NCBI RefSeq assembly: GCF_000317145.1
Contig: NC_019697.1
Coordinates: 3,320,385 to 3,384,384, forward strand
Source of the DNA: Chamaesiphon minutus PCC 6605
GTDB lineage: Bacteria > Cyanobacteriota > Cyanobacteriia > Cyanobacteriales > Chamaesiphonaceae
Direction: 5' to 3'
Length of the DNA: 64,000 bases
The translations under genes and the position numbers were made by a program. Shown in pieces: positions 1 through 64,000 of this stretch. The notes under the pieces were generated by a model that ran no database searches, was not told the DNA's origin, and saw only the letters and a program-made list of their open reading frames with translations. The stretch's first letter is position 1. The number at the start of each line of letters is the position of its first letter.

Positions 1-71
1 ACCGCCAATAATACCCATTCCAGCCGTAATAAGAGCTGAATTGGTGACGAATGCTGATGACTGAGGGATAA

Positions 72-257
72 ACTCATGACGATCGAGAAAACTACCAACT
101 CAACAATAGCCGATCGATCGTCCAACCGACTAGGGATAAAGTCCCGCAGAATTCGGGTTATGGCAACCGCAGTTAGGGGCAAGGTGGTTATATCGCTGGC
201 GATGGCAATGGTAACTACAAGTCTGGTAGTTATAGTTACGGTTACTCAAGTTACTAG
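72..257 (+). pseudogene. Degenerate Gly/Tyr-rich peptide fragment
   Basis: One frame encodes a low-complexity stretch rich in Gly, Tyr, Ser and Asn (for example GNYKSGSYSYGYSSY at its end), interrupted by one in-frame TAG near position 168 and ending at 255-257. There is a stop just upstream of 72 and no convincing start or ribosome binding site. This may be the decayed tail of a small Gly-rich exported protein like the one at 998. The overlapping ATG-initiated frame (76-267) has no recognisable features. Weak call. Confidence 0.2.
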
Positions 258-528
258 TAGTAATTAACGATCGCGCTCAAAACCCGGAAATCCAACCCAA
301 CGTTAGTAATTCTAAATTAAAGTTATATCTCCGATCGAACTTGTTAGCTGAGGACGATCGGATTTTTTGTTGAGTTTGCTTGCATAACATTTCCAAACGA
401 TCGAGACCAAATTTATCCCCGATCGATCGGGACAAAATCCCAAATAAATGGGGACGTTCGACTCTATTGAATCGAGGTTGACCCGGCTTATATTGATAGA
501 CATAGAGCGATAGCAACCAGGAACTTTG

Positions 529-939
529 ATGAATCACCACCGCACGGCAATTGCGATCGGTAGCGTTATGACCGCCCTCGTAGTAGTAACGCCCGCCCAA
601 GCTCAACCTGTCGCACTCACACAGTTGTTCCCCGCACTGGTTGGAGTCAAACTCCAACCCGCACAAACAGCTAGTTTAGCGCAACTCAGTCAGCAGACCT
701 TACCGTTAGTCAGACGGTTGCTCTCTTCCACCCAAGTGCAACAGTTTGATGCTGCACTTGGGCAGGGTCAATCGGTAAGAGCTGCATTATTCTCTCTCGA
801 TCTATCGAGATCGCAACAATTTAAATTGTCCCGTAAATTGCAGTCGGTCAAATCGCAACTTAACGAAATTCTCACACCCGAACAACAGCAGCAAGTTATT
901 CAAAATGCACTTGCTTTACCACAACGATCGATTAGGTAG
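529..939 (+). CDS. Small exported protein, Spy/LTXXQ-like character
   Basis: The predicted protein is 136 residues. It begins with a typical signal peptide: a hydrophobic segment at about residues 6-19 and an Ala-X-Ala-like site (PAQAQ). The mature part is helical and Gln-rich, with LTPEQQQQ near the C-terminus, which recalls the LTXXQ motif of Spy/CpxP-type periplasmic proteins; this resemblance is by eye only. ATG at 529 is preferred to the TTG at 526 because an AGGA sits about 7 nt upstream. It lies ahead of another small exported protein in the same orientation. The exact function is not recognised. Confidence 0.6.
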   Translation: MNHHRTAIAIGSVMTALVVVTPAQAQPVALTQLFPALVGVKLQPAQTASLAQLSQQTLPLVRRLLSSTQVQQFDAALGQGQSVRAALFSLDLSRSQQFKLSRKLQSVKSQLNEILTPEQQQQVIQNALALPQRSIR

Positions 940-997
940 CAAATCGTAACTGAAAGATCTAATTAACTCAGTCAACCATCATAACCAGGAGTTTATC

Positions 998-1285
998 ATG
1001 CAGAAATCTATTCTCAATCTATCTATTTCGATCGCATTACTAATTATCGGCTGTTCTCAAGCAGCCTTTGCTCAACAAACTACAATTCGCACTGGCCCTT
1101 ATGGTAACAGTAGTGTCACCAACCGCTCCTATAACGGTAATGGTAAGCAAACCACGACTCGCACTGGCCCTTATGGTAACAGTAGTGTCACCAACCGCAC
1201 CTTTACTGGTGCTGGCAAGCAAACCACGACTCGGACTGGCCCATATGGTAAAACTGGCACCACTACTCGTTCTGTTGGCAAATAG
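998..1285 (+). CDS. Exported protein made of three 21-24 residue tandem repeats
   Basis: The protein has 95 residues. The N-terminus is a signal peptide; cleavage could be at AFA|Q, but IIGC at residues 16-19 also resembles a lipobox, so it may be a lipoprotein. Everything after residue 26 is repeats: residues 27-50, 51-74 and 75-95, each starting QTTxRTGPYG and ending GxGK or VGK. Units 1 and 2 share a long identical DNA block, so the array is recent or kept homogeneous. A good ribosome binding site (AGGAG) precedes ATG 998, and a strong terminator follows at 1335. Composition (Thr, Gly, Arg, Tyr; no acidic residues in the repeats) suggests an unstructured basic surface protein. Function unknown. 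Confidence 0.7.
   Translation: MQKSILNLSISIALLIIGCSQAAFAQQTTIRTGPYGNSSVTNRSYNGNGKQTTTRTGPYGNSSVTNRTFTGAGKQTTTRTGPYGKTGTTTRSVGK
1076..1282 (+). repeat. In-frame tandem repeat, units of 72, 72 and 63 bp
   Basis: The three units are 1076-1147, 1148-1219 and 1220-1282. Units 1 and 2 are nearly identical in DNA over their middle 39 bases; unit 3 is shorter and more diverged. The repeat period is a whole number of codons, so copy number can change without frameshift. Confidence 0.85.
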
Positions 1286-1334
1286 GTCGATTCGATCGCC
1301 TTTTGAATTGCTATCCTCAATTGAGTACTTCACT

Positions 1335-1365
1335 GGGGAGGCTAAATTATTTAGCCTCCCCTTTT
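1335..1365 (+). terminator. Rho-independent terminator after the repeat protein
   Basis: Perfect 12-bp stem GGGGAGGCTAAA / TTTAGCCTCCCC with a 3-nt loop (1347-1349), followed by TTTT at 1362-1365. It closes the transcript of the gene at 998-1285. Confidence 0.85.
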
Positions 1366-1429
1366 ATCGCTCCAAAATTAGTTCGACTTTAACTTCTTTT
1401 ATTGGTTCTCCCCGCTCCCTGAAGATATT

Positions 1430-2245
1430 ATGCAGCACGGTTTAATTTACTTTTTTTACCCAATTCTATTAGTAGCGGTCGCAATTGAAATATATTTTAG
1501 TAGCAATAGTCGCCACCGGAATTATCATTGGCAAGAGAGCATTGCTTCACTATGGATTTTTCTGATTCATCATTTGACTCAAATCCTGTTTAGGTTCGTA
1601 CCTACAGGGATCTTATTCTTTGCTTGGCAGCATCGATTATTGACGGTGTCATTCGATCGGTGGTGGAGTATTCCTTTATTATTTATCTCGCTCGAATTTT
1701 GTTATTACTGGTATCATCGTGCGGCTCATCAAGTTCGGTGGCTGTGGGCGACTCATGCCGTTCATCACTCCATCCAATATTTTAATTTATCCGCTGCCTA
1801 TCGTTTGGGCTGGACGGGTTGGTTGTCGGGGAATATTCTCTTTTTTATGCCATTGAGTTGGTTGGGCTTTCACCCAATGGCAGTTGGCATTGGGCTATCG
1901 TTAAATTTATTATATCAATTTTGGATTCATACCGAATTAATTCCTAAACTGGGTGTTTTTGAACTAGTATTCAATACACCTTCCCATCACCGCGTTCATC
2001 ACGCTTCTAATTCTGAATATATCGATCGCAATTACGGCGGCGTGCTGATTATCTTCGATCGATTATTTGGCACGTTTGTTGCCGAAAAATCCGATCTACC
2101 CATCATCTATGGGTTGACGCATTCACTGGCTGCTCACAACCCCGTCAAAATTGCCTTGTATGAGTGGTATCGCATATTGAAAGATATTGTCGTAGCCAAA
2201 ACATGGCGGGAGCGATTGAGGGCGATTCTCGGTGCGCCTGTTTGA
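1430..2245 (+). CDS. Sterol desaturase / fatty acid hydroxylase family membrane protein
   Basis: A 271-residue integral membrane di-iron oxygenase of the fatty acid hydroxylase superfamily. The three histidine clusters are visible: HRAAH (about residue 96), HAVHH (about 109) and HHRVHH (about 187). Several hydrophobic segments surround them, as expected for an enzyme whose metal site faces the cytoplasm. Family members hydroxylate or desaturate lipids and carotenoids; the substrate here cannot be read from sequence. The C-terminus stops at ILGAPV, where relatives often continue a little further, so a small C-terminal truncation is possible. It is a single-gene unit closed by the terminator at 2360. 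Confidence 0.85.
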   Translation: MQHGLIYFFYPILLVAVAIEIYFSSNSRHRNYHWQESIASLWIFLIHHLTQILFRFVPTGILFFAWQHRLLTVSFDRWWSIPLLFISLEFCYYWYHRAAHQVRWLWATHAVHHSIQYFNLSAAYRLGWTGWLSGNILFFMPLSWLGFHPMAVGIGLSLNLLYQFWIHTELIPKLGVFELVFNTPSHHRVHHASNSEYIDRNYGGVLIIFDRLFGTFVAEKSDLPIIYGLTHSLAAHNPVKIALYEWYRILKDIVVAKTWRERLRAILGAPV

Positions 2246-2359
2246 AGATCTCCTGCTCGAATCGATCGAGGCAACGGGGCAATCTTTGGCTATAGTCCCT
2301 ACATTTTTCGGTACGAAAGCATCTCAAAAATTTGACAGATCTCCCTTCTCTAAGAGGGT

Positions 2360-2404
2360 GACACAGCACGAGTCAACCGACCGAATCGCGCTGTGTCTTT
2401 TTTT
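2360..2404 (+). terminator. Rho-independent terminator
   Basis: Stem GACACAGC (2360-2367) pairs with GCTGTGTC (2390-2397) and is followed by seven T residues (2398-2404). It lies about 115 nt after the hydroxylase gene. Confidence 0.75.
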
Positions 2405-3092
2405 GTATTCTAGGCGATCGCTAGCTCGCTCTAAATTTGGCCATTTCAGAGATTTATCCGATTGCTGATGGGTATTATAAGTCTATCTACTAAACCTAAT
2501 GGATTTTTACCAAAAATCGACACTCTATCCCCCCGACACCGTATGTAGCCTAGATAACATCGGTATTGAAGTTACGATTGTAGTCAGAACGCTCTTAGAA
2601 ATAAGTGAATTCACTGATTAGTGTTGGGATAACAGAGCATTAGCCCATTGGCGTTAGCGTAGCCTCTGACTTATCAGAATCTCCTTTGGAGAATCGCACG
2701 AACTTTGGTAAGATATAACTCATATATACATTATTCTCGTAAATTATTATGCTAACTGTCAAAACTTTACAGGTAAAGTTCGGTTCGAGCTAAGCCTATC
2801 GTTCGAGCTAAAGTTGTCCGATTATTTGATGGCTACCACATGCGATCGACACCTTGTTGTAGCGGCGATAGCCAAAGTGTTAAATTCTATATCTTAAAAA
2901 TTAATTATCTAAACTTAGCACCAAAGTCAATCTTTCGATTTTCATGTATCTAGAGCTGGGTACTCCTAAGCCCTAGACGTTCGTGCTAGCTTAATTTGTC
3001 TGTATCTAAATCGCTAAGGTCTATATTGGCGTATCCTCTCCAGTGGAGAGTCGATTTAACTTAACTATAAAAATAACTAGGTAATATATATA
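2405..3092. other. Gene-free interval with interspersed repeats
   Basis: No supported gene in about 690 bp. It holds two members of an interspersed palindromic repeat (2649-2697 and 3026-3053; the second contains the perfect palindrome CTCTCCAGTGGAGAG at 3036-3050) and a direct repeat GTTCGAGCTAA at 2783-2793 and 2801-2811. The promoter of the NYN gene should lie in its last part, but I cannot point to it. Confidence 0.5.
2649..2697 (+). repeat. Cyanobacterial interspersed palindromic repeat
   Basis: It carries the recurring pieces GGCGT..GCGTAGCCTCT and CTCCTTTGGAGAATCGC. Related copies in this window are at 3026-3053, 39088-39138, 39179-39212 and, in reverse, 62236-62262. A short element overlapping the decayed gene at 43.9 kb looks related. 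Confidence 0.6.
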
Positions 3093-3614
3093 ATGTTCTC
3101 TGCTGCTAACCGTCTCTCAATCTTTGTGGACGGTAATAATATGTTTTATGCCCAACAAAAAAATGGGTGGTTTTTCGATCCTCGGCGCGTGCTAGAGTAT
3201 TTCACGAAAGAACCAGAATTAATGTTGATTAACGCTTTTTGGTATACTGGATTGAAAGATGCTCAAGATCAACGGGGCTTTCGCGACGCACTGATCAGCC
3301 TGGGTTATACAGTTCGTACTAAGATTCTCAAGGAATATTATGACGACACCTCTGGTCGCTATTCCCAAAAAGCGAATCTCGATATTGAAATCGTGGTCGA
3401 TATGTTTAATACTGTAGATCAGTACAATCGAGTCGTGCTATTTAGTGGTGATGGTGATTTCGAGCGCGCGATCGAGCTACTGCGATCTAAGAATACCCAC
3501 ATCACAGTGATCTCCACCGAAGGGATGATTGCCAGAGAATTGCGAAATGTTACCGATCGCTACATCGATCTCAATGACATTCGCGAACGCATCGAGAAAG
3601 TTGATTCTTTATAG
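3093..3614 (+). CDS. NYN domain (LabA/DUF88 family) protein
   Basis: A 173-residue single-domain protein with the PIN-like NYN fold. The acidic residues that mark the family are present: FVDGNNMF near the N-terminus, IEIVVDM in the middle and FSGDGDF about 25 residues later. NYN proteins are predicted or proven metal-dependent RNases. LabA of Synechococcus elongatus, a family member, acts in circadian output, so an RNA-linked regulatory role is plausible, but several paralogues usually exist per genome and orthology to LabA is not shown. It appears monocistronic, with a hairpin at 3707-3730 downstream. Confidence 0.85.
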   Translation: MFSAANRLSIFVDGNNMFYAQQKNGWFFDPRRVLEYFTKEPELMLINAFWYTGLKDAQDQRGFRDALISLGYTVRTKILKEYYDDTSGRYSQKANLDIEIVVDMFNTVDQYNRVVLFSGDGDFERAIELLRSKNTHITVISTEGMIARELRNVTDRYIDLNDIRERIEKVDSL

Positions 3615-3706
3615 GAGAACCAGTTCGAGTGTTAGAACAGCAACCAAAAATAATAATACCATCCATGTTATTTGAGTTACTAGTGCTTATTTAGGTGACA
3701 GAATTT

Positions 3707-3731
3707 ATAAAGACTATGATTAGTCTTTATT
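3707..3731 (+). terminator. Hairpin, probable terminator
   Basis: A 10-bp stem ATAAAGACTA / TAGTCTTTAT with a TGAT loop, followed by only a short T tract. It lies between the NYN gene and leuA. Confidence 0.45.
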
Positions 3732-3906
3732 CAATTTAGGAGTCTGGCGATCGATAGTTAATTCTCAAAAATCGCGTTTCCATCCTAACCCATCTGTCAC
3801 CTTAAACATATCGTCAACATAGATACTCAATTTTTTGTGAGAAGTCGGGTATCTAGCAGTCCGATTAGTAACTCTTGTCGCTATTATTTTTTAGGTATCT
3901 AACGTT

Positions 3907-5517
3907 ATGACCGAACAAACATCATCAGACCGCGTAATTATTTTCGATACTACTTTGCGCGATGGCGAACAGTCTCCAGGTGCAACCCTCAACGCCGAGG
4001 AAAAGCTCACGATCGCCCGTCAATTAGCACGCTTGGGTGTCGATGTCATCGAAGCTGGTTTTCCCTACTCTAGTCGGGGCGATTTTGAAGCAGTCCAACA
4101 AATCGCCAATCTAGTCGGGACGCCATCGGGGCCGATTATTTGCGGTTTGGCACGCGCGAGCGAAAAAGATATTAAAGCTGCTGCTGAAGCTCTCAAACCT
4201 GCGGCAAAATCGCGCATTCATACATTTATTGCGACGTCGGATATTCACCTAGAGTATAAACTCAAAAAGACTAGAAAAGAAGTCTTACAAATCGCTGGCG
4301 AAATGGTCGCTTATGCCAAATCCTTCGTCGATGATGTGGAGTTTTCGCCAGAAGATGCCGGACGCAGCGACCCTGAATTTTTGTATGAAGTACTAGAACG
4401 TGCGATTGCTAATGGCGCGACGACTGTCAATATTCCCGATACCGTTGGTTATACAACACCCGCTGAATTTGGTGCCTTAATTAAAGGGATTAAAGAGAAT
4501 GTCCCCAATATCGATCGGGCGATTATTTCCGTTCACGGACACGACGATTTGGGATTGGCTGTGGCTAACTTTTTGGAAGCAGTAAAAAATGGTGCGCGCC
4601 AACTAGAATGCACGATTAACGGTATTGGCGAACGCGCTGGTAACGCCTCGTTAGAAGAGTTAGTAATGGCACTACATGTGCGTCGTCAGTACTTCAACCC
4701 CTTCTTAGGTCGTCCGGTCGATTCTACCGCGTCGCTGACAAATATCGATACTCGTCAAATTTATAAGACATCCCGCTTAGTATCGAGCCTAACTGGAATG
4801 CTCGTTCAACCCAATAAAGCGATCGTCGGTGCCAATGCTTTCGCTCACGAATCGGGCATTCATCAAGATGGTGTGTTAAAAAACAAGCTCACTTATGAAA
4901 TTATGGATGCTCAGTCGATCGGGTTGACTGATAATCTAATTACACTGGGCAAATTGTCCGGTCGAAATGCCTTCCGGACGCGTCTATTAGAATTGGGGAT
5001 TGATTTATCGGAGAACGATCTGAATAAAGCTTTCTTGAGGTTTAAAGACGTCGCTGATAAGAAAAAAGAAATTACCGATCGAGATTTAGAAGCGATCGTT
5101 AATGATGAAATCAAACAAAGTCCCGAAATCTTTATTCTCGATCGCGTGCAAGTCGCTTGCGGCGATCGCGCTCAACCGACTGCTACGGTTACGATTCGGA
5201 TGCCCAATGGTGAAGAATTAACCGATGCCGCGATCGGCACTGGCCCGGTAGATGCTATTTATAAAGCAATCAACCGCGTTGTCGATGTACCGAATCAGTT
5301 AATCGAATTCTCGGTGCAATCGGTGACAGCAGGTATCGATGCGATCGGTGAAGTGACAATTCGCCTCAAGTATCAGGATTATACTTATTCTGGATATGCT
5401 GCGAATACAGACATTATCGTCGCTTCCGCACAAGCTTATATCAACGCGCTCAATCGTTTGTACGCTGCAAAAACTAAGTTGGAAGAAGCAGCTAATCAGT
5501 TAGCAGTTAATAGTTAA
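3907..5517 (+). CDS. leuA: 2-isopropylmalate synthase
   Basis: A 536-residue cytosolic enzyme that condenses acetyl-CoA with 2-oxoisovalerate, the committed step of leucine synthesis. The N-terminal TIM barrel begins with the family signature [13 protein letters not shown] at about residues 13-25; the metal-binding HGHDDLG and the NGIGERAGN loop follow. The C-terminal part (about 400 onward) matches the LeuA allosteric domain that senses leucine. Length is normal for long-form cyanobacterial LeuA. ATG 3907 is the only sensible start, although no strong Shine-Dalgarno is visible. No leucine-gene neighbour is in the window. Feedback inhibition by leucine is the known regulation. Confidence 0.97.
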
Positions 5518-5520
5518 ATT

Positions 5521-5541
5521 AATTGATAATTGATAATTGAT
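5521..5541 (+). repeat. Heptamer STRR, AATTGAT x3
   Basis: Three tandem copies of a 7-mer directly after leuA, a typical cyanobacterial short tandemly repeated repetitive sequence. Confidence 0.7.
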
Positions 5542-5718
5542 AACTGGGTTGTTAAGGTGATGTTTGAAACCCCTTAGCCCCCACCCCCAACCCCTCTCTT
5601 TTGGTACAGTGTTCCCCACTCACTGGTTTTAAGAAAGGGATCGATTGTGTAGGGGTGCCCCTTATAGGTACCCCCAAATCTATAACAACTACTAATACTT
5701 TCTGCACTCTCGCTAGTT

Positions 5719-6669
5719 TCAAACTAGACAGGCTTTACTTGTGCGAACATAAGCTTGTAATCGATCGGACAAATCATGGACTCGATCGGGATAAACTGGC
5801 AATCTCGGACGTAATTCCCAGCCAGCATTGGCGAGTAGGCTAGTTAATTCTGATAACTGCAAATGATGATAGTCGGGATTGACTTCATCTTTAGGAACTA
5901 TACCGCCTAAATCTCGCGCACCCGCATTCAGACAAGTTAATAATAAATCGGGATTGGGAATTAAATTCGGCGGGATCTGAATCGCAACATTAGTCGGTAA
6001 TATTTGTCTGGCTAAACTAATTACTACTGGTAATTTTTGAATGTCAAAACCCATTCCTGAAAAACTTTCCTGGCTACCGGGACTATAAGGTTGGAGGATG
6101 ACTTCTTGAATATGCCCCCAGCGATCGTGAATATCCGCAATTGCTTGTAAACTACTTTCCCAATCGATTGCAGATTCGCCGATGCCTAATAGTAACCCTG
6201 TCGTAAACGGGATTTGTAGCTTACCAGCCCAATCTAGTTGTTCGAGTCTGATTTGAGGTAATTTACTCGGTGCGTGACGATGCACTCCAGCGAGTAAAGC
6301 TGGATCTAGAGCTTCTAGCATCAATCCCATCGACACATTAACTTGTGCTAATTTCTCCATTTCTCTAAAGCTCAAAGGGCCAGCATTCGTATGTGGCAAA
6401 AAGCCCATCTCTAAAGCTAGATTGCCCAGATCGTAAATGCGCTCGATCCAAGCTTGGCGGCGTGAAGATCGGGGATGCACCTCGCCACTTAAAATCAAGA
6501 TTTCACAGACATCTTTATCCTGAAGATCGGCCAAGATTTGAGTGGCTCGATCGAGTGTCATCCATTTGTCAGCACCTGGATCGACTCGGAAGTTGCAGTA
6601 ACTACAGCGATTGAAACACTCATAAGTCGGGACGATCGTATATGCCGGACTGTATGTAATAATTGGCAT
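5719..6669 (-). CDS. cofG: FO synthase subunit CofG (radical SAM)
   Basis: A 316-residue radical SAM enzyme that, with CofH, makes 7,8-didemethyl-8-hydroxy-5-deazariboflavin (FO), the antenna chromophore of some photolyases and precursor of F420. The cluster motif CFNRCSYC is at about residues 18-25. Later segments SGEVHPRSSRR, TGLLLGIGES and QPYSPGSQESF match CofG order and spacing, and the length is typical. CofH is not in this window. The gene faces leuA convergently and lies downstream of rca on the same strand with a gap of 44 nt, so co-transcription with rca is possible. Confidence 0.93.
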   Translation of the reverse strand: MPIITYSPAYTIVPTYECFNRCSYCNFRVDPGADKWMTLDRATQILADLQDKDVCEILILSGEVHPRSSRRQAWIERIYDLGNLALEMGFLPHTNAGPLSFREMEKLAQVNVSMGLMLEALDPALLAGVHRHAPSKLPQIRLEQLDWAGKLQIPFTTGLLLGIGESAIDWESSLQAIADIHDRWGHIQEVILQPYSPGSQESFSGMGFDIQKLPVVISLARQILPTNVAIQIPPNLIPNPDLLLTCLNAGARDLGGIVPKDEVNPDYHHLQLSELTSLLANAGWELRPRLPVYPDRVHDLSDRLQAYVRTSKACLV

Positions 6670-6713
6670 TCAAATAGATGAGATTTTAGGTAATTTGGGT
6701 CGATTCGATCGAT

Positions 6714-7622
6714 CTAAAAAGATTTAGGTGGCGCGCCATAGCGGACGCGATTGTATTCTTCTACCAATCTACTTTCATCGACAGATTTTTGTTCTTGAAC
6801 TAATAGGTTGCCAAATTCAATCAGCCGAGCAAGCGTAAAATATGGCTTAGGGAAAGTGGGTTTGATACCAGATGCCGGATTGACAACTTCGATCGAGAGT
6901 CGCTCTAAGCCGACTTTGTGGATGAAATCTCTAATTTGTTCGTCATAAATCCGCGCACGCATCGCTGCGAAAAAATCAACAGCTCGATCGGGAAATCGAT
7001 CCACTAAATTAACTATTTCGCGCTCGGAAATATTATCTGGGGCAAATATACCCCTGACAATCCCGATTTTATCCTCGCGCGTCGGCACCCAATAATACTT
7101 TTCCATGCGGCCATCGCGAATTAAGGGCGCGTAGAGAGTAGATAAATCGTTGCCAGTGACAATAATCGGAATTCGCGGTAGGGGTGTCGAGTCATAACTA
7201 CCTGGTAACTGGACGTTCGTCGGATGGTCGGCAATATTCATCAATGTCGCATTGACCAACTGCGTATTGACAGTATACTGAGTCCCTTGGTCGAATCTCC
7301 CCGCCCCAGCATCGATATCATTAATGACTAATACCGCCATTCTGCCGCGTACCTTAATGATTTCGGCGGCTTCCCGATATCGCAGCCGAATCAACCGCGC
7401 CGAATCCCCAGCATCGGGACTTTCCAATTCCCCCGCCGAAATGTGGATTGCTTCCACCTTCATTCGATCGAACACCAATTCACACTGAAAAGTTTTTCCC
7501 TCGCCTTTACGCCCATGTACGCCCAGAATCAGCGGCACTTTTACCCCCGGTAAATCGAGAAAATTTTTGGTGATGTGGACGGCTAATTTATCTAAGAATG
7601 CAGGCGCGATGTAGTAATCCAT
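6714..7622 (-). CDS. rca: Rubisco activase, short form without SSU-like domain
   Basis: A 302-residue AAA+ ATPase that remodels inhibited rubisco. The P-loop GRKGEGKT is at about residues 37-44; the Walker B region reads VLVINDIDAGAGRF; the sensor segment is IIVTGNDLSTLYAPLIRDGR. The N-terminal MDYYIAPAFLDKLAVHITKN is typical of cyanobacterial Rca. Many cyanobacterial versions carry a C-terminal rubisco-small-subunit-like (SSUL) domain that ties them to carboxysomes; here the protein stops right after the AAA+ C-terminal subdomain, and the following DNA encodes no such domain. It is divergent from pyrH across an STRR-rich spacer. Confidence 0.92.
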   Translation of the reverse strand: MDYYIAPAFLDKLAVHITKNFLDLPGVKVPLILGVHGRKGEGKTFQCELVFDRMKVEAIHISAGELESPDAGDSARLIRLRYREAAEIIKVRGRMAVLVINDIDAGAGRFDQGTQYTVNTQLVNATLMNIADHPTNVQLPGSYDSTPLPRIPIIVTGNDLSTLYAPLIRDGRMEKYYWVPTREDKIGIVRGIFAPDNISEREIVNLVDRFPDRAVDFFAAMRARIYDEQIRDFIHKVGLERLSIEVVNPASGIKPTFPKPYFTLARLIEFGNLLVQEQKSVDESRLVEEYNRVRYGAPPKSF

Positions 7623-7624
7623 GA

Positions 7625-7790
7625 GTAAGTGGATAGTGGATAGTGGATAGTGAATCGTGAATAGAGTTTAACGCGCAATGCACGTAAGATAGCCGCCAAA
7701 ATCAGATCCTTAACAACTAGCTCACTACTATCGACCATCCGCGATCCACTATCCACTACCCACTACCGACTATTCACTATCGATCGCCGT
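7625..7790. repeat. Inverted pair of heptamer STRR arrays
   Basis: The left array has tandem GTGGATA-type heptamers from about 7629. The right array (about 7743-7785) has the complementary ATCCACT-type heptamers. At least 14 bases of the left array (AGTGGATAGTGGAT) can pair with the right one, giving a large stem-loop between the divergent rca and pyrH genes. Confidence 0.7.
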
Positions 7791-7839
7791 TTCCTGTTAT
7801 TGTGGATGGGAGAAAATCTGAGTTGAGAAGATAAACAAC

Positions 7840-8568
7840 ATGGGGACGACTTACCAACGGGTATTGCTCAAGTTGAGTGGGGAAGCCCTGATGGGCGATC
7901 TTGGTTATGGCATCGATCCGACGATCGTCCAAGCCATCGCGCAAGAAGTAGCCGAAGTCGTTGCTAGTGGTGTCCAAGTCGCCATAGTCGTTGGTGGTGG
8001 CAATATTTTCCGTGGAGTCAAAGCTTCCGCTAAAGGCATGGATCGAGCTACGGCTGACTATGTGGGGATGATTGCCACTGTGATGAATGCAATTACGCTT
8101 CAGGATGCGTTAGAACAGAAAGGGGTACAAACCAGAGTCCAAACCGCGATCGCGATGCAGGAAGTCGCCGAACCCTATATCCGTCGCCGTGCCATCCGCC
8201 ATCTCGAAAAAGGTCGGGTAGTGGTGTTTGGAGCGGGTTCTGGGAATCCATTCTTTACCACCGATACCGCTGCCGCGCTGCGTGCTGCCGAGATCGATGC
8301 TAATGTGATTTTTAAGGCTACCAAAGTCGATGGCGTATACGATGCCGACCCCCAAACCAATCCTGATGCCAAACTGTTTAAGAGTTTGACTTTTAAGCAC
8401 GTTCTCGATCGGGATTTACGGGTGATGGATAGCACGGCTATTGCCATGTGTCGGGAAAATAATATTCCGATTATCGTCTTCAATTTATTTGAACGGGGCA
8501 ATATTCAGCGAGTGGTAGCGGGTGAAACAATTGGTACTTTTGTAGGAGGTTCTTGTGAAATTTGCTGA
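7840..8568 (+). CDS. pyrH: UMP kinase
   Basis: A 242-residue cytosolic enzyme of the amino acid kinase family that phosphorylates UMP to UDP in pyrimidine nucleotide synthesis. KLSGEALMG near the N-terminus, [27 protein letters not shown] and [13 protein letters not shown] are the family signatures. Length is standard. The last 14 nt overlap frr, so the two genes are translated from one message. GTP activation and UTP inhibition are the known regulation of bacterial UMP kinases. Confidence 0.97.
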
Positions 8569-9103
8569 TGTCGAAGGTCATATGCAGAAGGCGGTGGAAT
8601 CCGTCGGGAGATCGTTTAATACCATTCGCACCGGACGGGCGAGTACTAGCTTGCTCGATCGAGTGACGATCGATTATTATGGGACGCCGACGCCATTAAA
8701 GTCGCTGGCAAATATCGGGACGCCCGATTCGACGACGATTACCATTCAACCATTCGATCGCAGTAGCATGAGTACGATCGAGAAAGCAATTTCGCTCTCG
8801 GATATTGGCTTGACTCCCAATAACGATGGTTCGACAATCCGGCTCAATATTCCGCCACTTACTGGCGAACGTCGCAAGGAATTTGTCAAACAAGCTAGCA
8901 AATATGCCGAGGAAGGTAAAATCTCCGTCCGCAATATCCGTCGCGACGCGATCGATTTTATTAAAAAACAAGAAAAGGCTAGCGAAATTTCTGAAGATGA
9001 ATCGAAAGATCTTCAAGATAAAATTCAGAAGCTAACCGATAAATATGGTGCTCAAATCGATCGGGTGTTGGCTGAAAAGGAAAAAGATATTATGACAGTT
9101 TAA
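8555..9103 (+). CDS. frr: Ribosome recycling factor
   Basis: A 182-residue factor that splits post-termination ribosomes with EF-G. The sequence follows the RRF pattern throughout: the N-terminal [21 protein letters not shown], the domain [10 protein letters not shown] region, [21 protein letters not shown], and the long C-terminal helix. The GTG start at 8555 is supported by TAGGAGGT at 8543-8550, inside the end of pyrH. Overlap with pyrH is the common bacterial arrangement, so coupled expression is expected. Confidence 0.97.
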
Positions 9104-9218
9104 GTCTGGACTGACTAAAATGCTCGCACGAGTAGGTTGGGCATAGCTCGATCTACTCGCTCTCATGTCCAATCGATAAATCCGCATACATCGATCGTCG
9201 CTCGCAAACTACTTGGTT

Positions 9219-9545
9219 ATGAAAATAAAAGTAATTGAAAACTTTGATGGTAGTTTCACACTCGATCAACAAGCACGATCGATATTATTTGGCTTACTAA
9301 CTAGCGAAAAATTTCTCCAACAAGTTGCCGAGCAGGCTAACTGTCAATCCTTAACTTTTACCGAAATATTATTTCAGCCCGTTCCTTATAGTGCGGGTAC
9401 GCCCAAGGGAATGCCAGCCGAGATCGAACGCTATCATCAATCCCCAGAATATCTAATTATTAACGTGCCGCCTAATTTTATGTTTGCGGCTAAGATATTT
9501 CAACCCAGTCGGCTATGTGCGATTTATCAAAAAATTAGCGAATAG
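9219..9545 (+). CDS. Hypothetical protein, 108 residues
   Basis: The start is placed at ATG 9219 rather than the TTG at 9213. The protein begins MKIKVIENFDGSFTLDQQA, has no signal peptide or membrane segment, and reads as a small soluble alpha/beta protein. No family is recognised. It lies about 110 nt after frr and 90 nt ahead of the GIY-YIG gene in the same direction, which could mean shared transcription. Confidence 0.55.
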   Translation: MKIKVIENFDGSFTLDQQARSILFGLLTSEKFLQQVAEQANCQSLTFTEILFQPVPYSAGTPKGMPAEIERYHQSPEYLIINVPPNFMFAAKIFQPSRLCAIYQKISE

Positions 9546-9631
9546 ACTTTAGGCTTAAAGGCATTGTCATAGAGAAGTAACTAAAACCTAATGCTTATTA
9601 CTGAAATTTTCAACTATAAAATTTAACAATT

Positions 9632-10171
9632 ATGTCATCAAATACCGATATTCCAAGTTTAGGAAGCTTGGAGTTTTTACCATATATTGATGATGGCGGA
9701 GAATTACCGATCCAGCTCCAAAATAGAATTGGTATTTATGCAATTTTTGATGAGTTGCAAGTTTTACAATTCGTCGGTTATTCACGAGATATTTATCTAA
9801 GTCTCAAACAACATTTAGTCAGAAAGCCGGAAGCTTGCTATTGGGTAAAAGTGACGACGATCGATCGACCCAATCGGACATTTCTCGAAAATGTGCAGTC
9901 GAGCTGGACTACCGAAAATGGTAGCATCCCCCTTGGCAATGCAGCCGATAGTGCCCAATGGTTAGATCCGATTTCCACCCATCATGCCATGACCGCTGCC
10001 GAAAGCGATAGCTTTGCCGATCTCGATGGTGTCGCTCAAATCAAGCTGCTCAAGCAAGTCTCTCGCCGCGTCGAAGAAACTATCTTAGCCACACTCCAAC
10101 AGCGCGGCGTCCACACCGAAATTCGCTTCAATCCCAAGCTCAAAGAGCAAGGTTTACTAGATCTAAAATAG
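9632..10171 (+). CDS. GIY-YIG nuclease family protein
   Basis: A 179-residue protein whose residues 33-60 (IGIYAIFDELQVLQFVGYSRD) fit the GIY-YIG fold, with GIY, then a YIG-like VGYSRD. Cyanobacteria carry a conserved family of this kind with a short nuclease-like domain and a helical C-terminal tail. The Arg and Glu of the active site cannot be assigned with certainty, so catalytic activity is open. A 19-bp perfect hairpin at 10223 separates it from the convergent ferredoxin gene. Confidence 0.7.
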   Translation: MSSNTDIPSLGSLEFLPYIDDGGELPIQLQNRIGIYAIFDELQVLQFVGYSRDIYLSLKQHLVRKPEACYWVKVTTIDRPNRTFLENVQSSWTTENGSIPLGNAADSAQWLDPISTHHAMTAAESDSFADLDGVAQIKLLKQVSRRVEETILATLQQRGVHTEIRFNPKLKEQGLLDLK

Positions 10172-10222
10172 ATTGCTGCTCTCGGCGGAAAAGAGATAAC
10201 TCGATTGCAACAACAGAAAATT

Positions 10223-10270
10223 ATCCCTCAATTCAGCAACACCCTGCTAGATGTTGCTGAATTGAGGGAT
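10223..10270. terminator. Bidirectional terminator-like hairpin, 19-bp perfect stem
   Basis: ATCCCTCAATTCAGCAACA (10223-10241) pairs perfectly with 10252-10270 around a 10-nt loop. It sits between convergent genes ending at 10171 and 10319. There is no clear T run, so it may act by structure alone or have another role. Confidence 0.6.
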
Positions 10271-10318
10271 GATTCGCTCTCATCCAACGCCCGAAAATGC
10301 AAACCGCCTAGAGCCAGA

Positions 10319-10642
10319 TTAACGCTGATGCTGTCCGAACTGTAACTCGTACACCTCATCCTCCTTCTCAGTTGCGATTTTCAGATTGGAACGTGGATAA
10401 GCAACGCATAGTAAGGCATATCCTTGAGCCTGTAATTCTGGACTCACGCCCATGCCCTCGCCTTGATCTACCTCTCCTTCTAATATCTGCGCAGCACAAG
10501 TAGTACAGACGCCAGCATTGCAAGATACTGGTAAATATATTCCTGCCGCACCAGCAGCGCGTAAAATCTGTTTATCTTCAGGAACTTCGATCGTGTGAAC
10601 TTCTCCCTGATGATGGATCTCTACGGTATAAATTTGTGTCAT
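10319..10642 (-). CDS. Plant-type [2Fe-2S] ferredoxin
   Basis: A 107-residue electron carrier when the start is taken at ATG 10642, giving MTQIYTVEIHH. The longer reading frame upstream adds 37 residues unlike ferredoxin and overlaps the divergent protease gene. Cluster ligands are Cys41, Cys46, Cys49 and Cys79, spaced C-X4-C-X2-C-X29-C as in plant and cyanobacterial ferredoxins. The sequence diverges from the main photosynthetic PetF (GIYLPVSCNAGVCTTC, extended C-terminus), so this is more likely one of the minor ferredoxin paralogues; its partner is unknown. Confidence 0.88.
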   Translation of the reverse strand: MTQIYTVEIHHQGEVHTIEVPEDKQILRAAGAAGIYLPVSCNAGVCTTCAAQILEGEVDQGEGMGVSPELQAQGYALLCVAYPRSNLKIATEKEDEVYELQFGQHQR

Positions 10643-10765
10643 AAAATGATAATTATAGTGTGCCAGGATGTTTGAGGAGATATTCTCCACTTTACCAAGT
10701 TCTGGTACTAGCAAGTCATGCCACAAACACGGTTTCGGATTCATACTTGCCATCGATCTACACCA

Positions 10766-11725
10766 ATGCGTTCGATCTTAAAGTTTAGCCGCAACATTGG
10801 CGTGGGGATATTACTGACGCTCGGAATCGGCGGATATTTAGCAGATGTCACCGTCAATGCCGCAATTTTCGATCGCGCTGGACGGAAAATACCCGATCGG
10901 GAAGTAAACTCAGATCGGGTCAATTGGCAACTACTCTCTGCCATCACCGATCGCAAATACAATGGCGTTGGCGTCATTGATACCAATTATGGCGTCTGTA
11001 CTGGATTTGCCATTAATAGCGGCACTCTGGGCGCACCTGCATACGTCCTCACCAACGGTCATTGTCAAGGTAGCTCTCGCAAACTACCCAACGAGCGCGA
11101 AATTTTAGTCGATCGATCGACTAAGACCAATTTTATCGTCAACTATTTTCATGATTTTAAGCCCCAACGTGCGACTTTTGCCGTCAAACGGATGGTCTAT
11201 GGCACGATGAAAAATAACGATATTGCCATCCTGGAATTAAAGATCACCCAGGGGGAATTGCTCAAAGCCGGAATCGTACCCCTCCAACTTGCGCCCCAAC
11301 CCGCAGCCATCGGCGAACCGCTGATAGTTGTTGGCATACCTTCGGAAGGTGTCAAAGAAGAACTCAATTTCCTTCATGCTGCCACCTGTAAAGCCGGAGA
11401 ACGCGCCAATGTTAAAGAAGATGTTTATAACTGGACGCAATCGATTCGCCACCAGTGCAGCATTGTTGGCGGTATGTCTGGTTCGCCGATGATCTCGCGG
11501 CTGACACAGCAAGTCGTGGGAATTATTAATACTGGCGTTAATGACAGTGCCAGCAACCAACCCCAATGCAGTCTAAATCGCCCATGTGAGGTCGTCAAAA
11601 ATAACTTAGTGCAAACTTTTCCTCAAGAAAATTATGGTCAGTTAGTCGATCGCATTCCCACTTGTTTCGATCGACGCGGGATCTTCAATCTTCAGCAGTC
11701 TAGCTGTCAACTAGAACGTCCGTAG
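10766..11725 (+). CDS. Exported trypsin-like serine protease
   Basis: A 319-residue protein from ATG 10766. A hydrophobic N-terminal segment (IGVGILLTLGIGGYLADV) marks it as exported or anchored. The chymotrypsin-fold triad is visible: His in TNGHC, Asp in NNDIAILEL, Ser in GGMSGSP. Four or more Cys after the Ser region suggest disulfides, fitting the periplasm. The upstream ATG-less extension from 10718 overlaps the ferredoxin reading frame and is not used. Its start region and that of the ferredoxin gene are about 120 nt apart, so the two probably share a divergent promoter region. Substrate unknown. Confidence 0.8.
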   Translation: MRSILKFSRNIGVGILLTLGIGGYLADVTVNAAIFDRAGRKIPDREVNSDRVNWQLLSAITDRKYNGVGVIDTNYGVCTGFAINSGTLGAPAYVLTNGHCQGSSRKLPNEREILVDRSTKTNFIVNYFHDFKPQRATFAVKRMVYGTMKNNDIAILELKITQGELLKAGIVPLQLAPQPAAIGEPLIVVGIPSEGVKEELNFLHAATCKAGERANVKEDVYNWTQSIRHQCSIVGGMSGSPMISRLTQQVVGIINTGVNDSASNQPQCSLNRPCEVVKNNLVQTFPQENYGQLVDRIPTCFDRRGIFNLQQSSCQLERP

Positions 11726-11960
11726 ATACAGTAGATCGTCAGCAGTTGTCTGGATACTAAACAGATAGCTAGAGTAGCTAGACACTATAAATAATTTTGA
11801 TGTAAATAAAGTGTAAAATTGCAACATCCTGGGAATACTAATTAATAATTAGCCAGAAAGTCGAGCGACTTAGCTTTAAGAAGTTCGGGCATCGATCGAT
11901 GCCAACGAATTTTTTGACTCATACTATCTCTAGCTAAACAGTACTCTAACAATCGCAGTT

Positions 11961-12739
11961 ATGTCGAACTTAGATACTGGCGATCGACTATTAGGTGCAG
12001 GCAACTTTGCTGAAGCGATCGCCTGTTACGATCTGATTATCGAAATCGATCCGTTTCAGCATCATGCCTGGTACGGTCGCGGTCTTGCCCTCGCTCGATC
12101 CGCAAAATATCGCGAAGCAATCGAGAGTTTTGATTGCGCGCTAAATATCCAGCCAAATGAAGAGATGGCTTGGATAAATCGCGGCACTGCGTTTGGCATC
12201 CTCGGCGAATTTACCCAAGCACTTGCTAGTTTCGATTTAGCTCTAAAAATTAACGCATATAACAGTGAAGCTTTATATGGCAGAGGTTTGGCTTTAAATC
12301 AGTTAGGGCGAAATACCGAATCGCTGGCTAGTTACGAGCGCGCTGTCAAAATCGATTCAGACAACTATAAAGCTTGGCATAATCGCGGCGTACTGCTTAA
12401 CGAGCTGACCAGATATCAAGACGCGATCGACTGTTTCGATCGCGCTCTAGCCGTCAATCCAGATTTATATCAAGCTTGGCAAAGTCGGACTCTTTCATTA
12501 CTGAATTTAGAGCGATATGCGGAAGCAATTATTAATTGCGATCGGTTACTTGCACTCGAACCAAACAATCCAGAAGCGTTTTATCAACGCGGGATTGCAT
12601 TGAGTATGTTGACTAGATATGATGAAGCAATTATCGATTTCGATCTGGCCTTGCAAATCGATAGTGGTTATTATTTAGCTTGGAAAAATCGCGGCTATGC
12701 CCTCGATCGATTGGCGCGACATTCAGAAGCACTGGCTAG
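11961..12739 (+). pseudogene. TPR protein, 5' part, split by insertion sequence
   Basis: Tandem tetratricopeptide repeats (about 34 residues each, with the W..G.AL....A..SYD.AL pattern) run from the start of this frame to position 12739, where the IS begins after EALAS. The frame then reads only eight residues into the IS. The missing part resumes after the IS at 15528 with SHDRSLAIEPND, exactly in frame once the IS and one CTAG copy are removed. The intact gene would encode about 412 residues with roughly ten TPRs, a soluble protein-interaction scaffold. As it stands, a truncated TPR protein of 267 residues could still be made. Confidence 0.9.
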
Positions 12740-13302
12740 CAGCCTGTCGGAGAAACACATTTAATCCCCATTAATCGATGCAAACGTCTGAAATTGTAGG
12801 CGAGGCAGACAAGATTCCATTCTCCGGCTGCTTTGGTCAAGCCTCTTAAAGAGAACTGGCGAAACCCTATTGTTTCTTTGATAATACCAATAATCGGTTC
12901 GACGGTACACTTTCGTAACCGATAAAATGCTCTTCCTTCATCGGTTTGCAGCTTGTATGCCATCTGTGCTTTCAGTGTTGCCGCTGCCACTGGTGGATCT
13001 GGTTGTTGTGACAATATAGTTTGCCAATAATCCTGATGAGAATGCCGCCCGGTAGCTATGTATGGCTCAATTTGACGTGTCTCCAAACCCTCAATATTAG
13101 TCACGCTGAAGTAGCCAGTATCTAATGCTGCTCGCTTGGGCTTGCCGACTCTACGATCGATCGCATCGACAGTTGGTAGTGCATCAAGTTGGTCATTAGG
13201 ATGATTGGATAGAGTGTTGGAAATAATTAATAAAGCTTGATGCTCGATCGCAATCTGACCATTATAATGCTGGTCAAAGCCTTTGTTACCACTATTTTTC
13301 AT
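12736..13302 (-). CDS. Transposase ORF B (C-terminal DDE part), IS copy 1
   Basis: A 188-residue frame holding the second half of an IS1182-like DDE transposase. It includes MKNSGNKGFDQHYNGQIA, AALDTGYFS and the terminal YRLRKCTVEPIIGIIKETIGFRQF block that carries the catalytic Glu. It is identical in sequence to ORF B of copy 2 (18652-19218). The stop codon TAG lies in the CTAG target duplication just outside the element. Its own ATG overlaps the stop of ORF A, but a -1 frameshift at 13353-13364 would fuse the two. In this copy ORF A is broken, so no working transposase is expected. Confidence 0.85.
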   Translation of the reverse strand: MKNSGNKGFDQHYNGQIAIEHQALLIISNTLSNHPNDQLDALPTVDAIDRRVGKPKRAALDTGYFSVTNIEGLETRQIEPYIATGRHSHQDYWQTILSQQPDPPVAAATLKAQMAYKLQTDEGRAFYRLRKCTVEPIIGIIKETIGFRQFSLRGLTKAAGEWNLVCLAYNFRRLHRLMGIKCVSPTGC

Positions 13303-14184
13303 GATCCGTGATTGAGGATCGGTGAAATTGTATTGCGCTCGATCGGTGATGGCAAAAAAGGGGGTGATGGAACCCTTCCGCTCGGCTTTTTCCCTGTTTT
13401 TTCAATATATGCTGCTCGTTCTGCCATTTTTTCAACGTATTTAGACTGGTCTAATTCGTATTGCTCTTGCGCTCGATTATGTAATTCTTGTTTTGCCTTC
13501 TCAAGATGAGCTAATCGCTCCTTCCTCCGCGCAATTTCGGCAACAACATCGACTTCTTTGTCTATCTTAATTCCATCTGCTTTTTGACCCAATTTTATCA
13601 ATTTTTCCACTTCCGTTCGTAATTGCATCTGAATTTCTTCTAAACGTTTGTGGCTCACTGCCTTACTTTTGGACGCATCTGCGTGAATCTTTGTCCCATC
13701 AACACTAATGTCTTCAACTTTCAATACATTAGCTGCAACTGCCATTTCCAATATTTGTACAAATAGTTCTTTAATCTGTTCTAGAAATCTACTCCTAAAG
13801 TTGGCAATCGTATCATGGTCTGGATGTAAGTTACCAGCTATAAATCGAACTGGCATTGATTCGTAGCTCGCTTTTTCCAATCCTCGCGAACTAAAGATTC
13901 CAGTCGCGTAACCGTATACAAGCATTCCTAACAAAATTTCTGGTGCAATTGGTGTTCCACCCCTTGGCTCCATATGCACTATAAATACTACTGAGGTCGA
14001 GTTGAGCGATCGTTTGCACTACAAATCGGGCAAGATGGTCTGGTGGCAAGCATTCTTCGATACTCACTGTTTGTTTTAGCATTGCCTCGTAATCTACCGT
14101 TTTGAATTTCCGCACCAATCGTTTTACCCTTAGTAACCTGAGTTCGATGAGGCATAGCCTCATCGAACTCAGATGTGACAACAT
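13299..14184 (-). pseudogene. Transposase ORF A, IS copy 1, frameshifted
   Basis: The N-terminal part of the transposase is in two frames here. One (13891-14184) begins with sequence from the nested IS end and gives VRKFKTVDYEAM to YSAYGAKG; the other (13299-13979) resumes at GGTPIAPEILLGMLVYGY. The break is a single extra C relative to copy 2, in the run near 13956-13962. The nested IS982 insertion at 14135/15476 also separates the gene from its original leader. Both lesions make this copy inactive. Confidence 0.85.
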
Positions 14185-14290
14185 GTTCAGCTTAATAGCA
14201 AATTTTATGTAAATTTTGGCACGATAAAACCCATCATTAAGATGATTAATGATTGAAAATATTGAGTTAAGTTAATAAATAAATAATCGG

Positions 14291-15181
14291 CTAAATAGGA
14301 ACAATACTAAAGAAGTTTTGAGCAGGCTCATCTAGCTTCAAACTCGGCTTTTTAGGTTGATGAGTATAAGCAATTAATGCTGTAATCAGATTTAGCATGA
14401 AATTATGCAAGCTCCGATGGCGAGAATGGACTAAATAACAAATATTTTTTAACTGGTCATTTACCGTTTCAATCAGCGAGCGTTTCCGAAGTGATATTTT
14501 GTCATCCATCAAGATGAGCTTGTTTTTCATATTAGATTTTAGTGGCGTAATTAGCTGCAATCCTTTATTTAATAATTCTTCAAATAGTTCTTTCTTAATA
14601 TATCCTTTGTCTCCAAATATTTTTCCTGATATTCCCTGTGTCATTGATGGCAAATGTGTGCGGTCATCGACATTGCCAGGTGTGATTTTGCAGCTTAATA
14701 TCTCTCCGCAATCATTAATAATTAAATGAAGCTTGAATCCAAAGTACCATCCCATAGAACTCTTACTCAGCTTGGCAGTTTCTTTGAAAACCTTATTTCT
14801 TTTAATTCTTTTTGGGTGACAAACTGGAATAGCCGTGCTATCCACGAAACTAATTCCAGTCACCTTACCTTGACGAGAGTTGAGATAATAAAGGCAAGCT
14901 ATTAAAACATTTGGCATCAACTCCACCATTCTATTGTAACTAACCAACTTTGGAAAATAATCAGTTAAGTTTTGACAAACATTTTTGAGGTAATAATCCT
15001 TAAATGTTCGATAGCTTGACTGATGGAAATGAATAGAAATAGTCATGACCTCGCTCAGTGATAGGCCGCAGCGTTTTGGTAAGCTATTACCGTTGGCAGG
15101 GAAAGATATTGATGAAAAAGTTGCTAGCCAATCTTGGCAGAAATCATCTATTTCACAAAATAGTTCGGTTAAGTCCATCAT
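14291..15181 (-). CDS. IS982 family transposase
   Basis: A 296-residue DDE transposase with the IS982 layout: the N-terminal region with SLSEVMTISIHFHQSSYRTFKDYY, catalytic Asp in GISFVDSTAIPVCH, the second Asp in IFGDKGYIKKELFEELLNKG and the Glu in KRSLIETVNDQLKN. Length is normal and no lesion is visible, so it may be active. It has no CGATCG in its coding region, unlike the host genes. The catalytic residue roles are taken from the family, not tested. Confidence 0.9.
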   Translation of the reverse strand: MMDLTELFCEIDDFCQDWLATFSSISFPANGNSLPKRCGLSLSEVMTISIHFHQSSYRTFKDYYLKNVCQNLTDYFPKLVSYNRMVELMPNVLIACLYYLNSRQGKVTGISFVDSTAIPVCHPKRIKRNKVFKETAKLSKSSMGWYFGFKLHLIINDCGEILSCKITPGNVDDRTHLPSMTQGISGKIFGDKGYIKKELFEELLNKGLQLITPLKSNMKNKLILMDDKISLRKRSLIETVNDQLKNICYLVHSRHRSLHNFMLNLITALIAYTHQPKKPSLKLDEPAQNFFSIVPI

Positions 15182-15340
15182 CTAAGTGTGGTTTTCTAAT
15201 ATATATATTAATTTAACCAGAATCAGAGATTATACATAAGGGTTGCAATGCTATTTGTACTTTTATTTGCCGACCGCTCCTCAGAACTTTTAATAACTTA
15301 TTAATTGTTAATTATTTGTAATTATCGATCGACGTTTTAC

Positions 15341-15387
15341 TTCCAAGTCATTATCAATAATCAAAGCTTATTGATAATGACTTGGAA
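15341..15387. other. 20-bp perfect hairpin inside the IS982 element
   Basis: TTCCAAGTCATTATCAATAA (15341-15360) pairs without mismatch with 15368-15387 around the 7-nt loop TCAAAGC. It lies upstream of the transposase gene within the element. It could block read-through transcription from outside or be a small nested palindromic element. Confidence 0.7.
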
Positions 15388-15527
15388 ATATCTCATTTTA
15401 ATAATTGATGTTTATGACTCAAGCACAGTCAGAGACTTGATTTGATGATGAGGCACAGCCTCATCGAACTCAGGTTTAGTAGTCTCCCGATCCTAACCGA
15501 AAAATCTTATCTCCGACAGGCTGCTAG

Positions 15528-15987
15528 TCACGATCGTTCGCTCGCAATAGAGCCAAACGACCCGACGGTTTGGTATAATCGCGGCAACTCACTACTTTAT
15601 TTAGAAAAATACCCAGAAGCAATTGCCAGCTACCATCGCGCGATTCTCTTTGAGAAAGGCTCTGCCAACGAGATCGACCCGAAATTATCGGCAGCCTGGG
15701 GTAATTGTGGAGTTGCATTGGACCGATTAGGTCGATATTTAGAAGCGATCGATTGTTACCGTGAAGCCGTAAATATTGCTCCCAACTATAGCGAAGCTTG
15801 GTGCAATTGGGGGGTAGCATTAGGCCGATTGGAGTGCTATGCAGACGCACTGGCTTGCTTCGATCGCGCTTTGGCAATTCACCCCGACGATCTTACCGCT
15901 CGGACGATGCGGAACTTAGTGCTGACTCATTTAGATCGATCTAACGCAGCCATTTCGACCTCGCCCGATTCTGTCTCGGTACTCTGA
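15528..15987 (+). pseudogene. TPR protein, 3' part, after the insertion sequence
   Basis: This is the downstream part of the TPR gene starting at 11961. From 15528 the frame reads SHDRSLAIEPNDPTVWYNRG and continues through about four more TPRs to a normal stop at 15987. An ATG at 15442 inside the IS982 end opens the same frame through the IS terminus, so an N-terminally altered fragment might be expressed, but that start is fortuitous. Confidence 0.9.
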
Positions 15988-16139
15988 TAAGCTGTTACTA
16001 ATTTAATTTACGTCTCCCCTCTCCGCTTCCAAAAAATCTCATGTGCGATCTAAATGTCTAGCAGCTTATGCTAGTCATAATGACCCTCATGTGTAATAAT
16101 GATAGTTTTGGGTTAAGTATCAAGCACTAAGGAAACTGT

Positions 16140-16748
16140 ATGTCCCGATATCGCGGACCGAGACTGAGAATTACACGTCGTTTAGGCCCTTTGCCCGGAT
16201 TAACCCGGAAAGATGCCCGTCGTGCTTATCCACCAGGTCAACACGGTCAAAACCGGAAAAAGCGTTCTGAATACGCCATCCGTCTCGAAGAAAAGCAAAA
16301 ATTGCGGATGAACTACGGTGTCACCGAGAAGCAAATGCTGCGCTACGTGCGTAAAGCAAGACGCGCTACTGGTTCTACCGGATTAGTTCTGCTGCAATTA
16401 CTCGAAATGCGGTTAGACAACACTGTATTTCGTCTCGCCATGGCTCCCACGATTCCAGGCGCGCGCCAACTAGTCAACCACGGACACGTCACCGTCAACG
16501 GACGTACTGTGGATATCGCTAGTTATCAATGCCGTCCTGGCGATGTAATTGGAGTTCGCAACCGCGAAGCATCCCGTAAGTTGGTAGAAGCAAATCTCCA
16601 ATATCCTGGTTTAGCAAACACTCCCAACCATTTGGAATTCGATAAAGCCAATCTAACTGGTAAAGTTACTGGTGTAATCGAACGTGAGTGGGTAGCTCTT
16701 CAAGTCAACGAGCTACTGATTGTCGAGTACTACTCTCGCCAAGCCTAG
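16140..16748 (+). CDS. rpsD: 30S ribosomal protein S4
   Basis: A 202-residue primary 16S rRNA-binding protein that nucleates assembly of the small-subunit body. The start [16 protein letters not shown] and the S4 RNA-binding domain ([32 protein letters not shown] at about 94-125) are characteristic of the cyanobacterial and plastid form, which lacks the zinc-binding Cys of some bacteria. AAGGA about 8 nt upstream supports ATG 16140. It stands alone, away from the alpha operon, as is usual in cyanobacteria, and has its own terminator. Confidence 0.98.
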
Positions 16749-16756
16749 AGATTGTG

Positions 16757-16796
16757 GATTTTGGATGGCGGCTGCATCCAAAATCTATTCTCTTTT
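16757..16796 (+). terminator. rpsD terminator
   Basis: An 11-bp stem GATTTTGGATG / CATCCAAAATC (16757-16767, 16775-16785) with a 7-nt loop, followed by a pyrimidine tract ending in TTTTT. Confidence 0.7.
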
Positions 16797-17054
16797 TGAG
16801 TCTAAAACCGATCGCAATCACTAACGTGTTTGGGAGACAATAACTAGAAGTCATTGCTAGTGGCGCGAAGTCCGCCTACACATACTCCTAAATTGTCCAA
16901 ACGCTTTTAGCTTTAAATCGCCACACATCGCGATAAATCATTAAAGATACAATATGGCTTAAGGTGGGCGATGCTTACCATCTAAGGTTCAGATATTATC
17001 TATTCAATTTGTACCTACTTACTCAGCGATCTTCAACAGTTTTTCGACATTTTC

Positions 17055-18041
17055 TCAATCCTGAATCTCTGCCAAAGCCTGCGCTACTACCTCTGCACCC
17101 GCGCCCGGTAAGACAGATCTTTCCGTAATTATCCGCTTCCAGATCCGGCTCCCTGGCTGCCCGTGAAATAGCTGCAACATGTGGCGGGTGATGCTATTGA
17201 GTTTCAAGCCTTTACTCGTCCACTCTTCGATGTATGACAGCATATTAGTGACGATACGATCGCGACTGGGAGGTAAGGTATCTTCGCCATAAATTTCGCG
17301 ATCGACATTAGCCAGCAGATAGGGATTATCATAGATCGCTCTGCCGATCATCACCGCATCGACAATTTGGAGTTGGGTTTGGACTTGTTCTAGGTTACTA
17401 AACCCGCCATTAATCTCGATCGAGAGGTGGGGAAATTCTTGTTTGAGCCGATGGACGTCCTCATAGCGCAAGGGGGGTATTTCACGATTTTCCTTGGGAC
17501 TCAAGCCCTGCAACCAGGCTTTGCGGGCATGAATGGAGAACCGCTGGCAGCCAGTCTGCGAGACGATCGAGACAAATTTTACCAAATCCTCATAACTATC
17601 GACTTCATCTACCCCGATCCGATGTTTGATCGTGACGGGGATTTTCGTCGCATCGATCATCGCGGCGATACATTCGGCAACGCGTTCGGGTTGGAGCATC
17701 AGACAGGCTCCAAAGTTGCCATTTTGGACGCGACTGCTAGGACAACCAACGTTGAGATTTACTTCGTCATAGCCGAAATCTGCTGCAATCTGGGCGCATT
17801 CCGCTAAATCCCGAGGATTGTCACCGCCGATTTGTAGGGCGAGCGGATGTTCGGATCGAGCGAATCCCAGCAGTTTATATTTATCGCCATGTAAAATCGC
17901 CATACTCGTCACCATTTCGGTGTAAAGCAGAGTGCGGCGACTAATTTGGCGCAAGAAGTAACGGCAATGACGATCGGTGCGATCCATCATTGGAGCTACA
18001 CTGAGTGGATGTAGAGATTTTAGAATGGGCGTTCTTAACAC
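17055..18041 (-). CDS. dusA: tRNA-dihydrouridine synthase A
   Basis: A 328-residue FMN enzyme that reduces uridine in the tRNA D-loop (U20/U20a for DusA). The N-terminal LSVAPMMDRTDRHCRYFLRQ, the catalytic NLNVGCPS with its Cys, IKHRIGVD, FSIHARKAWLQGLSPKENR and IEINGGF are DusA signatures. The start is GTG at 18041. Downstream on the other side is rpsD, convergent. No operon partner is visible. Confidence 0.94.
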   Translation of the reverse strand: MLRTPILKSLHPLSVAPMMDRTDRHCRYFLRQISRRTLLYTEMVTSMAILHGDKYKLLGFARSEHPLALQIGGDNPRDLAECAQIAADFGYDEVNLNVGCPSSRVQNGNFGACLMLQPERVAECIAAMIDATKIPVTIKHRIGVDEVDSYEDLVKFVSIVSQTGCQRFSIHARKAWLQGLSPKENREIPPLRYEDVHRLKQEFPHLSIEINGGFSNLEQVQTQLQIVDAVMIGRAIYDNPYLLANVDREIYGEDTLPPSRDRIVTNMLSYIEEWTSKGLKLNSITRHMLQLFHGQPGSRIWKRIITERSVLPGAGAEVVAQALAEIQD

Positions 18042-18059
18042 GGCTGGGCACGGAAAAAG

Positions 18060-18190
18060 GTGGGATAGGCTTTAGGTGTTAGGTATTAGGTATTAGGCTT
18101 TAGGCTTTAGGCTTTAGGGATGTTGCAAAAAGTAGATGTTCTCATAACACTTAATATTTAATCTCTAATACCTGACATCTAAAGCCTTCC
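18060..18190. repeat. STRR arrays upstream of dusA
   Basis: Tandem heptamers of the TTAGGTA / TTAGGCT type at about 18070-18118 and a complementary stretch (TAATACCTGACATCTAAAGCC-like) at about 18160-18185, so the arrays can pair. Confidence 0.6.
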
Positions 18191-18221
18191 ATCACCAACA
18201 AACAATAACTAGCAAATTGGG

Positions 18222-18611
18222 CTAACTATATCGATCGCGAATCTGCTCGATTTGGTCTTCCCAATGGGCACCGTCGAAGGAGATTATCTCGAATCGATCG
18301 ATCGGGCAATCGTCTAAACAGCGTAGATTAACATCATAGCCGTCTGGGTGCGATCGAGGTCGATAAAAGGAATGAATTCCGCAGTCACGACAAAAATGAT
18401 GTTTGGCAGTACCTGTATTAAATGTGTAAGTACTGAGGGCATCCTCTCCCTGAAGGAGGGTAAATCGCGACGCTGGAACAATCAGATGGATAAAGCCTTT
18501 TTTGTTACAGATCGAGCAATTACACTCGGTTGCTTCGAGTTTTTCGACTTCGACTCGATAACGGACTTTACCACAATGACAGCCGCCATAATAAGTTGTG
18601 AGTCGTTCCAC
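18222..18611 (-). CDS. GFA family (CENP-V type) zinc protein
   Basis: A 129-residue protein with the zinc-binding cysteines of the glutathione-dependent formaldehyde-activating / centromere protein V family: CHCGKVRYRV near the N-terminus, CNCSICNKKG at about residue 30 and CRDCGIHSFYRPR at about 75. Family members were named for spontaneous S-hydroxymethylglutathione formation, but most have no proven function. The GTG start at 18611 has GGAGG about 6 nt upstream. IS copy 2 is inserted about 40 nt upstream of the start, so its promoter may be disturbed. Confidence 0.85.
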   Translation of the reverse strand: MERLTTYYGGCHCGKVRYRVEVEKLEATECNCSICNKKGFIHLIVPASRFTLLQGEDALSTYTFNTGTAKHHFCRDCGIHSFYRPRSHPDGYDVNLRCLDDCPIDRFEIISFDGAHWEDQIEQIRDRYS

Positions 18612-18651
18612 GATCTGCCTCCATTCGGACGTTCATTTAGGTAACTTCTGA

Positions 18652-19218
18652 CTAGCAGCCTGTCGGAGAAACACATTTAATCCCCATTAATCGATGCAAA
18701 CGTCTGAAATTGTAGGCGAGGCAGACAAGATTCCATTCTCCGGCTGCTTTGGTCAAGCCTCTTAAAGAGAACTGGCGAAACCCTATTGTTTCTTTGATAA
18801 TACCAATAATCGGTTCGACGGTACACTTTCGTAACCGATAAAATGCTCTTCCTTCATCGGTTTGCAGCTTGTATGCCATCTGTGCTTTCAGTGTTGCCGC
18901 TGCCACTGGTGGATCTGGTTGTTGTGACAATATAGTTTGCCAATAATCCTGATGAGAATGCCGCCCGGTAGCTATGTATGGCTCAATTTGACGTGTCTCC
19001 AAACCCTCAATATTAGTCACGCTGAAGTAGCCAGTATCTAATGCTGCTCGCTTGGGCTTGCCGACTCTACGATCGATCGCATCGACAGTTGGTAGTGCAT
19101 CAAGTTGGTCATTAGGATGATTGGATAGAGTGTTGGAAATAATTAATAAAGCTTGATGCTCGATCGCAATCTGACCATTATAATGCTGGTCAAAGCCTTT
19201 GTTACCACTATTTTTCAT
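18652..19218 (-). CDS. Transposase ORF B, IS copy 2
   Basis: The 188-residue C-terminal half of the IS1182-like transposase. The last codons run through the terminal inverted repeat, and the TAG stop is in the CTAG target duplication at 18652-18655. Its ATG overlaps the stop of ORF A (ATGA), but in-frame sequence upstream of the ATG reads QYNFTDPQSRIM, which is the segment that normally precedes MKNSGNKGF in this family. A -1 slip at 19269-19280 would give a single protein of about 460 residues, the usual length. Confidence 0.87.
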   Translation of the reverse strand: MKNSGNKGFDQHYNGQIAIEHQALLIISNTLSNHPNDQLDALPTVDAIDRRVGKPKRAALDTGYFSVTNIEGLETRQIEPYIATGRHSHQDYWQTILSQQPDPPVAAATLKAQMAYKLQTDEGRAFYRLRKCTVEPIIGIIKETIGFRQFSLRGLTKAAGEWNLVCLAYNFRRLHRLMGIKCVSPTGC

Positions 19219-20092
19219 GATCCGTGATTGAGGATCGGTGAAATTGTATTGCGCTCGATCGGTGATGGCAAAAAAGGGGGTGATGGAACCCTTCCGCTCG
19301 GCTTTTTCCCTGTTTTTTCAATATATGCTGCTCGTTCTGCCATTTTTTCAACGTATTTAGACTGGTCTAATTCGTATTGCTCTTGCGCTCGATTATGTAA
19401 TTCTTGTTTTGCCTTCTCAAGATGAGCTAATCGCTCCTTCCTCCGCGCAATTTCGGCAACAACATCGACTTCTTTGTCTATCTTAATTCCATCTGCTTTT
19501 TGACCCAATTTTATCAATTTTTCCACTTCCGTTCGTAATTGCATCTGAATTTCTTCTAAACGTTTGTGGCTCACTGCCTTACTTTTGGACGCATCTGCGT
19601 GAATCTTTGTCCCATCAACACTAATGTCTTCAACTTTCAATACATTAGCTGCAACTGCCATTTCCAATATTTGTACAAATAGTTCTTTAATCTGTTCTAG
19701 AAATCTACTCCTAAAGTTGGCAATCGTATCATGGTCTGGATGTAAGTTACCAGCTATAAATCGAACTGGCATTGATTCGTAGCTCGCTTTTTCCAATCCT
19801 CGCGAACTAAAGATTCCAGTCGCGTAACCGTATACAAGCATTCCTAACAAAATTTCTGGTGCAATTGGTGTTCCACCCTTGGCTCCATATGCACTATAAA
19901 TACTACTGAGGTCGAGTTGAGCGATCGTTTGCACTACAAATCGGGCAAGATGGTCTGGTGGCAAGCATTCTTCGATACTCACTGTTTGTTTTAGCATTGC
20001 CTCGTAATCTACCGTTTTGAATTTCCGCACCAATCGTTTTACCCTTAGTAGTCTCCCGATCCTAACCGAAAAATCTTATCTCCGACAGGCTG
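18656..20092 (-). mobile_element. IS1182/IS5-like element, copy 2 (intact)
   Basis: 1437 bp with 14-bp perfect inverted repeats (18656-18669 and 20079-20092) and CTAG duplications at 18652-18655 and 20093-20096. It is inserted between the GFA gene and the pentapeptide gene. No lesion is seen other than the ORF A/ORF B frame change shared with copy 1, which looks programmed. It provides the reference for the nested insertion in copy 1. Confidence 0.93.
19215..20033 (-). CDS. Transposase ORF A, IS copy 2
   Basis: A 272-residue N-terminal part of an IS1182-like transposase. It contains the DUF772-type region (GGTPIAPEILLGMLVYGYATGIFSSR), FRSRFLEQIKELFVQIL, the catalytic Asp in VEDISVDGTKIHADASKSK and a long charged coiled-coil segment. 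The start is TTG 20033 or GTG 20030. The frame passes through the heptamer T TTT TTG inside CCCCCTTTTTTG (complement of 19269-19280) and then ends at 19215 in unrelated sequence, while the conserved continuation is in the -1 frame. Confidence 0.87.
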   Translation of the reverse strand: MVRKFKTVDYEAMLKQTVSIEECLPPDHLARFVVQTIAQLDLSSIYSAYGAKGGTPIAPEILLGMLVYGYATGIFSSRGLEKASYESMPVRFIAGNLHPDHDTIANFRSRFLEQIKELFVQILEMAVAANVLKVEDISVDGTKIHADASKSKAVSHKRLEEIQMQLRTEVEKLIKLGQKADGIKIDKEVDVVAEIARRKERLAHLEKAKQELHNRAQEQYELDQSKYVEKMAERAAYIEKTGKKPSGRVPSPPFLPSPIERNTISPILNHGS

Positions 20093-20406
20093 CTAGAGCC
20101 GCACAGTTATCGATCGTGGCAGCCTCCAATACTGGTACCGATCGAAAAGATGCTCTATGCCTGACTTCCGGGCGCGTTAGCTCGATCGACAGCGATCGAT
20201 ACTTTTGCAAACATTACCGCTCCCAATCTAGATCGTAACCCAGACGAGGGCTGAAAAGTATAAGATAGTACTCACAAACTCTATCAAATCTCTTCTGTCT
20301 TGTGTTGCCGATCGGTTCGCTGTCTTGACAAGGGGATCTACCTACTGAGAACGTAGCCATCAAACCTTTCAAATATCCTCTAAGCAAATAGATCGGGAGT
20401 GAGAAA
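20093..20406. other. Interval between IS copy 2 and pentapeptide gene
   Basis: About 310 bp with no supported gene. It contains several CGATCG sites and presumably the promoter of the pentapeptide gene; no clear promoter or terminator is visible. Confidence 0.4.
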
Positions 20407-21220
20407 ATGGAACAGGTATTTATAGAAAAAAAAACTTTTGACAAAATAGATTTTACTCAAAACCCGCTACTCAAAGGTGAATATGAATACTGCACCTTTC
20501 TCAATTGTAATTTGGCATACGCCGATCTTTCCGATCTTAAATTTTTGGAATGTGAGTTTACAGGTTGCAATCTCAGCTTAGTGAAGCTTACTCAAACGGC
20601 ATTAAAAGGTATTAGATTCAAGGACTGTAAAATGTTGGGGCTGGATTTTGGTGACTGCACTGAATTTGGATTTGCAGTGAAATTTGATAGTTGCATCTTA
20701 GATAATTCATCATTCTACGATCCAACTTCTCCGGTTAAGAAGCGATTCAAACTCAAGCAAACGGTATTTAAGAACTCTCAACTTTATGAAGTAGATTTTA
20801 CGGAGTGCGATCTTAGCTCTGCTACATCTGTGACAAGTTAAGGTTTTCGATCGAATGTCAACACCCATATATAGCGTGGCTGTTGGTTCGGTCTCACTAT
20901 ATATCAAAAAACTCGATTGATAGTGCTAATGTATTCGATCTCTGAATATCTGATGTAACGGTCGATCGAAGGATCGCCAAACGTGCTTGACAATTGCGAT
21001 CGCGCCTTAACTTGTCACGAATGGCTCTGCTATTTTTGAAAACTGCGATCTGACAGATGCGATATTTCAGTACACGATTTTAGAAAAAGCAGACTTTCGG
21101 ACTGCATACAACTACTCAATCGACCCAGAACTCAACCGCATCAAGAAAGCTAAGTTTTCTCGATCGGGGATAGCAGGACTTTTAGACAAGTACGATATTG
21201 ACATAGATCTGACAAATTAA
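20407..21220 (+). pseudogene. Pentapeptide repeat protein disrupted by a MITE
   Basis: The 5' part (20407-20824) encodes pentapeptide repeats of the Qnr/McbG-like sort (CTFLNCNLAYADLSDLKFLE and similar). A 199-bp insert at 20825-21023 adds a stop at 20839-20841. Removing the insert and one copy of the flanking 9-bp repeat GCTCTGCTA joins CDLSSA to IFENCDLTDAIF exactly in frame, and the gene continues to TAA at 21218-21220 (IDPELNRIKKAKFSRSGIAGLLDKYDI is the typical end of this family). The intact protein would be 201 residues, a right-handed quadrilateral beta-helix. The truncated 144-residue product lacks the last coils. Confidence 0.9.
20825..21023. mobile_element. 199-bp MITE, 19-bp terminal inverted repeats, 9-bp target duplication
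   Basis: The left end CATCTGTGACAAGTTAAGG and the complement of the right end match at 17 of 19 positions; the inner 14 bases (GTGACAAGTTAAGG, 20830-20843; complement 21005-21018) are perfect. GCTCTGCTA flanks it at 20816-20824 and 21024-21032. No coding potential. A 9-bp duplication suggests mobilisation by a transposase of a family making 9-bp duplications (IS4/IS10-like or IS903-like); no such parent element is in this window. Confidence 0.9.
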
Positions 21221-21447
21221 GATAATTTCAAGACTTGAAGCTTTAAACGCTAATAAATTAATCGATAAACGGACAAGAATGAAATCAGCCGATAGAAGTA
21301 TGAATATCGATCGAGATCGAAGAATAATTAGTTTTTGTTTAGAAAGCAATGTTTGAGATCCAGCTTAATTGTCAATGCAATCTCGATCGCACTCACTAAG
21401 TTTTCATCATACTGAGATTTAGATCGATCGTTCTGATCTCTACCCTG

Positions 21448-23010
21448 TTAATTACCGCGCATTTTAGGATTTTGTAAAAACGGATCTGCATCCTTCAGTA
21501 TATTGGAACCCCAGTTTTTATCGCGTAAATAACTGAGTTCGTTGAATTTCTTATCGGTGCGGAGTGCGGCTGCTGCGTATTGGAGAGCCTCTTCCTGCTT
21601 ACCTTGGGCGAATAAGGCAATCGCTAAACCTAACTGACTATCGGGCATGACATTAGGTAGGTTCAGAGCTTTGCGCCATGAGGCAATTGCCTCAGTTTTT
21701 TTGCCTAGTTCGTATTGAGCGAAAGCCTTTTGGCTGTAGATCTTGCTCAGCAGGGGATGATTCATGGAAATGGCGAGATTGTAGTCAGAAATTGCACTTT
21801 GATAATCGCCAAGTTCGTACTTTACCCAGCCCCGACTACTATAGGCGGCGAGTAATGTCGGATTGACCGCGATCGCTCTTGTATAATCGTCGATCGAGCC
21901 TTGTTTGTCTTGCAACTTATATTTAACATTCGCCCGATTGTAGAATACCGCAGCACGTTTGGGATCGATCGCGATCGAACTATTGTAGTCTGTTAATGCT
22001 TGTTGCCAATTGCCCAATTTATAGCGAACATTCCCCCGATTGTAGTAAGATTCAGCCCGTTTGGGGTTCATCGTAATATCGCGAGTGTAATCGTCGATTG
22101 CGCCTTGACGATCGCCCAATTCTGCTTTAGCATTACCGCGAATGTAGAATAACCGATCTTTGTTCGGATCGATCGCAATCGCCTGATTCATATCAGCTAA
22201 GATGCCTTGATAATCGCCCTTACTCTCTCTCTCGATCGCACTAGCAATCAGATCGTCCACTGGTTTTAGCGTGGCTGTTACCGCCACTGGCTGGGCAGGC
22301 AGATATTCTTTCATGCCCATCAGTGTCGCCATCTTCGTAAAAGTATTGATGGTAATGCCCAAATTAAATCCAGTTTTAATCCGAATTTCGGGGTTATCGG
22401 TTTGCTTGAGCTTGGTATCGATATCACCTTGTCCGTGGATGGCAATTATTTCGCCGTTCTCATTCCAGACGGGGCCGCCACTATGGCCGGGAAGTGTGGG
22501 ATTATCATATACGAGCGAATAGCCTTTTTTCTGCAATTTATTACCGTTGCCAACCACCTTACCTTGAACGAAGGTGAAAATAGGTTCGGAGATGGCACTC
22601 GTCAATGGAAAACCAGAAATATAAATATTTTCCCCACTTTCGACTCGATCGGAATTGTCTGTTGCTTTTGCTACTCGATAACTTTTGGTACTATCAAATT
22701 TGGCAATTGCTAAATCAACATTGTTGATGAATGGTTTTACCTGAGTCACACCATATTCGTTATCGTCGGTAGTGACAATTTGACAACCACTATTGCGCAT
22801 GGCATGAGCCGCAGTGAGAATGGTGTAACTATTAACACTTTTGTGAATAATTACACCGGAAGCGTTAGAGCAGCCCTTTATTCTGACGGTAGACTGCTTG
22901 GCAAGGCGTTGAATTTCAACTGGGGACAGGGCGGCAGCAGGCAATACATAGCCCAGCACCAAGACAGCACCCAAGATTGTCGCAAGTGGTGGTAATAAGT
23001 AATTATTCAT
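21448..23010 (-). CDS. Exported trypsin-like protease with C-terminal TPRs
   Basis: A 520-residue protein. Residues 1-28 are a signal peptide (VLPAAALS at its end). A chymotrypsin-fold protease domain follows with His69 (TILTAAHAM), Asp99 (NNVDLAIAKF) and Ser177 (LPGHSGGPV). From about residue 255 to 500 there are six to seven TPRs (for example NRGNVRYKLGNWQQALTDYN). This protease-TPR architecture is common in cyanobacteria; the TPRs likely recruit substrates or partners in the periplasm. It appears monocistronic. Confidence 0.88.
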   Translation of the reverse strand: MNNYLLPPLATILGAVLVLGYVLPAAALSPVEIQRLAKQSTVRIKGCSNASGVIIHKSVNSYTILTAAHAMRNSGCQIVTTDDNEYGVTQVKPFINNVDLAIAKFDSTKSYRVAKATDNSDRVESGENIYISGFPLTSAISEPIFTFVQGKVVGNGNKLQKKGYSLVYDNPTLPGHSGGPVWNENGEIIAIHGQGDIDTKLKQTDNPEIRIKTGFNLGITINTFTKMATLMGMKEYLPAQPVAVTATLKPVDDLIASAIERESKGDYQGILADMNQAIAIDPNKDRLFYIRGNAKAELGDRQGAIDDYTRDITMNPKRAESYYNRGNVRYKLGNWQQALTDYNSSIAIDPKRAAVFYNRANVKYKLQDKQGSIDDYTRAIAVNPTLLAAYSSRGWVKYELGDYQSAISDYNLAISMNHPLLSKIYSQKAFAQYELGKKTEAIASWRKALNLPNVMPDSQLGLAIALFAQGKQEEALQYAAAALRTDKKFNELSYLRDKNWGSNILKDADPFLQNPKMRGN

Positions 23011-23201
23011 ATTTAGGAGCCGCCGATCGAGCGCGTTCCTTCGATCGAACTAACATTACACAAAAGTTGTAATAGTATTATCCGATCGAAAATAGATATA
23101 TAGCAATCTTATTCGATTTTCTCGCAGTAGCGTTAAACTGATTCCTTCAACTCCAAATTTTACACTCCGAAGTCCCAACTCGCTCTTGAGTATGCAGCAG
23201 A

Positions 23202-23540
23202 TCAACTTGCATAAGTCATTTTTGCGGCAATTTCGTCCAACCAATCATTTTGGCTGACAGCCAGAGCAATTGCTAGACCTGCGGCACCAGTAGCTACAAA
23301 GCCTTTTTCCGTGAATTTATAGTTGATATGATTGGCGATCGACCAGATAAAAACTGAAATTCCAAATACAATCAATCCGGTAATTACAACTGATAGTGAA
23401 AGAATTTGGCTGTCTGCTTGACTGGCATCTGCTACCCAGATCTTAGACCAATGGGAAGCAATTCTCCAGACAAATACTCTGCTAACACAGCACATATATG
23501 CGCCAATAAAATAAGCAATGATTCCAGGTATTAACTCCAT
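23202..23540 (-). CDS. Small membrane protein, three predicted TM segments
   Basis: 112 residues with hydrophobic stretches at about 3-20, 47-70 and 83-98 (ILSLSVVITGLIVFGISVFI is the clearest). No family recognised. It is followed on the same strand by the protease-TPR gene at a distance of about 190 nt and preceded by another short gene. Confidence 0.5.
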   Translation of the reverse strand: MELIPGIIAYFIGAYMCCVSRVFVWRIASHWSKIWVADASQADSQILSLSVVITGLIVFGISVFIWSIANHINYKFTEKGFVATGAAGLAIALAVSQNDWLDEIAAKMTYAS

Positions 23541-23614
23541 AGGTTCTCAGAGATCGATTGTAATAGGGAATAAGCATCTTTGCTTATTAGTTACTATTCC
23601 CTATTTTGCATAGA

Positions 23615-23896
23615 CTATCGCCATCGATCGCGCTCTAGATCGTAGATAGCTTTCTCCCAATGCCAATCCGCAGGCTTATCGGGATTTCTGAGTCGAGATT
23701 GCTGAATCAGGCGAGCTGCGGTATTTTGATTGCCACCTAATAACTTTAATAATTTCCGTTCTAATTGTGGGTGTTGTGGGCGAAGTTGTCTGCTAAAAGA
23801 TTTGCCACGCTTGCCAATTGGCAATTGATGGCGTTGTTGCCAAGCAAAAAACAATAGACACAGCCCCAAACAAATGGCGATCGCAGCTCCACTCAT
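23615..23896 (-). CDS. Small membrane-anchored basic protein
   Basis: 93 residues: an N-terminal membrane segment (SGAAIAICLGLCLLFFAW) followed by a basic, helical tail ending DWHWEKAIYDLERDRWR. The tail pattern, with LLGGNQNTAARLI and Asp-Trp-rich end, looks like a conserved cyanobacterial family of unknown function. The topology is likely tail in the cytoplasm. ATG 23896 is the natural start. Confidence 0.6.
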   Translation of the reverse strand: MSGAAIAICLGLCLLFFAWQQRHQLPIGKRGKSFSRQLRPQHPQLERKLLKLLGGNQNTAARLIQQSRLRNPDKPADWHWEKAIYDLERDRWR

Positions 23897-23969
23897 AAAA
23901 AATTAATAATTTACAACTCGATCTTAAATACTATTGTCACTAATAATGTTACTAAAAGCTGCTACATCT

Positions 23970-24599
23970 TCAATCCGTGTAAATACTTAGATCTCGATCG
24001 ATAGCCTTCAACCACTGGGGATAACCGCTGGAAATTGACGATTTAGAGATAGTTTGTGGATAGCTAACTAGCAACGCTCGCACGATTGGCAAAAACTGTC
24101 GATCGATACTTATGTTATCGCCTAAATATTCACAGGCAATCGTCCACCAGGCTTGCCCGCACAGTTGTAAGGTTGTAAGTTCGATTGCTGCTGCATTCTT
24201 TCTGGGCGTACTAATTGGTATTAACTTAAGAGGATCGCTAAACTCGACGCGATAAAACCGTTGCTGGCGGACTTTATCGACTTGAATCCACCCTTGTTTC
24301 CTCGTTGCTGGCGCATGTGCGGATCGATCGTGACAAATCCATTTCGACCATTGCTCGATGTTACTTTCTCCAAACCTATCTATGTCTATTTTATCAAATT
24401 GCTGCTGGAGATGTTTGACTTCCAAGTTGCCCTGGCGAATTTTGATACCGACTTCAGGAGAGCTAGACTGGAGGTAAAAATCGGTACGCGCATCAGCGTC
24501 TGTACCGTTCGATCCTAATGTATCAAACCAGTTGGCGATCTCTGCTGGTAAATCCCCTCGATAAAACCACCGCAATTCGATCGTCTGAGTACCATTCAT
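23970..24599 (-). CDS. Hypothetical protein, possibly CYTH-like
   Basis: About 209 residues from ATG 24599 (AGGTG lies upstream; a GTG at 24611 is the alternative). It opens IELRWFYRGDLPAEIANWF and has DFYLQSSSPEVGIKIRQGNLEVKHLQ, a pattern of alternating charged beta strands reminiscent of CYTH/triphosphate-tunnel proteins, but the ExExK signature is not clear. Cys and Trp residues near the middle are conserved-looking. The function is not known. It contains normal CGATCG sites, so it belongs to the resident genome, unlike its neighbour. Confidence 0.55.
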   Translation of the reverse strand: MNGTQTIELRWFYRGDLPAEIANWFDTLGSNGTDADARTDFYLQSSSPEVGIKIRQGNLEVKHLQQQFDKIDIDRFGESNIEQWSKWICHDRSAHAPATRKQGWIQVDKVRQQRFYRVEFSDPLKLIPISTPRKNAAAIELTTLQLCGQAWWTIACEYLGDNISIDRQFLPIVRALLVSYPQTISKSSISSGYPQWLKAIDRDLSIYTD

Positions 24600-24619
24600 T
24601 TTAATTAACACCTATTGCC

Positions 24620-24952
24620 ATGAACGAAGATTTGCAAAAGCTACATCTGGAAGCTGGATTGAAAGTCGGTAAAGACAAGACTTGTGGCAATAAAATCGAT
24701 TATGAATCGGAAGATACAGCAGCGATAGTATTTACAACCTTGATGCTGTTAGGTTTCGTGCTTAAAACCAATCTACATACTGAATGCCGTTACGTTGGCA
24801 AAACCATTATTAGTTTTGATGGTAGCCTTGAAACCAGATGTGTTCAGTTCTCAGTTTGGGTTGCTGAGACTGCCAAAATCTACAAATATCTACAAAAGAA
24901 CATCCTAACTACTGCTAAGATAACTGAATGCAGCGTGTACATTAATCATTAA
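24620..24952 (+). CDS. Unknown 110-residue protein ahead of the R-M operon
   Basis: A small soluble protein (MNEDLQKLHLEAGLKVGKDK at its start). No helix-turn-helix, membrane segment or known domain is recognised. It ends 13 nt before the methyltransferase ATG and, like the two R-M genes, has no CGATCG, so it probably arrived with them and may be co-transcribed. By position it could be a controller or accessory protein of the R-M system, but it does not look like a classic C protein. Real coding is likely but not certain. Confidence 0.5.
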   Translation: MNEDLQKLHLEAGLKVGKDKTCGNKIDYESEDTAAIVFTTLMLLGFVLKTNLHTECRYVGKTIISFDGSLETRCVQFSVWVAETAKIYKYLQKNILTTAKITECSVYINH

Positions 24953-24965
24953 AAGTTTCAGTGAC

Positions 24966-26246
24966 ATGAATAGACCTATCGGAATTGACCTGTTTGCAGG
25001 AGCTGGAGGAATGTCCTTAGGTTTCGAGCAAGCTGGCTTTGATGTTGTCGCAGCAGTAGAAATCGATCCAATTCACTGTGCGACGCATGAATATAACTTC
25101 CCGCTGTCTGCTACGATTTGTGCCAGTGTCATCGATCTCACTGGAGATGAAATTCGCAGTCGAGCAAAATTAGACGATAAAGATATTGATGTAGTGTTTG
25201 GTGGCGCACCTTGTCAAGGTTTCTCTTTGATGGGTAAAAGGGTTTTTGAAGACCCGCGCAATCAACTCGTGTTTCATTATGTAAGACTAGTTCGAGAATT
25301 AAATCCAAAATATTGTGTTTTTGAAAATGTTAAAGGTCTTACCCTTGGCAAACACGCACAGTTTCTGGATGAACTGATTACTGCTTTGGGGGATGCTGGC
25401 TATACAGTGTTGACGCCTTACAAAGTGTTGAATGCCGCAGATTATGGTGTTCCACAAGATAGACGACGGCTATTTTTAATAGGTGCTCGAAAGGATATGA
25501 AATTACCTGAGTACCCAAAACCCAACCAAGACAGAGTAACTGTCCTAGAAGCTATCGGTGATTTACCTGATGCAGATCGTTTCGACGATCTATGGGGAAC
25601 AGATACTATCTCGTACCAATGGGAGACAAAGAGCACATATGCCAGGAAATTAAGAGGTTTCGAGCGAGATCCTGATGATTATAGCTATCCGCGAAAGTTT
25701 TCGCCTGAAATGCTCACATGTAGCTTGAGAACTCAACACACGCAATCTTCTCGTAGTCGATTTGAAGCCACATTACCAGGCAAAACTGAATCGATTAGTC
25801 GATTTCGCAAGCTTGAGCCAAATGGCATTTGTAATACCTTACGGGCTGGTACGGATAGTGCTAGAGGGGCGCATACATCGCCGCGTCCGATTCATCCCTG
25901 GTTCCCGCGCGTGATTACCGTGCGGGAGGCGGCGAGATTACATTCTTATCCTGACTGGTTCCGTCTTCACTCTACGAAGTGGCATGGTTGTCGTCAAATT
26001 GGAAATAGCGTTCCACCCCTGTTAGCACGAGCTGTTGCTAGCGAACTCATAAAAGCACAAGAAATTAGTCCTACCCAGCCAAAAAAAGTTCTCAATCCAG
26101 GTGAAGTTCGCTTATTGTCTTTGGACATGAGTAATGCATCAGCGTATTTTAAAGTCCCAAGAGATACAATCGCACAGCGCACACGAAAACTATCTGTAAT
26201 AGAAGAAGCTTTAGAGAAAGAAGTGAAGGAAGAAGTTTATGCCTAA
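24966..26246 (+). CDS. DNA (cytosine-5) methyltransferase of a type II R-M system
   Basis: A 426-residue enzyme that transfers a methyl group from SAM to C5 of cytosine in a specific site. Motif I DLFAGAGG (8-15), motif IV GGAPCQGFS with catalytic Cys83, motif VI ENV (120-122), motif VIII QDRRR and motif X GNSVPP are all present in order. The target recognition domain lies between about 200 and 300. The C-terminus (about 360-426) extends past motif X with a helical region. It overlaps the endonuclease gene by 8 nt. The recognised sequence cannot be predicted by eye. Confidence 0.95.
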   Translation: MNRPIGIDLFAGAGGMSLGFEQAGFDVVAAVEIDPIHCATHEYNFPLSATICASVIDLTGDEIRSRAKLDDKDIDVVFGGAPCQGFSLMGKRVFEDPRNQLVFHYVRLVRELNPKYCVFENVKGLTLGKHAQFLDELITALGDAGYTVLTPYKVLNAADYGVPQDRRRLFLIGARKDMKLPEYPKPNQDRVTVLEAIGDLPDADRFDDLWGTDTISYQWETKSTYARKLRGFERDPDDYSYPRKFSPEMLTCSLRTQHTQSSRSRFEATLPGKTESISRFRKLEPNGICNTLRAGTDSARGAHTSPRPIHPWFPRVITVREAARLHSYPDWFRLHSTKWHGCRQIGNSVPPLLARAVASELIKAQEISPTQPKKVLNPGEVRLLSLDMSNASAYFKVPRDTIAQRTRKLSVIEEALEKEVKEEVYA

Positions 26247-27039
26247 AGCAAAACAGCGAGAGCCTAATCGCTATGAAACGATAATCCTTCGCTTGTTTGA
26301 GAATCATTATACTCAAGGTCTTACTGAATTTGAATTTACTAGAGACGAGATTGAAAGTATCTCTAAAATATTAAATATTAAGTTACCTAAAAATATTGGT
26401 GATGTCATATATACTTTTCGATATCGAAGTAAACTCCCTGAAAAAATTCAGGATACTGCAAATCCAGGACTTGAATGGATTATCCTAGGAGCAGGAAATG
26501 CTTGCTATCGTTTTATTCAGTTCAAATTAAATCCCATAATACCAAGAGATGAGTTAGTAACCATCAAAATCCCAGATTCAACACCAGAAATTATCACGGC
26601 ATATGCATTGAGTGATGAGCAAGCTTTGCTAGCAAAAGTAAGATACAACAGACTTGTTGATGTCTTTTTAGGTATTACAGCATTTTCGCTGCAAAATCAC
26701 CTAAGAACAACGGTAGAAAGTATTGGGCAAATTGAAATTGATGAAATATATGTAGGAATAGATCGATATGGAAGACAGTTTATTGTTCCCGTCCAAGCAA
26801 AAGGAGGCAAGGACAAGCATAGCGTGGTTCAAACATTACAAGATCTAACTTACTGTGCCGAAAAATTTCCCGATCTGATATGCAAAGCAGTTTCAGCACA
26901 ATTCATGAGTGAAGGTCGTATCGCTATGTTTGAACTTTTACGTGAAGGTAATGAAGTTAAAGTAGTTGAAGAAAAACATTATCGACTAGTTCCTTCTTCT
27001 GATATTTATAAAGAGGATCTTCGTAACTATTCACGGTAA
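26239..27039 (+). CDS. Type II restriction endonuclease, PD-(D/E)XK-like
   Basis: A 266-residue protein encoded immediately after, and overlapping, the methyltransferase. The segment from residue 166, EIDEIYVGIDRYGRQFIVPV then QAKGGKDK, fits a PD-(D/E)XK nuclease core with Asp168 and Gln186-Ala-Lys188 as the likely catalytic set. Linkage to a C5 methyltransferase supports the assignment as the cognate endonuclease. The reading frame is intact, so restriction may be active. No CGATCG occurs in either gene. Specificity unknown. Confidence 0.85.
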   Translation: MPKAKQREPNRYETIILRLFENHYTQGLTEFEFTRDEIESISKILNIKLPKNIGDVIYTFRYRSKLPEKIQDTANPGLEWIILGAGNACYRFIQFKLNPIIPRDELVTIKIPDSTPEIITAYALSDEQALLAKVRYNRLVDVFLGITAFSLQNHLRTTVESIGQIEIDEIYVGIDRYGRQFIVPVQAKGGKDKHSVVQTLQDLTYCAEKFPDLICKAVSAQFMSEGRIAMFELLREGNEVKVVEEKHYRLVPSSDIYKEDLRNYSR

Positions 27040-27089
27040 AGTTATCTATACACGTATGATTTTTATATAATTATATGTTTATTTGAATA

Positions 27090-28352
27090 ATGACTACCAT
27101 TCAACCGATCGATATTATTATCCTCTCTAATGGCCCTGGTGAAGTCACTACATGGGTGCGTCCGGTGGTCAAAGCCTTGCGCGATCGATTGGGTGAGGAT
27201 CGGAGCGAGATTCGGATTTCGGCGATTTTGGTACCATGTCCGAATGCTAGTGGTAAAGAAGTCCAGATTTTAAAAAGTTATCCACAGATCGATCGAGTTC
27301 AAGGTGCCGAGCATTTTACGAAGTTTCTATTATGGGGTAAAACCGAACAAGATTGGGATTGGCGATCGCGTGGCATAATTATTTTTTTAGGTGGCGATCA
27401 ATTTTTTCCAGTTGTCATCGGCAAACGATTGGGTTATCAAACAGTTGTTTATGCTGAATGGGAAGCCCGATGGCACAATTTAATCGATCGATTTGCAGTT
27501 ATGAATGCTGAAGTTACGGCAAAAGTGAAGCCGCAATATCTCGATCGATTTACTATTGTTGGTGACTTGATGGTAGAGAGTCAAAATAATTTAAGTTCTG
27601 AATCAGCCGATCGCGAAAACGATCCCATTTTAATCGGATTATTACCTGGCTCTAAGGCAGCAAAATTGGCAATGGGATTGCCATTAATGCTAGCGATCGC
27701 CGAATATATTCAAGCTGCTAATCCTCAAGTAAAATTTGCCATTCCCGTCGCACCGACGCTGGATCTGACCACTCTGGCTAGTTATGCCGATCCGACCATA
27801 AATCCCGTAATTGCGCTAGTTAATGGTGCCACCGCAACATTAGAACAGAGCCAAACAACGCCTTATCTCCAGACAGCTTCGGGGTTGCAAGTATCATTAC
27901 ATCCTGAATTTCCAGCTTACCATCTGCTCTCGCAATGTACCATTTGTTTGACCGCGATCGGGGCAAATACGGCTGAATTAGGGGCGTTAGGCGTACCGAT
28001 GATAGTTTTAACCGCTACCCAACAAATTGATGCCATGCGCGCCTGGGATGGGAGTTTGGGCATCTTAGTTAATTTACCGCTAGTCGGGACACCGATCGCC
28101 AAAATTATTAATACCATCCTGTACCGTAAATTTAGCACGCGAAAATTAGCATGGCCGAATATTTGGGCGCAACGCGAGATCGTCCCCGAATTATTCGGTC
28201 GGCTAGAGGCAAAAACTGTCGCCGAATTTACACTCGACTATCTCCATCATCCCGAAAAATTAGCTACGATGAGATCGGATTTACGTCAAGTTCGCGGCGC
28301 AGCAGGTGCCGCAGCCAAATTAGCCGCGATCGTCGATGATTTACGGTCGTGA
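27090..28352 (+). CDS. Lipid-A-disaccharide synthase-related glycosyltransferase
   Basis: A 420-residue GT-B-like protein of the LpxB-related cyanobacterial family. It starts IDIIILSNGPGEVTTWVRPVVKAL; a central GLLPGSKAAKLAMGLPLMLAIAEY matches the LpxB GSR-like segment, and the C-terminal half has the donor-binding-like LTAIGANTAELGALGVPMIVL. Its distance from true LpxB leaves the substrate open; this is a conserved cyanobacterial gene often annotated only as LpxB-like. It begins 50 nt after the R-M operon, where CGATCG becomes frequent again. Confidence 0.75.
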   Translation: MTTIQPIDIIILSNGPGEVTTWVRPVVKALRDRLGEDRSEIRISAILVPCPNASGKEVQILKSYPQIDRVQGAEHFTKFLLWGKTEQDWDWRSRGIIIFLGGDQFFPVVIGKRLGYQTVVYAEWEARWHNLIDRFAVMNAEVTAKVKPQYLDRFTIVGDLMVESQNNLSSESADRENDPILIGLLPGSKAAKLAMGLPLMLAIAEYIQAANPQVKFAIPVAPTLDLTTLASYADPTINPVIALVNGATATLEQSQTTPYLQTASGLQVSLHPEFPAYHLLSQCTICLTAIGANTAELGALGVPMIVLTATQQIDAMRAWDGSLGILVNLPLVGTPIAKIINTILYRKFSTRKLAWPNIWAQREIVPELFGRLEAKTVAEFTLDYLHHPEKLATMRSDLRQVRGAAGAAAKLAAIVDDLRS

Positions 28353-28581
28353 TAAGATTTCAAGAATTGAGGAGTTGCTGGATTAAAAGATGATTTCCGA
28401 TCTTTGGATTCTCTCCTCCCCGCTCCCCGCTATCCTCTCTAGCTTTTCATACTTCGCTCCAGCAACGCCAGAATTGATAATTACCTCTTCCTTGATTTTT
28501 CCCTCAACGAGGAGGCTTTAATATGTATTTTTCTCGAACGACGGCATTGTACTCTTATCAACGAGCCAGCTATCCCCGATT

Positions 28582-29514
28582 ATGACTATGCGATCGAAAA
28601 CCAAATTTTCACTTATCATCTTGGGAGCGATTGCTGCTGGCTTGATGGCAGTAATTCCGGCAGCAGCTACGCCCACAGCTACTGGCACCGCTGCGATTGT
28701 GGCTGATGGTAATATCATCCAAGCTCTGATATTAGGTGTTGTTCAAGGTATTACTGAATTTCTACCGATTAGTAGCACAGCGCATTTATTGGTTACGACA
28801 AAAGTCTTCGGTTGGCAACAGCTCGGTCAAAAAGATTATGCCGATGCAATTCAATTTGGCAGTGTTGTGGCTGTTTTAATCTATTTTTGGAAAGATATTA
28901 GCAGTGTAGTTAGCGGTGGCATTAGCGGACTGCTACGTAAAGATTGGCAAGATATTAATGTCAAAATATTTACTGGAATTATTGTGGGAACTTTGCCAGC
29001 ACTAATCTTGGGTTTTTTAGGTAAAGATATCTTGCCAGACAGCGCGCAAATCATCGCAATTATGTCGATCGTAATGGCAACTTTATTATTGGCTGCCGAG
29101 AGATTTAGCAAGCACAAACGCGGATTTGAGGGATTAGAAATCAAAGATGGTTTACTTGTCGGATTAGCACAAGCGATCGCCTTACTCCCTGGTGCTTCTC
29201 GATCTGGTTCGACGCTGACTGCTGGTCTATTTCTGGGATTGGAGCGTGAGACAGCAGCGAGATTTTCCTTTTTAGTTGGTTTGCCAACGCTGGCGATCGC
29301 AACGCTCTACAAATCTTTGATAATCTTCCAAGGAAATGAGTTGCCGATTCCCCTATTAGCAGTCGGCATTGTTTCTACTTTTATTTTCTCCTATATCTCG
29401 ATCGCCTTTCTCTTAAATTATCTCAAAACTAAAAATACGATGATTTTCGTTTGGTATCGCTACGCTTTTGGAGCATCAATTCTCATCGCTCTAGCTGCTG
29501 GATGGAAAGCATAG
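28582..29514 (+). CDS. uppP: Undecaprenyl-diphosphatase
   Basis: A 310-residue multi-pass membrane enzyme that dephosphorylates undecaprenyl diphosphate to recycle the lipid carrier for peptidoglycan and other envelope glycans. The motifs QGITEFLPISSTAH (about 55-68) and PGASRSGST (about 205-213) are diagnostic. The N-terminal extension of about 45 residues (to AAIVADGN) contains an extra hydrophobic segment like a signal or additional TM helix; an internal start is possible but no better one is seen. Confidence 0.95.
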   Translation: MTMRSKTKFSLIILGAIAAGLMAVIPAAATPTATGTAAIVADGNIIQALILGVVQGITEFLPISSTAHLLVTTKVFGWQQLGQKDYADAIQFGSVVAVLIYFWKDISSVVSGGISGLLRKDWQDINVKIFTGIIVGTLPALILGFLGKDILPDSAQIIAIMSIVMATLLLAAERFSKHKRGFEGLEIKDGLLVGLAQAIALLPGASRSGSTLTAGLFLGLERETAARFSFLVGLPTLAIATLYKSLIIFQGNELPIPLLAVGIVSTFIFSYISIAFLLNYLKTKNTMIFVWYRYAFGASILIALAAGWKA

Positions 29515-29666
29515 ATTTGGTGTTGGGGAAAGCCAAAGTAAAATTATGTCAACGAGAATGACCTAAGTCGATCGCAAGACGATCGAAACCTACTATCATG
29601 TGTAGCGGTACTTACGGATTCAGTCCGCACATCGTACTAAAGTCAGGGAGCCATTTGAGATAAATC

Positions 29667-30569
29667 ATGGGACTAGTCATCGCCACTGTCAATATGAAAG
29701 GAGGTGTCGGTAAAACCACCCTCACGGTCAATCTAGCTGCTTGTCTGGCCAAGCTATATGGCAAGCGCGTCCTAGTTGTCGATCTCGATACCCAGATTAG
29801 TGCTACCCTCAGCCTAGTCACGCCTCAAGATTTTTCTAAAATTCGGCGCGAGAAAAAGACGATTTCTTATGCAATTGCCAAAGTTCTCAAGCCAAACTCA
29901 CGGTACAAGTTTGAAACAAAAGATCTGATTACTCCGGATGTCTGTTGGGTCAAAGGTTTGGACTTATTAGCTGGAGATATCGATATCTACGATGAGTTTT
30001 TAGTATCAGAAAAACTTCATGAAGAGACTGTCGAAAATCCAAACATCGATTTTATCGATGTTTGGAATGGATTTGAAGGTTCTTTAATTAAAGATATCTT
30101 AGCTCCGGTCATCGACGAATATGATTTCATCATCCTCGATTGCGCTCCTGGGTACAATCTTTTGACCAGAAGTGGGATTATGGCCAGTCATTTTTATATC
30201 ATGCCTGCTCGTCCCGAACCGCTATCTTTAGTAGGTATGCAACTATTAGAACGGCGTATTGCCAAGCTCCGCGAAGCTCATGAGGGTGATAAAAATTGCT
30301 TAGAAAGTAGTTTGTTAGGAGTCGCCTTTATCCTATCGGGCAGTAGCTTATTCGCTCGCTATTACGATCGAGTGATGGAGCGAGTGACTCAGGACTTTGA
30401 TGCTAGTAAAATCTTTCAGACGCGGATTCCGATGGATGTCAATGTCGCTAAGGCGATCGACAGTTTTCAGCCTGTCGTCATCGAGAATCCTAGCTCGGCT
30501 GGCTCCAAAGCATTCGTCAAATTAAGTCAGGAGCTACTCACCAAGGTTCAGCAGCTCGCTGGCGATTAG
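29667..30569 (+). CDS. Orphan ParA-family ATPase
   Basis: A 300-residue deviant Walker A ATPase with KGGVGKTT at residues 11-18, the switch region VVDLDTQ, and DYDFIILDCAPG as Walker B. It resembles ParA proteins that position chromosomes, plasmids or protein bodies. No parB-like gene or parS-like repeats lie beside it, so its cargo is unknown; carboxysome-positioning McdA is one ParA relative in cyanobacteria, but no McdB-like gene is adjacent. A hairpin at 30624 follows the gene. Confidence 0.85.
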   Translation: MGLVIATVNMKGGVGKTTLTVNLAACLAKLYGKRVLVVDLDTQISATLSLVTPQDFSKIRREKKTISYAIAKVLKPNSRYKFETKDLITPDVCWVKGLDLLAGDIDIYDEFLVSEKLHEETVENPNIDFIDVWNGFEGSLIKDILAPVIDEYDFIILDCAPGYNLLTRSGIMASHFYIMPARPEPLSLVGMQLLERRIAKLREAHEGDKNCLESSLLGVAFILSGSSLFARYYDRVMERVTQDFDASKIFQTRIPMDVNVAKAIDSFQPVVIENPSSAGSKAFVKLSQELLTKVQQLAGD

Positions 30570-30623
30570 TTGAGAGTCAGGCGTTGGGATTCAATAGAAC
30601 CGTTTCGCGCTCTTGGATGAGAG

Positions 30624-30653
30624 CAGCCGAAGGTTACAAAATACTCTCGGCTG
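30624..30653 (+). terminator. Possible terminator between parA-like gene and petN
   Basis: The stem CAGCCGA / TCGGCTG (30624-30630, 30647-30653) with a 16-nt loop lies 55 nt after the ParA-like gene and upstream of the petN promoter. The T tract after it is weak. Confidence 0.4.
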
Positions 30654-30660
30654 GTATTGT

Positions 30661-30690
30661 TTGCTAAGTATGTCAGGAACGGATTATGAT
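30661..30690 (+). promoter_or_regulatory. Candidate petN promoter
   Basis: TTGCTA (30661-30666) and TATGAT (30685-30690), 18 nt apart, resemble a sigma-70 type promoter and would give a leader of about 30 nt before petN. Assigned by eye only. Confidence 0.4.
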
Positions 30691-30725
30691 AGATTGAGAC
30701 ATAAAATATACTTCTAAATAAAACT

Positions 30726-30815
30726 ATGGATATTCTTACTCTAGGCTGGGTTTCGCTTTTAGTCCTATTTACTTGGTCGATTTCGATGGTTGTCTGGGGT
30801 CGTAACGGCTTCTAA
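30726..30815 (+). CDS. petN: Cytochrome b6-f complex subunit VIII
   Basis: A 29-residue single-helix protein, [18 protein letters not shown] followed by [11 protein letters not shown], essentially the textbook PetN sequence. It is one of the four small subunits at the edge of the thylakoid cytochrome b6-f complex, where it stabilises the dimer. The gene is monocistronic here. It shows that the organism is an oxygenic phototroph. Confidence 0.96.
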
Positions 30816-30828
30816 AGGTTAGGCTTTG

Positions 30829-30861
30829 GATAGTAGATAGTGGATAGTCAATAGTAGATAG
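30829..30861 (+). repeat. Heptamer STRR after petN
   Basis: Four to five degenerate tandem heptamers of the TAGTGGA / TAGTAGA type (about 30829-30861). Confidence 0.6.
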
Positions 30862-31079
30862 GCAGAAGCTCGGTCGTTTTGGAACGCGGTTCCAATTCTA
30901 CCCGTTACCGATCGGGATTTAAGGATTGGCAGGATTAGGTTGTCGGTACTATCCACCTATTATCCATTACCCATCCATGCTTCTCCGATCGGAGCGGTTA
31001 CGCCAACGACTTCGCGAAAGTCGCAAGTCAGTCCAAGCCCATCCACCCATCCACCCCCAACTCGGATGCAGAATTACGA

Positions 31080-32144
31080 CTACATGGCGACTAATTGGCG
31101 ATAGTCTTGTAGGAACTTTTGAATCGCCGGATCTTTGGCAATCAGTGCGGCGAACGCACCTAATTGTCCGCGAGAGCGCATCAAGCCGCATAAATCCGCT
31201 ACAAATAATTGCACCCATTCGGCTGTCGCTACCTGACTGAGCCACTGGAACGCGTGGTAAGCACGCTGGACGTCCCCAGCAGCATGAACAGTCAACCCAA
31301 TTGCGGTAGCATAGCGTGCCGAAGGTTCGAGCGGAAAGGAGATGTCACTACCTTTGCCTTCAAAAATTGGTGTCAGATCGGGTAACATCCGATACATCAA
31401 TGTAAAAGCTTGAAACTCGGCACTGGCAGCAATCCCGATCGCGGGTGCCAAATCCAGCCCGCTATAGTGTAGACTGCTAGCCATCATCCACGATCGCGGC
31501 GAACACCATGCTGGCTGTTGCAGATCGACTTTGTACAACAAGCTGGGGCGAAAAGAGATAAACGCAATAATCTGTTCGTGAACGCCTTGGGCGAGCGCGT
31601 AAGCTTTGAAACTCTCAAAATCTGGCTCGACTTGCAAATGCAAAAACCGATTGGCTAGCGGTGCAGGCATATCAAACACCCCCGCGCGATCTTCTTTGCG
31701 GTTGCCAGCAGCCCACACAAACCATCCCTCCGGCACGACATAACCCCCCACGCGACGATCGAGAATCAATTGTTGTGCCATCCCCTGCATGGCTGGTGGA
31801 GCCATATTAATCTCATCGAGGAACAAAATTCCCTGTCCTTGTTGGGGCAAAAATTCGGGCGGAAACCATTTGGAGACGCCATTTTCGGCGACGGGAAGTC
31901 CGCGTAGATCGGTAGGAGCCAATTGACTCAAGCGCAGATCGATAAATTCGAGTTGATGGGCGAGCGCGATTTGTTTGACGATACTAGATTTGCCGATCCC
32001 TGGCGCACCCCAAATCATGGTGCTGATTTTGAGGTTATTGGTGATAACACGATCGAGATAAGTCTTTAGCTCTTCTGGGTTCATTAGATCGGAGGTAGAT
32101 GAGTGGTTTGGTAATGAAGCGTTCGATCGATCGGGTGTTGGCAC
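31080..32144 (-). CDS. MoxR-type AAA+ ATPase
   Basis: A 354-residue AAA+ protein from GTG 32144; ATG 32084 (MNPEELKTYL) is an alternative start. Walker A is GAPGIGKSS, Walker B GILFLDEINM, sensor 1 AAGNRKED, and the arginine-rich ANRFLHL region follows, all as in MoxR-type chaperone ATPases. Such ATPases often pair with VWA proteins; here the gene directly upstream (19 nt) is a variant-leucine-repeat protein and no VWA gene is nearby. The pair looks like a two-gene operon. The target is unknown. Confidence 0.82.
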   Translation of the reverse strand: MPTPDRSNASLPNHSSTSDLMNPEELKTYLDRVITNNLKISTMIWGAPGIGKSSIVKQIALAHQLEFIDLRLSQLAPTDLRGLPVAENGVSKWFPPEFLPQQGQGILFLDEINMAPPAMQGMAQQLILDRRVGGYVVPEGWFVWAAGNRKEDRAGVFDMPAPLANRFLHLQVEPDFESFKAYALAQGVHEQIIAFISFRPSLLYKVDLQQPAWCSPRSWMMASSLHYSGLDLAPAIGIAASAEFQAFTLMYRMLPDLTPIFEGKGSDISFPLEPSARYATAIGLTVHAAGDVQRAYHAFQWLSQVATAEWVQLFVADLCGLMRSRGQLGAFAALIAKDPAIQKFLQDYRQLVAM

Positions 32145-32163
32145 GATTGAATAGCCATCACCC

Positions 32164-33162
32164 CTACCATGTCAATAGTTTGCGTAACTCGCTGCGGATT
32201 CGTGTCGATGTGTTGGAATTGACAGCAAAAGAGTCATAAATTAGTCGATCCATTTGAGTATGAGCGATACGAGCGAGCTGGACCCGATCCCAAATTTGCT
32301 CGATCGTGGTACTAGGCGTATTGGGGTGGCGGACTACTGCCAACCGCAATACAGTCCAATCTGTGTGTGCTAATTCTACTAATTGAGTCGATTCTGTAGT
32401 AATTTGTTTCGCCAACCATAAAGATCGTGCGGCTGCTTCGCTGGGTGCGAGATACATCTGCATCAACAATCCCGCACTGAGCAGGGGATGCAATGCTACC
32501 AATGTCGGGAATGTCGGATCGTTAGCTTGGGCGTATTTTTTCAGAATCTTTGTCAATACATCTAGAGATGTCTTGGCATTTTCAGCCACAACTTGCGCCA
32601 CACTCTCGCTGATATCGATGATTTCGGCGAGTAGGTGTTGTGGCGCATTAGGGTGTGCGGCAACAGCCCGAATTAACTCTCGATCTTGGCGGCGGGATTT
32701 GCGGGCTAGATTTTCGAGCAATGTGCTGGGCGTCTGGGGATTATAAGCCACAGCCAGCCATAAACTATAATCTTGTCGATCGACAGCATACTCCATGAGG
32801 TTGCGGGGTACGCAGTCGCATTGCAGCAGACTAGTTAATGTCGCGTGTGGAATCTCTGCGGCCAATTGAAGCTGCTCTATTTGTAATATTTCAAAAACTG
32901 GATTGTTGAGTACCGCTTCAGGAAAGTCAATTCCCAATTGCCAGAGCGCGTCTGTGGGCGTATTGGGATTGCTCGCTACCAACCGCCGTAGTTCCCAGTT
33001 GGATGCTGTCGCAATTTTACGGAGCAATTGGGGATTGGTGTTGGGGTCGATCGCAATTTGCGGATTTGCTGCCTCTAAGTCTCCTGTCGTCGAAATTGTG
33101 CTAGCTCTGAGCTGCTCGATAGTTACATCCATACTCCCTTTACCAATCTTGCGCTTACTCAC
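32164..33162 (-). CDS. Variant leucine-rich repeat (LRV-like) protein
   Basis: A 332-residue soluble alpha-solenoid protein. Repeats of about 24-30 residues show the pattern (V/A)A.NPNTP...L..(I/L), for example RRLVASNPNTPTDALWQL, VAYNPQTPSTLLENLA and VAAHPNAPQHLLAEI, and LAVVRHPNTPSTTIEQI near the end. LRV domains are protein-interaction scaffolds. No N-terminal iron-sulfur Cys cluster as in the original LRV is present. ATG 33162 or 33132 (MDVTIEQL) may be the start. It precedes the MoxR gene by 19 nt, so it is probably its substrate adaptor or target. Confidence 0.75.
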   Translation of the reverse strand: MSKRKIGKGSMDVTIEQLRASTISTTGDLEAANPQIAIDPNTNPQLLRKIATASNWELRRLVASNPNTPTDALWQLGIDFPEAVLNNPVFEILQIEQLQLAAEIPHATLTSLLQCDCVPRNLMEYAVDRQDYSLWLAVAYNPQTPSTLLENLARKSRRQDRELIRAVAAHPNAPQHLLAEIIDISESVAQVVAENAKTSLDVLTKILKKYAQANDPTFPTLVALHPLLSAGLLMQMYLAPSEAAARSLWLAKQITTESTQLVELAHTDWTVLRLAVVRHPNTPSTTIEQIWDRVQLARIAHTQMDRLIYDSFAVNSNTSTRIRSELRKLLTW

Positions 33163-33412
33163 TCATTGCTTAGAGTACCCACGAACAAACCTAAAGATGA
33201 AGAAGCGCGAAACAATCGATCGCAAAATCCAGTGTTCGGGCTTAAATTTAACTTGCTAGATTCAGTATTTTTGCTCAATTCTATACCGACAGGTAGCAAT
33301 TATTGGATCTGAAGGTATAGACTGAATAAATAATAATACTAAGCGTCGTCTATCTGTCGATATCGATAATTATTTCAATCTAGCCAAGCTGCTGACATTT
33401 ATAGCTAAAGTA

Positions 33413-34144
33413 ATGATTAGAATTCCCTTTCCGCAGTGTGTGATTCTAACCACACTTGATTTTGCGCAAATTACCGATCGATTGGAAAGTGCTATTTATG
33501 AGGGGGAGACTCAATCGCTAACGTCTGGGCACCTTGTCCCTGCTGCCTTACCGTCAGCAGACTCCGCTGTTACTTTACCCAGCACGGAGTCGCATTCGCT
33601 TGTCAAAGTTATTCCAAAACAGCAACATTTTATTGGCGAAATTCAAGGTTTTAAGTTTTCAGCAGCCCGAATTATCGGTCATAAATATCTGCATTTACCC
33701 AGATTTTTGGTGCCTGCCATCGAAGGCAAAATTAATAGCCTTTACCATGGATATCAACTAACACTCTGTATAAAAATACACCAAATTACATTAATCTTGC
33801 TATTAACGTGGTTGGGCGGATTATTTACCATAACTTCATCGATTATTAATAATATTGTGGCAGGTATCGATCTCGGTAGATTTCTAATACCGCTCGAATA
33901 TGCCGCGCTGGCATATATATTAGTACTTGGATATTTGTACTTCGAGGCTTGGCGAAGTACCAAATTCTTTAGAAATCTGTTTGTTAGAGGCTTTGCCGGA
34001 GCTACATCGACTCCAGTTGTCAGTCCATCAGTCTGGAGTTCGGAGCTTCAGTTGTCAGAAATGGGCACGAGTCAATCTTCAACGGATTGGCTTAGAAAAA
34101 ACCTCCCATCGTTTCCGCACAGCGGTAAAATGCCATCAGAGTAA
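33413..34144 (+). CDS. Hypothetical membrane protein with two TM segments
   Basis: 243 residues. The N-terminal half is soluble, with FIGEIQGFKFSAARIIGHK and LPRFLVPAIEGKI, a pattern seen in several cyanobacterial proteins of unknown function. Two hydrophobic segments follow (about 121-143 and 158-178, ILLLTWLGGLFTITSSI and AALAYILVLGYLYF), and a Ser/Thr/Pro-rich tail. No catalytic motif is visible. It converges on moaE with a 12-nt gap. Confidence 0.6.
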   Translation: MIRIPFPQCVILTTLDFAQITDRLESAIYEGETQSLTSGHLVPAALPSADSAVTLPSTESHSLVKVIPKQQHFIGEIQGFKFSAARIIGHKYLHLPRFLVPAIEGKINSLYHGYQLTLCIKIHQITLILLLTWLGGLFTITSSIINNIVAGIDLGRFLIPLEYAALAYILVLGYLYFEAWRSTKFFRNLFVRGFAGATSTPVVSPSVWSSELQLSEMGTSQSSTDWLRKNLPSFPHSGKMPSE

Positions 34145-34156
34145 ACACGGTTGGGT

Positions 34157-34657
34157 TTATTCGTGGCGTTCGCAATCCCCAATACTTACCCAAGTGCTCG
34201 ATGGTTGAGTGCCATCGCTCTGGCTAAACCACTCTTTTTTCCAAATCGGAGCTTGATGCTTGAGCGTATCGATCGCATACTGACAAGCGGCAAATGCTTC
34301 CCCTCGGTGCGGACATCCGACAGCAACTAAGACACTAATTTCGCCAATCTTTAATTTGCCGACGCGGTGATGGATGACGACATGAGTCGCACTCGGCCAC
34401 TGAGTGCGAATTTCCCGACCAATGGCCGCAAATACACGCATCGCCATCGGTTCGTAAGCTTGATACTCTAGATAGTCTACCGCGCGACCGTCAGTGCGAT
34501 CGCGAACTGTACCACTCATAACCACTACTGCGCCATTGCCAGGATTGTCAGCTAGTTGATATACTTCATCTACCGATAAGGGTGCAAACCCGATCGCGAA
34601 TCGATCGGCGATATGAGCCGTAATTTGAGTGAGATTTGCAGGTGGGACAATCATCAT
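34157..34657 (-). CDS. moaE: Molybdopterin synthase catalytic subunit
   Basis: A 166-residue MoaE that, with thiocarboxylated MoaD, converts cPMP to molybdopterin. Signatures: GAVVVMSGTVRD, LEYQAYEPMA, HRVGKLKIGEISVLVAVGCPHRGEAF, and the catalytic Lys region LKHQAPIWKKEW. The length is slightly long because of a short tail (QPSSTWVSIGDCERHE). moaD is not next to it. Confidence 0.94.
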   Translation of the reverse strand: MMIVPPANLTQITAHIADRFAIGFAPLSVDEVYQLADNPGNGAVVVMSGTVRDRTDGRAVDYLEYQAYEPMAMRVFAAIGREIRTQWPSATHVVIHHRVGKLKIGEISVLVAVGCPHRGEAFAACQYAIDTLKHQAPIWKKEWFSQSDGTQPSSTWVSIGDCERHE

Positions 34658-34727
34658 TGATTTCTATATCTTGTAAAAACCGTAGCAGCGTGATATAGTT
34701 AGGAACATTGGTTTATTACCGTGTTCT

Positions 34728-34813
34728 GGAGAGGTGGCTGAGTGGTCGAAAGCGGCACACTGCTAATGTGTTGTAGGCTAGTTCTACCGAGGGTTCGAAT
34801 CCCTCCCTCTCCG
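34728..34813 (+). tRNA. tRNA-Ser (anticodon GCT)
   Basis: A class II tRNA of 86 nt. The acceptor stem GGAGAGG / CCTCTCC, a D-arm, the anticodon loop CTGCTAA reading GCT, a long variable arm, and the T-arm GAGGG-TTCGAAT-CCCTC are all present. The discriminator base is G and CCA is not encoded. It reads AGC and AGU codons. Confidence 0.97.
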
Positions 34814-34882
34814 TCATTAGACATTATCGTACAGATTTAAAGAAGTAGCGGCGATTGCGTAATTGCCGCTATTTTTAGGTAT

Positions 34883-35935
34883 CTACTTTAACACGGGAAA
34901 CCCCGCGCGTTCGAGTGCTAATTTTTCGGCCAGACGTTCGGCTTCTAACCGATCTAACTCTTGCCAAACTTGCTGAAGTAGCGGATCTAAGCCCGTCCGA
35001 GTTGCCGATGAGATGAGAAATACTTGCTGTTGGGCTACCTCGCTCAACACTTGGGCGATTTCAGCCACTTCCTCATCATCTACCGCATCAATTTTGCTCA
35101 AAGCCAGAATTTGCGGACGCGTAGCCAAAGAATCATTATAAGCGATTAGCTCTTGCTGAATCGTCTGATAAGCCGCGATCGGGTCGTCATGAGTGGCTTC
35201 GACTAAATGCAGCAAAACGCGCGTGCGCTCGATGTGGCGGAGAAAATCGTGTCCCAAACCCGCACCTTGCGATGCACCCTCGATCAATCCTGGAATATCG
35301 GCAAATAAAGTTCCATCGCCAGAAGGCTTGCGGACGACACCTAAATTAGGCACCAAAGTCGTAAACGGATAATCGGCAACTTTGGGACGTGCGGCAGAAA
35401 GTGCCGAGATTAGCGTGGATTTGCCTGCATTGGGCAAACCGATAATCCCGACTTCTGCTAATAATTTTAATTCCAGTCGAATCCGTTTTTGCTGCGGTGG
35501 TTGTCCGGGGAGGGCATATTCTGGCGCACGGTTACTATTACTTAAGAAATGTGCGTTACCTAAACCACCTTTACCACCAGCAACTACTTTAAAAGTTTGC
35601 CCTGACTCTACTAAATCGACTAATAGTTCGTCGGTAGCCGTGTCGTAAATCATCGTACCGCAGGGCACCTCCACAATTAAATCGTCACCCGAAGCACCAG
35701 TACAATTACTCGAACCACCCTTGCCACCATTTTCAGCTTTGAAGCGGCGGTTATAACGAAAATCTAATAAGGTTTGCAGGTTTTCAACAGCGGTAAAGAA
35801 AATCGAGCCACCTTTGCCACCATTGCCACCAGAGGGACCCCCAGCCGGGACGTATTTTTCACGCCGAAAGGTCACTATCCCATCGCCGCCACTTCCGGAT
35901 TCTACTTCTACTTCTGCGAGATCGATGAATTGCAT
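34883..35935 (-). CDS. obgE: Obg family GTPase
   Basis: A 350-residue ribosome-associated GTPase involved in 50S assembly and stress control. The N-terminal glycine-rich Obg domain (about 1-158) contains PSGGNGGKGGSIFF and KAENGGKGGSSNCTGASGDD; the G domain has GLPNAGKST, DIPGLIEGA and LSKIDAVDDEE (NKxD-like, with Ser for Asn). Length is typical of cyanobacteria. It lies downstream of desA on the same strand, but the desA terminator separates them. Confidence 0.96.
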   Translation of the reverse strand: MQFIDLAEVEVESGSGGDGIVTFRREKYVPAGGPSGGNGGKGGSIFFTAVENLQTLLDFRYNRRFKAENGGKGGSSNCTGASGDDLIVEVPCGTMIYDTATDELLVDLVESGQTFKVVAGGKGGLGNAHFLSNSNRAPEYALPGQPPQQKRIRLELKLLAEVGIIGLPNAGKSTLISALSAARPKVADYPFTTLVPNLGVVRKPSGDGTLFADIPGLIEGASQGAGLGHDFLRHIERTRVLLHLVEATHDDPIAAYQTIQQELIAYNDSLATRPQILALSKIDAVDDEEVAEIAQVLSEVAQQQVFLISSATRTGLDPLLQQVWQELDRLEAERLAEKLALERAGFPVLK

Positions 35936-36017
35936 GGTTTGGGCGATTGGATTTAAATGAGTCAGCTATTATTTTAACTTACTATCTTCAAGAGCAGCCG
36001 AATCGATCGCCGATAAT

Positions 36018-36041
36018 AAAAAAGGTGAGCTGTTGCCCACC
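36018..36041 (-). terminator. desA terminator
   Basis: On the minus strand GGTGGGC (36041-36035) pairs with GCTCACC (36030-36024), with one G-U pair, and is followed by six T residues (36023-36018). Confidence 0.7.
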
Positions 36042-36094
36042 CTCCTAATTATTTTTAATTCAATACCTAAAGCCTAACGCCTAAAACCTAATGC

Positions 36095-37147
36095 CTAGTT
36101 ATTAGCGTGAAATTCACGGAAGCTCTGATAAAATTCGTTCTCCTCATAGATATGGCATTTATCGGTGATATCTTTCATCAGTTCCCATGAGAACGTGCGT
36201 TCTTTAATATAGTCACCCCAGTTAGCTTTAATAATGGCGTGAGCTTCGCGTAGACGATAGGAAGGAATCGCGATCGAAATATGATGGGGAATGTGAACGT
36301 TGATATCGTGACAGAGGAATTCTACCCAACGAGGGTAATCACAATGAACGGTACCAGATAACTGTGCGATCGCTTCATCCCATTCGCCAGTAGGCTTGAA
36401 AGGAATATCTGCGGCAGTATGATGGACGATCGTGAAAGTACTCATCCAGAAATGATATACCAACCAAGGTAGCAACCAAAATTTGATAAATCCCCAGATA
36501 CCCAGAGTCGCAAACATGATAGGGAATACAATTGCCGCGCCGATGATGACAAACAGAGCGGAGAATTTGACATCATTTCTGGTTTTGCCTTCGGCAAAAT
36601 TGCGCCAGTCAAAGTGAACTGCTGCCCAGTGCGGTAACGACGCCAACCACCATAACCGACCGCGCATAGCTTGGTAAACTACCTGAAGCCAAGCTGGAGC
36701 TGTCTGATAAGCTTCTGGCCGCCAAGGTTGCCAAGCATTATCCACATCCATTTTGTTGGTATGCTTGTGGTGCTTCGCGTGTCCGTATCGCCAGCCGTGG
36801 AAGGGATAAATCAGGGTCAACATAAACAGATGACCGACGATATCGTTAACTTTACGGCTGTTAGAGAAAGAACGGTGCGCGCAGTCATGACCGATCACAA
36901 AGCAGCCAGTCATTGCCGTACCTGTAAAGATCCACGCCAAGGGTAGCAGGTACCAAGGTGAAATAGAGATGGCAAACATGCCGAGCGTTACCATGCTGAT
37001 GGTTTTGAGCGCGGTCATCCAAGCTTTGAAGCTATCCTTGGCAAAGACTTCTTTTGGTAAAGTCTTGAGGATGTGCTTGAGTTTGAGATCGGGGTGCAGA
37101 TTAGGGGACAGCGTGGTGGCTGTATTAGATTCGATCGATAAAGTCAT
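36095..37147 (-). CDS. desA: Acyl-lipid delta-12 fatty acid desaturase
   Basis: A 350-residue membrane di-iron enzyme that puts the second double bond into membrane-lipid oleate, important for cold tolerance. Histidine boxes: HDCAH (87-91), HAKHH (123-127) and HIPHH (about 286-290). The surrounding sequence (CFVIGHDCAHRSFSNSRKVN, LSGTVHCDYPRWVEFLCHDI) is that of cyanobacterial DesA. It has a gene-free leader region of 600 bp upstream, in which cold-responsive control may lie, as known for desA in other cyanobacteria. Confidence 0.93.
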   Translation of the reverse strand: MTLSIESNTATTLSPNLHPDLKLKHILKTLPKEVFAKDSFKAWMTALKTISMVTLGMFAISISPWYLLPLAWIFTGTAMTGCFVIGHDCAHRSFSNSRKVNDIVGHLFMLTLIYPFHGWRYGHAKHHKHTNKMDVDNAWQPWRPEAYQTAPAWLQVVYQAMRGRLWWLASLPHWAAVHFDWRNFAEGKTRNDVKFSALFVIIGAAIVFPIMFATLGIWGFIKFWLLPWLVYHFWMSTFTIVHHTAADIPFKPTGEWDEAIAQLSGTVHCDYPRWVEFLCHDINVHIPHHISIAIPSYRLREAHAIIKANWGDYIKERTFSWELMKDITDKCHIYEENEFYQSFREFHANN

Positions 37148-37690
37148 GTAGCGGTTTAGATCTCCAGAAATTATAAAGCACCGTTGTTGCTACTACCGAT
37201 CGGACACCGCTCTAGTGGCAGATCGGTGGCGATTATGAATTTTGTAGCTAGATTAGGTACCGTTTTGTTAACAATCATTAATATTTAATCGTACCCTAGT
37301 GTGTTGCTGGGGTCTAGTATCTCGATCGCGTAGCATTGCCGAAGGGAAATCGTTAAGTTAGCTCTGTTTTGGCCATTTAGCTCCAGAAGCAGCTTACCCC
37401 ATAGAGCACTAAGTAGATAGGCGTAATTAAATATAAAATGCAGCCTCTGACGGAAACAGCTCACCGCATAGGTTTCAAATATAATCTACTTTGCAAATAA
37501 TTGCACCTACCTACTTACCCCTACAAAGCGATTGTTTGGCTCTCCTGCTATTTTGAGGAGAATGGCAAAATTAGATGCCAATCGTTGGCAGGGCCTCCGA
37601 GCATAAGAATTGGGCATTCTTTCCCTTTTCCCATTCAATAAGTCTTACTTATTGCCATAACGGTTGGCTAGCCAAAATTATCTTCAAAAC
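37148..37690. other. Gene-free interval upstream of desA
   Basis: About 540 bp without a supported gene. It includes the desA 5' region (AT-rich around 37265-37300), one copy of the GCGTAGCATTGCCGAAGG-type repeat piece near 37330 and a small inverted repeat CTCCT/AGGAG at about 37543-37562. No RNA gene is recognised. Confidence 0.4.
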
Positions 37691-37726
37691 AATGAGCTAG
37701 TAACTATTAATAGCTACTAGCTCATT
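37691..37726 (-). terminator. Terminator of the fasciclin gene
   Basis: Perfect 12-bp stem AATGAGCTAGTA (37691-37702) / TACTAGCTCATT (37715-37726). On the minus strand it is followed by GTTTTG, about 40 nt beyond the fasciclin stop. Confidence 0.7.
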
Positions 37727-37763
37727 ATTAATCGATCGATACTAGAAACAATCTAATATCAAT

Positions 37764-38165
37764 CTACGCAGGTAATAAAACTGTATCGATGATATGAATA
37801 ACACCATTATCAGCAGCTACATCAGGCGTTGTTACTGTGGAATCGTTAATTTTGACACCACTAGAAGCATCAATTTTAACTTCCGAACCTTCAACAGTTT
37901 TAGCTGAAGTCAGTTTGACGACATCAGCCGCCATCACTTTGCCAGAGACAACGTGATAAGTCAAAATTTTAGTGAGTTTAGGAATATCTTTGAGCAATGC
38001 TTCAACAGTACCTGCTGGTAGTTTTGCAAATGCTTCATCAGTAGGAGCAAATACGGTAAAAGGGCCTGCACCTTTAAGTGTGTCTACTAATCCAGCAGCT
38101 TGAACTGCTGCAACCAAGGTGGTAAAAGAACCTGCACTAACGGCAGTATCAACGATGTCAGCCAT
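37764..38165 (-). CDS. Fasciclin (FAS1) domain protein
   Basis: A 133-residue single FAS1 domain when started at ATG 38165 ([14 protein letters not shown]). The two conserved boxes are present: [15 protein letters not shown] at about 44-58 and [11 protein letters not shown] at the end, with the HVV motif (TYHVVSGKV) in between. There is no signal peptide in this form, as in several cyanobacterial FAS1 proteins. FAS1 domains mediate adhesion or small-ligand contacts; the role is unclear. It is monocistronic with its own terminator. Confidence 0.92.
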
Positions 38166-38527
38166 ATGTTTGTTTACTGTATTTAGTGTCAACATTACCA
38201 ATGTAACGTACTTTTAAAAAAAAGGGTAATTATCAAAAATTTAATTTTAATTATCAAATAACACGCTAATTGAGTTAAATTTATTGATGTTGTATGTCGC
38301 GATCGCGCGCGATCTACGATCGTAACTCTGTCTTTCGATATCTCATATATAAATCGACACACTTTCGGCTTGAATGTTTGGCGATTGCCAAAATAGCTAC
38401 ACCATTTTTAAGACTTTTTCAAGGTCGAGATTGCCGTTCTATTGTGACTATTAAATATAAGTAAATCTATCGCTCTTGAGATCTGCGATCGTTCGAGCTT
38501 CGTTTTTTGGATACTTTCACTCAAGTG

Positions 38528-38938
38528 TTACTCTACGATTTTCCGCGACTCCTTCATTTGCGATCGATGTTTTTTGTCTGCCAATCGTCGCCGCACTTGT
38601 CCCTTGCTCGGCTTTGTTAGCTTCCGAGGCAAAATGACTATAGCTACACTCAAAATTAATGCTTTCAATCTGTCGAGTGCTTCCTCGCGATTGCGCTCTT
38701 GACTGCGATGTTCTTGTGATTTAATCACAATTATCCCTTCAGTAGTAATGCGGCGATCTCGTAATTCCATCAGGCGATTTTTATAGCGATCGGGCAACGA
38801 TGATGCCATAATATCGAAGCGCAAATGAATTGCCGTTGCTACCTTATTCACATTTTGTCCGCCCGCACCTTGCGATCGAATGGCACTCAGCTCGATTTCA
38901 CTCAGGGGAATACTAATATTTTTAGAAATCTCCAACAT
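38528..38938 (-). CDS. arfB: Alternative ribosome-rescue factor B
   Basis: A 136-residue peptidyl-tRNA hydrolase of the ArfB/YaeJ type that frees stalled ribosomes. The GGQ motif occurs in IRSQGAGGQNVNKVATAIHLRFD (about 20-42), and the C-terminal tail is basic (RRRLADKKHRSQMKESRK), as needed to enter the empty mRNA channel. It lacks the codon-recognition domains of RF1/RF2. No operon partner. Confidence 0.93.
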   Translation of the reverse strand: MLEISKNISIPLSEIELSAIRSQGAGGQNVNKVATAIHLRFDIMASSLPDRYKNRLMELRDRRITTEGIIVIKSQEHRSQERNREEALDRLKALILSVAIVILPRKLTKPSKGQVRRRLADKKHRSQMKESRKIVE

Positions 38939-39087
38939 AACCTAGTTTAAGTTTAATATGTGCGCGAGCGGTTAGAATCGTTGCGAAGGCGATTATCGGT
39001 GCGTGCTGCTGAGTGTCTAAAATCTCAGATTGCCCGCATCAGCACGTTTGTTAATTGACGATTTCGACGCTGTGCGCCATCTACCTT

Positions 39088-39138
39088 CGTTGGCGTAGCC
39101 TCTCTATTCTTACAGAATGCTACGCGAACGGAGAATCG
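39088..39138 (+). repeat. Cyanobacterial interspersed palindromic repeat
   Basis: Begins CGTTGGCGTAGCCTCTC and continues to TACGCGAACGGAGAATCG; the two halves GCGTAGC / GCTACGC can pair. A second member lies at 39179-39212 (GCGTTGGCAAAGCCTCTC then CTTTGGAGAATCGC). Both lie upstream of the ABC transporter gene at 39259. Confidence 0.65.
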
Positions 39139-39258
39139 AGCAGATCGCAGCACGCTAATATACATTAAGGAAACAATCGCGTTGGCAAAGCCTCTCCTTT
39201 GGAGAATCGCCGCGAGCGTCATCAAGATCCTGATGTCCACGATCTCACCTCAATTACT

Positions 39259-41298
39259 ATGACCGCAGTACCGCAGTCCCAACCGTTACTCAAATTTCGA
39301 TTCGATCGCACACTTTGGCAGCGATTTGTAGAAATTGCCCAACCTTACTTCTATCCCCCAGGGCCGAGAAGTTCGACACAATTTCTATTTTTAATTCTAA
39401 CACAACTAGTTTTTGTTGTGTCGTTTACGTTCTTTTTTGTTGTCGCTTTAGCCTTAATTGGTTTCCAATTTTCGCCCAAATTCTTTGCAGGGCTGGTAAA
39501 TGAGATTATTTACCTGAAGTTTCTTTCTAGTCTGGGAAAAAGCTCGTTAGAAATATTTCAAAATCTCCTGACATTTTTACCTGCTTACATATTCTTGGTG
39601 TTGCTAATCGGGAGTTGTGGTGTCTTCTATGCTTATCGGCGCAAGCTGCAAGGACGAGAGAAACAATGGCTAATTTTAGCAATACTATTATTTCTAGCCT
39701 TCATCGTCAGTAGTCTGAACGTGCTGATTAGTTATGTCTTTCGGTTTATCGATAATGCCCTCAATGGTCGAGATGCTAAAGTATTTTGGGATTTCCTCTG
39801 GGTTTATGGAATTACTCTCGTCGTCGCGATTCCAATTCTGATTAGCTATCGTTACACGCGCCGGAAGCTAGCTTTGTTTTGGCGAGCTTGGCTTACTAAT
39901 ACGCTCCTAAAGGATTATTTTAGCAACCGCGCTTACTACGAGTTAGACTCCAACGCTGCCAATACAGACATTGATAACCCAGATCAACGGATGACTGAAG
40001 ATGTCAATTCATTTACCAACACTATTTTAGATCTGATTTTAGATATCTTAGATTCTGTATTAGATTTAGTTGCCTTTACCGGAATTTTGTATAGCATTTC
40101 TACCCAGCTTACATTTGGATTGTTAGGGTATGTCTCGATCGCCAGTGTTCTCGCACTTTGGATCGGGACTAAATTAATCAAGATTAATTTTAACCAATTG
40201 CGACTCGAAGGTGATTTTCGCTATGGGATGGTTCACGTCCGCGACAATGCTGAATCTATCGCCTTTTATCGCGGTGAAAATCTAGAGCGCAATCAAGTTG
40301 AAACTCGGTTGGGTCGCGTAATTAAAAACTATAATTTATTAATTATTTGGATTGCCTTACTAGATATCTTTCAATATGCCTACAACTATTTTGCCCGATT
40401 GGTACCCTATCTAATTGTCGCACCTTTATATTTTGCCAAGCAAGTAGATTTTGGGACGATCGGTCAAGGTATATTTGCCTTTGGGATGGTGCTAAGGGCA
40501 CTCTCCATCATCCCCACGCGGATTCAGGATATTTCGTCTTTTGCTGCGAGTATCGAGCGGTTAGGGATGCTCTACGAACGCTTTCGACAACGCGAGAGTC
40601 GAGAGGTTGTCGGTAGAGAGGGGATTATCATTCATCCCTACACTCATTTTAAGGTCGATGGATTGACACTCAATACGCCAAATGCCGAGCAAACCCTATT
40701 CGAGAACCTCTCCTTCGAGCTAACGCCACCACAATCTTTGCTCGTAGTTGGTTCGAGCGGCTGTGGCAAAAGTTCGCTGCTGCGCGCGATCGCCGGACTA
40801 TGGTGCAATGGTAAGGGCACGATCGAAAGTCCCGACTATACTGAAGCTCTGTTCCTACCCCAAAAGCCCTATATGCTCCTGGGTACATTGCGCGAGCAAT
40901 TAAAATATCCCAATCGGCGGGAAAATATCACCGATACCGACATCCAATCGGCATTGGCACGAGTCAACCTCGAAGACTTAGCTAACCGCATGGGCGGACT
41001 CGATACTGAGAAAGATTGGGCGGGAGTACTCTCCCAAGGCGAACAACAGCGACTGGCGTTTGCCCGGATTCTGCTGAGTCAGCCTAAATATGTCATCCTC
41101 GACGAAGCGACTAGTGCGCTAGATGTGACTAACGAGCGGTGGCTCTACGAGCTACTGCAAAGCCAAGACATCAGCTATATCAGCGTCGGACATCGCCCCA
41201 GTCTGGTAGATTATCACCAAATTGTATTGGATCTGCGCCCTGAAAATGGCAGCAGTTGGCAGTTGTTACCTGCTAAAGATTATCAGTTTTCAAGTTAG
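39259..41298 (+). CDS. ABC transporter, ABCD/SbmA-YddA type (fused permease-ATPase)
   Basis: A 679-residue protein when begun at ATG 39259; the longer frame from 39199 would read through an interspersed repeat. The membrane half has about six TM segments and the conserved EIIYLKFL and RYTRRKLALFWRAWLT region. The ATPase half has GSSGCGKSS (Walker A), LSQGEQQR (signature) and YVILDEATSALD (Walker B). This matches the SbmA/BacA-like, ABCD-related exporters or uptake systems found in cyanobacteria; vitamin B12 or peptide transport is known for relatives, but the substrate here is not known. A terminator follows at 41435. Confidence 0.88.
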   Translation: MTAVPQSQPLLKFRFDRTLWQRFVEIAQPYFYPPGPRSSTQFLFLILTQLVFVVSFTFFFVVALALIGFQFSPKFFAGLVNEIIYLKFLSSLGKSSLEIFQNLLTFLPAYIFLVLLIGSCGVFYAYRRKLQGREKQWLILAILLFLAFIVSSLNVLISYVFRFIDNALNGRDAKVFWDFLWVYGITLVVAIPILISYRYTRRKLALFWRAWLTNTLLKDYFSNRAYYELDSNAANTDIDNPDQRMTEDVNSFTNTILDLILDILDSVLDLVAFTGILYSISTQLTFGLLGYVSIASVLALWIGTKLIKINFNQLRLEGDFRYGMVHVRDNAESIAFYRGENLERNQVETRLGRVIKNYNLLIIWIALLDIFQYAYNYFARLVPYLIVAPLYFAKQVDFGTIGQGIFAFGMVLRALSIIPTRIQDISSFAASIERLGMLYERFRQRESREVVGREGIIIHPYTHFKVDGLTLNTPNAEQTLFENLSFELTPPQSLLVVGSSGCGKSSLLRAIAGLWCNGKGTIESPDYTEALFLPQKPYMLLGTLREQLKYPNRRENITDTDIQSALARVNLEDLANRMGGLDTEKDWAGVLSQGEQQRLAFARILLSQPKYVILDEATSALDVTNERWLYELLQSQDISYISVGHRPSLVDYHQIVLDLRPENGSSWQLLPAKDYQFSS

Positions 41299-41334
41299 GT
41301 GGCTCCTTTTCTAGGGTCACATTAGACATCTAGA

Positions 41335-41397
41335 GTGAATGGTGAATAGTGAATGGTGAATAGTGAATGGTGAATGGTGAATGGTGAATGGTGAATA
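41335..41397 (+). repeat. Heptamer STRR, GTGAATR x9
   Basis: Nine exact tandem 7-mers, GTGAATG or GTGAATA, covering 63 bp downstream of the ABC transporter gene. Confidence 0.92.
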
Positions 41398-41404
41398 ACA
41401 ATTT

Positions 41405-41434
41405 GTATTACTTTCGGGTGCCCGAAAGTAATAC
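41405..41434. repeat. Perfect 13-14 bp hairpin
   Basis: GTATTACTTTCGGG (41405-41418) and its complement (41421-41434) form a long palindrome right after the STRR array and before the terminator. Confidence 0.75.
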
Positions 41435-41469
41435 GTGCGACTGCCGCTAATGAGCGGCGCACTTTTTTT
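41435..41469 (+). terminator. Terminator after ABC transporter gene
   Basis: GTGC..GCCGCT pairs with AGCGGC..GCAC around AATG (41435-41462), followed by seven T residues (41463-41469). Confidence 0.8.
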
Positions 41470-41503
41470 GAGACAGTAGATGATATAGCAACCGTCACAT
41501 CGG

Positions 41504-41569
41504 TTAGGACATGTTAGTCCGCGTAGGCGGACTTTGCATCACTAGCAGCGATTTCAATCGCTGTCCTAA
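41504..41569. repeat. Three-way-junction palindromic repeat
   Basis: The outer stem TTAGGACA (41504-41511) / TGTCCTAA (41562-41569) encloses hairpins GTCCGC-GTAG-GCGGAC (41517-41532) and CAGCGAT-TTCA-ATCGCTG (41546-41563). A related piece is near 16850-16880. It looks like a structured intergenic repeat, not a gene. Confidence 0.65.
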
Positions 41570-41579
41570 TCGCTATAAA

Positions 41580-41996
41580 TTAGCGATCGCACAGAGCGAT
41601 CGCGATTGTCACCGATCCAGATTCAGGCTTGAGGCGAAACTTTTGCTTGGGTACTAATAAAATATCGGTGTGTGCCGCACATAGAGCCGCTGCTTCCGCC
41701 ACACTAGCAGTCCCGACGAGTGCCGATACCAATTGAGATGGGCGCGGCACCGTGACGGAATTTAGACGTTCTGGGCGATAACTTTTTAAAAACCACCCCG
41801 ACTCGCGACAATATTCCACCAATCCTGGCTCATTTGCCTTGCGATCAAGCGTCGCCAACCCCGCAATTGTGGCAAGATCTAGATCGTACTCTGCGAACAC
41901 GAACTCGATCGCGCAGTGGATGAGTAGTTTAGAAACACTCTGCTGACAACCTATTCCCACCCACAGCGATTTGGGAGCAATATGAGAAACTAACAT
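41580..41996 (-). CDS. CobE/CbiG C-terminal domain protein (cobalamin biosynthesis)
   Basis: About 138 residues from ATG 41996 (GTG 42011 is an alternative). The sequence SLWVGIGCQQSVSKLLIHCAI, IAGLATLDRKANEPGLVEYC and VGTASVAEAAALCAA is the standard CbiG C-terminal/CobE pattern. This domain acts in ring opening of precorrin/cobalt-precorrin intermediates or supports that step. It stands alone rather than fused to CbiG-N or CobJ. Its ATG overlaps the ATG of the divergent rsmI gene: both are formed by one CATG. Confidence 0.88.
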   Translation of the reverse strand: MLVSHIAPKSLWVGIGCQQSVSKLLIHCAIEFVFAEYDLDLATIAGLATLDRKANEPGLVEYCRESGWFLKSYRPERLNSVTVPRPSQLVSALVGTASVAEAAALCAAHTDILLVPKQKFRLKPESGSVTIAIALCDR

Positions 41997-42903
41997 GTCA
42001 AACGAAGTCACTGGTAAAACTCTATATCTAGTCGGTACGCCGATCGGTAATTTGGGTGATATGACAATGCGGGGAATCCAGGTATTGCGGGACGTCGATA
42101 CGATCGCGGCTGAAGATACCCGTCATACGGGAAAACTCCTCCATCATTTTGAGATTAAGACGCCGCAAATTAGCTATCACCAGCATAACGAACAACAACG
42201 CATTCCCGAACTGATCGCCCAATTGCAAGCCGGAAAATCGATCGCGTTAGTTACCGATGCGGGGATGCCAGGAATTTCCGATCCGGGTTATCTAATTGTC
42301 GCCGCTTGTGTGGCGGCGGGGATTCGGGTAATTCCCATTCCAGGAGTAACCGCCGTAATTACGGCTGTGAGTGCGTCGGGATTGCCGAGCGATCGATTTG
42401 TATTTGAAGGCTTTTTACCAGTTAAAGGAGAGGAACGCAGAGCGCGATTAGAAGCAGTTGCGGGGGAGGCGCGGACGCTGGTATTTTATGAATCTCCCCA
42501 TCGGTTGCGTCAGACATTAGCAGATTTTGGGACGACATTTGGTACCGAGCGACAGATTGCCATCGGCAGAGAATTAACCAAATTACATGAAGATTTTTGG
42601 CGAGGAGAAATTGGTGCGGCGATCGAGCATTATACTCAAACCGAACCACAAGGGGAATACGCGATCGTCGTTGCAGGTGCGCCAGTCAGTCATCCTCCGC
42701 TTTCTGACGAAGCGATCGATCGTGCCTTAATCGAGCTGATGCTCGATGGGACATCGCGTTCTCAAGCCAGCCGGATCGTCGCCGAGCAAATCTCCCAATC
42801 GCGGCGATATGTCTATCAATTGGCACTAGCGATCGATCTCGATACCGCTCGCAGCAAGTCATCGAAAGGTTCGGAGCCACAATCGATCGCAGGTAGTGAC
42901 TAA
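41995..42903 (+). CDS. rsmI: 16S rRNA (cytidine-1402-2'-O)-methyltransferase
   Basis: A 302-residue SAM enzyme of the tetrapyrrole-methylase fold that 2'-O-methylates C1402 in the ribosomal P site. Signatures: LYLVGTPIGNLGDMT, IAAEDTRHTGKLL, LVTDAGMPGISDPG, IPIPGVTAVITAVSASGLP and GRELTKLHEDFWRG. Length is normal. It starts at ATG 41995, sharing a CATG with the divergent CobE-like gene, so the two genes must compete for or share the same promoter region. Confidence 0.95.
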   Translation: MSNEVTGKTLYLVGTPIGNLGDMTMRGIQVLRDVDTIAAEDTRHTGKLLHHFEIKTPQISYHQHNEQQRIPELIAQLQAGKSIALVTDAGMPGISDPGYLIVAACVAAGIRVIPIPGVTAVITAVSASGLPSDRFVFEGFLPVKGEERRARLEAVAGEARTLVFYESPHRLRQTLADFGTTFGTERQIAIGRELTKLHEDFWRGEIGAAIEHYTQTEPQGEYAIVVAGAPVSHPPLSDEAIDRALIELMLDGTSRSQASRIVAEQISQSRRYVYQLALAIDLDTARSKSSKGSEPQSIAGSD

Positions 42904-43184
42904 TCGCTCGCCCATGCTAGTGCATCTTTAAAAGTAAATCCCGACATCTCATCGACAATCCCGACTTCTAGCACCGCTTGAAAGACGAGCGAGCATTGTA
43001 AGTTGGTAATAGTTTCGCGATCGAGTCCCCAATCTTGGAAGAAAATTGAAAGAACTTTAGTCTTATTTTCGCCAGATCGATCGCCACCAATGATTAAACA
43101 GTGAGCTTCGTTTGCCACAACTGGATACTCAACTAAGGTAAATACATTACTGATTTGTTTTTCCCAAACAGGTTGGTAAGACAT
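42900..43184 (-). CDS. Hypothetical protein, 94 residues
   Basis: Started at ATG 43184 (MSYQPVWEKQISNVF); a longer form from 43205 adds seven residues. It reads as a small soluble alpha/beta protein with ALAWASD at the end. No family recognised. Its last bases overlap the end of rsmI by 4 nt, convergently. Confidence 0.5.
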   Translation of the reverse strand: MSYQPVWEKQISNVFTLVEYPVVANEAHCLIIGGDRSGENKTKVLSIFFQDWGLDRETITNLQCSLVFQAVLEVGIVDEMSGFTFKDALAWASD

Positions 43185-43255
43185 AGAGCCAGATGAATAT
43201 TTCAAATAAACGGGTCGATTTTATATAATTGGATGAGTTGTCATTAAGATTTAGG

Positions 43256-43351
43256 ATGGAAACACAAGATACTTGGCTAGACTGGATGTTTGTTGGCGGC
43301 TATCTCTCACTACTGGCACTGGTGATATGGGGCGTACTCATTCGCAAGTAG
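43256..43351 (+). CDS. Possible 31-residue single-TM protein
   Basis: METQDTWLDWMFVGGYLSLL then ALVIWGVLIRK: one membrane helix with a short charged end on each side, the size and shape of small photosynthetic or respiratory complex subunits. It does not match PetG, PetL, PetM, PsaM or Ycf12 that I know. The Shine-Dalgarno is poor (AGG directly before the ATG), so expression is uncertain. Confidence 0.4.
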   Translation: METQDTWLDWMFVGGYLSLLALVIWGVLIRK

Positions 43352-43363
43352 AAACTGAGAAAC

Positions 43364-43576
43364 GTAAGGTGGGCATTGTCAACAGCCCTTGCACAGCCGT
43401 AGCAATCAGAACTTAAACTGTTTGGTTCGATCGATCTGTTTGACAATCGATCGACCTAAATTTTACCTGTGATAAACATCTTCACTGCAAATATTAACTT
43501 ATAATCTGGCGATCGAATACATTTAATACTTATAGAATTCGATCGACTATGTGTTGGCGTGCAGTGCCCACCTTAC
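43364..43576. repeat. REP-family element, copy A
   Basis: 213 bp with terminal inverted repeats GTAAGGTGGGCA (43364-43375) and TGCCCACCTTAC (43565-43576). The interior shares short pieces (AGCCGTAGC, GAACTTAAACT, CGATCGA) with copies B and C. Its right end supplies the stop codon of the decayed gene that ends at 43573. Confidence 0.8.
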
Positions 43577-45561
43577 AAGATTTTATAGGTGCCATTATCG
43601 GCAAATGTGTGGGTGATATCTCGTCCGCTAATTGGGTTGAAACCATCGCCGAAGTTCCAAGTGTAGGTTAGTGAGTCGTTAATGCCGGGATCGGTAGCGG
43701 TGGCACTAAATTGAGCAAAGGTGCCTTCGTTAATGCTAGTGGTGGGTGCGGTAACGGTGCCGATGGTGGGAGCGACGTTGTTAACGGTGACGTTGACGGT
43801 TTGGGTGGCAATGCCGCCGTTACTGTCGAGGACTTCAAGTTTGACGGGATAGCTGCCATTATCGCTGAAGGTGTAATCGATTCAGCAAAGCTGACGCTAC
43901 GCGAACGATCGTCCTTCGATTGGTGTAGTTGCACCGTTAATATACCAGCGGTAGGTGAGGCTTGCACTGAGCGAAGTCGAAGTGGGATCGTTACCGATGT
44001 CGGTGGCGGTGGCGGTGAGGGTGGCGATGGTTCCTTCGGTGATGTTGTTGGGGATGGTAATGGTTTGGATGGTGGGTGGGAGGTTGTTGATGGTAAGGTT
44101 GACGGTGGCGAGGTTGGAGACTTGTCCGTCAGAGCCGAAGCCGATGTATTTGAAGCTATCGTTACCGACGTAGGTGGGGGTGGGTTGGTAGGTGATTTTG
44201 CCGTCGGGGGTTTGGGTTAGTGTGCCGTGGGTAGGTTGGGTGAGGATTTGGATCTGAGCGACGTTGGTGTCGTTGGTGGTGGGGTTGAAGGTGAGGGGGG
44301 TGTTTTGATTGGTGGTGAGGGTGTCGTTGTTGGTGACAGGTATAGGTTGGGTGTCGGTGAAGAGTTTTACATCGTCGATGGTGACGGTGCTGGTTCTGGC
44401 ACCGAAGCCGAGGAGGTTGAAGTAGAGAGTTGCGTTGGTTGAGGGGGTGATTTGGGTGAGATCGATCGTGACGATGCTACTGTTGTTGCCCAGAGCGGTG
44501 ATGGTGACTTTATCGCTCTTATGGATGGTGCCGTTGGCTTGGATGTTGAGGAGGGAGTCGGTGTGGTTTAAGCCGATGCTGGTTCCGGCGAGGGGGTCGA
44601 AGGTGTTGGTGTCTATTAGTGCAACTTCAAAGGCATCGTTGGCGGTTTTAGAGGTGTCTCCGGTAACGAGGTGGTTATCTTTGATGGTGAATTGGAGGGT
44701 TTTTGCGCCAGTTGGGATGATGAAGGCTTGGGTGAGTTCGGAGAGTTTTTGGGACTGTTCGGTGAGGGTGGCGGTGCCGTTGATGATGTTGGTGGCACCT
44801 GCGGTGTTCCAGGTGGTGGGGGTGGTGAAGTCGCCGTTGGTGATGCCGATAAGTGCGCCTGCGGTGAGGTGGGCGGGGTTGACTGTGCCGACACCCGACA
44901 CCCGACCCCCTACACCCACATTAATGGCATTAAGAATAGCTAGATCTAGGGTCGAAGGAAGTTTGCGAACGCCAGGTTTGAGGCTGGTGTTCATGAGGTC
45001 GTAGGGGTAGAGGGTGCTGTCGAGGTGGGAGCCGTCTGGGGTGAGGGTGGCAGTGAAGGTGTTGGTGGTGAAGATGCCGTTGTTGATGTGTTTGTCGAAT
45101 TCGCTGTAGCCGTTGATGATGCCGAGGGTGTGACCCATTTCGTGGAGGATGGCGGTGAGGAGGTCGTATTTACCGGAAGCTGGGCTGTCGGGGGTGGCTT
45201 GGAAGTAGGTATCTATTCCGGTGAATTCGCTATTGTCCCCTGGTGTTGTGTCTATGAACCAGCCGACTCCGTTGGCATCGTTGTCGAAGCTGATGGTGGC
45301 TTTGTTGGGACGACCGAGTTGGTCGTAGCCTGTGATGCTGGCTTCGGCTAGTTGTCCGGTGGGGAGGTTGGTGATATCGAAGGTGAGGTTGATGGGGGTG
45401 GTGGGATTTAGAAGGTTATTCCAGATGGTAACTGCGGTAGACTCGACATTAGTTAATTCAGAGGTGTTCAGATGGTTTGGAAGATTACTGCTGAGGAATT
45501 GTTGGCTCGGTATGCTGCTGGAGAACGTAACTTTGCTGGGGTCGATTTGGGAGGAAGTCAT
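43573..45561 (-). pseudogene. Decayed secreted metalloprotease with PKD/cadherin-like domains
   Basis: The frame contains a zinc-protease motif HEMGHTLGIINGYSEFDKH, preceded by a matrixin-like region (ASITGYDQLGRPNKATISFD), then Ig/PKD-like domains (PTHGTLTQTPDGKITYQPTP; LTYTWNFGDGFNP). Two in-frame stops, TAG at 43897-43899 and TGA at 43882-43884, lie in a short inserted repeat-like piece; the same frame then continues through a PKD domain until REP copy A cuts it short in NGTYKIL. The 5' end has no signal peptide: upstream of about 45470 the frame is antisense to a pentapeptide gene. ATG 45561 is the nearest start. I read it as a remnant truncated at both ends. Confidence 0.75.
44889..44916 (+). 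repeat. STRR array inside the metalloprotease reading frame
   Basis: Four 7-mers, CGACACC x2, CGACCCC and CTACACC, in the minus-strand coding sequence, where they encode GVGGRVSGVG. Four units add 28 bp, so the array must have arisen with a compensating change or be ancestral. Confidence 0.6.
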
Positions 45562-45999
45562 TCCAAAAATATTCGTCCCATACTGAGTAACGTTGACTTG
45601 AGAGAGATCGATCTCTGCGGAGCTAACTTGGAAATGATTGATTTTTGTCTCTCCGATTTGTCTGGTGCTAGATTGTTCGGAGCTTGTTTGTCCTATTCCT
45701 ATTTGATTAAAACTAATTTCACTGGGGCTGATTTGCGTTATGCCACTATTGATTGGTCTAATGGAAGAGAGGTTAACTTCACCAATGCCAATATGCAAGG
45801 GATTGATTTGACTACTTCCAACTTTTCTAAAAGTATTTGGTATAGTAATAATCTGAAATCTGCTATCTTGATTCGCACCAACTTGATTGATGCTCAAGGT
45901 TGGCGTAGTGGTAGTGGAGATGCCTATAATGCTCTTCTCTGGGAAACTATTCATCCCAATGGAGATACTACTGAAGGCCCCGAAAGAAGTGAATGGTGA
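45472..45999 (+). CDS. Pentapeptide repeat protein
   Basis: 175 residues beginning MVWKITAEELLARYAAGERN, the typical lead-in of cyanobacterial pentapeptide proteins, then about 20 pentapeptides of the A(D/N)LXX type (DLREIDLCGANL, NFTGADLRYATI), and the characteristic end LLWETIHPNG. The fold is a right-handed beta-helix; function unknown. A long minus-strand frame is open across the whole gene, but its translation there is low-complexity and lacks any domain, so the plus strand is taken as coding. Confidence 0.82.
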   Translation: MVWKITAEELLARYAAGERNFAGVDLGGSHSKNIRPILSNVDLREIDLCGANLEMIDFCLSDLSGARLFGACLSYSYLIKTNFTGADLRYATIDWSNGREVNFTNANMQGIDLTTSNFSKSIWYSNNLKSAILIRTNLIDAQGWRSGSGDAYNALLWETIHPNGDTTEGPERSEW

Positions 46000-46070
46000 T
46001 TGGCTGGCTGAATCATCGATCGAAGCCAAGAGTGATGCGGTAATTCTCCCTTTATTTTTTAGCTAGTAGA

Positions 46071-46362
46071 CGTAGGGTGGGCAGTGCCCACAGCACATAT
46101 AGAGCCGTAGCCAAAAGAACTTAAACTATTTTATCGATCGCAATCGTTTCACTAATCGATCGATATTAAACACCCGAATATTTATATTGTTAAATTGAAA
46201 ATAGTATTGGTGGGCAGTGCCCACAGCACATGTAGAGCCGTAGCCAAAAGAATTTAAACTGATTCTATCGAACAATCTCTTCACCAATCGATCGATATTA
46301 AGTGTCCAAATATTTATATTATTAAATTGAGAATGGTGTTGGTGGGCACTGCCCACCCTACG
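46071..46362. repeat. REP-family element, copy B (two units in tandem)
   Basis: It starts CGTAGGGTGGGCAGTGCCCAC (46071) and ends with the complementary palindrome (GTGGGCACTGCCCACCCTACG, to 46362). A third palindrome TGGGCAGTGCCCA at 46211-46223 divides it into two related units, each with AGAGCCGTAGCCAAAAGAA and CAATCGATCGATATTAA. It lies directly downstream of the RAYT gene. Confidence 0.87.
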
Positions 46363-46427
46363 TAATTTGGATCTGCTTTTTACTTACACGATATCAATCG
46401 TTATTATTAATTTACAAATATTTATTG

Positions 46428-47003
46428 CTATTCTCCCATTTCTAAATTCATTAAGCTCGTTACTACTGGGGTGAAACTATTACTCCTACACTGACAACCC
46501 CAATTGCGATCGTATTCACCCCGCCTTACCCCGCGATGAAAACTCGAATATGGCCAATCATGAACGCATTGTACTAACCCATGCTTGACTGGGTTGAAAT
46601 GTAAATAATTTAAATGCTTGCGAAGATCGAACTCATCGCGGATCGTATGCTCGTAAAATCTTCTTTGCCAGACATTACTTTCTCGATGCTTTTTACGTGA
46701 TTCACACACATCATCAGGTAAATTATTTGCGCCGCGTAACGCACGAGTAAATAACACTTTCATCCGTCCGACTCGATAAGAATAGTCGGGATCGTCAGGT
46801 GGTAAAGTCCACAAAAAATGAATATGTTCGGGGAGAATGACGGCAGCATCGATATTAAATGGCTTTTCTGCCATCATTACCGTACAAGCTTGTCGCAACA
46901 TCTCAATATTTTCTGGTACTAAAAATAACTTATACCGCTGATAAGTGATGAGAGTCAGAAAAACACTACTTCCAGGAATATGAGCGCGACGGTATTCTGG
47001 CAC
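46428..47003 (-). CDS. REP-associated tyrosine transposase (RAYT)
   Basis: A 191-residue Y1 transposase of the IS200/IS605-related RAYT group. The HUH-like motif is EHIHFLW (about residues 59-65) and the catalytic Tyr is in the HTIRDEFDLRKHLNYLHFNPVKHG region (about 120-143). N-terminal PEYRRAHIPGSSVFLTLITYQR is typical of RAYTs. The gene is bracketed by REP-palindrome elements B and C, as in a REPtron, which supports a role in spreading or maintaining these repeats. It appears intact. Confidence 0.9.
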   Translation of the reverse strand: MPEYRRAHIPGSSVFLTLITYQRYKLFLVPENIEMLRQACTVMMAEKPFNIDAAVILPEHIHFLWTLPPDDPDYSYRVGRMKVLFTRALRGANNLPDDVCESRKKHRESNVWQRRFYEHTIRDEFDLRKHLNYLHFNPVKHGLVQCVHDWPYSSFHRGVRRGEYDRNWGCQCRSNSFTPVVTSLMNLEMGE

Positions 47004-47043
47004 AGCTAAAATTGAAAATAACTATATAATTACTAAATAAAAA

Positions 47044-47225
47044 CGTAGGGTGGGCATTGCCCACAGACCATTTAGAGGCTCAGCAAAAAGAATTCAACCT
47101 ATTTGATTCGATTTTCTCCGGTAAGCTACGCGATCGATCTGTTTAAAAATTGAGTGGTATTAAGTACAACAAATAGTTGGCTTGTTAAATCGAGAATGGT
47201 GTTGGTGGGCAGTGCCCACCCTACG
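47044..47225. repeat. REP-family element, copy C
   Basis: 182 bp from CGTAGGGTGGGCATTGCCCAC (47044) to the complementary GTGGGCAGTGCCCACCCTACG (ends 47225). The interior resembles copy B and also carries CTCCGGTAAGCTACGCGATCG, a piece of the other interspersed repeat. It lies upstream of the RAYT gene. Confidence 0.87.
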
Positions 47226-47248
47226 CGATCTACTATCTGAGATCGAAT

Positions 47249-48433
47249 TTACTCGTAACGAATACCAGCATCTGCTAGGCGTTGAATTGCTTCGCCCAAT
47301 CTATCTAGATCGGCAATTAAACTAATGCGGACATATCCTTCGCCACCAATTCCAAACGCATTTCCTGGCGTGAAAACAACGCCCGTTTTTTGCATTACCA
47401 TCAGCGCAAAGTCGGTAGAATTCCAACCGACGGCGCAGGGAATCCACAGATACATCGTGGCTTTAGTGGGTTTAATTTTCCAGCCCAATTTAGCCAAACC
47501 TTGAATCATAAAGTCGCGGCGTTCGCGATAACGATTTTGGACTTCGGTGACGTATTCGTCGGGCAATTCCAGAGCTGTTTGAGCGGCGGTTTGGAGGGCG
47601 GCAAAAATACCGTAGTCGAGGTTGGTTTTGAGGGTGCGGAGTCCTTGAATAATTTGGCTGTTGCCGACGACAAAACCGACGCGCCAGCCCGCCATATTAT
47701 AGGTTTTGGAGAGGGTATGGAACTCGACGCCGATTTCTTTGGCACCGGGAATTTCTAGCAGGCTGGTGGGCTTGTAGCCGTCAAAGGCGAGTTCGGCGTA
47801 GCAGAGATCGTGAACTAACAGAATTTTGTATTCGCGGGCGAAGGCGACGACATCTTCAAAGAAGGCGCGCGAGGCGGTGGCTCCGGTGGGGTTGCTGGGA
47901 TAGTTGAAAAAGAGAATTTTGGCTTTGCGGGCAACATCTTCGGGAATGTCGTTGAGATCGATTTCCCAGTCATTTTCGGCTTTGAGGATGACGTTATGGA
48001 TCTTAGCACCCGCGATCGCTGGCCCCCGAAAGTGGACTGGATAGGCGGGACTGGGTACCAATACGGTATCGCCAGGATTGATATAGGCGAGGGCGAGATG
48101 TCCTAAGCCTTCTTTGGAGCCGAGTAGGGGTAGAGCTTCGCTATTGGGATCGAGGGTGACGCCATAGCGACGATAGTACCATTTGGAGATCGCGCTCCGA
48201 AAGTTGGCGGTGCCTTCAAATGGTGGATAACCGTGGTTGGTGGCTTCATCGAGAGCAGCTTTAGCCGCAGCAATTACGGGTGCGGGTGCGGCACCGTCTG
48301 GATTGCCCATGCCCAAGTCGATTAAATCGACACCCTGAGCGCGGGCGTTGGCTTTGAGTTCGTCCAACCGAGCAAATACGTATTGAGGCAAGGATTGGAG
48401 GCGTTCGGCAGGGCTAATCCAGTCTAAGGTCAT
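47249..48433 (-). CDS. LL-diaminopimelate aminotransferase-like PLP enzyme
   Basis: A 394-residue fold-type I aminotransferase. The PLP-binding Lys is in HTLSKTYNMAGWRVGF (about 235-250); GSKEGLGHLALAYINPGD, NYPSNPTGATA and the C-terminal GVVFTPGNAFG also fit class I/II aminotransferases. Cyanobacterial sequences of this type are annotated as LL-DAP or aspartate aminotransferase; lysine/cell-wall precursor synthesis is possible but substrate specificity cannot be fixed. It is divergent from the exported protein gene at 48702. Confidence 0.85.
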   Translation of the reverse strand: MTLDWISPAERLQSLPQYVFARLDELKANARAQGVDLIDLGMGNPDGAAPAPVIAAAKAALDEATNHGYPPFEGTANFRSAISKWYYRRYGVTLDPNSEALPLLGSKEGLGHLALAYINPGDTVLVPSPAYPVHFRGPAIAGAKIHNVILKAENDWEIDLNDIPEDVARKAKILFFNYPSNPTGATASRAFFEDVVAFAREYKILLVHDLCYAELAFDGYKPTSLLEIPGAKEIGVEFHTLSKTYNMAGWRVGFVVGNSQIIQGLRTLKTNLDYGIFAALQTAAQTALELPDEYVTEVQNRYRERRDFMIQGLAKLGWKIKPTKATMYLWIPCAVGWNSTDFALMVMQKTGVVFTPGNAFGIGGEGYVRISLIADLDRLGEAIQRLADAGIRYE

Positions 48434-48701
48434 TGTCTATAATTTAGCGGCAGGTCTCGATGGGCAGCACGAGTGGCAAAACAGGATCGTAGCGAGGTGC
48501 GTATCTCTAGAATATCAGGTTAGATGCTATTCCTGTAATTAGATCCTCTGGGTAAAATACTCTCAGATCGAGTAAAAAACTTACCATAACCGATTCTAAG
48601 CTTGCTAAGATCGCATCTGGTATGAGTTAAGTCTGCAACTTTATTGCCATTGGCTCGTCCTACATCTATATATTCTACTTACCGTTCGATCGAACATTAC
48701 T

Positions 48702-49223
48702 ATGTCCAAGTTCTCGACCTTTACTCTAAGTATCGTAGGCACGCTCGCAATTGCGTTTTTGACCGCACAATTACCTTTGCAGGCTAGATTGCGAACTCCG
48801 AAAATTTGTGTCGATCGACAACCAATAACTAAGCGAGTAGCTTTAACTTTAACAGCAGATAAAGAAGTAATTACAGACAATATTATCACTTATCAACCAA
48901 TATCGGGTAAAGCATCTGTTAAGCCTGGAGATATTATTAGATATACGGTAGTTGCCAAAAATAACAGTCATTGTCCGCTCAAAAATTTGATCTTAAAACA
49001 ACCAATTCCTATGGGAACTAATTATCTCAAAAATTCGGCTACGGCGGTCGCAGGTGCTCAATTATTATTTAGTATCGATGGCGGCAGAACGTTTGTTCCT
49101 AAACCAAAAATTGACGGTCGGCCAGCACCAGCAAGTGCTTATAATTATCTACGCTGGAAGTTTAGGCGACCCGTCCCGACTAATGCACAAATCACAACTA
49201 GCTATAAGCTGCAAGTAAAATAG
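48702..49223 (+). CDS. Exported protein with a DUF11-like domain
   Basis: 173 residues. A signal peptide (residues 1-28, FLTAQLPLQA) is followed by a beta-sandwich of the DUF11 type: VKPGDIIRYTVVAKNNSHCPLKNLILKQPIPMGTNYLKNSAT, then a Gly-Asp-rich strand region. DUF11 domains occur in surface or secreted proteins. Function unknown. It ends 24 nt from the convergent CPBP gene. Confidence 0.75.
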   Translation: MSKFSTFTLSIVGTLAIAFLTAQLPLQARLRTPKICVDRQPITKRVALTLTADKEVITDNIITYQPISGKASVKPGDIIRYTVVAKNNSHCPLKNLILKQPIPMGTNYLKNSATAVAGAQLLFSIDGGRTFVPKPKIDGRPAPASAYNYLRWKFRRPVPTNAQITTSYKLQVK

Positions 49224-49247
49224 ACAGAATCATATCTCGATCGGGCT

Positions 49248-50846
49248 TTAATTGCCGCTGCCAAGAATATACAGACTAACTAAAGTGCTGCTATTCCAAA
49301 GACTATGTAGTAACATTGGTGCCAGTAAACTGCGGGTGCGAACGTAAACGATGCCCAAGATAATCCCCAGCGATGTTAAGGGCAGAATTTCGGATAAGCT
49401 CAGATGGGCGACGCCAAACAACAAACCACTCAAACAAATCGCGCCCCATGTGGGCATGTAGCGAGTCAAAGAGGGCAGTAGAAATCCTCGAAACAAGAAT
49501 TCTTCAAACAGTGGTGCTGCCACCGCCGCAGTAGCGAAAAATAGCCATAAGGCGATCGAATCTCGGCCCTGGAGGACTATTTGCAAGATGGGATTGCTAC
49601 CGCCTTGTCCGTGCCAAATTTTATCGTTAAGAAGGGAGACGATCACGACAATTGGCGTTGCCACTAAGTAGCCGCCAATCCCCCACAGCAACCAATGCGA
49701 TTTCCAGTTAAACTCAAACCAATCGGCTGGTAAAGGTAGATAAGATTTAATCGATAAATACAATATTCCTAATGCTAAAATAGCCATCAGTACATAACTG
49801 GCAAATACATACAGTCCTTGTTGACGGGTAGTTAAGGTCGCTGGATCGATCAGCGCACCAAATAGCGTCGGTAAGACGAACTGTCCGACAAAAAAGAAGC
49901 CAACCATAAATACTTGCAAAACTGTCTCCCAATTCCACGGAGCCGACCACGGAGTATCGAGTTTTTCGAGTAAGATCTCGGAAGCAGATCGTTCGCCACG
50001 TTGCTGAAATAATCCGATCGCAAATCTCACTGTAAAAAAGACAATTAAACCCACGCCACTGAGGCCGATAAAGATCCGAGGAATCGTAATTAAAGCAAGA
50101 TTAATTACTGCATTTTTAGCTTTAATTTCTGCTGCAAGATTGAGTTGGGCTAGTTTCTGACGATCGCCTAGATCTGTATATAATTTTTCGAGGACTCGAT
50201 CGCGAAACCAGCCATCAAAATTGGTCGTGACTTCAGCTTCGAGCTGTGGTGCGGTATTGAGATCGATACTCGACGGTTGTTCCCAGATTGCAATTAAGGA
50301 TGCGGCGACATGTTTGGATGTCGCAGATTGTGAGTGAGAACCAACTTTTTGCCAAGTCTGAAGTGCCTCTGCCGATTGCGCTCTAGCTGCTTGAAGAATG
50401 CCAATTCGTAGATCGATTTTGTCGATTTCTAACTTTGCTGCGGCGATCGTTTTGTTAGTTAGATCGATTTCTAATTGCTGCGATTTACGATTGACATCTG
50501 TTGCCGAATTTGCTAAATCTGCTAAACTAGCATTGAGCTTGTCGATCGCCTGAACATCACTTTTGCGGGCAGTTTGATACTGTTGAGTCGCCGATTTCAG
50601 AAAATCTGTACCGACGATCGACTTTTGTAAGGCTCCCAAGGCATCTGCTTCATCTGTCGGTTTCCACTCCGATGCGACTAAGACGATATTGGTTTGATAT
50701 AGCTCGAATTTACCTTGAATTTGAGGTCGATCTAGGGTGTCGAACAGTGAGAAGATCGGCTTGATTAGTACTAATGCAGTTAGTACAATTAGCAAAATGC
50801 GGCGCAGAGATGAAAAAGATGATAGCTCTTGGCGATCGAGACTCAT
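49248..50846 (-). CDS. CPBP family intramembrane metalloprotease
   Basis: A 532-residue membrane protein. The C-terminal CPBP (CAAX protease/Abi) domain has EEFLFRGFLLPSL, GLLFGVAHLSLSEILPL and the final LLAPMLLHSLWN with its His. The N-terminal third is an anchored, helical domain (one TM at about 10-30, then coiled coil to about 220), an architecture common in cyanobacterial members. Family enzymes cleave prenylated peptides or process membrane proteins; the target is unknown. Confidence 0.87.
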   Translation of the reverse strand: MSLDRQELSSFSSLRRILLIVLTALVLIKPIFSLFDTLDRPQIQGKFELYQTNIVLVASEWKPTDEADALGALQKSIVGTDFLKSATQQYQTARKSDVQAIDKLNASLADLANSATDVNRKSQQLEIDLTNKTIAAAKLEIDKIDLRIGILQAARAQSAEALQTWQKVGSHSQSATSKHVAASLIAIWEQPSSIDLNTAPQLEAEVTTNFDGWFRDRVLEKLYTDLGDRQKLAQLNLAAEIKAKNAVINLALITIPRIFIGLSGVGLIVFFTVRFAIGLFQQRGERSASEILLEKLDTPWSAPWNWETVLQVFMVGFFFVGQFVLPTLFGALIDPATLTTRQQGLYVFASYVLMAILALGILYLSIKSYLPLPADWFEFNWKSHWLLWGIGGYLVATPIVVIVSLLNDKIWHGQGGSNPILQIVLQGRDSIALWLFFATAAVAAPLFEEFLFRGFLLPSLTRYMPTWGAICLSGLLFGVAHLSLSEILPLTSLGIILGIVYVRTRSLLAPMLLHSLWNSSTLVSLYILGSGN

Positions 50847-50886
50847 TAAAAATTCTAACTAAAAGTTACAACCAGATCCTTATTAT

Positions 50887-51066
50887 ATGCCTTTAACTCA
50901 GAAGTTTGCTTATCTTTTTAGCATTACTCTCGGTCTGAGTCTATTAATCTATTTGTTGCGCGGTTTGGGGATCGTAACTTTTTTACCAGGCTGGATTTTG
51001 CTCGTCTTGGTCGTCCTCGCAATTTCATCTTTTTTTATGTACAGTATCTCCATCACTAAATGTTAG
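50887..51066 (+). CDS. Conserved 59-residue membrane protein
   Basis: MPLTQKFAYLFSITLGLSLL, then IYLLRGLGIVTFLPGWILLV and a second hydrophobic segment to the end. It has two membrane helices and no soluble domain. I recall similar small proteins as conserved in cyanobacteria, with no assigned function. It lies 40 nt from the divergent CPBP protease gene. Confidence 0.6.
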   Translation: MPLTQKFAYLFSITLGLSLLIYLLRGLGIVTFLPGWILLVLVVLAISSFFMYSISITKC

Positions 51067-51356
51067 ATTGAGTAATCGATCGTCTCATATCTTGCATGAG
51101 ATCCAAAATCCTTATTGAAGTGGAGGAAAGGGAAAGAGGAAAGAAACATACTCCTCATCTGTCCTTTGTCCAGCAAATCGAGGGAACCGTATTTTGTAAA
51201 TTTACATCGATAAAATTTCTAGGGCTATTGATGTTAGCCCCAGGTGTATATCAACGATTATTTATCGATTTAACAATCTTCTTTGGCGCGAGATCGTAAG
51301 CGATTTAAACGGGAAAGCAGATCTTCGGGTACCCAGATAAAGGTACCCCTAAACCA

Positions 51357-51677
51357 TTACTTAGGTTTGACATTGGTAGCGGGAGCTGTTTTTGTGCGGC
51401 GCAGTTCTTGAAGTTGACGAGCGCGAAAATCTTGAGTTGCCGAGTTGAGTTGCTCCCGTTGCTCGCTCTCAAAATTAGGATTATTCTTGCTATTGAGCTG
51501 CGCTTGATTGATCAGATTGAGCAATCCAGAAGTATCGCCACCAGAAGCTCTGCTAAATGGGTCGCGATTGTCGCCACCACCATTAAAAGTATTGTTAAAT
51601 TGAGCTGAGGCGATCGTTGGAATTAAAGACAGCGACAATCCTAATAGCAAACAGGCTGGTGTGAGGAATATTTTCAT
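51357..51677 (-). CDS. Small exported protein, Asn/Gln-rich
   Basis: 106 residues. The signal peptide is MKIFLTPACLLLGLSLSLIP to SAQ (residues 1-26), though ACLLLG may hint at alternative processing. The mature part is hydrophilic (NNTFNGGGDNRDPFSRA), helical near QAQLNSKNNPNFESEQREQL, and ends with a basic tail. Similar short proteins occur in many cyanobacteria; function unknown. Confidence 0.6.
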   Translation of the reverse strand: MKIFLTPACLLLGLSLSLIPTIASAQFNNTFNGGGDNRDPFSRASGGDTSGLLNLINQAQLNSKNNPNFESEQREQLNSATQDFRARQLQELRRTKTAPATNVKPK

Positions 51678-51837
51678 GATTAAGAAAGAAAGTAGAATGG
51701 ATAGCGAAGGTAGAAGTGCGTTTTTACGATCGGGATTTTTAACCCTGTTTCTCGATCGATCGAAAATTGTAACTGAGTATTTAGTTGCGAATAACCTACA
51801 AACTACGATGCATTAAGATTGTAAAAAGTTCCTCAGA

Positions 51838-52731
51838 CTAGGCTAAACGTCGTTTTAACAGCGGTTGAATTGCTGTTAGGGTCAAAGCTGCAAAACCGAG
51901 CAGAATCGCTAGGGAAGTGCCAAAAGAAACCGTTCCCCAAGGTGCTTGGAGGACGATACTACTCAGATCCCATTGCGAGTGATTGTAGAGATAGCGAATG
52001 GGTTCGATCGCATAGGTGAGCGGATTGAGCGAGGCGATCGTTTGCAACCATCCCGGCATAAATGATAAGGGTGCGAGTGCGGTACTGGCAAACAGCAGGG
52101 GCAGGTTGACGACAAAAATCACCGCAATCAGTTCGATATGTCCGGGTAAGGCAAAGGTTAAACCCAAGCTCAGAGCTGTTACGCCTAATACTAGTAACAA
52201 GATAATCAGAGCGATAACTCCCAAGCCAGCCAGACTCGGTAAACCCGCACCCATCAGCGCATTGACGCCAATAATTGCGGCAGTTTGAATGAAACTCAGT
52301 GCGACGATATAAATCGCCGAAGCAGCCACGATCGAGTAACGCGAAGCCAGCGGCGCGACGAGTAGCCGATTGAGAAAGCCAAACTCGCGATCGAACATTA
52401 CTGGTAACCCTGCATTTAATGCACCGACAAAGGCAGTAAATACGATCAATCCCGCACCTAAAAATTGGCCGTAACTCAGATCGTTACCCATCATCCCCTG
52501 GGGCGCATTTTGAAATAACGCACCAAAGAGTACTAACCACATCAATGGCTGCACTACTCCAGCCACTAATGTCGAAGGACGCCGCTGAAGCTGGATAAAG
52601 AGTCTTTTTGTCAGCGCGAGGGTTTCCTGGATAAAGTCAGCAAAACCATTTGATGGTAATTGCTGTTGAGAGCGCAGGCGATCGCTCGGTTGTAAATTAA
52701 TAGATTTGGAAGTGTCAATTGTGCCGCTCAT
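51838..52731 (-). CDS. ABC-2 type exporter permease (DrrB-like)
   Basis: 297 residues with six hydrophobic segments and the ABC2 membrane signature (FDREFGFLNRLLVAPLASRYSIV, then LNPLTYAIEPIRYLYN). It is the permease partner of the ATPase encoded at 53040-54062, with the small suffix protein between them. The substrate of such cyanobacterial DrrAB-like systems is unknown; lipids or pigments are possible. Confidence 0.9.
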   Translation of the reverse strand: MSGTIDTSKSINLQPSDRLRSQQQLPSNGFADFIQETLALTKRLFIQLQRRPSTLVAGVVQPLMWLVLFGALFQNAPQGMMGNDLSYGQFLGAGLIVFTAFVGALNAGLPVMFDREFGFLNRLLVAPLASRYSIVAASAIYIVALSFIQTAAIIGVNALMGAGLPSLAGLGVIALIILLLVLGVTALSLGLTFALPGHIELIAVIFVVNLPLLFASTALAPLSFMPGWLQTIASLNPLTYAIEPIRYLYNHSQWDLSSIVLQAPWGTVSFGTSLAILLGFAALTLTAIQPLLKRRLA

Positions 52732-52770
52732 GGGAAGGTAATGGTGAATGAAAACTTATCGGTTATTTAC

Positions 52771-53031
52771 CTATTTGCTGTTGGTGATTCGTTGCCACCA
52801 GTAATAGGGGTTTAACTTGCGACGGTAACGCAGGGCGAGTTGTTTACCTGTTAGCAGTATGCCCAACCCGAAGCTAACTTCGCTAACGATCGGTAGACTG
52901 GCTGTAAGTGTAGCTTTTTGGGCGAGATCGCTGCGGGTAAAAAGGGGGACGGCTAATACGATTGCCCACAGCAGGCAAGAGATGATGATTAGCAATAATC
53001 CCAATTGAGACTTGACTTTTACCCGCACCAA
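52771..53031 (-). CDS. Transporter suffix domain protein
   Basis: 86 residues, two membrane helices (GLLLIIISCLLWAIVLAVPL and IVSEVSFGLGILLTG) and a basic end RRKLNPYYWWQRIT. Proteins of this shape are encoded beside or fused to transporters in cyanobacteria. Located 8 nt after the ATPase gene and 39 nt before the permease gene, it is likely a third component of the exporter. Confidence 0.8.
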   Translation of the reverse strand: MVRVKVKSQLGLLLIIISCLLWAIVLAVPLFTRSDLAQKATLTASLPIVSEVSFGLGILLTGKQLALRYRRKLNPYYWWQRITNSK

Positions 53032-53039
53032 TTTGGCAT

Positions 53040-54062
53040 TTAGCGCATCCGTTGTTTTTGCTCGGCTTTGAGATCGCGACTGCTGGCTGCTGCTAGTTCG
53101 GCATCGAGGAGCGTTTTACCCGTTGCGGCTAGGTAGACATCATCCAAGCTCGGACGCGATTGGGAGATCCCAAAAATCGGCAATCCCGCCGATTGTAACG
53201 ACTGCTGGATCGACATCAGTACATCGCGATCGGGTGTGACGACCAGATTGAGCGAGTTTGCCGCCGTTGCATTAACGATCGCTTCTTGGACGAAGGGTAA
53301 TTCGCTGAGCATTTGCTGGGCTTGTTCGGCTTCCGAAAGTGGTGTAAACTCCCGAATCCGGAGTACGATTCGATCGCCACCGAGCTGATTTTTGAGTTCC
53401 GATGGCGTCCCTTCGGCAATGACCAATCCTCGATCGATAATCCCCACGCGATCTGCTAAGGCATCAACTTCTTCGAGATAATGACTGGTAAGTAGAATCG
53501 TCGTCCCACTCGCACGCAGTTGGCGCAAAAAGTCCCACACGACGACGCGACTCTCGATATCGAGTCCGACAGTGGGTTCGTCTAATACCAAGACTTCTGG
53601 CTGATGCAGGAGTCCCGCCGCCAAATCGATCCGGCGTTTGAGACCGCCAGAATAAGTACCTGTCTTTTTATCGGCATAGCTGTGCAAGTCCAGCACTTCG
53701 AGCAGGACTTCGATCCGCTGTCGGGCTTCGACCTTGGGAATATGATAGAGTGCTGCCTGAAGTTCCAGCAATTCTCGCCCAGTTAAGATCTTATCGAGGG
53801 CGACTTCTTGGGCGACGTAGCCGATGCGCTTGCGGGCTTCGCGCGGCTGTTCGAGGACGGAGATGCCACTAATGTCGATCGAGCCACTATCGGGCTTGGC
53901 GAGGGTACACAAGCAGCGAATCGTCGTGGTTTTGCCCGCTCCATTCGGGCCGAGCAGTCCGAAGATTTGACCGCGCTCGACTTGGAAGGAGACGTCTTTT
54001 ACCGCTGGGACGGTGCCATAGCTCTTGGACAGATTTTGAATAGTTACTGCTGCTGCCATCAT
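53040..54062 (-). CDS. ABC exporter ATP-binding protein (DrrA-like)
   Basis: A 340-residue ATPase. Walker A GPNGAGKTTT (about 38-47), signature YSGGLKRRIDLAAG, Walker B VLVLDEPTVGLD and H-loop LLTSHYLEE are complete. The C-terminal region (about 240-340) with SRPSLDDVYLAATGKTL is the DrrA-type regulatory extension. First gene of an operon with the suffix protein and permease. Confidence 0.93.
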   Translation of the reverse strand: MMAAAVTIQNLSKSYGTVPAVKDVSFQVERGQIFGLLGPNGAGKTTTIRCLCTLAKPDSGSIDISGISVLEQPREARKRIGYVAQEVALDKILTGRELLELQAALYHIPKVEARQRIEVLLEVLDLHSYADKKTGTYSGGLKRRIDLAAGLLHQPEVLVLDEPTVGLDIESRVVVWDFLRQLRASGTTILLTSHYLEEVDALADRVGIIDRGLVIAEGTPSELKNQLGGDRIVLRIREFTPLSEAEQAQQMLSELPFVQEAIVNATAANSLNLVVTPDRDVLMSIQQSLQSAGLPIFGISQSRPSLDDVYLAATGKTLLDAELAAASSRDLKAEQKQRMR

Positions 54063-54408
54063 CTATCTCTGATTATGGACAATTGGCACTCGAGTTGGCG
54101 ATTCCAACTTGGGGAGCCACCACTCAACTACCAACCTCTATGTTAACAATTTCCGCTCCCTGTCGGGATATTTTTTAATCGATTTGAATGACTTTGCGAC
54201 CGATCTTGCGGGTCGAGAAGGCTGCGTGCTGGAGATCTATGTTTGGCGATCGTACTAACTTTACCCGTAGAAAATGGTGAGCCTTTACTACCTACCGACA
54301 AACTATCGGTGCGCAGTTGCGCGATGGCGGAAACACGATTAGAGTCGATCGACTCGCAAAATAAAAAATCGATTGACTTCAGCAATTAAACTGTCAATCT
54401 ATCGATCT
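54063..54408. other. Gene-free interval
   Basis: About 345 bp between the exporter operon and the kinase-like gene, both on the minus strand. It should hold the exporter promoter. No RNA gene or repeat is recognised. Confidence 0.4.
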
Positions 54409-55347
54409 TTATTTAGTTTCCTGAGTGGCTTTGAGCATGTAGTAGGTAATTAAGAGCTGAGTTAGAGCTAAGGGATAACTTTGGAGGGTTTCGCCAGTTG
54501 TGCCGACAATTTTGCCTAGATCTGGGTTGACTTCCCGATTGCAGACGCGATGGAGATCGGGCATGTCATTACAAATCATCTGCTCCAACAGGTTGATTTT
54601 CTCGCCCGTCGCATGACTATCGATTTCGAGGACATCGACTGGTTTGCCCATATCTCGATCGAGACTCCACCGGATAGCTGGTGGCGAGTCGCTGTCATCT
54701 GGATCGATAACCTTGCTCATATCTAAGTGGGTAATTGTCGGTCTGAGGACGAGCCGAACATTGAGCAGAGATGTATCCCCATCAGTGGTGCTGGAGGGAT
54801 AAAAGCTCGCGACCACATCTGCCCACTGGCGTTGAGGACGAATGAACTGCTCTGAGTCTGGCTCGCGTTTTTGAAGTTCGGTTAAGACTTGGGCTTCGGT
54901 ATAGCCGCGCTTGAGGGTATCGCGTTGAATTTTCCACTGCGCTCGCAGGGACTCTGGTGGAGCTAAATAAACCTTGACGTCAAAGCATTCGCGAGCCACG
55001 GGTGTGGAATAGCCGAGCAGTCCCTCGACAATGACGAACCGATTGGGCTTGACGTATTTGGGTGCCTCGAAGGTACCTGTTTTGTGAGAGTAAATTGGCT
55101 TGAGAATCGGTTGTCCGCTCCGCAACAAGGCTAAATGCTGCTGCATGATGTCGAGATAGTTGCAATCGGGGTGGAGCGCGGTGATGTTGAGTTCGGCGCG
55201 CTGCTGGCGATCGTAGCGGTGGTAATCGTCCGTACCGATGACGGTGACATTCTCTTCGCCGAGAATTTGAGCGATGCCTTTGGTGAGGGTTGTTTTACCT
55301 GCCGCGCTATCGCCGACGATACCTAGAATGATGGGACGGTTACTCAT
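54409..55347 (-). CDS. Phosphoribulokinase-like P-loop kinase (paralogue)
   Basis: 312 residues from ATG 55347, supported by GGAG 9 nt upstream (an earlier ATG at 55362 is the alternative). The P-loop is GDSAAGKTT (about 12-20), then VIGTDDYHRYDRQQRAELNITALHPDCNYLD and PIYSHKTG, matching phosphoribulokinase order. Calvin-cycle PRK has GDSGCGKS and CLDDYH with the two redox Cys; here both are replaced (Ala and Gly), so thioredoxin/CP12 control is not expected. It is therefore most likely the uncharacterised PRK/uridine kinase-like paralogue of cyanobacteria rather than the Calvin enzyme. Confidence 0.82.
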   Translation of the reverse strand: MSNRPIILGIVGDSAAGKTTLTKGIAQILGEENVTVIGTDDYHRYDRQQRAELNITALHPDCNYLDIMQQHLALLRSGQPILKPIYSHKTGTFEAPKYVKPNRFVIVEGLLGYSTPVARECFDVKVYLAPPESLRAQWKIQRDTLKRGYTEAQVLTELQKREPDSEQFIRPQRQWADVVASFYPSSTTDGDTSLLNVRLVLRPTITHLDMSKVIDPDDSDSPPAIRWSLDRDMGKPVDVLEIDSHATGEKINLLEQMICNDMPDLHRVCNREVNPDLGKIVGTTGETLQSYPLALTQLLITYYMLKATQETK

Positions 55348-55403
55348 GGTTTTAATCTCCATATCGATCCAATTGTACTTCTAAGCGATCGCGCATACGA
55401 TTT

Positions 55404-55445
55404 TGGATTTTGGATTTTGGATTTTGGATTGGGGATTGGGGATGT
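55404..55445 (+). repeat. Heptamer STRR, GGATTTT type
   Basis: Tandem GGATTTT units followed by GGATTGG/GGGATTG variants upstream of the PRK-like gene. Confidence 0.65.
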
Positions 55446-55523
55446 TTTGACATTCTCATACATTCGCTACCCCGCTCCCAATTCCCAACTCCCCGCCACC
55501 CTCTCTAGTAAATCTAGCAATAC

Positions 55524-58500
55524 CTAAAACCGCTGTTCGTACTCTAAAATCGCGCGATTTTCGCCGAAGAGATTGGTCGAGCCTCGGAGTAAAAATTGGT
55601 CGTTGACGCGATAGCGGAGACTGTAGTAGGGCGATTCACTATTAGTAAGAATTTTAAACACTGAGGCTGAAACTCTGGGCGTAATTTCGGTGCCGATTTC
55701 GGCGGCGATGCCAAATGTGGAAGTGCTATTACTATTAGCTTTAGAATTGGTGAGAATGGTTGGAAACAGTCGGAAATCGCTCAGGCTGAAAATATCGCTG
55801 ATGCGATCTTGAAGGGTGTTGAGAATGTTGGAACTGGCCAAACTGATAACTCCTAGCCCGATATCGCCGCCGGAGGTAAGGCGTTCGGCGATCGCGCCAC
55901 CGAGAAGCAGGACGATTTCTGGTTGGGTGCGGGCGGGGGTACTGGTGAGTTCGAGTCTTTGGGTGATTTGGCTGGCAAGTCCGGCTACGCGGGCTTCGAC
56001 TTGGACGGTTTGGACGGAGCCGAGGCTGGTAGTATAAAAGTCGGCGGGTCGATCGATTTCACCGTTGGTGATGGTACGCGCGATCGAGTTGCGCTGTGCG
56101 AGGGGGCTGCTGGCACTTTCGAGGGTTTTGGCCACGAGGTGGAGGTTGAGGACGGGATCTGTGCCCAGGGTGGGGAAGAAGTCGGCTGTCTGGGGGCCGC
56201 TGGCGAGGCGGAATTGGGTGGTAAAGAGGTTGACGGAGCCTTTTTGGAGTTGGACTTGGCCGAAGGGGCGGGGGTTCTCGATGGTGCCATCGATGTCGAT
56301 TTTGCCTGTGGCGAGGAAATTTAGCAGGGGTGCGCGGGTAATTTGGAGGTTGTCGCCGAGGGTAATCCGGAGGTTGCGGAGTTGGGTGGCGTTGGGATTG
56401 GGTGCTTCGGGGATAACTGGCTGGATGCCGAGAATGGTGGCCGTAGTATTGGGCGTTTCTGGCAAGAAGACTTGGCCGTTACTGAGCTGGACATCGCCTG
56501 TGAGGACAGGACTGAGTGCGGTACCGAGGATCGTGAGTTTGCCGTTGACATCGCCTTTGTACTTCTCTTTGACATCGACGGCGACGCCATTCATCTGAAT
56601 GCCGAGCTGCTGGCTGGGTTCGATCGAAAATGAGTCGGAAATGGGGATAATTCCGGCAATACTGACTTGTCCGCGATTGAATTTCCCGGTAAATTTTTGG
56701 ACTTCGACGCGATCGAAATCAAAGATAATATCGGCATTAACATCGGTGAGGGGTTCGGGGAGGGCGACACTTTGAATGCGACCTGTGGTGATATTGGCAG
56801 TGCCGCTGGCGGTGAGTGTTTCGATACCTTCGCCGCCCGGTTTCATTTTGCCTTGGATCTTGAGGGCAATTTTACCTTGGCCGTCGAGCCAGTTGAGTTG
56901 TTGTTTGCTTAAAACGTCGATCGCTTGTAAGCCCTGATTTTGTAAGCTTAAATCGATGTTAATATCGTTACTGGCTGGGGCCTGGAGGGCAAAGGGCAGT
57001 TGATAGGGGATGCTCCCAGTAATTTTAATCCGGTCTTGTTGAGAGACGATCGGACTTTTGGCAAAGTTGGCGTCGCTAGTAAAATTCAGCCGTCCATCCC
57101 AATAATTAAAGTTACCCGTGACGTCTTTAAGTTTGGTTTCGTTAAGCACGCCGTCGTTGAGAACGACATCCCCACTGATGCGAGGATTGGCTAAATTGCC
57201 GCTAACTTGTGCCGAGAGGTCGATCGCGCCATTAATATCTACAGGCAGCTCGGTGAGGCTGGCAAGAGCCTGTACGGGGAAGTTTTTGACGTTGACTTTA
57301 GCATTTTGATTGTTGATGCCAAAATCACCCGCGATCGAGATCTGACTATCATCGATGGTGAGATCGAGCGGTTCGAGACGCAGTTTACCATTGCGCCAGT
57401 TGCCTTGCGCGAGGATGCGATCGAGGCGGTAGCTTTCGAGTTGCCATTTGGTACCAGCAATTTTAAAGTCGCTGCGGAGTCCGGTTTTGGGACTATTAGA
57501 GAGCGAGATTTCGCCGCTAAATTCGCCTTGGAGGTTGCCGAGATCGGGGATGAGATTCTCATCGGCTTGGCGATCTGCGTCGCGATTCAACCAGCGTCGA
57601 AGTTCGGAGAGCCGCCGCAGTTGGTCGTTGAGGGGATAGGGACGACTGGCGAGTTTTTCGGGTTTGGTATTAAGATCGGCGGCAGTGCCGTATTTACGCT
57701 GGGGAAATGGTTTAAACAGATCGTTGGTGCTAAAAATTTGGAGTAAATTGCGAATATCTTCAAGATCGCCGCTGGGGACTTGCAGTTTGGCTTGGAAGGT
57801 GGGGGTGCTGGCTCCTGGCGAGACACTGGCGTCGAGCTGATATGTATACTTGCCGCGTTGAATTTCGGTACGATTGAGGGCGAGTTGGCCGTTAGCATAG
57901 CTAAAATCGCCTGCGAGTCGTTCGCCTTGGAAGGCTCCAAAGGTAGGATTGATAATTTCGATTTGCTTGCCTGTAACTTGCAAATTAGTCAGATCGATCG
58001 CGAGATTGCCCGTTGCATTGCCACCAAACCGATACTGTTGAATGCCTGCATTTTTAGGAATCCAGGGTTGTAATAAAGTTATCGGCAACCGTTGGACATC
58101 GATACCGAGGATCTTGCCATCGACATTACCTTTGGCGGTAATATCTTGTTGTTTGAGATCGAAACTTTGGGGCTGAAGATTGCGATCTAGTGCCAGTGCC
58201 AATCGATCGTTTTCCCCAGCAAAAGCGATGTCTACTCCTTGTCCGGGATTTGCTTGAATATTCCCTGTCAAATTGCGCTCGAATTTTAATGCACCAATTT
58301 GAAAATTAGTTAATTTGGTTTGCCCTGACACGAGCAGATTTGCCAGATTATTTTCCTGAAGATTGCCGCTCAATTGCCACTGCGCGCTCAGTTGTCCAGC
58401 TAAGCGATTTTCTGGGGGTGAATTCGCACCGATGGCAGCGGCGACATTTGGCGGTGCAAATTTGACTATTTCGCCGATATTTAAGCGATTGGCGATCGTG

Positions 58501-61500
58501 CTACCTTGCCACTGTCCATTATCGATCGCTACATTATTAATTTGAATATTGCCACCGAGAATATTGCTAATCCGTCCGTTGCCACTAGCTTGAATTTTTT
58601 CAAGTTCGGGAGTTTTCAGATTGCCTGCTGCTTTAAAACTACCAGATAATAATCCGACGCGAACTGCTGCTGGTAATTGGCGATTTACGGTACCCAGTTG
58701 CAATCGGCGAACGGTGAGGTCGCTTTGCCATGCCCCAGCATTAGTTTGAAAATTATTGGCATTAATTTCGCCACCATTGGCTAATTTTAATTTACCACTG
58801 CCACTAGCTTGAATGGTCGTCGGTGCTAATTTATTGACATTTGCAGATATATTAAAGTTACCAGAGATCTTACCAGCACTTAATTGAGAATCTAATTGCG
58901 GAGTTATATTACCTAATTTGAAATTAGCGATCGCGAGATTGCTAGAAATATTACCGCCTGCTAATTTTAAACCCGTAGCGCGAATGCTGCCATCGGCTAA
59001 GTTTATTTTGCCATCGCCTGCTACTTGCAATCGATCCAGATTTATTTTAGCTAAATCTCCATCTGCAATAAAATTGCCGCTTAGTTTCGCCGATCTGAAT
59101 TTAGCAGGTATTTCGTTACTGACATCGCCTAATTTTAATCGATCGAGTTCAAAATCACCGCGCCATTTTCCGTCATTAAGTTCTATCCGGCGCGCGAGAA
59201 CATTACTCGCCACCAAACTTAAGTTTCCACTACCAGTCACATTCAGATTTTCGGGTTTTAACTGTTGGATATCTCCGGCAACTTTGAAATTACCATCTAG
59301 CTTGGCATCTTTAAATTTAAGCGGGATTTCGGGTGCAAGACTACCGAGTACTAATGATGAAGCTTGGAGATTTCCCTGCCATTTACCACGATCGATCTGT
59401 AAGTTATTGCCGACAACTTTACCTTGAGGTAATACGATTTCGCCTTTACCTACTCCGCGCAGAGATTCGGGCGCAAACGAGTTTAGATTGCCTGCAAGTT
59501 GCGCCGAGCCACTCAGTAGTCCACCGACTTTGGGCGCGAGTGCGGATAATGGGAGCCGATTGGTAGTAAATAATCCTTGCCAGTTACCATTCGCGATCGT
59601 GAGATTTTGCGCCTTAATTTCTCCAGTTTTAAACTTTAATCTACCCTGTCCCTGTGCTTGAATATTCTCTGGCGTTATCTGCTTGAGATTATTACCACTG
59701 AGATTGAAATTACCGCTAATAATTCCTGGTGGTAGCTGACTTTTGACTTGAGTCGATCGGGCTAAATTATTACTATCGATATTATTAACTGCAAGTTGCC
59801 GGAGATCGAGCGCATTACTATTCACATTAGCTTGCCACCGACCGCGATCTAGCTTAATTCGATCGGCGATTAGTTTTCCGGCTGGCAACTGTAAATTTAA
59901 TTTGCCATTGGCTTGAATTCGATCGATATTGACGTCATTATTAAGACCAGATGCCTGAATATTACCGTCTAATTTGCCACTATAATTAGGTGATAATTTT
60001 AGCCCATTAAGCTGCGCTAACTGCTGGGTATCTACAGCCTGTGGTTGTAAATTCAGTCGCCAATTAGTCGGCGTAATTTCACCTGTGGCTTGCACTCGTC
60101 CCCCAGCCGCAGAGAGCGTCGCACTCCGCACGATCGTCTTCCCTTGAGGTGTAATCTGGAGATCGGTCGTGACGGGATAAGTCGCCTGCGGCGCATTAAT
60201 GCTTAGATTGGTAAAAATAGCCTCTCCAGTGCCCGCAATCGTGCCCATCACTGCCGTGTTGCCGATTTTTAACTGCGGGGGTAGTTTCGCGCCGTACAGC
60301 CGACTCAAGGCATCTCCAGGAAGATTATTGCCCTGCACCTGAAAGCTGGTTCGGGGAGTTTTTAAAAGCTGAATTTCCCCTTGTGCGGTTACCTTTCCAC
60401 CTAATTTGGGTTGTGCGATCGCGTCTAGAGTAATGCGTCCATCTACAACTTTAAAGTTACCATCTACCCGCTCGATCTGGACGCGATCGACTTGACTGAG
60501 TTGGGTATTATTAAACTTACCAGCTAAAATTGGCCGATCTAATTTACCCGTTAATTGTAACTGAGCGACTGCGGTACCAGCAAGGGGAAAAGGTGACTTA
60601 ACATCGAGACTTTTGATAACATCTGGCAATGTTACGGGTGCAGTCTTCGCACTTAAGTTATAACCAGTACTATAATTCAGATCGCCGCTGACGACTCCAG
60701 CGACTCGATCGTACTTGGTCGTTATATTATTTAATCTAACTGCTCGTTCTGATACGTTAATAAATCCATTAACTTCATCCAGACTCTTCGGTACGTTGTT
60801 AATAATAACTTTGCCATTATTCACTAACAAATTACTACTAATTCGTAAATCTTTCTGGGGTTTAACAACTAGATTCAGATCGCCATCAACTGTGCCTTTG
60901 ACAATCGTAACTTCAGGAATTTTGAAAATTCGTGTTGCGGCTACGGCATCTAATTTTTTGCCCTTAACTGCTAGTTCGGTTGCCCCATTAACGATCGAAC
61001 TATTACCCTGAAAATTAACCTGTCCATTTTCTTGAAACTGCGCGCCACCATTAAATGTAACTCGATCTTGTCGATCGCTAACATCGGCTTGGAGATTAAT
61101 TTTGCTAACAGTAATCGGCTGCGGAACTTGACTATAAGGCACGATTGTCACGCGTGCATCATCGACTTTAATCGTACCGATTTCGATTTTTATCGGTGGT
61201 GGCGGTTGCTTCTCTTGGGGGGGAATGTTTAGCCAATTACCTTGGGTATTTTGAGCTAGCTCGATCTGAGGTGACGCCAGCCGCACGTCCAACTTTAACG
61301 ATCGATCTAACAATAACTTAAATGGATTAAAACTGATGAATACATCTGGAGCTACGATCTGATTTAAATCGCTTCCATTAGTCGGTATTTTAGCATTCTT
61401 AATATGAATCTCATTAAACCAAATATCCTGAAGCTTGCCTAAATTAACCGGACGCTTGAGACTTTTGGTTAGCTCTCGATCGACAATTGGAATCAGGTTA

Positions 61501-61670
61501 TCTTTTGCCCACCATTGACCGAATCCAATCGCGACTATTGCTAATAAGAAAAAAACTAAACCGATCGCGCTGCCAGTTTTTAAAAACAACTTCAGCCACC
61601 GACGCGAGCTATGGGAGGAATTATTTGTCAATTGACACTCAGTAGGTTGGTGTTGGGGTTCGTTCTTCAC
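55524..61670 (-). CDS. TamB-like (DUF490) inner-membrane/periplasm lipid-transport protein
   Basis: 2048 residues from GTG 61670; an upstream frame to 61832 adds 54 residues with no similarity. One N-terminal TM (LKTGSAIGLVFFLLAIVAIGF) anchors it, after a short basic cytosolic part. The body is a long series of beta repeats (SGNFNLSGN, GSGNLSLV, GRLKFKTGEI), as in AsmA-like bridge proteins, and the end is the TamB C-terminal domain with RVNDQFLLRGSTNLFGENRA. TamB proteins move phospholipids or help outer-membrane protein assembly. It is larger than E. coli TamB (about 1260 residues), consistent with cyanobacterial members. No TamA/Omp85 gene is adjacent. Confidence 0.88.
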   Translation of the reverse strand: MKNEPQHQPTECQLTNNSSHSSRRWLKLFLKTGSAIGLVFFLLAIVAIGFGQWWAKDNLIPIVDRELTKSLKRPVNLGKLQDIWFNEIHIKNAKIPTNGSDLNQIVAPDVFISFNPFKLLLDRSLKLDVRLASPQIELAQNTQGNWLNIPPQEKQPPPPIKIEIGTIKVDDARVTIVPYSQVPQPITVSKINLQADVSDRQDRVTFNGGAQFQENGQVNFQGNSSIVNGATELAVKGKKLDAVAATRIFKIPEVTIVKGTVDGDLNLVVKPQKDLRISSNLLVNNGKVIINNVPKSLDEVNGFINVSERAVRLNNITTKYDRVAGVVSGDLNYSTGYNLSAKTAPVTLPDVIKSLDVKSPFPLAGTAVAQLQLTGKLDRPILAGKFNNTQLSQVDRVQIERVDGNFKVVDGRITLDAIAQPKLGGKVTAQGEIQLLKTPRTSFQVQGNNLPGDALSRLYGAKLPPQLKIGNTAVMGTIAGTGEAIFTNLSINAPQATYPVTTDLQITPQGKTIVRSATLSAAGGRVQATGEITPTNWRLNLQPQAVDTQQLAQLNGLKLSPNYSGKLDGNIQASGLNNDVNIDRIQANGKLNLQLPAGKLIADRIKLDRGRWQANVNSNALDLRQLAVNNIDSNNLARSTQVKSQLPPGIISGNFNLSGNNLKQITPENIQAQGQGRLKFKTGEIKAQNLTIANGNWQGLFTTNRLPLSALAPKVGGLLSGSAQLAGNLNSFAPESLRGVGKGEIVLPQGKVVGNNLQIDRGKWQGNLQASSLVLGSLAPEIPLKFKDAKLDGNFKVAGDIQQLKPENLNVTGSGNLSLVASNVLARRIELNDGKWRGDFELDRLKLGDVSNEIPAKFRSAKLSGNFIADGDLAKINLDRLQVAGDGKINLADGSIRATGLKLAGGNISSNLAIANFKLGNITPQLDSQLSAGKISGNFNISANVNKLAPTTIQASGSGKLKLANGGEINANNFQTNAGAWQSDLTVRRLQLGTVNRQLPAAVRVGLLSGSFKAAGNLKTPELEKIQASGNGRISNILGGNIQINNVAIDNGQWQGSTIANRLNIGEIVKFAPPNVAAAIGANSPPENRLAGQLSAQWQLSGNLQENNLANLLVSGQTKLTNFQIGALKFERNLTGNIQANPGQGVDIAFAGENDRLALALDRNLQPQSFDLKQQDITAKGNVDGKILGIDVQRLPITLLQPWIPKNAGIQQYRFGGNATGNLAIDLTNLQVTGKQIEIINPTFGAFQGERLAGDFSYANGQLALNRTEIQRGKYTYQLDASVSPGASTPTFQAKLQVPSGDLEDIRNLLQIFSTNDLFKPFPQRKYGTAADLNTKPEKLASRPYPLNDQLRRLSELRRWLNRDADRQADENLIPDLGNLQGEFSGEISLSNSPKTGLRSDFKIAGTKWQLESYRLDRILAQGNWRNGKLRLEPLDLTIDDSQISIAGDFGINNQNAKVNVKNFPVQALASLTELPVDINGAIDLSAQVSGNLANPRISGDVVLNDGVLNETKLKDVTGNFNYWDGRLNFTSDANFAKSPIVSQQDRIKITGSIPYQLPFALQAPASNDINIDLSLQNQGLQAIDVLSKQQLNWLDGQGKIALKIQGKMKPGGEGIETLTASGTANITTGRIQSVALPEPLTDVNADIIFDFDRVEVQKFTGKFNRGQVSIAGIIPISDSFSIEPSQQLGIQMNGVAVDVKEKYKGDVNGKLTILGTALSPVLTGDVQLSNGQVFLPETPNTTATILGIQPVIPEAPNPNATQLRNLRITLGDNLQITRAPLLNFLATGKIDIDGTIENPRPFGQVQLQKGSVNLFTTQFRLASGPQTADFFPTLGTDPVLNLHLVAKTLESASSPLAQRNSIARTITNGEIDRPADFYTTSLGSVQTVQVEARVAGLASQITQRLELTSTPARTQPEIVLLLGGAIAERLTSGGDIGLGVISLASSNILNTLQDRISDIFSLSDFRLFPTILTNSKANSNSTSTFGIAAEIGTEITPRVSASVFKILTNSESPYYSLRYRVNDQFLLRGSTNLFGENRAILEYEQRF

Positions 61671-61832
61671 TCTTAGCTCGATTGTGATGTCAAAGTGGGC
61701 ATTAGAATCGATATCGGAACTAGATTCAGCTAATATCCACCGAACATCTGCTGCGCTGCTGGTGTCTACGCTACGAAAAGCAGCTCTTAAGGTATTGTGC
61801 CCAATGTTAACACCCGATCGACACGACCGCAA

Positions 61833-62343
61833 TTTTCGTTCTCGCGCATCTGTCCTCTAGAGCAGTGATGGCGGTATCTAAAGATGGTTTAAGTCTAATT
61901 TAGCCACTATTTGCTCGGTGTTGCTATCTCTAGCAGATTTACCAGAGCGACTAGTAATGATGAAGACTCAGGATGCGAGGATGTTCCGGTTTTGATGAGC
62001 CAAATTTTACCAAGGGATTGGGGGATGGTTGACTCGGAGCGTTGCTGATTTGAATTATGATTCCTCATTCTCGGACATTTCCTACCCCGCTCCCTGCTCT
62101 TCACCAAAATAGTAACTAGATTTACGATGTAAACTACTAGCTGGTGTATTGCCGTACTAATCTAATTTCCGATTTAGGTGTGATTACTATTGTCAAAAGT
62201 TGCCTAATATACTTTCATAAGTACAGATCGATTACCTCCGGTAGGCTTCGCCAACGCGATCGACATATTGCTAAAATAACAACAGCGGCTTTTATTAGCA
62301 CTATTAACGTTAACAAAATCCGCTACACCATAGCCCCGATTGC
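61833..62343. other. Gene-free interval upstream of the fusion gene
   Basis: About 510 bp. It holds a reversed copy of the interspersed repeat (CTCCGGTAGGCTTCGCCAACGC at 62236-62257, written here in pieces: CTCCGGTAGGCTTCGCC). The short frames 61907-62107 and 62144-62347 show no protein-like features. Confidence 0.4.
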
Positions 62344-63210
62344 ATGAAGAAACAAGTAAATAAATTTAGCCATCTAACGGCGATCGATCGGGTTAAACTG
62401 TCATCGCCTATGCAATTTTTATTCGATCGAGACTTATTGATGGGTCGGATTCTTGATTTTGGTTGTGGGCTGGGTTATGATGTCAACTTCTTAGAGCGCA
62501 AGGGTTTAAATATTACAGGTTACGATCCTTATTATCTACCAAAATATCCAGAAATTAAATTTGATACAATCGTCTGTTGCTATGTGCTCAATGTTTTAAT
62601 GCCAGAAGAACAAGCCGATGTCCTGATGAGCATCGCACATCTACTCAAACCAGGTGGCAAAGCTTATTATGCAGTCAGGCGAGATTTAAAAAAAGAAGGA
62701 TTTCGCGAACATTACGTCCATAAAAAGCCAACTTACCAATGCACTGTCAAGCTACCATTTAAGTCGATTCAGCTCAATGAGTATTGCGAAATTTATGAAT
62801 ACGTCCATTATAACCATCAATGGAACTCACCCAATAACTGTATCTTCTGCAATCCCTATCGCAAGATAAGTTTGCTTACAGAATCAGCGACAGCCTATGC
62901 TATGTTTGACGGTTATCCACTCAGCAAAGGTCATGTCTTAATCGTACCAAAGCGACATATTAGTAATTATTTTGAGTTGCCGCAAAAAGAACAATCAGCT
63001 TGCTGGTTGATGGCAAATAAAGTACAGGAAATATTGAATCGGGAATTTCAACCCGATGGATTTAATATCGGTATGAATGTCAATAAAGCAGCGGGACAAG
63101 CCATGAATCATGCCACGATTCATGTCATCCCACGCTATCTTGGCGACACCAATGCTAAAAAAAGTGGCATGAGATCGGTAATTCCCAAACAGAGTAGAAT
63201 CGATCGGTAG
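62344..63210 (+). CDS. Methyltransferase-HIT domain fusion protein
   Basis: 288 residues. Residues 30-125 are a class I SAM methyltransferase-like domain: ILDFGCGLGYDVNFL (motif I), DTIVCCYVLNVL and LLKPGGKAYYAVRR. The C-terminal part from about 164 is a HIT domain beginning CIFC, with PLSKGHVLIVPKRH and the end NHATIHVIPRYLGD. In the HxHxH triad the middle, normally catalytic, His is Thr258 (H256, H260 remain). The CIFC pair suggests a zinc site. Tandem MTase-HIT proteins exist, but the substrate is unknown. The start is ATG 62344. Confidence 0.82.
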   Translation: MKKQVNKFSHLTAIDRVKLSSPMQFLFDRDLLMGRILDFGCGLGYDVNFLERKGLNITGYDPYYLPKYPEIKFDTIVCCYVLNVLMPEEQADVLMSIAHLLKPGGKAYYAVRRDLKKEGFREHYVHKKPTYQCTVKLPFKSIQLNEYCEIYEYVHYNHQWNSPNNCIFCNPYRKISLLTESATAYAMFDGYPLSKGHVLIVPKRHISNYFELPQKEQSACWLMANKVQEILNREFQPDGFNIGMNVNKAAGQAMNHATIHVIPRYLGDTNAKKSGMRSVIPKQSRIDR

Positions 63211-63310
63211 ATCTATCGATCGTTTTTAAAAACCATGAGTAAATAATCTGGCTCCCCTCTCCCATACTTGGGATAAGGATACAGCCTAAAATTCGAGATA
63301 GATTGATAGT

Positions 63311-64000
63311 TTATTGCGCGCCCTTATAATGTGTCAGTATATCTCTAGGTGCGATTTGACGATCGACCTTAATACCCATAAAGAATACACAACTAGCTGA
63401 ATCAACATTGTATGTTTCGGGAATTAAACGATCGAAGTACTGCAACCAAAAGAATCCCAGTTTGATAACTTTACCAAGTTGTTTAGATCTAAACAAACCG
63501 CGAAAGAAATTATCGATCGCCCATAATAATTGGGTACCAGCACCTGCAACAACTCCCGATTTTATCATTTCAAAGTTTTTGAATAAGTAGCGATGTCCGC
63601 TTTCTGTATATCTAGTAAAATCGTAAGCACCCTCATGAACGTGTTGTAGAAAAGGTGTTTCTGCATAGACGATGCCACCATCTTTTAAAACGCGATACAT
63701 TTCTGAAACTACCAGATTTGGTTCGAGAACGTGTTCTAAGACTGCTTGAATGATGACAGCATCAAAACTACAATCTGGTAATGGAATATTGTGTCCATCG
63801 GCGACGAATTGAACGTGTGGTGAGGCATAGACATCGAAAGAAACGATCGCTATGCGCGGATCTTTATAAAAATCATACATCACCTCACCAACTGTCCCAC
63901 CGCCGACAATCAGCACCCGTGGATTGGGATGTGCCATTAATAGTAAATCTACAAGTTGATTGATATTTTCGTGCGATGCTGGTTGAATCGGATTTACTAA
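63311..64000 (-). CDS. Class I SAM methyltransferase, partial at window end
   Basis: The visible part has 230 residues and is still open at 64000, so the true start lies beyond. An ATG at 63937 is internal, because the preceding frame (NPIQPASHENINQLVDLL) reads as protein. RVLIVGGGTVG is motif I; DGHNIPLPDCSFDAVIIQAVLEHV and YRVLKDGGIVYAETPFLQHVHEG follow. It resembles the methyltransferases of polysaccharide or lipid modification clusters. The substrate is not known. Confidence 0.85.
   Translation of the reverse strand, partial: LVNPIQPASHENINQLVDLLLMAHPNPRVLIVGGGTVGEVMYDFYKDPRIAIVSFDVYASPHVQFVADGHNIPLPDCSFDAVIIQAVLEHVLEPNLVVSEMYRVLKDGGIVYAETPFLQHVHEGAYDFTRYTESGHRYLFKNFEMIKSGVVAGAGTQLLWAIDNFFRGLFRSKQLGKVIKLGFFWLQYFDRLIPETYNVDSASCVFFMGIKVDRQIAPRDILTHYKGAQ

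Follow-up and report, generated by a model that had tools for sequence, protein, structure and literature searches.

A CGATCG-free restriction-modification gene pair in Chamaesiphon minutus PCC 6605 that probably replaced a solitary methyltransferase gene

Why do a DNA methyltransferase gene and the nuclease gene that directly follows it contain no copy of CGATCG in a genome that is crowded with this word? The cyanobacterial repeat HIP1 has CGATCG as its core; the 6.76-Mb genome of Chamaesiphon minutus PCC 6605 (3 contigs) contains 29,142 copies of this word, vs 1,913 for the word read backwards. In the 64-kb window, that is, the whole stretch of 64,000 nucleotides that was analysed, CGATCG occurs 282 times, and dinucleotide shuffles give a mean of 21.6 and a largest value of 32; the window also contains TCGATCGA 51 times vs GCGATCGC 23 times. 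The preliminary description of this DNA had found no CGATCG from about 24.6 to 27.06 kb and about ten copies in the adjacent LpxB-like gene; we confirm the first claim and count 11 copies for the second. The CGATCG-free stretch extends from 24,584 to 27,105, and the 2,528 bp between the successive sites at 24,578 and 27,106 are the longest CGATCG gap in the window (the runners-up are 1,554 and 1,319 bp). The features of the locus, with window coordinates, are as follows.

23970..24611, minus strand: native left-flank gene, 213 aa, without a family match (its counterpart in G003, the nearest genome, has the same position and is 84.5% identical; no Pfam match)
24620..24952, plus strand: 110-codon ORF, the 5' portion of a small native gene followed by a remainder that does not belong to that gene, outside the restriction-modification system (from identity to G003)
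24723..27085, no strand: inferred replaced segment, CGATCG-free (from blastn against G003 and against congener DNA downstream of the methyltransferase gene)
24909..24921, plus strand: possible extended -10 promoter element of M, CTACTGCTAAGAT (motif before M in the genus)
24966..26246, plus strand: m5C DNA methyltransferase (M), 426 aa, CGATCG group (from PF00145, PADLOC, matches in the genus and trees)
26239..27039, plus strand: type II restriction endonuclease (R), 266 aa (from a PADLOC match, invariant residues and a structure model)
27090..28352, plus strand: LpxB-like gene, native right flank (in 38 of the 40 genomes searched, its own included)

M matches PF00145 (E 9.3e-71), TIGR00675 (E 2.4e-60) and the PADLOC model MTase_II PDLC03326 (E 3.2e-170), and its best matches in the genomes of the 8 other genus members are 76-85% identical. 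In a set of 40 genomes of relatives, its own included, 35 contain an M-type match at E<=1e-80 and all 40 contain some m5C match at E 0.001; across the phylum, an M-type match is found in 99 of 386 genomes. The motif CTACTGnTAA(A/G)AT precedes M in all eight aligned genus members (seven congeners and the window; G007 is without upstream DNA) and is degenerate in the family outgroup G010. From the general consensus, we take CTACTGCTAAGAT ahead of M to be a possible extended -10 promoter element.

The start of R overlaps the end of M, which comes first, by 8 bp. The ORF is full-length and matches the PADLOC model REase_II PDLC03404 over residues 8-265 (E 1.9e-122); 24 R sequences (the window's and those of 23 relatives) share 54 invariant columns, including D168, E169, Q186 and K188 in the conserved pattern D168-E169...Q186-A-K188. 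A sequence search of the PDB identified no relatives of R up to E 1. The AlphaFold model (pLDDT 89.4) contains a nuclease-like region at residues 120-251, which is suggestive only; Foldseek returned no match to the model at E<=0.001 (the best, 1.3e-3, was a Cas4-family protein), and VIA-align gave Z scores of 8.0 to EndoMS (96 residues), 7.6 to a Holliday junction resolvase and 7.3 to BsaXI, a level that the tool calls common. The matches in this fold search are middling, and the lack of a close one shows nothing. Judged by these features, M and R are a two-gene type II restriction-modification system in which both reading frames are intact and both proteins are predicted to be active.

The target is likely to be CGATCG because M is assigned, from the literature, to the CGATCG m5C group. 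The cyanobacterial CGATCG m5C methyltransferases and XorII are placed in one group that is associated with high HIP1, and Calothrix PCC 7103 is described as having a broken M beside a broken gene that resembles CGATCG endonucleases (both from sections of PMC4390886); m5C methylation of CGATCG is reported in Anabaena variabilis and Rhodobacter sphaeroides (parts of PMC8112702 and PMC6256690). An M-type gene adjoins R in 77 of 80 R loci. At 69 non-cyanobacterial R loci, the flanking DNA is moderately depleted of CGATCG (O/E 0.56, a value that has no R-less control set beside it); the word ranks third to fourth among the most depleted of the 64 palindromes, with GGGCCC and CAGCTG lower. The grouping of M, the broken pair in Calothrix and the depletion in the flanks make CGATCG a very likely target, so that the system very probably recognizes the core of its host's own HIP1 repeat. 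The preliminary description had put the system's own specificity aside; this specificity very probably is CGATCG.

One explanation for the missing sites is ordinary fluctuation or protein composition, that is, that R and M offer few places for CGATCG. A naive Poisson calculation for the 2,368-bp block gives 10.8 expected copies and P(0)=2e-5, but this overstates the case because CGATCG requires particular residues. When the count is restricted to permissive positions, that is, places where the encoded residues would allow CGATCG, the expectation falls to about 6; R is also AT-rich (its GC3 of 0.226 is the lowest among the 44 window ORFs), which again favors fluctuation. Nevertheless, none of the ten permissive positions of the block is used (M 0/6, R 0/3 and the 110-codon ORF 0/1), compared with 181 of 303 in the other window ORFs of at least 150 aa, so the probability is about 1e-4 (3e-4 for M and R alone); and the 0/6 of M stands against 33 of 50 positions used in the M genes of eight congeners (Fisher p 0.003). 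We therefore regard fluctuation as very improbable.

Other parts of the window also attract attention in these counts. Among the 29 window ORFs of at least 260 codons, the sole other CGATCG-free one is a transposase gene (DDE transposase, PF13612; 14294-15181, minus strand), with 0/4 permissive positions used, located in the third-longest CGATCG gap. An insertion sequence is present in two copies (12732-14135 and 18648-20050; 99.86% identical over 1,404 bp) that do contain CGATCG. A gene for a 685-aa protein with a bacterial Ig/cadherin-like domain (43900-45954, minus strand; GC3 0.64) overlaps the second-longest gap and sits in the strongest dinucleotide anomaly of the window (about 42.8-46.6 kb). 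At about 55394-55443 there is a dispersed short repeat of 40-50 bp with many copies in the host genome and in several congeners.

Base composition is weak as proof of foreign origin. The preliminary description had proposed codon usage as a check on recent acquisition; compared with the other window ORFs, M and R are not outliers in their codon-usage scores, and 11% of windows of equal size have a dinucleotide distance at least as large as that of the block. Of these signals, only the GC3 of R is extreme.

M is present in all eight congeners and in one of two further family members, each time with 2-6 copies of CGATCG and without a nuclease match; R has no match in any of these ten genomes (8 other genus and 2 other family members), so the presence of the operon in all close relatives, the pattern that the preliminary description had set against recent acquisition, was not seen. 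The main stretches of G003 are 89-93% identical in DNA to the window, and those of the other seven congeners 68-81% (short repeats apart). Identity to G003 stays at 89.7% as far as 24,722 and is lost there, within the upstream ORF, which puts the left breakpoint at about 24,722/24,723; past this break, the two M genes are 74% identical in DNA. The right breakpoint falls after the R stop codon (27,039) and before about 27,086, the point from which the sequence resembles the congeners' lpxB.

The left breakpoint also identifies the 110-codon ORF as a composite. Its codons 1-36 are 92% identical in protein to G003, in which the intact ORF has 84 codons; the other 74 residues match no protein of the relatives' loci compared at a level above background, and the last part of the ORF overlaps a stretch (24,876-24,922) that is 79-89% identical to the DNA before M in several congeners. 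The ORF has no Pfam, NCBIfam or PADLOC match; a role as controller (C) or helix-turn-helix regulator is unsupported for an ORF that consists of the cut start of a native gene and a remainder without a protein match. Thus, the earlier proposal that a three-gene block was acquired as a unit most likely holds for M and R, which would have arrived together and later than the left flank, and fails for the 110-codon ORF, whose codons 1-36 are native.

The arrangement at the site differs among the congeners. A solitary M lies directly before the lpxB-like gene in G001, G002 and G008; about 1 kb separates the two genes in G004, and they are on separate contigs in G005. In G003, no R follows M, but the contig ends about 400 bp past M; this assembly, which is 93% complete, contains no lpxB match. 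The stretches around M in G006 and G007 contain none of the window's neighbor genes. Both flanks together are found in no relative; the left one is known from G003 and the right one from G001, G002 and G008. The reconstruction of the site thus draws on several genomes, which slightly lowers our confidence in a replacement. Because the congeners carry an M of the same clade there, replacement, not insertion at an empty site, is the most likely event.

A tree of 97 M proteins unites the ten sequences of the genus and family (support 100) within a 47-row clade (support 99). The other members of this clade come mainly from Proteobacteria, some from Verrucomicrobiota and Kiritimatiellota and one from Synergistota, and the clade is separate from the other cyanobacterial M. 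In a tree of 18 rows, the window M groups with those of G006 and G007 (99/96) and the M of G003 with that of G005 (99/98); a clade of the window and G003 is rejected (p-AU 0.0086), and one of the window, G003 and G005 has p 0.036. The 97-protein tree was made by a quick method; the 18-row tree was made carefully, from rows picked by hand, and its hypothesis was tested after the quick tree had been seen. The whole-genome comparison leaves the placement of G005 unsettled. R belongs to a 37-row, mostly proteobacterial clade (98/91) similar in make-up to that of M, and over 82 loci the identities of M and R to the window pair rise together (Spearman 0.76). The identity break at 24,722, the conflict between the M tree and genome kinship, and the position of both genes among mostly proteobacterial relatives support the earlier claim of acquisition for M and R, most likely together and after the left flank.

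These observations also bear on the possibility that the pair is an old resident, that is, that M and R are ancestral in the genus and that R persisted in the window's line but disappeared from every other one, with no recent acquisition. Loss does occur: after M, G007 retains a 60-bp stretch spanning the M-R junction (83% identity), then 47 bp at 74% at the start of R, and G006 retains 18 identical bp at the junction. These sequences are nuclease remnants; a pair of R and this type of M thus existed in the genus, decayed in G006 and G007 and is intact in the window. The adjacency of M and lpxB in G001, G002 and G008 and the DNA immediately before M that is common to the congeners would likewise be expected of an old resident. 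However, the M of G003, a genome about 90% identical elsewhere, is a different one (74% in DNA) and groups with that of G005, the flank identity breaks within the upstream ORF, and an old resident should carry HIP1 as the congeners' M genes do. We consider ancestral residence unlikely.

Two variants of an exchange can be considered. Insertion of R alone beside an unchanged M is disfavored, as M conflicts with genome kinship and misses the sites that the congeners' M genes contain. The opposite direction, in which the M of G003 was replaced instead, would be compatible with the tree alone; we assign the replacement to the window's line, not to that of G003, because the upstream ORF is cut, a nuclease gene is present and HIP1 is missing there, and not because of the tree alone.

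Selection could also have removed the sites, that is, M and R could have been purged of their own target because a cut in them is costly if methylation lapses or the pair enters a new host. All eight congeners, including G006 and G007, have CGATCG at codons 4-6 of M, and the window differs there by one synonymous base, which looks like a loss and counts against short residence; this missing site could reflect loss in the presence of R, not foreign origin. (Nor does the word at codons 4-6 stand out as a conserved element of self-regulation: among the cyanobacterial M genes examined, permissive N-termini are used in 27 of 69 without R and in 4 of 22 with R.) The counts for other cyanobacteria also agree with self-avoidance. 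Solitary M genes (60 loci) use 147 of 329 permissive positions, with 125 expected from their flanks, which is level or slightly above, whereas at 22 R-bearing loci M uses 17 of 94 (27.3 expected) and R uses 3 of 44 (10.9 expected); without three damaged R genes, the values are 17 of 83 for M (23.5 expected, P 0.10) and 3 of 38 for R (8.4 expected, P 0.03), and these P values are rough because some loci are from close relatives. Of the 27 R-bearing loci 22 enter these counts, as do both fragment loci and 60 of the 71 without R; the window, the two duplicate contigs and loci with <20 permissive flank positions were dropped. The label 'intact' for R reflects coverage only and includes the damaged R genes of G235, G329 and G185 and the contigs L072 and L096, which were seen twice. 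The 71 R-less loci are 9 from the genus and family, 60 of the 82 R-less M-bearing genomes and 2 second copies of M in R-bearing genomes (L212 and L213).

In the 69 non-cyanobacterial loci, however, CGATCG is used in 22 of 275 permissive positions in M, 17 of 172 in R and 135 of 1430 in the flanks, that is, without a difference. As long as M is there, an operon free of sites gains no protection, because the host genome carries 29,142 of them, and recent arrival accounts equally well for the cyanobacterial figures. The argument of the preliminary description that avoidance would not be confined to the system's own genes fits both the genome-wide abundance of the word and the lack of avoidance in these 69 loci. 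Short residence would explain the congener, cyanobacterial and non-cyanobacterial figures, and self-avoidance the cyanobacterial ones only; we consider self-avoidance unlikely.

We therefore favor, as probable and as the simplest reading, the explanation that a CGATCG restriction-modification pair replaced the solitary CGATCG methyltransferase gene that is resident in the congeners, and that the pair is CGATCG-free from short residence or from a CGATCG-poor source. M would methylate CGATCG, and R would cut unmethylated copies in incoming DNA, or in the host's own DNA if M fails. The pair would have entered through recombination in the flanks, replacing the solitary M; a host already methylated by that enzyme could accept R unharmed. 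The pair most likely came from another member of the family, one in which M and R were still together. The lack of sites in M and R would then record brief residence in a HIP1-rich genome or a previous host poor in CGATCG. The direction of the replacement, its donor and the reason for the missing sites are the most likely reading of these sequence comparisons.

Outside the genus, R is rarer than M. It has matches in 3 genomes of the 40-genome set (the window's own, G022 and G026) and in 17 of 386 phylum genomes, all 17 of which also contain an M-type match; 12 of the 17 are near full length and without stops, and 5 are damaged. The damaged R genes (G235, G329, G054, G185 and G132) are located near methyltransferases (L159-L168), apparently as restriction-modification systems that are becoming solitary methyltransferases. 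Homologous M-R pairs are also found on mobilizable plasmids, mostly <8 kb, of Klebsiella, Salmonella and other enterobacteria, including L274 and L275; in the small Klebsiella and Salmonella plasmids, M is about 61% and R 55% identical to the window's, and in the enterobacterial plasmid rows listed R is annotated as a hypothetical protein. A search of 50,697 phage records gave no match to R at E<=1e-5.

Why cyanobacteria abound in HIP1 and why its methyltransferases persist are described as open questions (PMC4390886, in the part consulted). The existence of such M-R pairs is not new, because CGATCG restriction endonucleases have already been scored in cyanobacteria (a column in the legend to Figure 5 of PMC4390886, again in part); in the literature found, this paper, as far as the part consulted goes, is the only one that touches on a CGATCG nuclease beside HIP1 methyltransferases. 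At the present locus, the gene for a nuclease with the HIP1 core as its probable target is intact and lies beside an M that appears to have been replaced; because the M of the eight congeners is solitary and two of them have nuclease traces, gain and loss can be traced inside one genus. The locus is also a natural test of whether recently acquired genes gradually take up a word in which their new genome is enriched. A more speculative proposal, which we offer tentatively and think less likely than not, is that HIP1 methylation acts as a standing vaccine: a solitary M would guard 29,000 sites, so a nuclease could be gained without cost and lost without harm, repeatedly, and each gain would make M indispensable; orphan HIP1 methyltransferases would then be the remains of a selfish restriction-modification lineage, replaced allele by allele, and the density of HIP1 in M would be a clock of residence.

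Among known systems, the pair most resembles the CGATCG-specific type II restriction-modification systems (the PvuI isoschizomers, and XorII of Xanthomonas oryzae), with which it shares an m5C methyltransferase of the XorII-containing group and a type II endonuclease gene directly after it; the likeness is drawn from the M group of PMC4390886. It differs in that its host genome carries 29,142 target words. The homologous pair on Paracoccus plasmid p12374 is accompanied by a regulator gene and a vsr gene, neither of which is present at the window locus. DmtC of Anabaena and M.Ssp6803I of Synechocystis, the solitary HIP1 methyltransferases, belong to the same enzyme group according to the literature and have the same predicted target as M; however, the window M has an adjacent intact nuclease gene and so is not solitary, as all eight congeners' M are, and the M proteins of the Chamaesiphonaceae nest in a mostly proteobacterial clade of restriction-modification methyltransferases, not with those of other cyanobacteria. 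Restriction-modification systems that decay and leave solitary methyltransferases are described, for example, in Halobacteria (part of PMC6471742), and the solitary M genes beside nuclease remnants in G006 and G007 and the five damaged R genes among 17 match what that part describes; in contrast to the decay reported there, the word targeted here forms the core of an iterated palindrome of the host itself, and a solitary methyltransferase seems to have given way to an intact pair.
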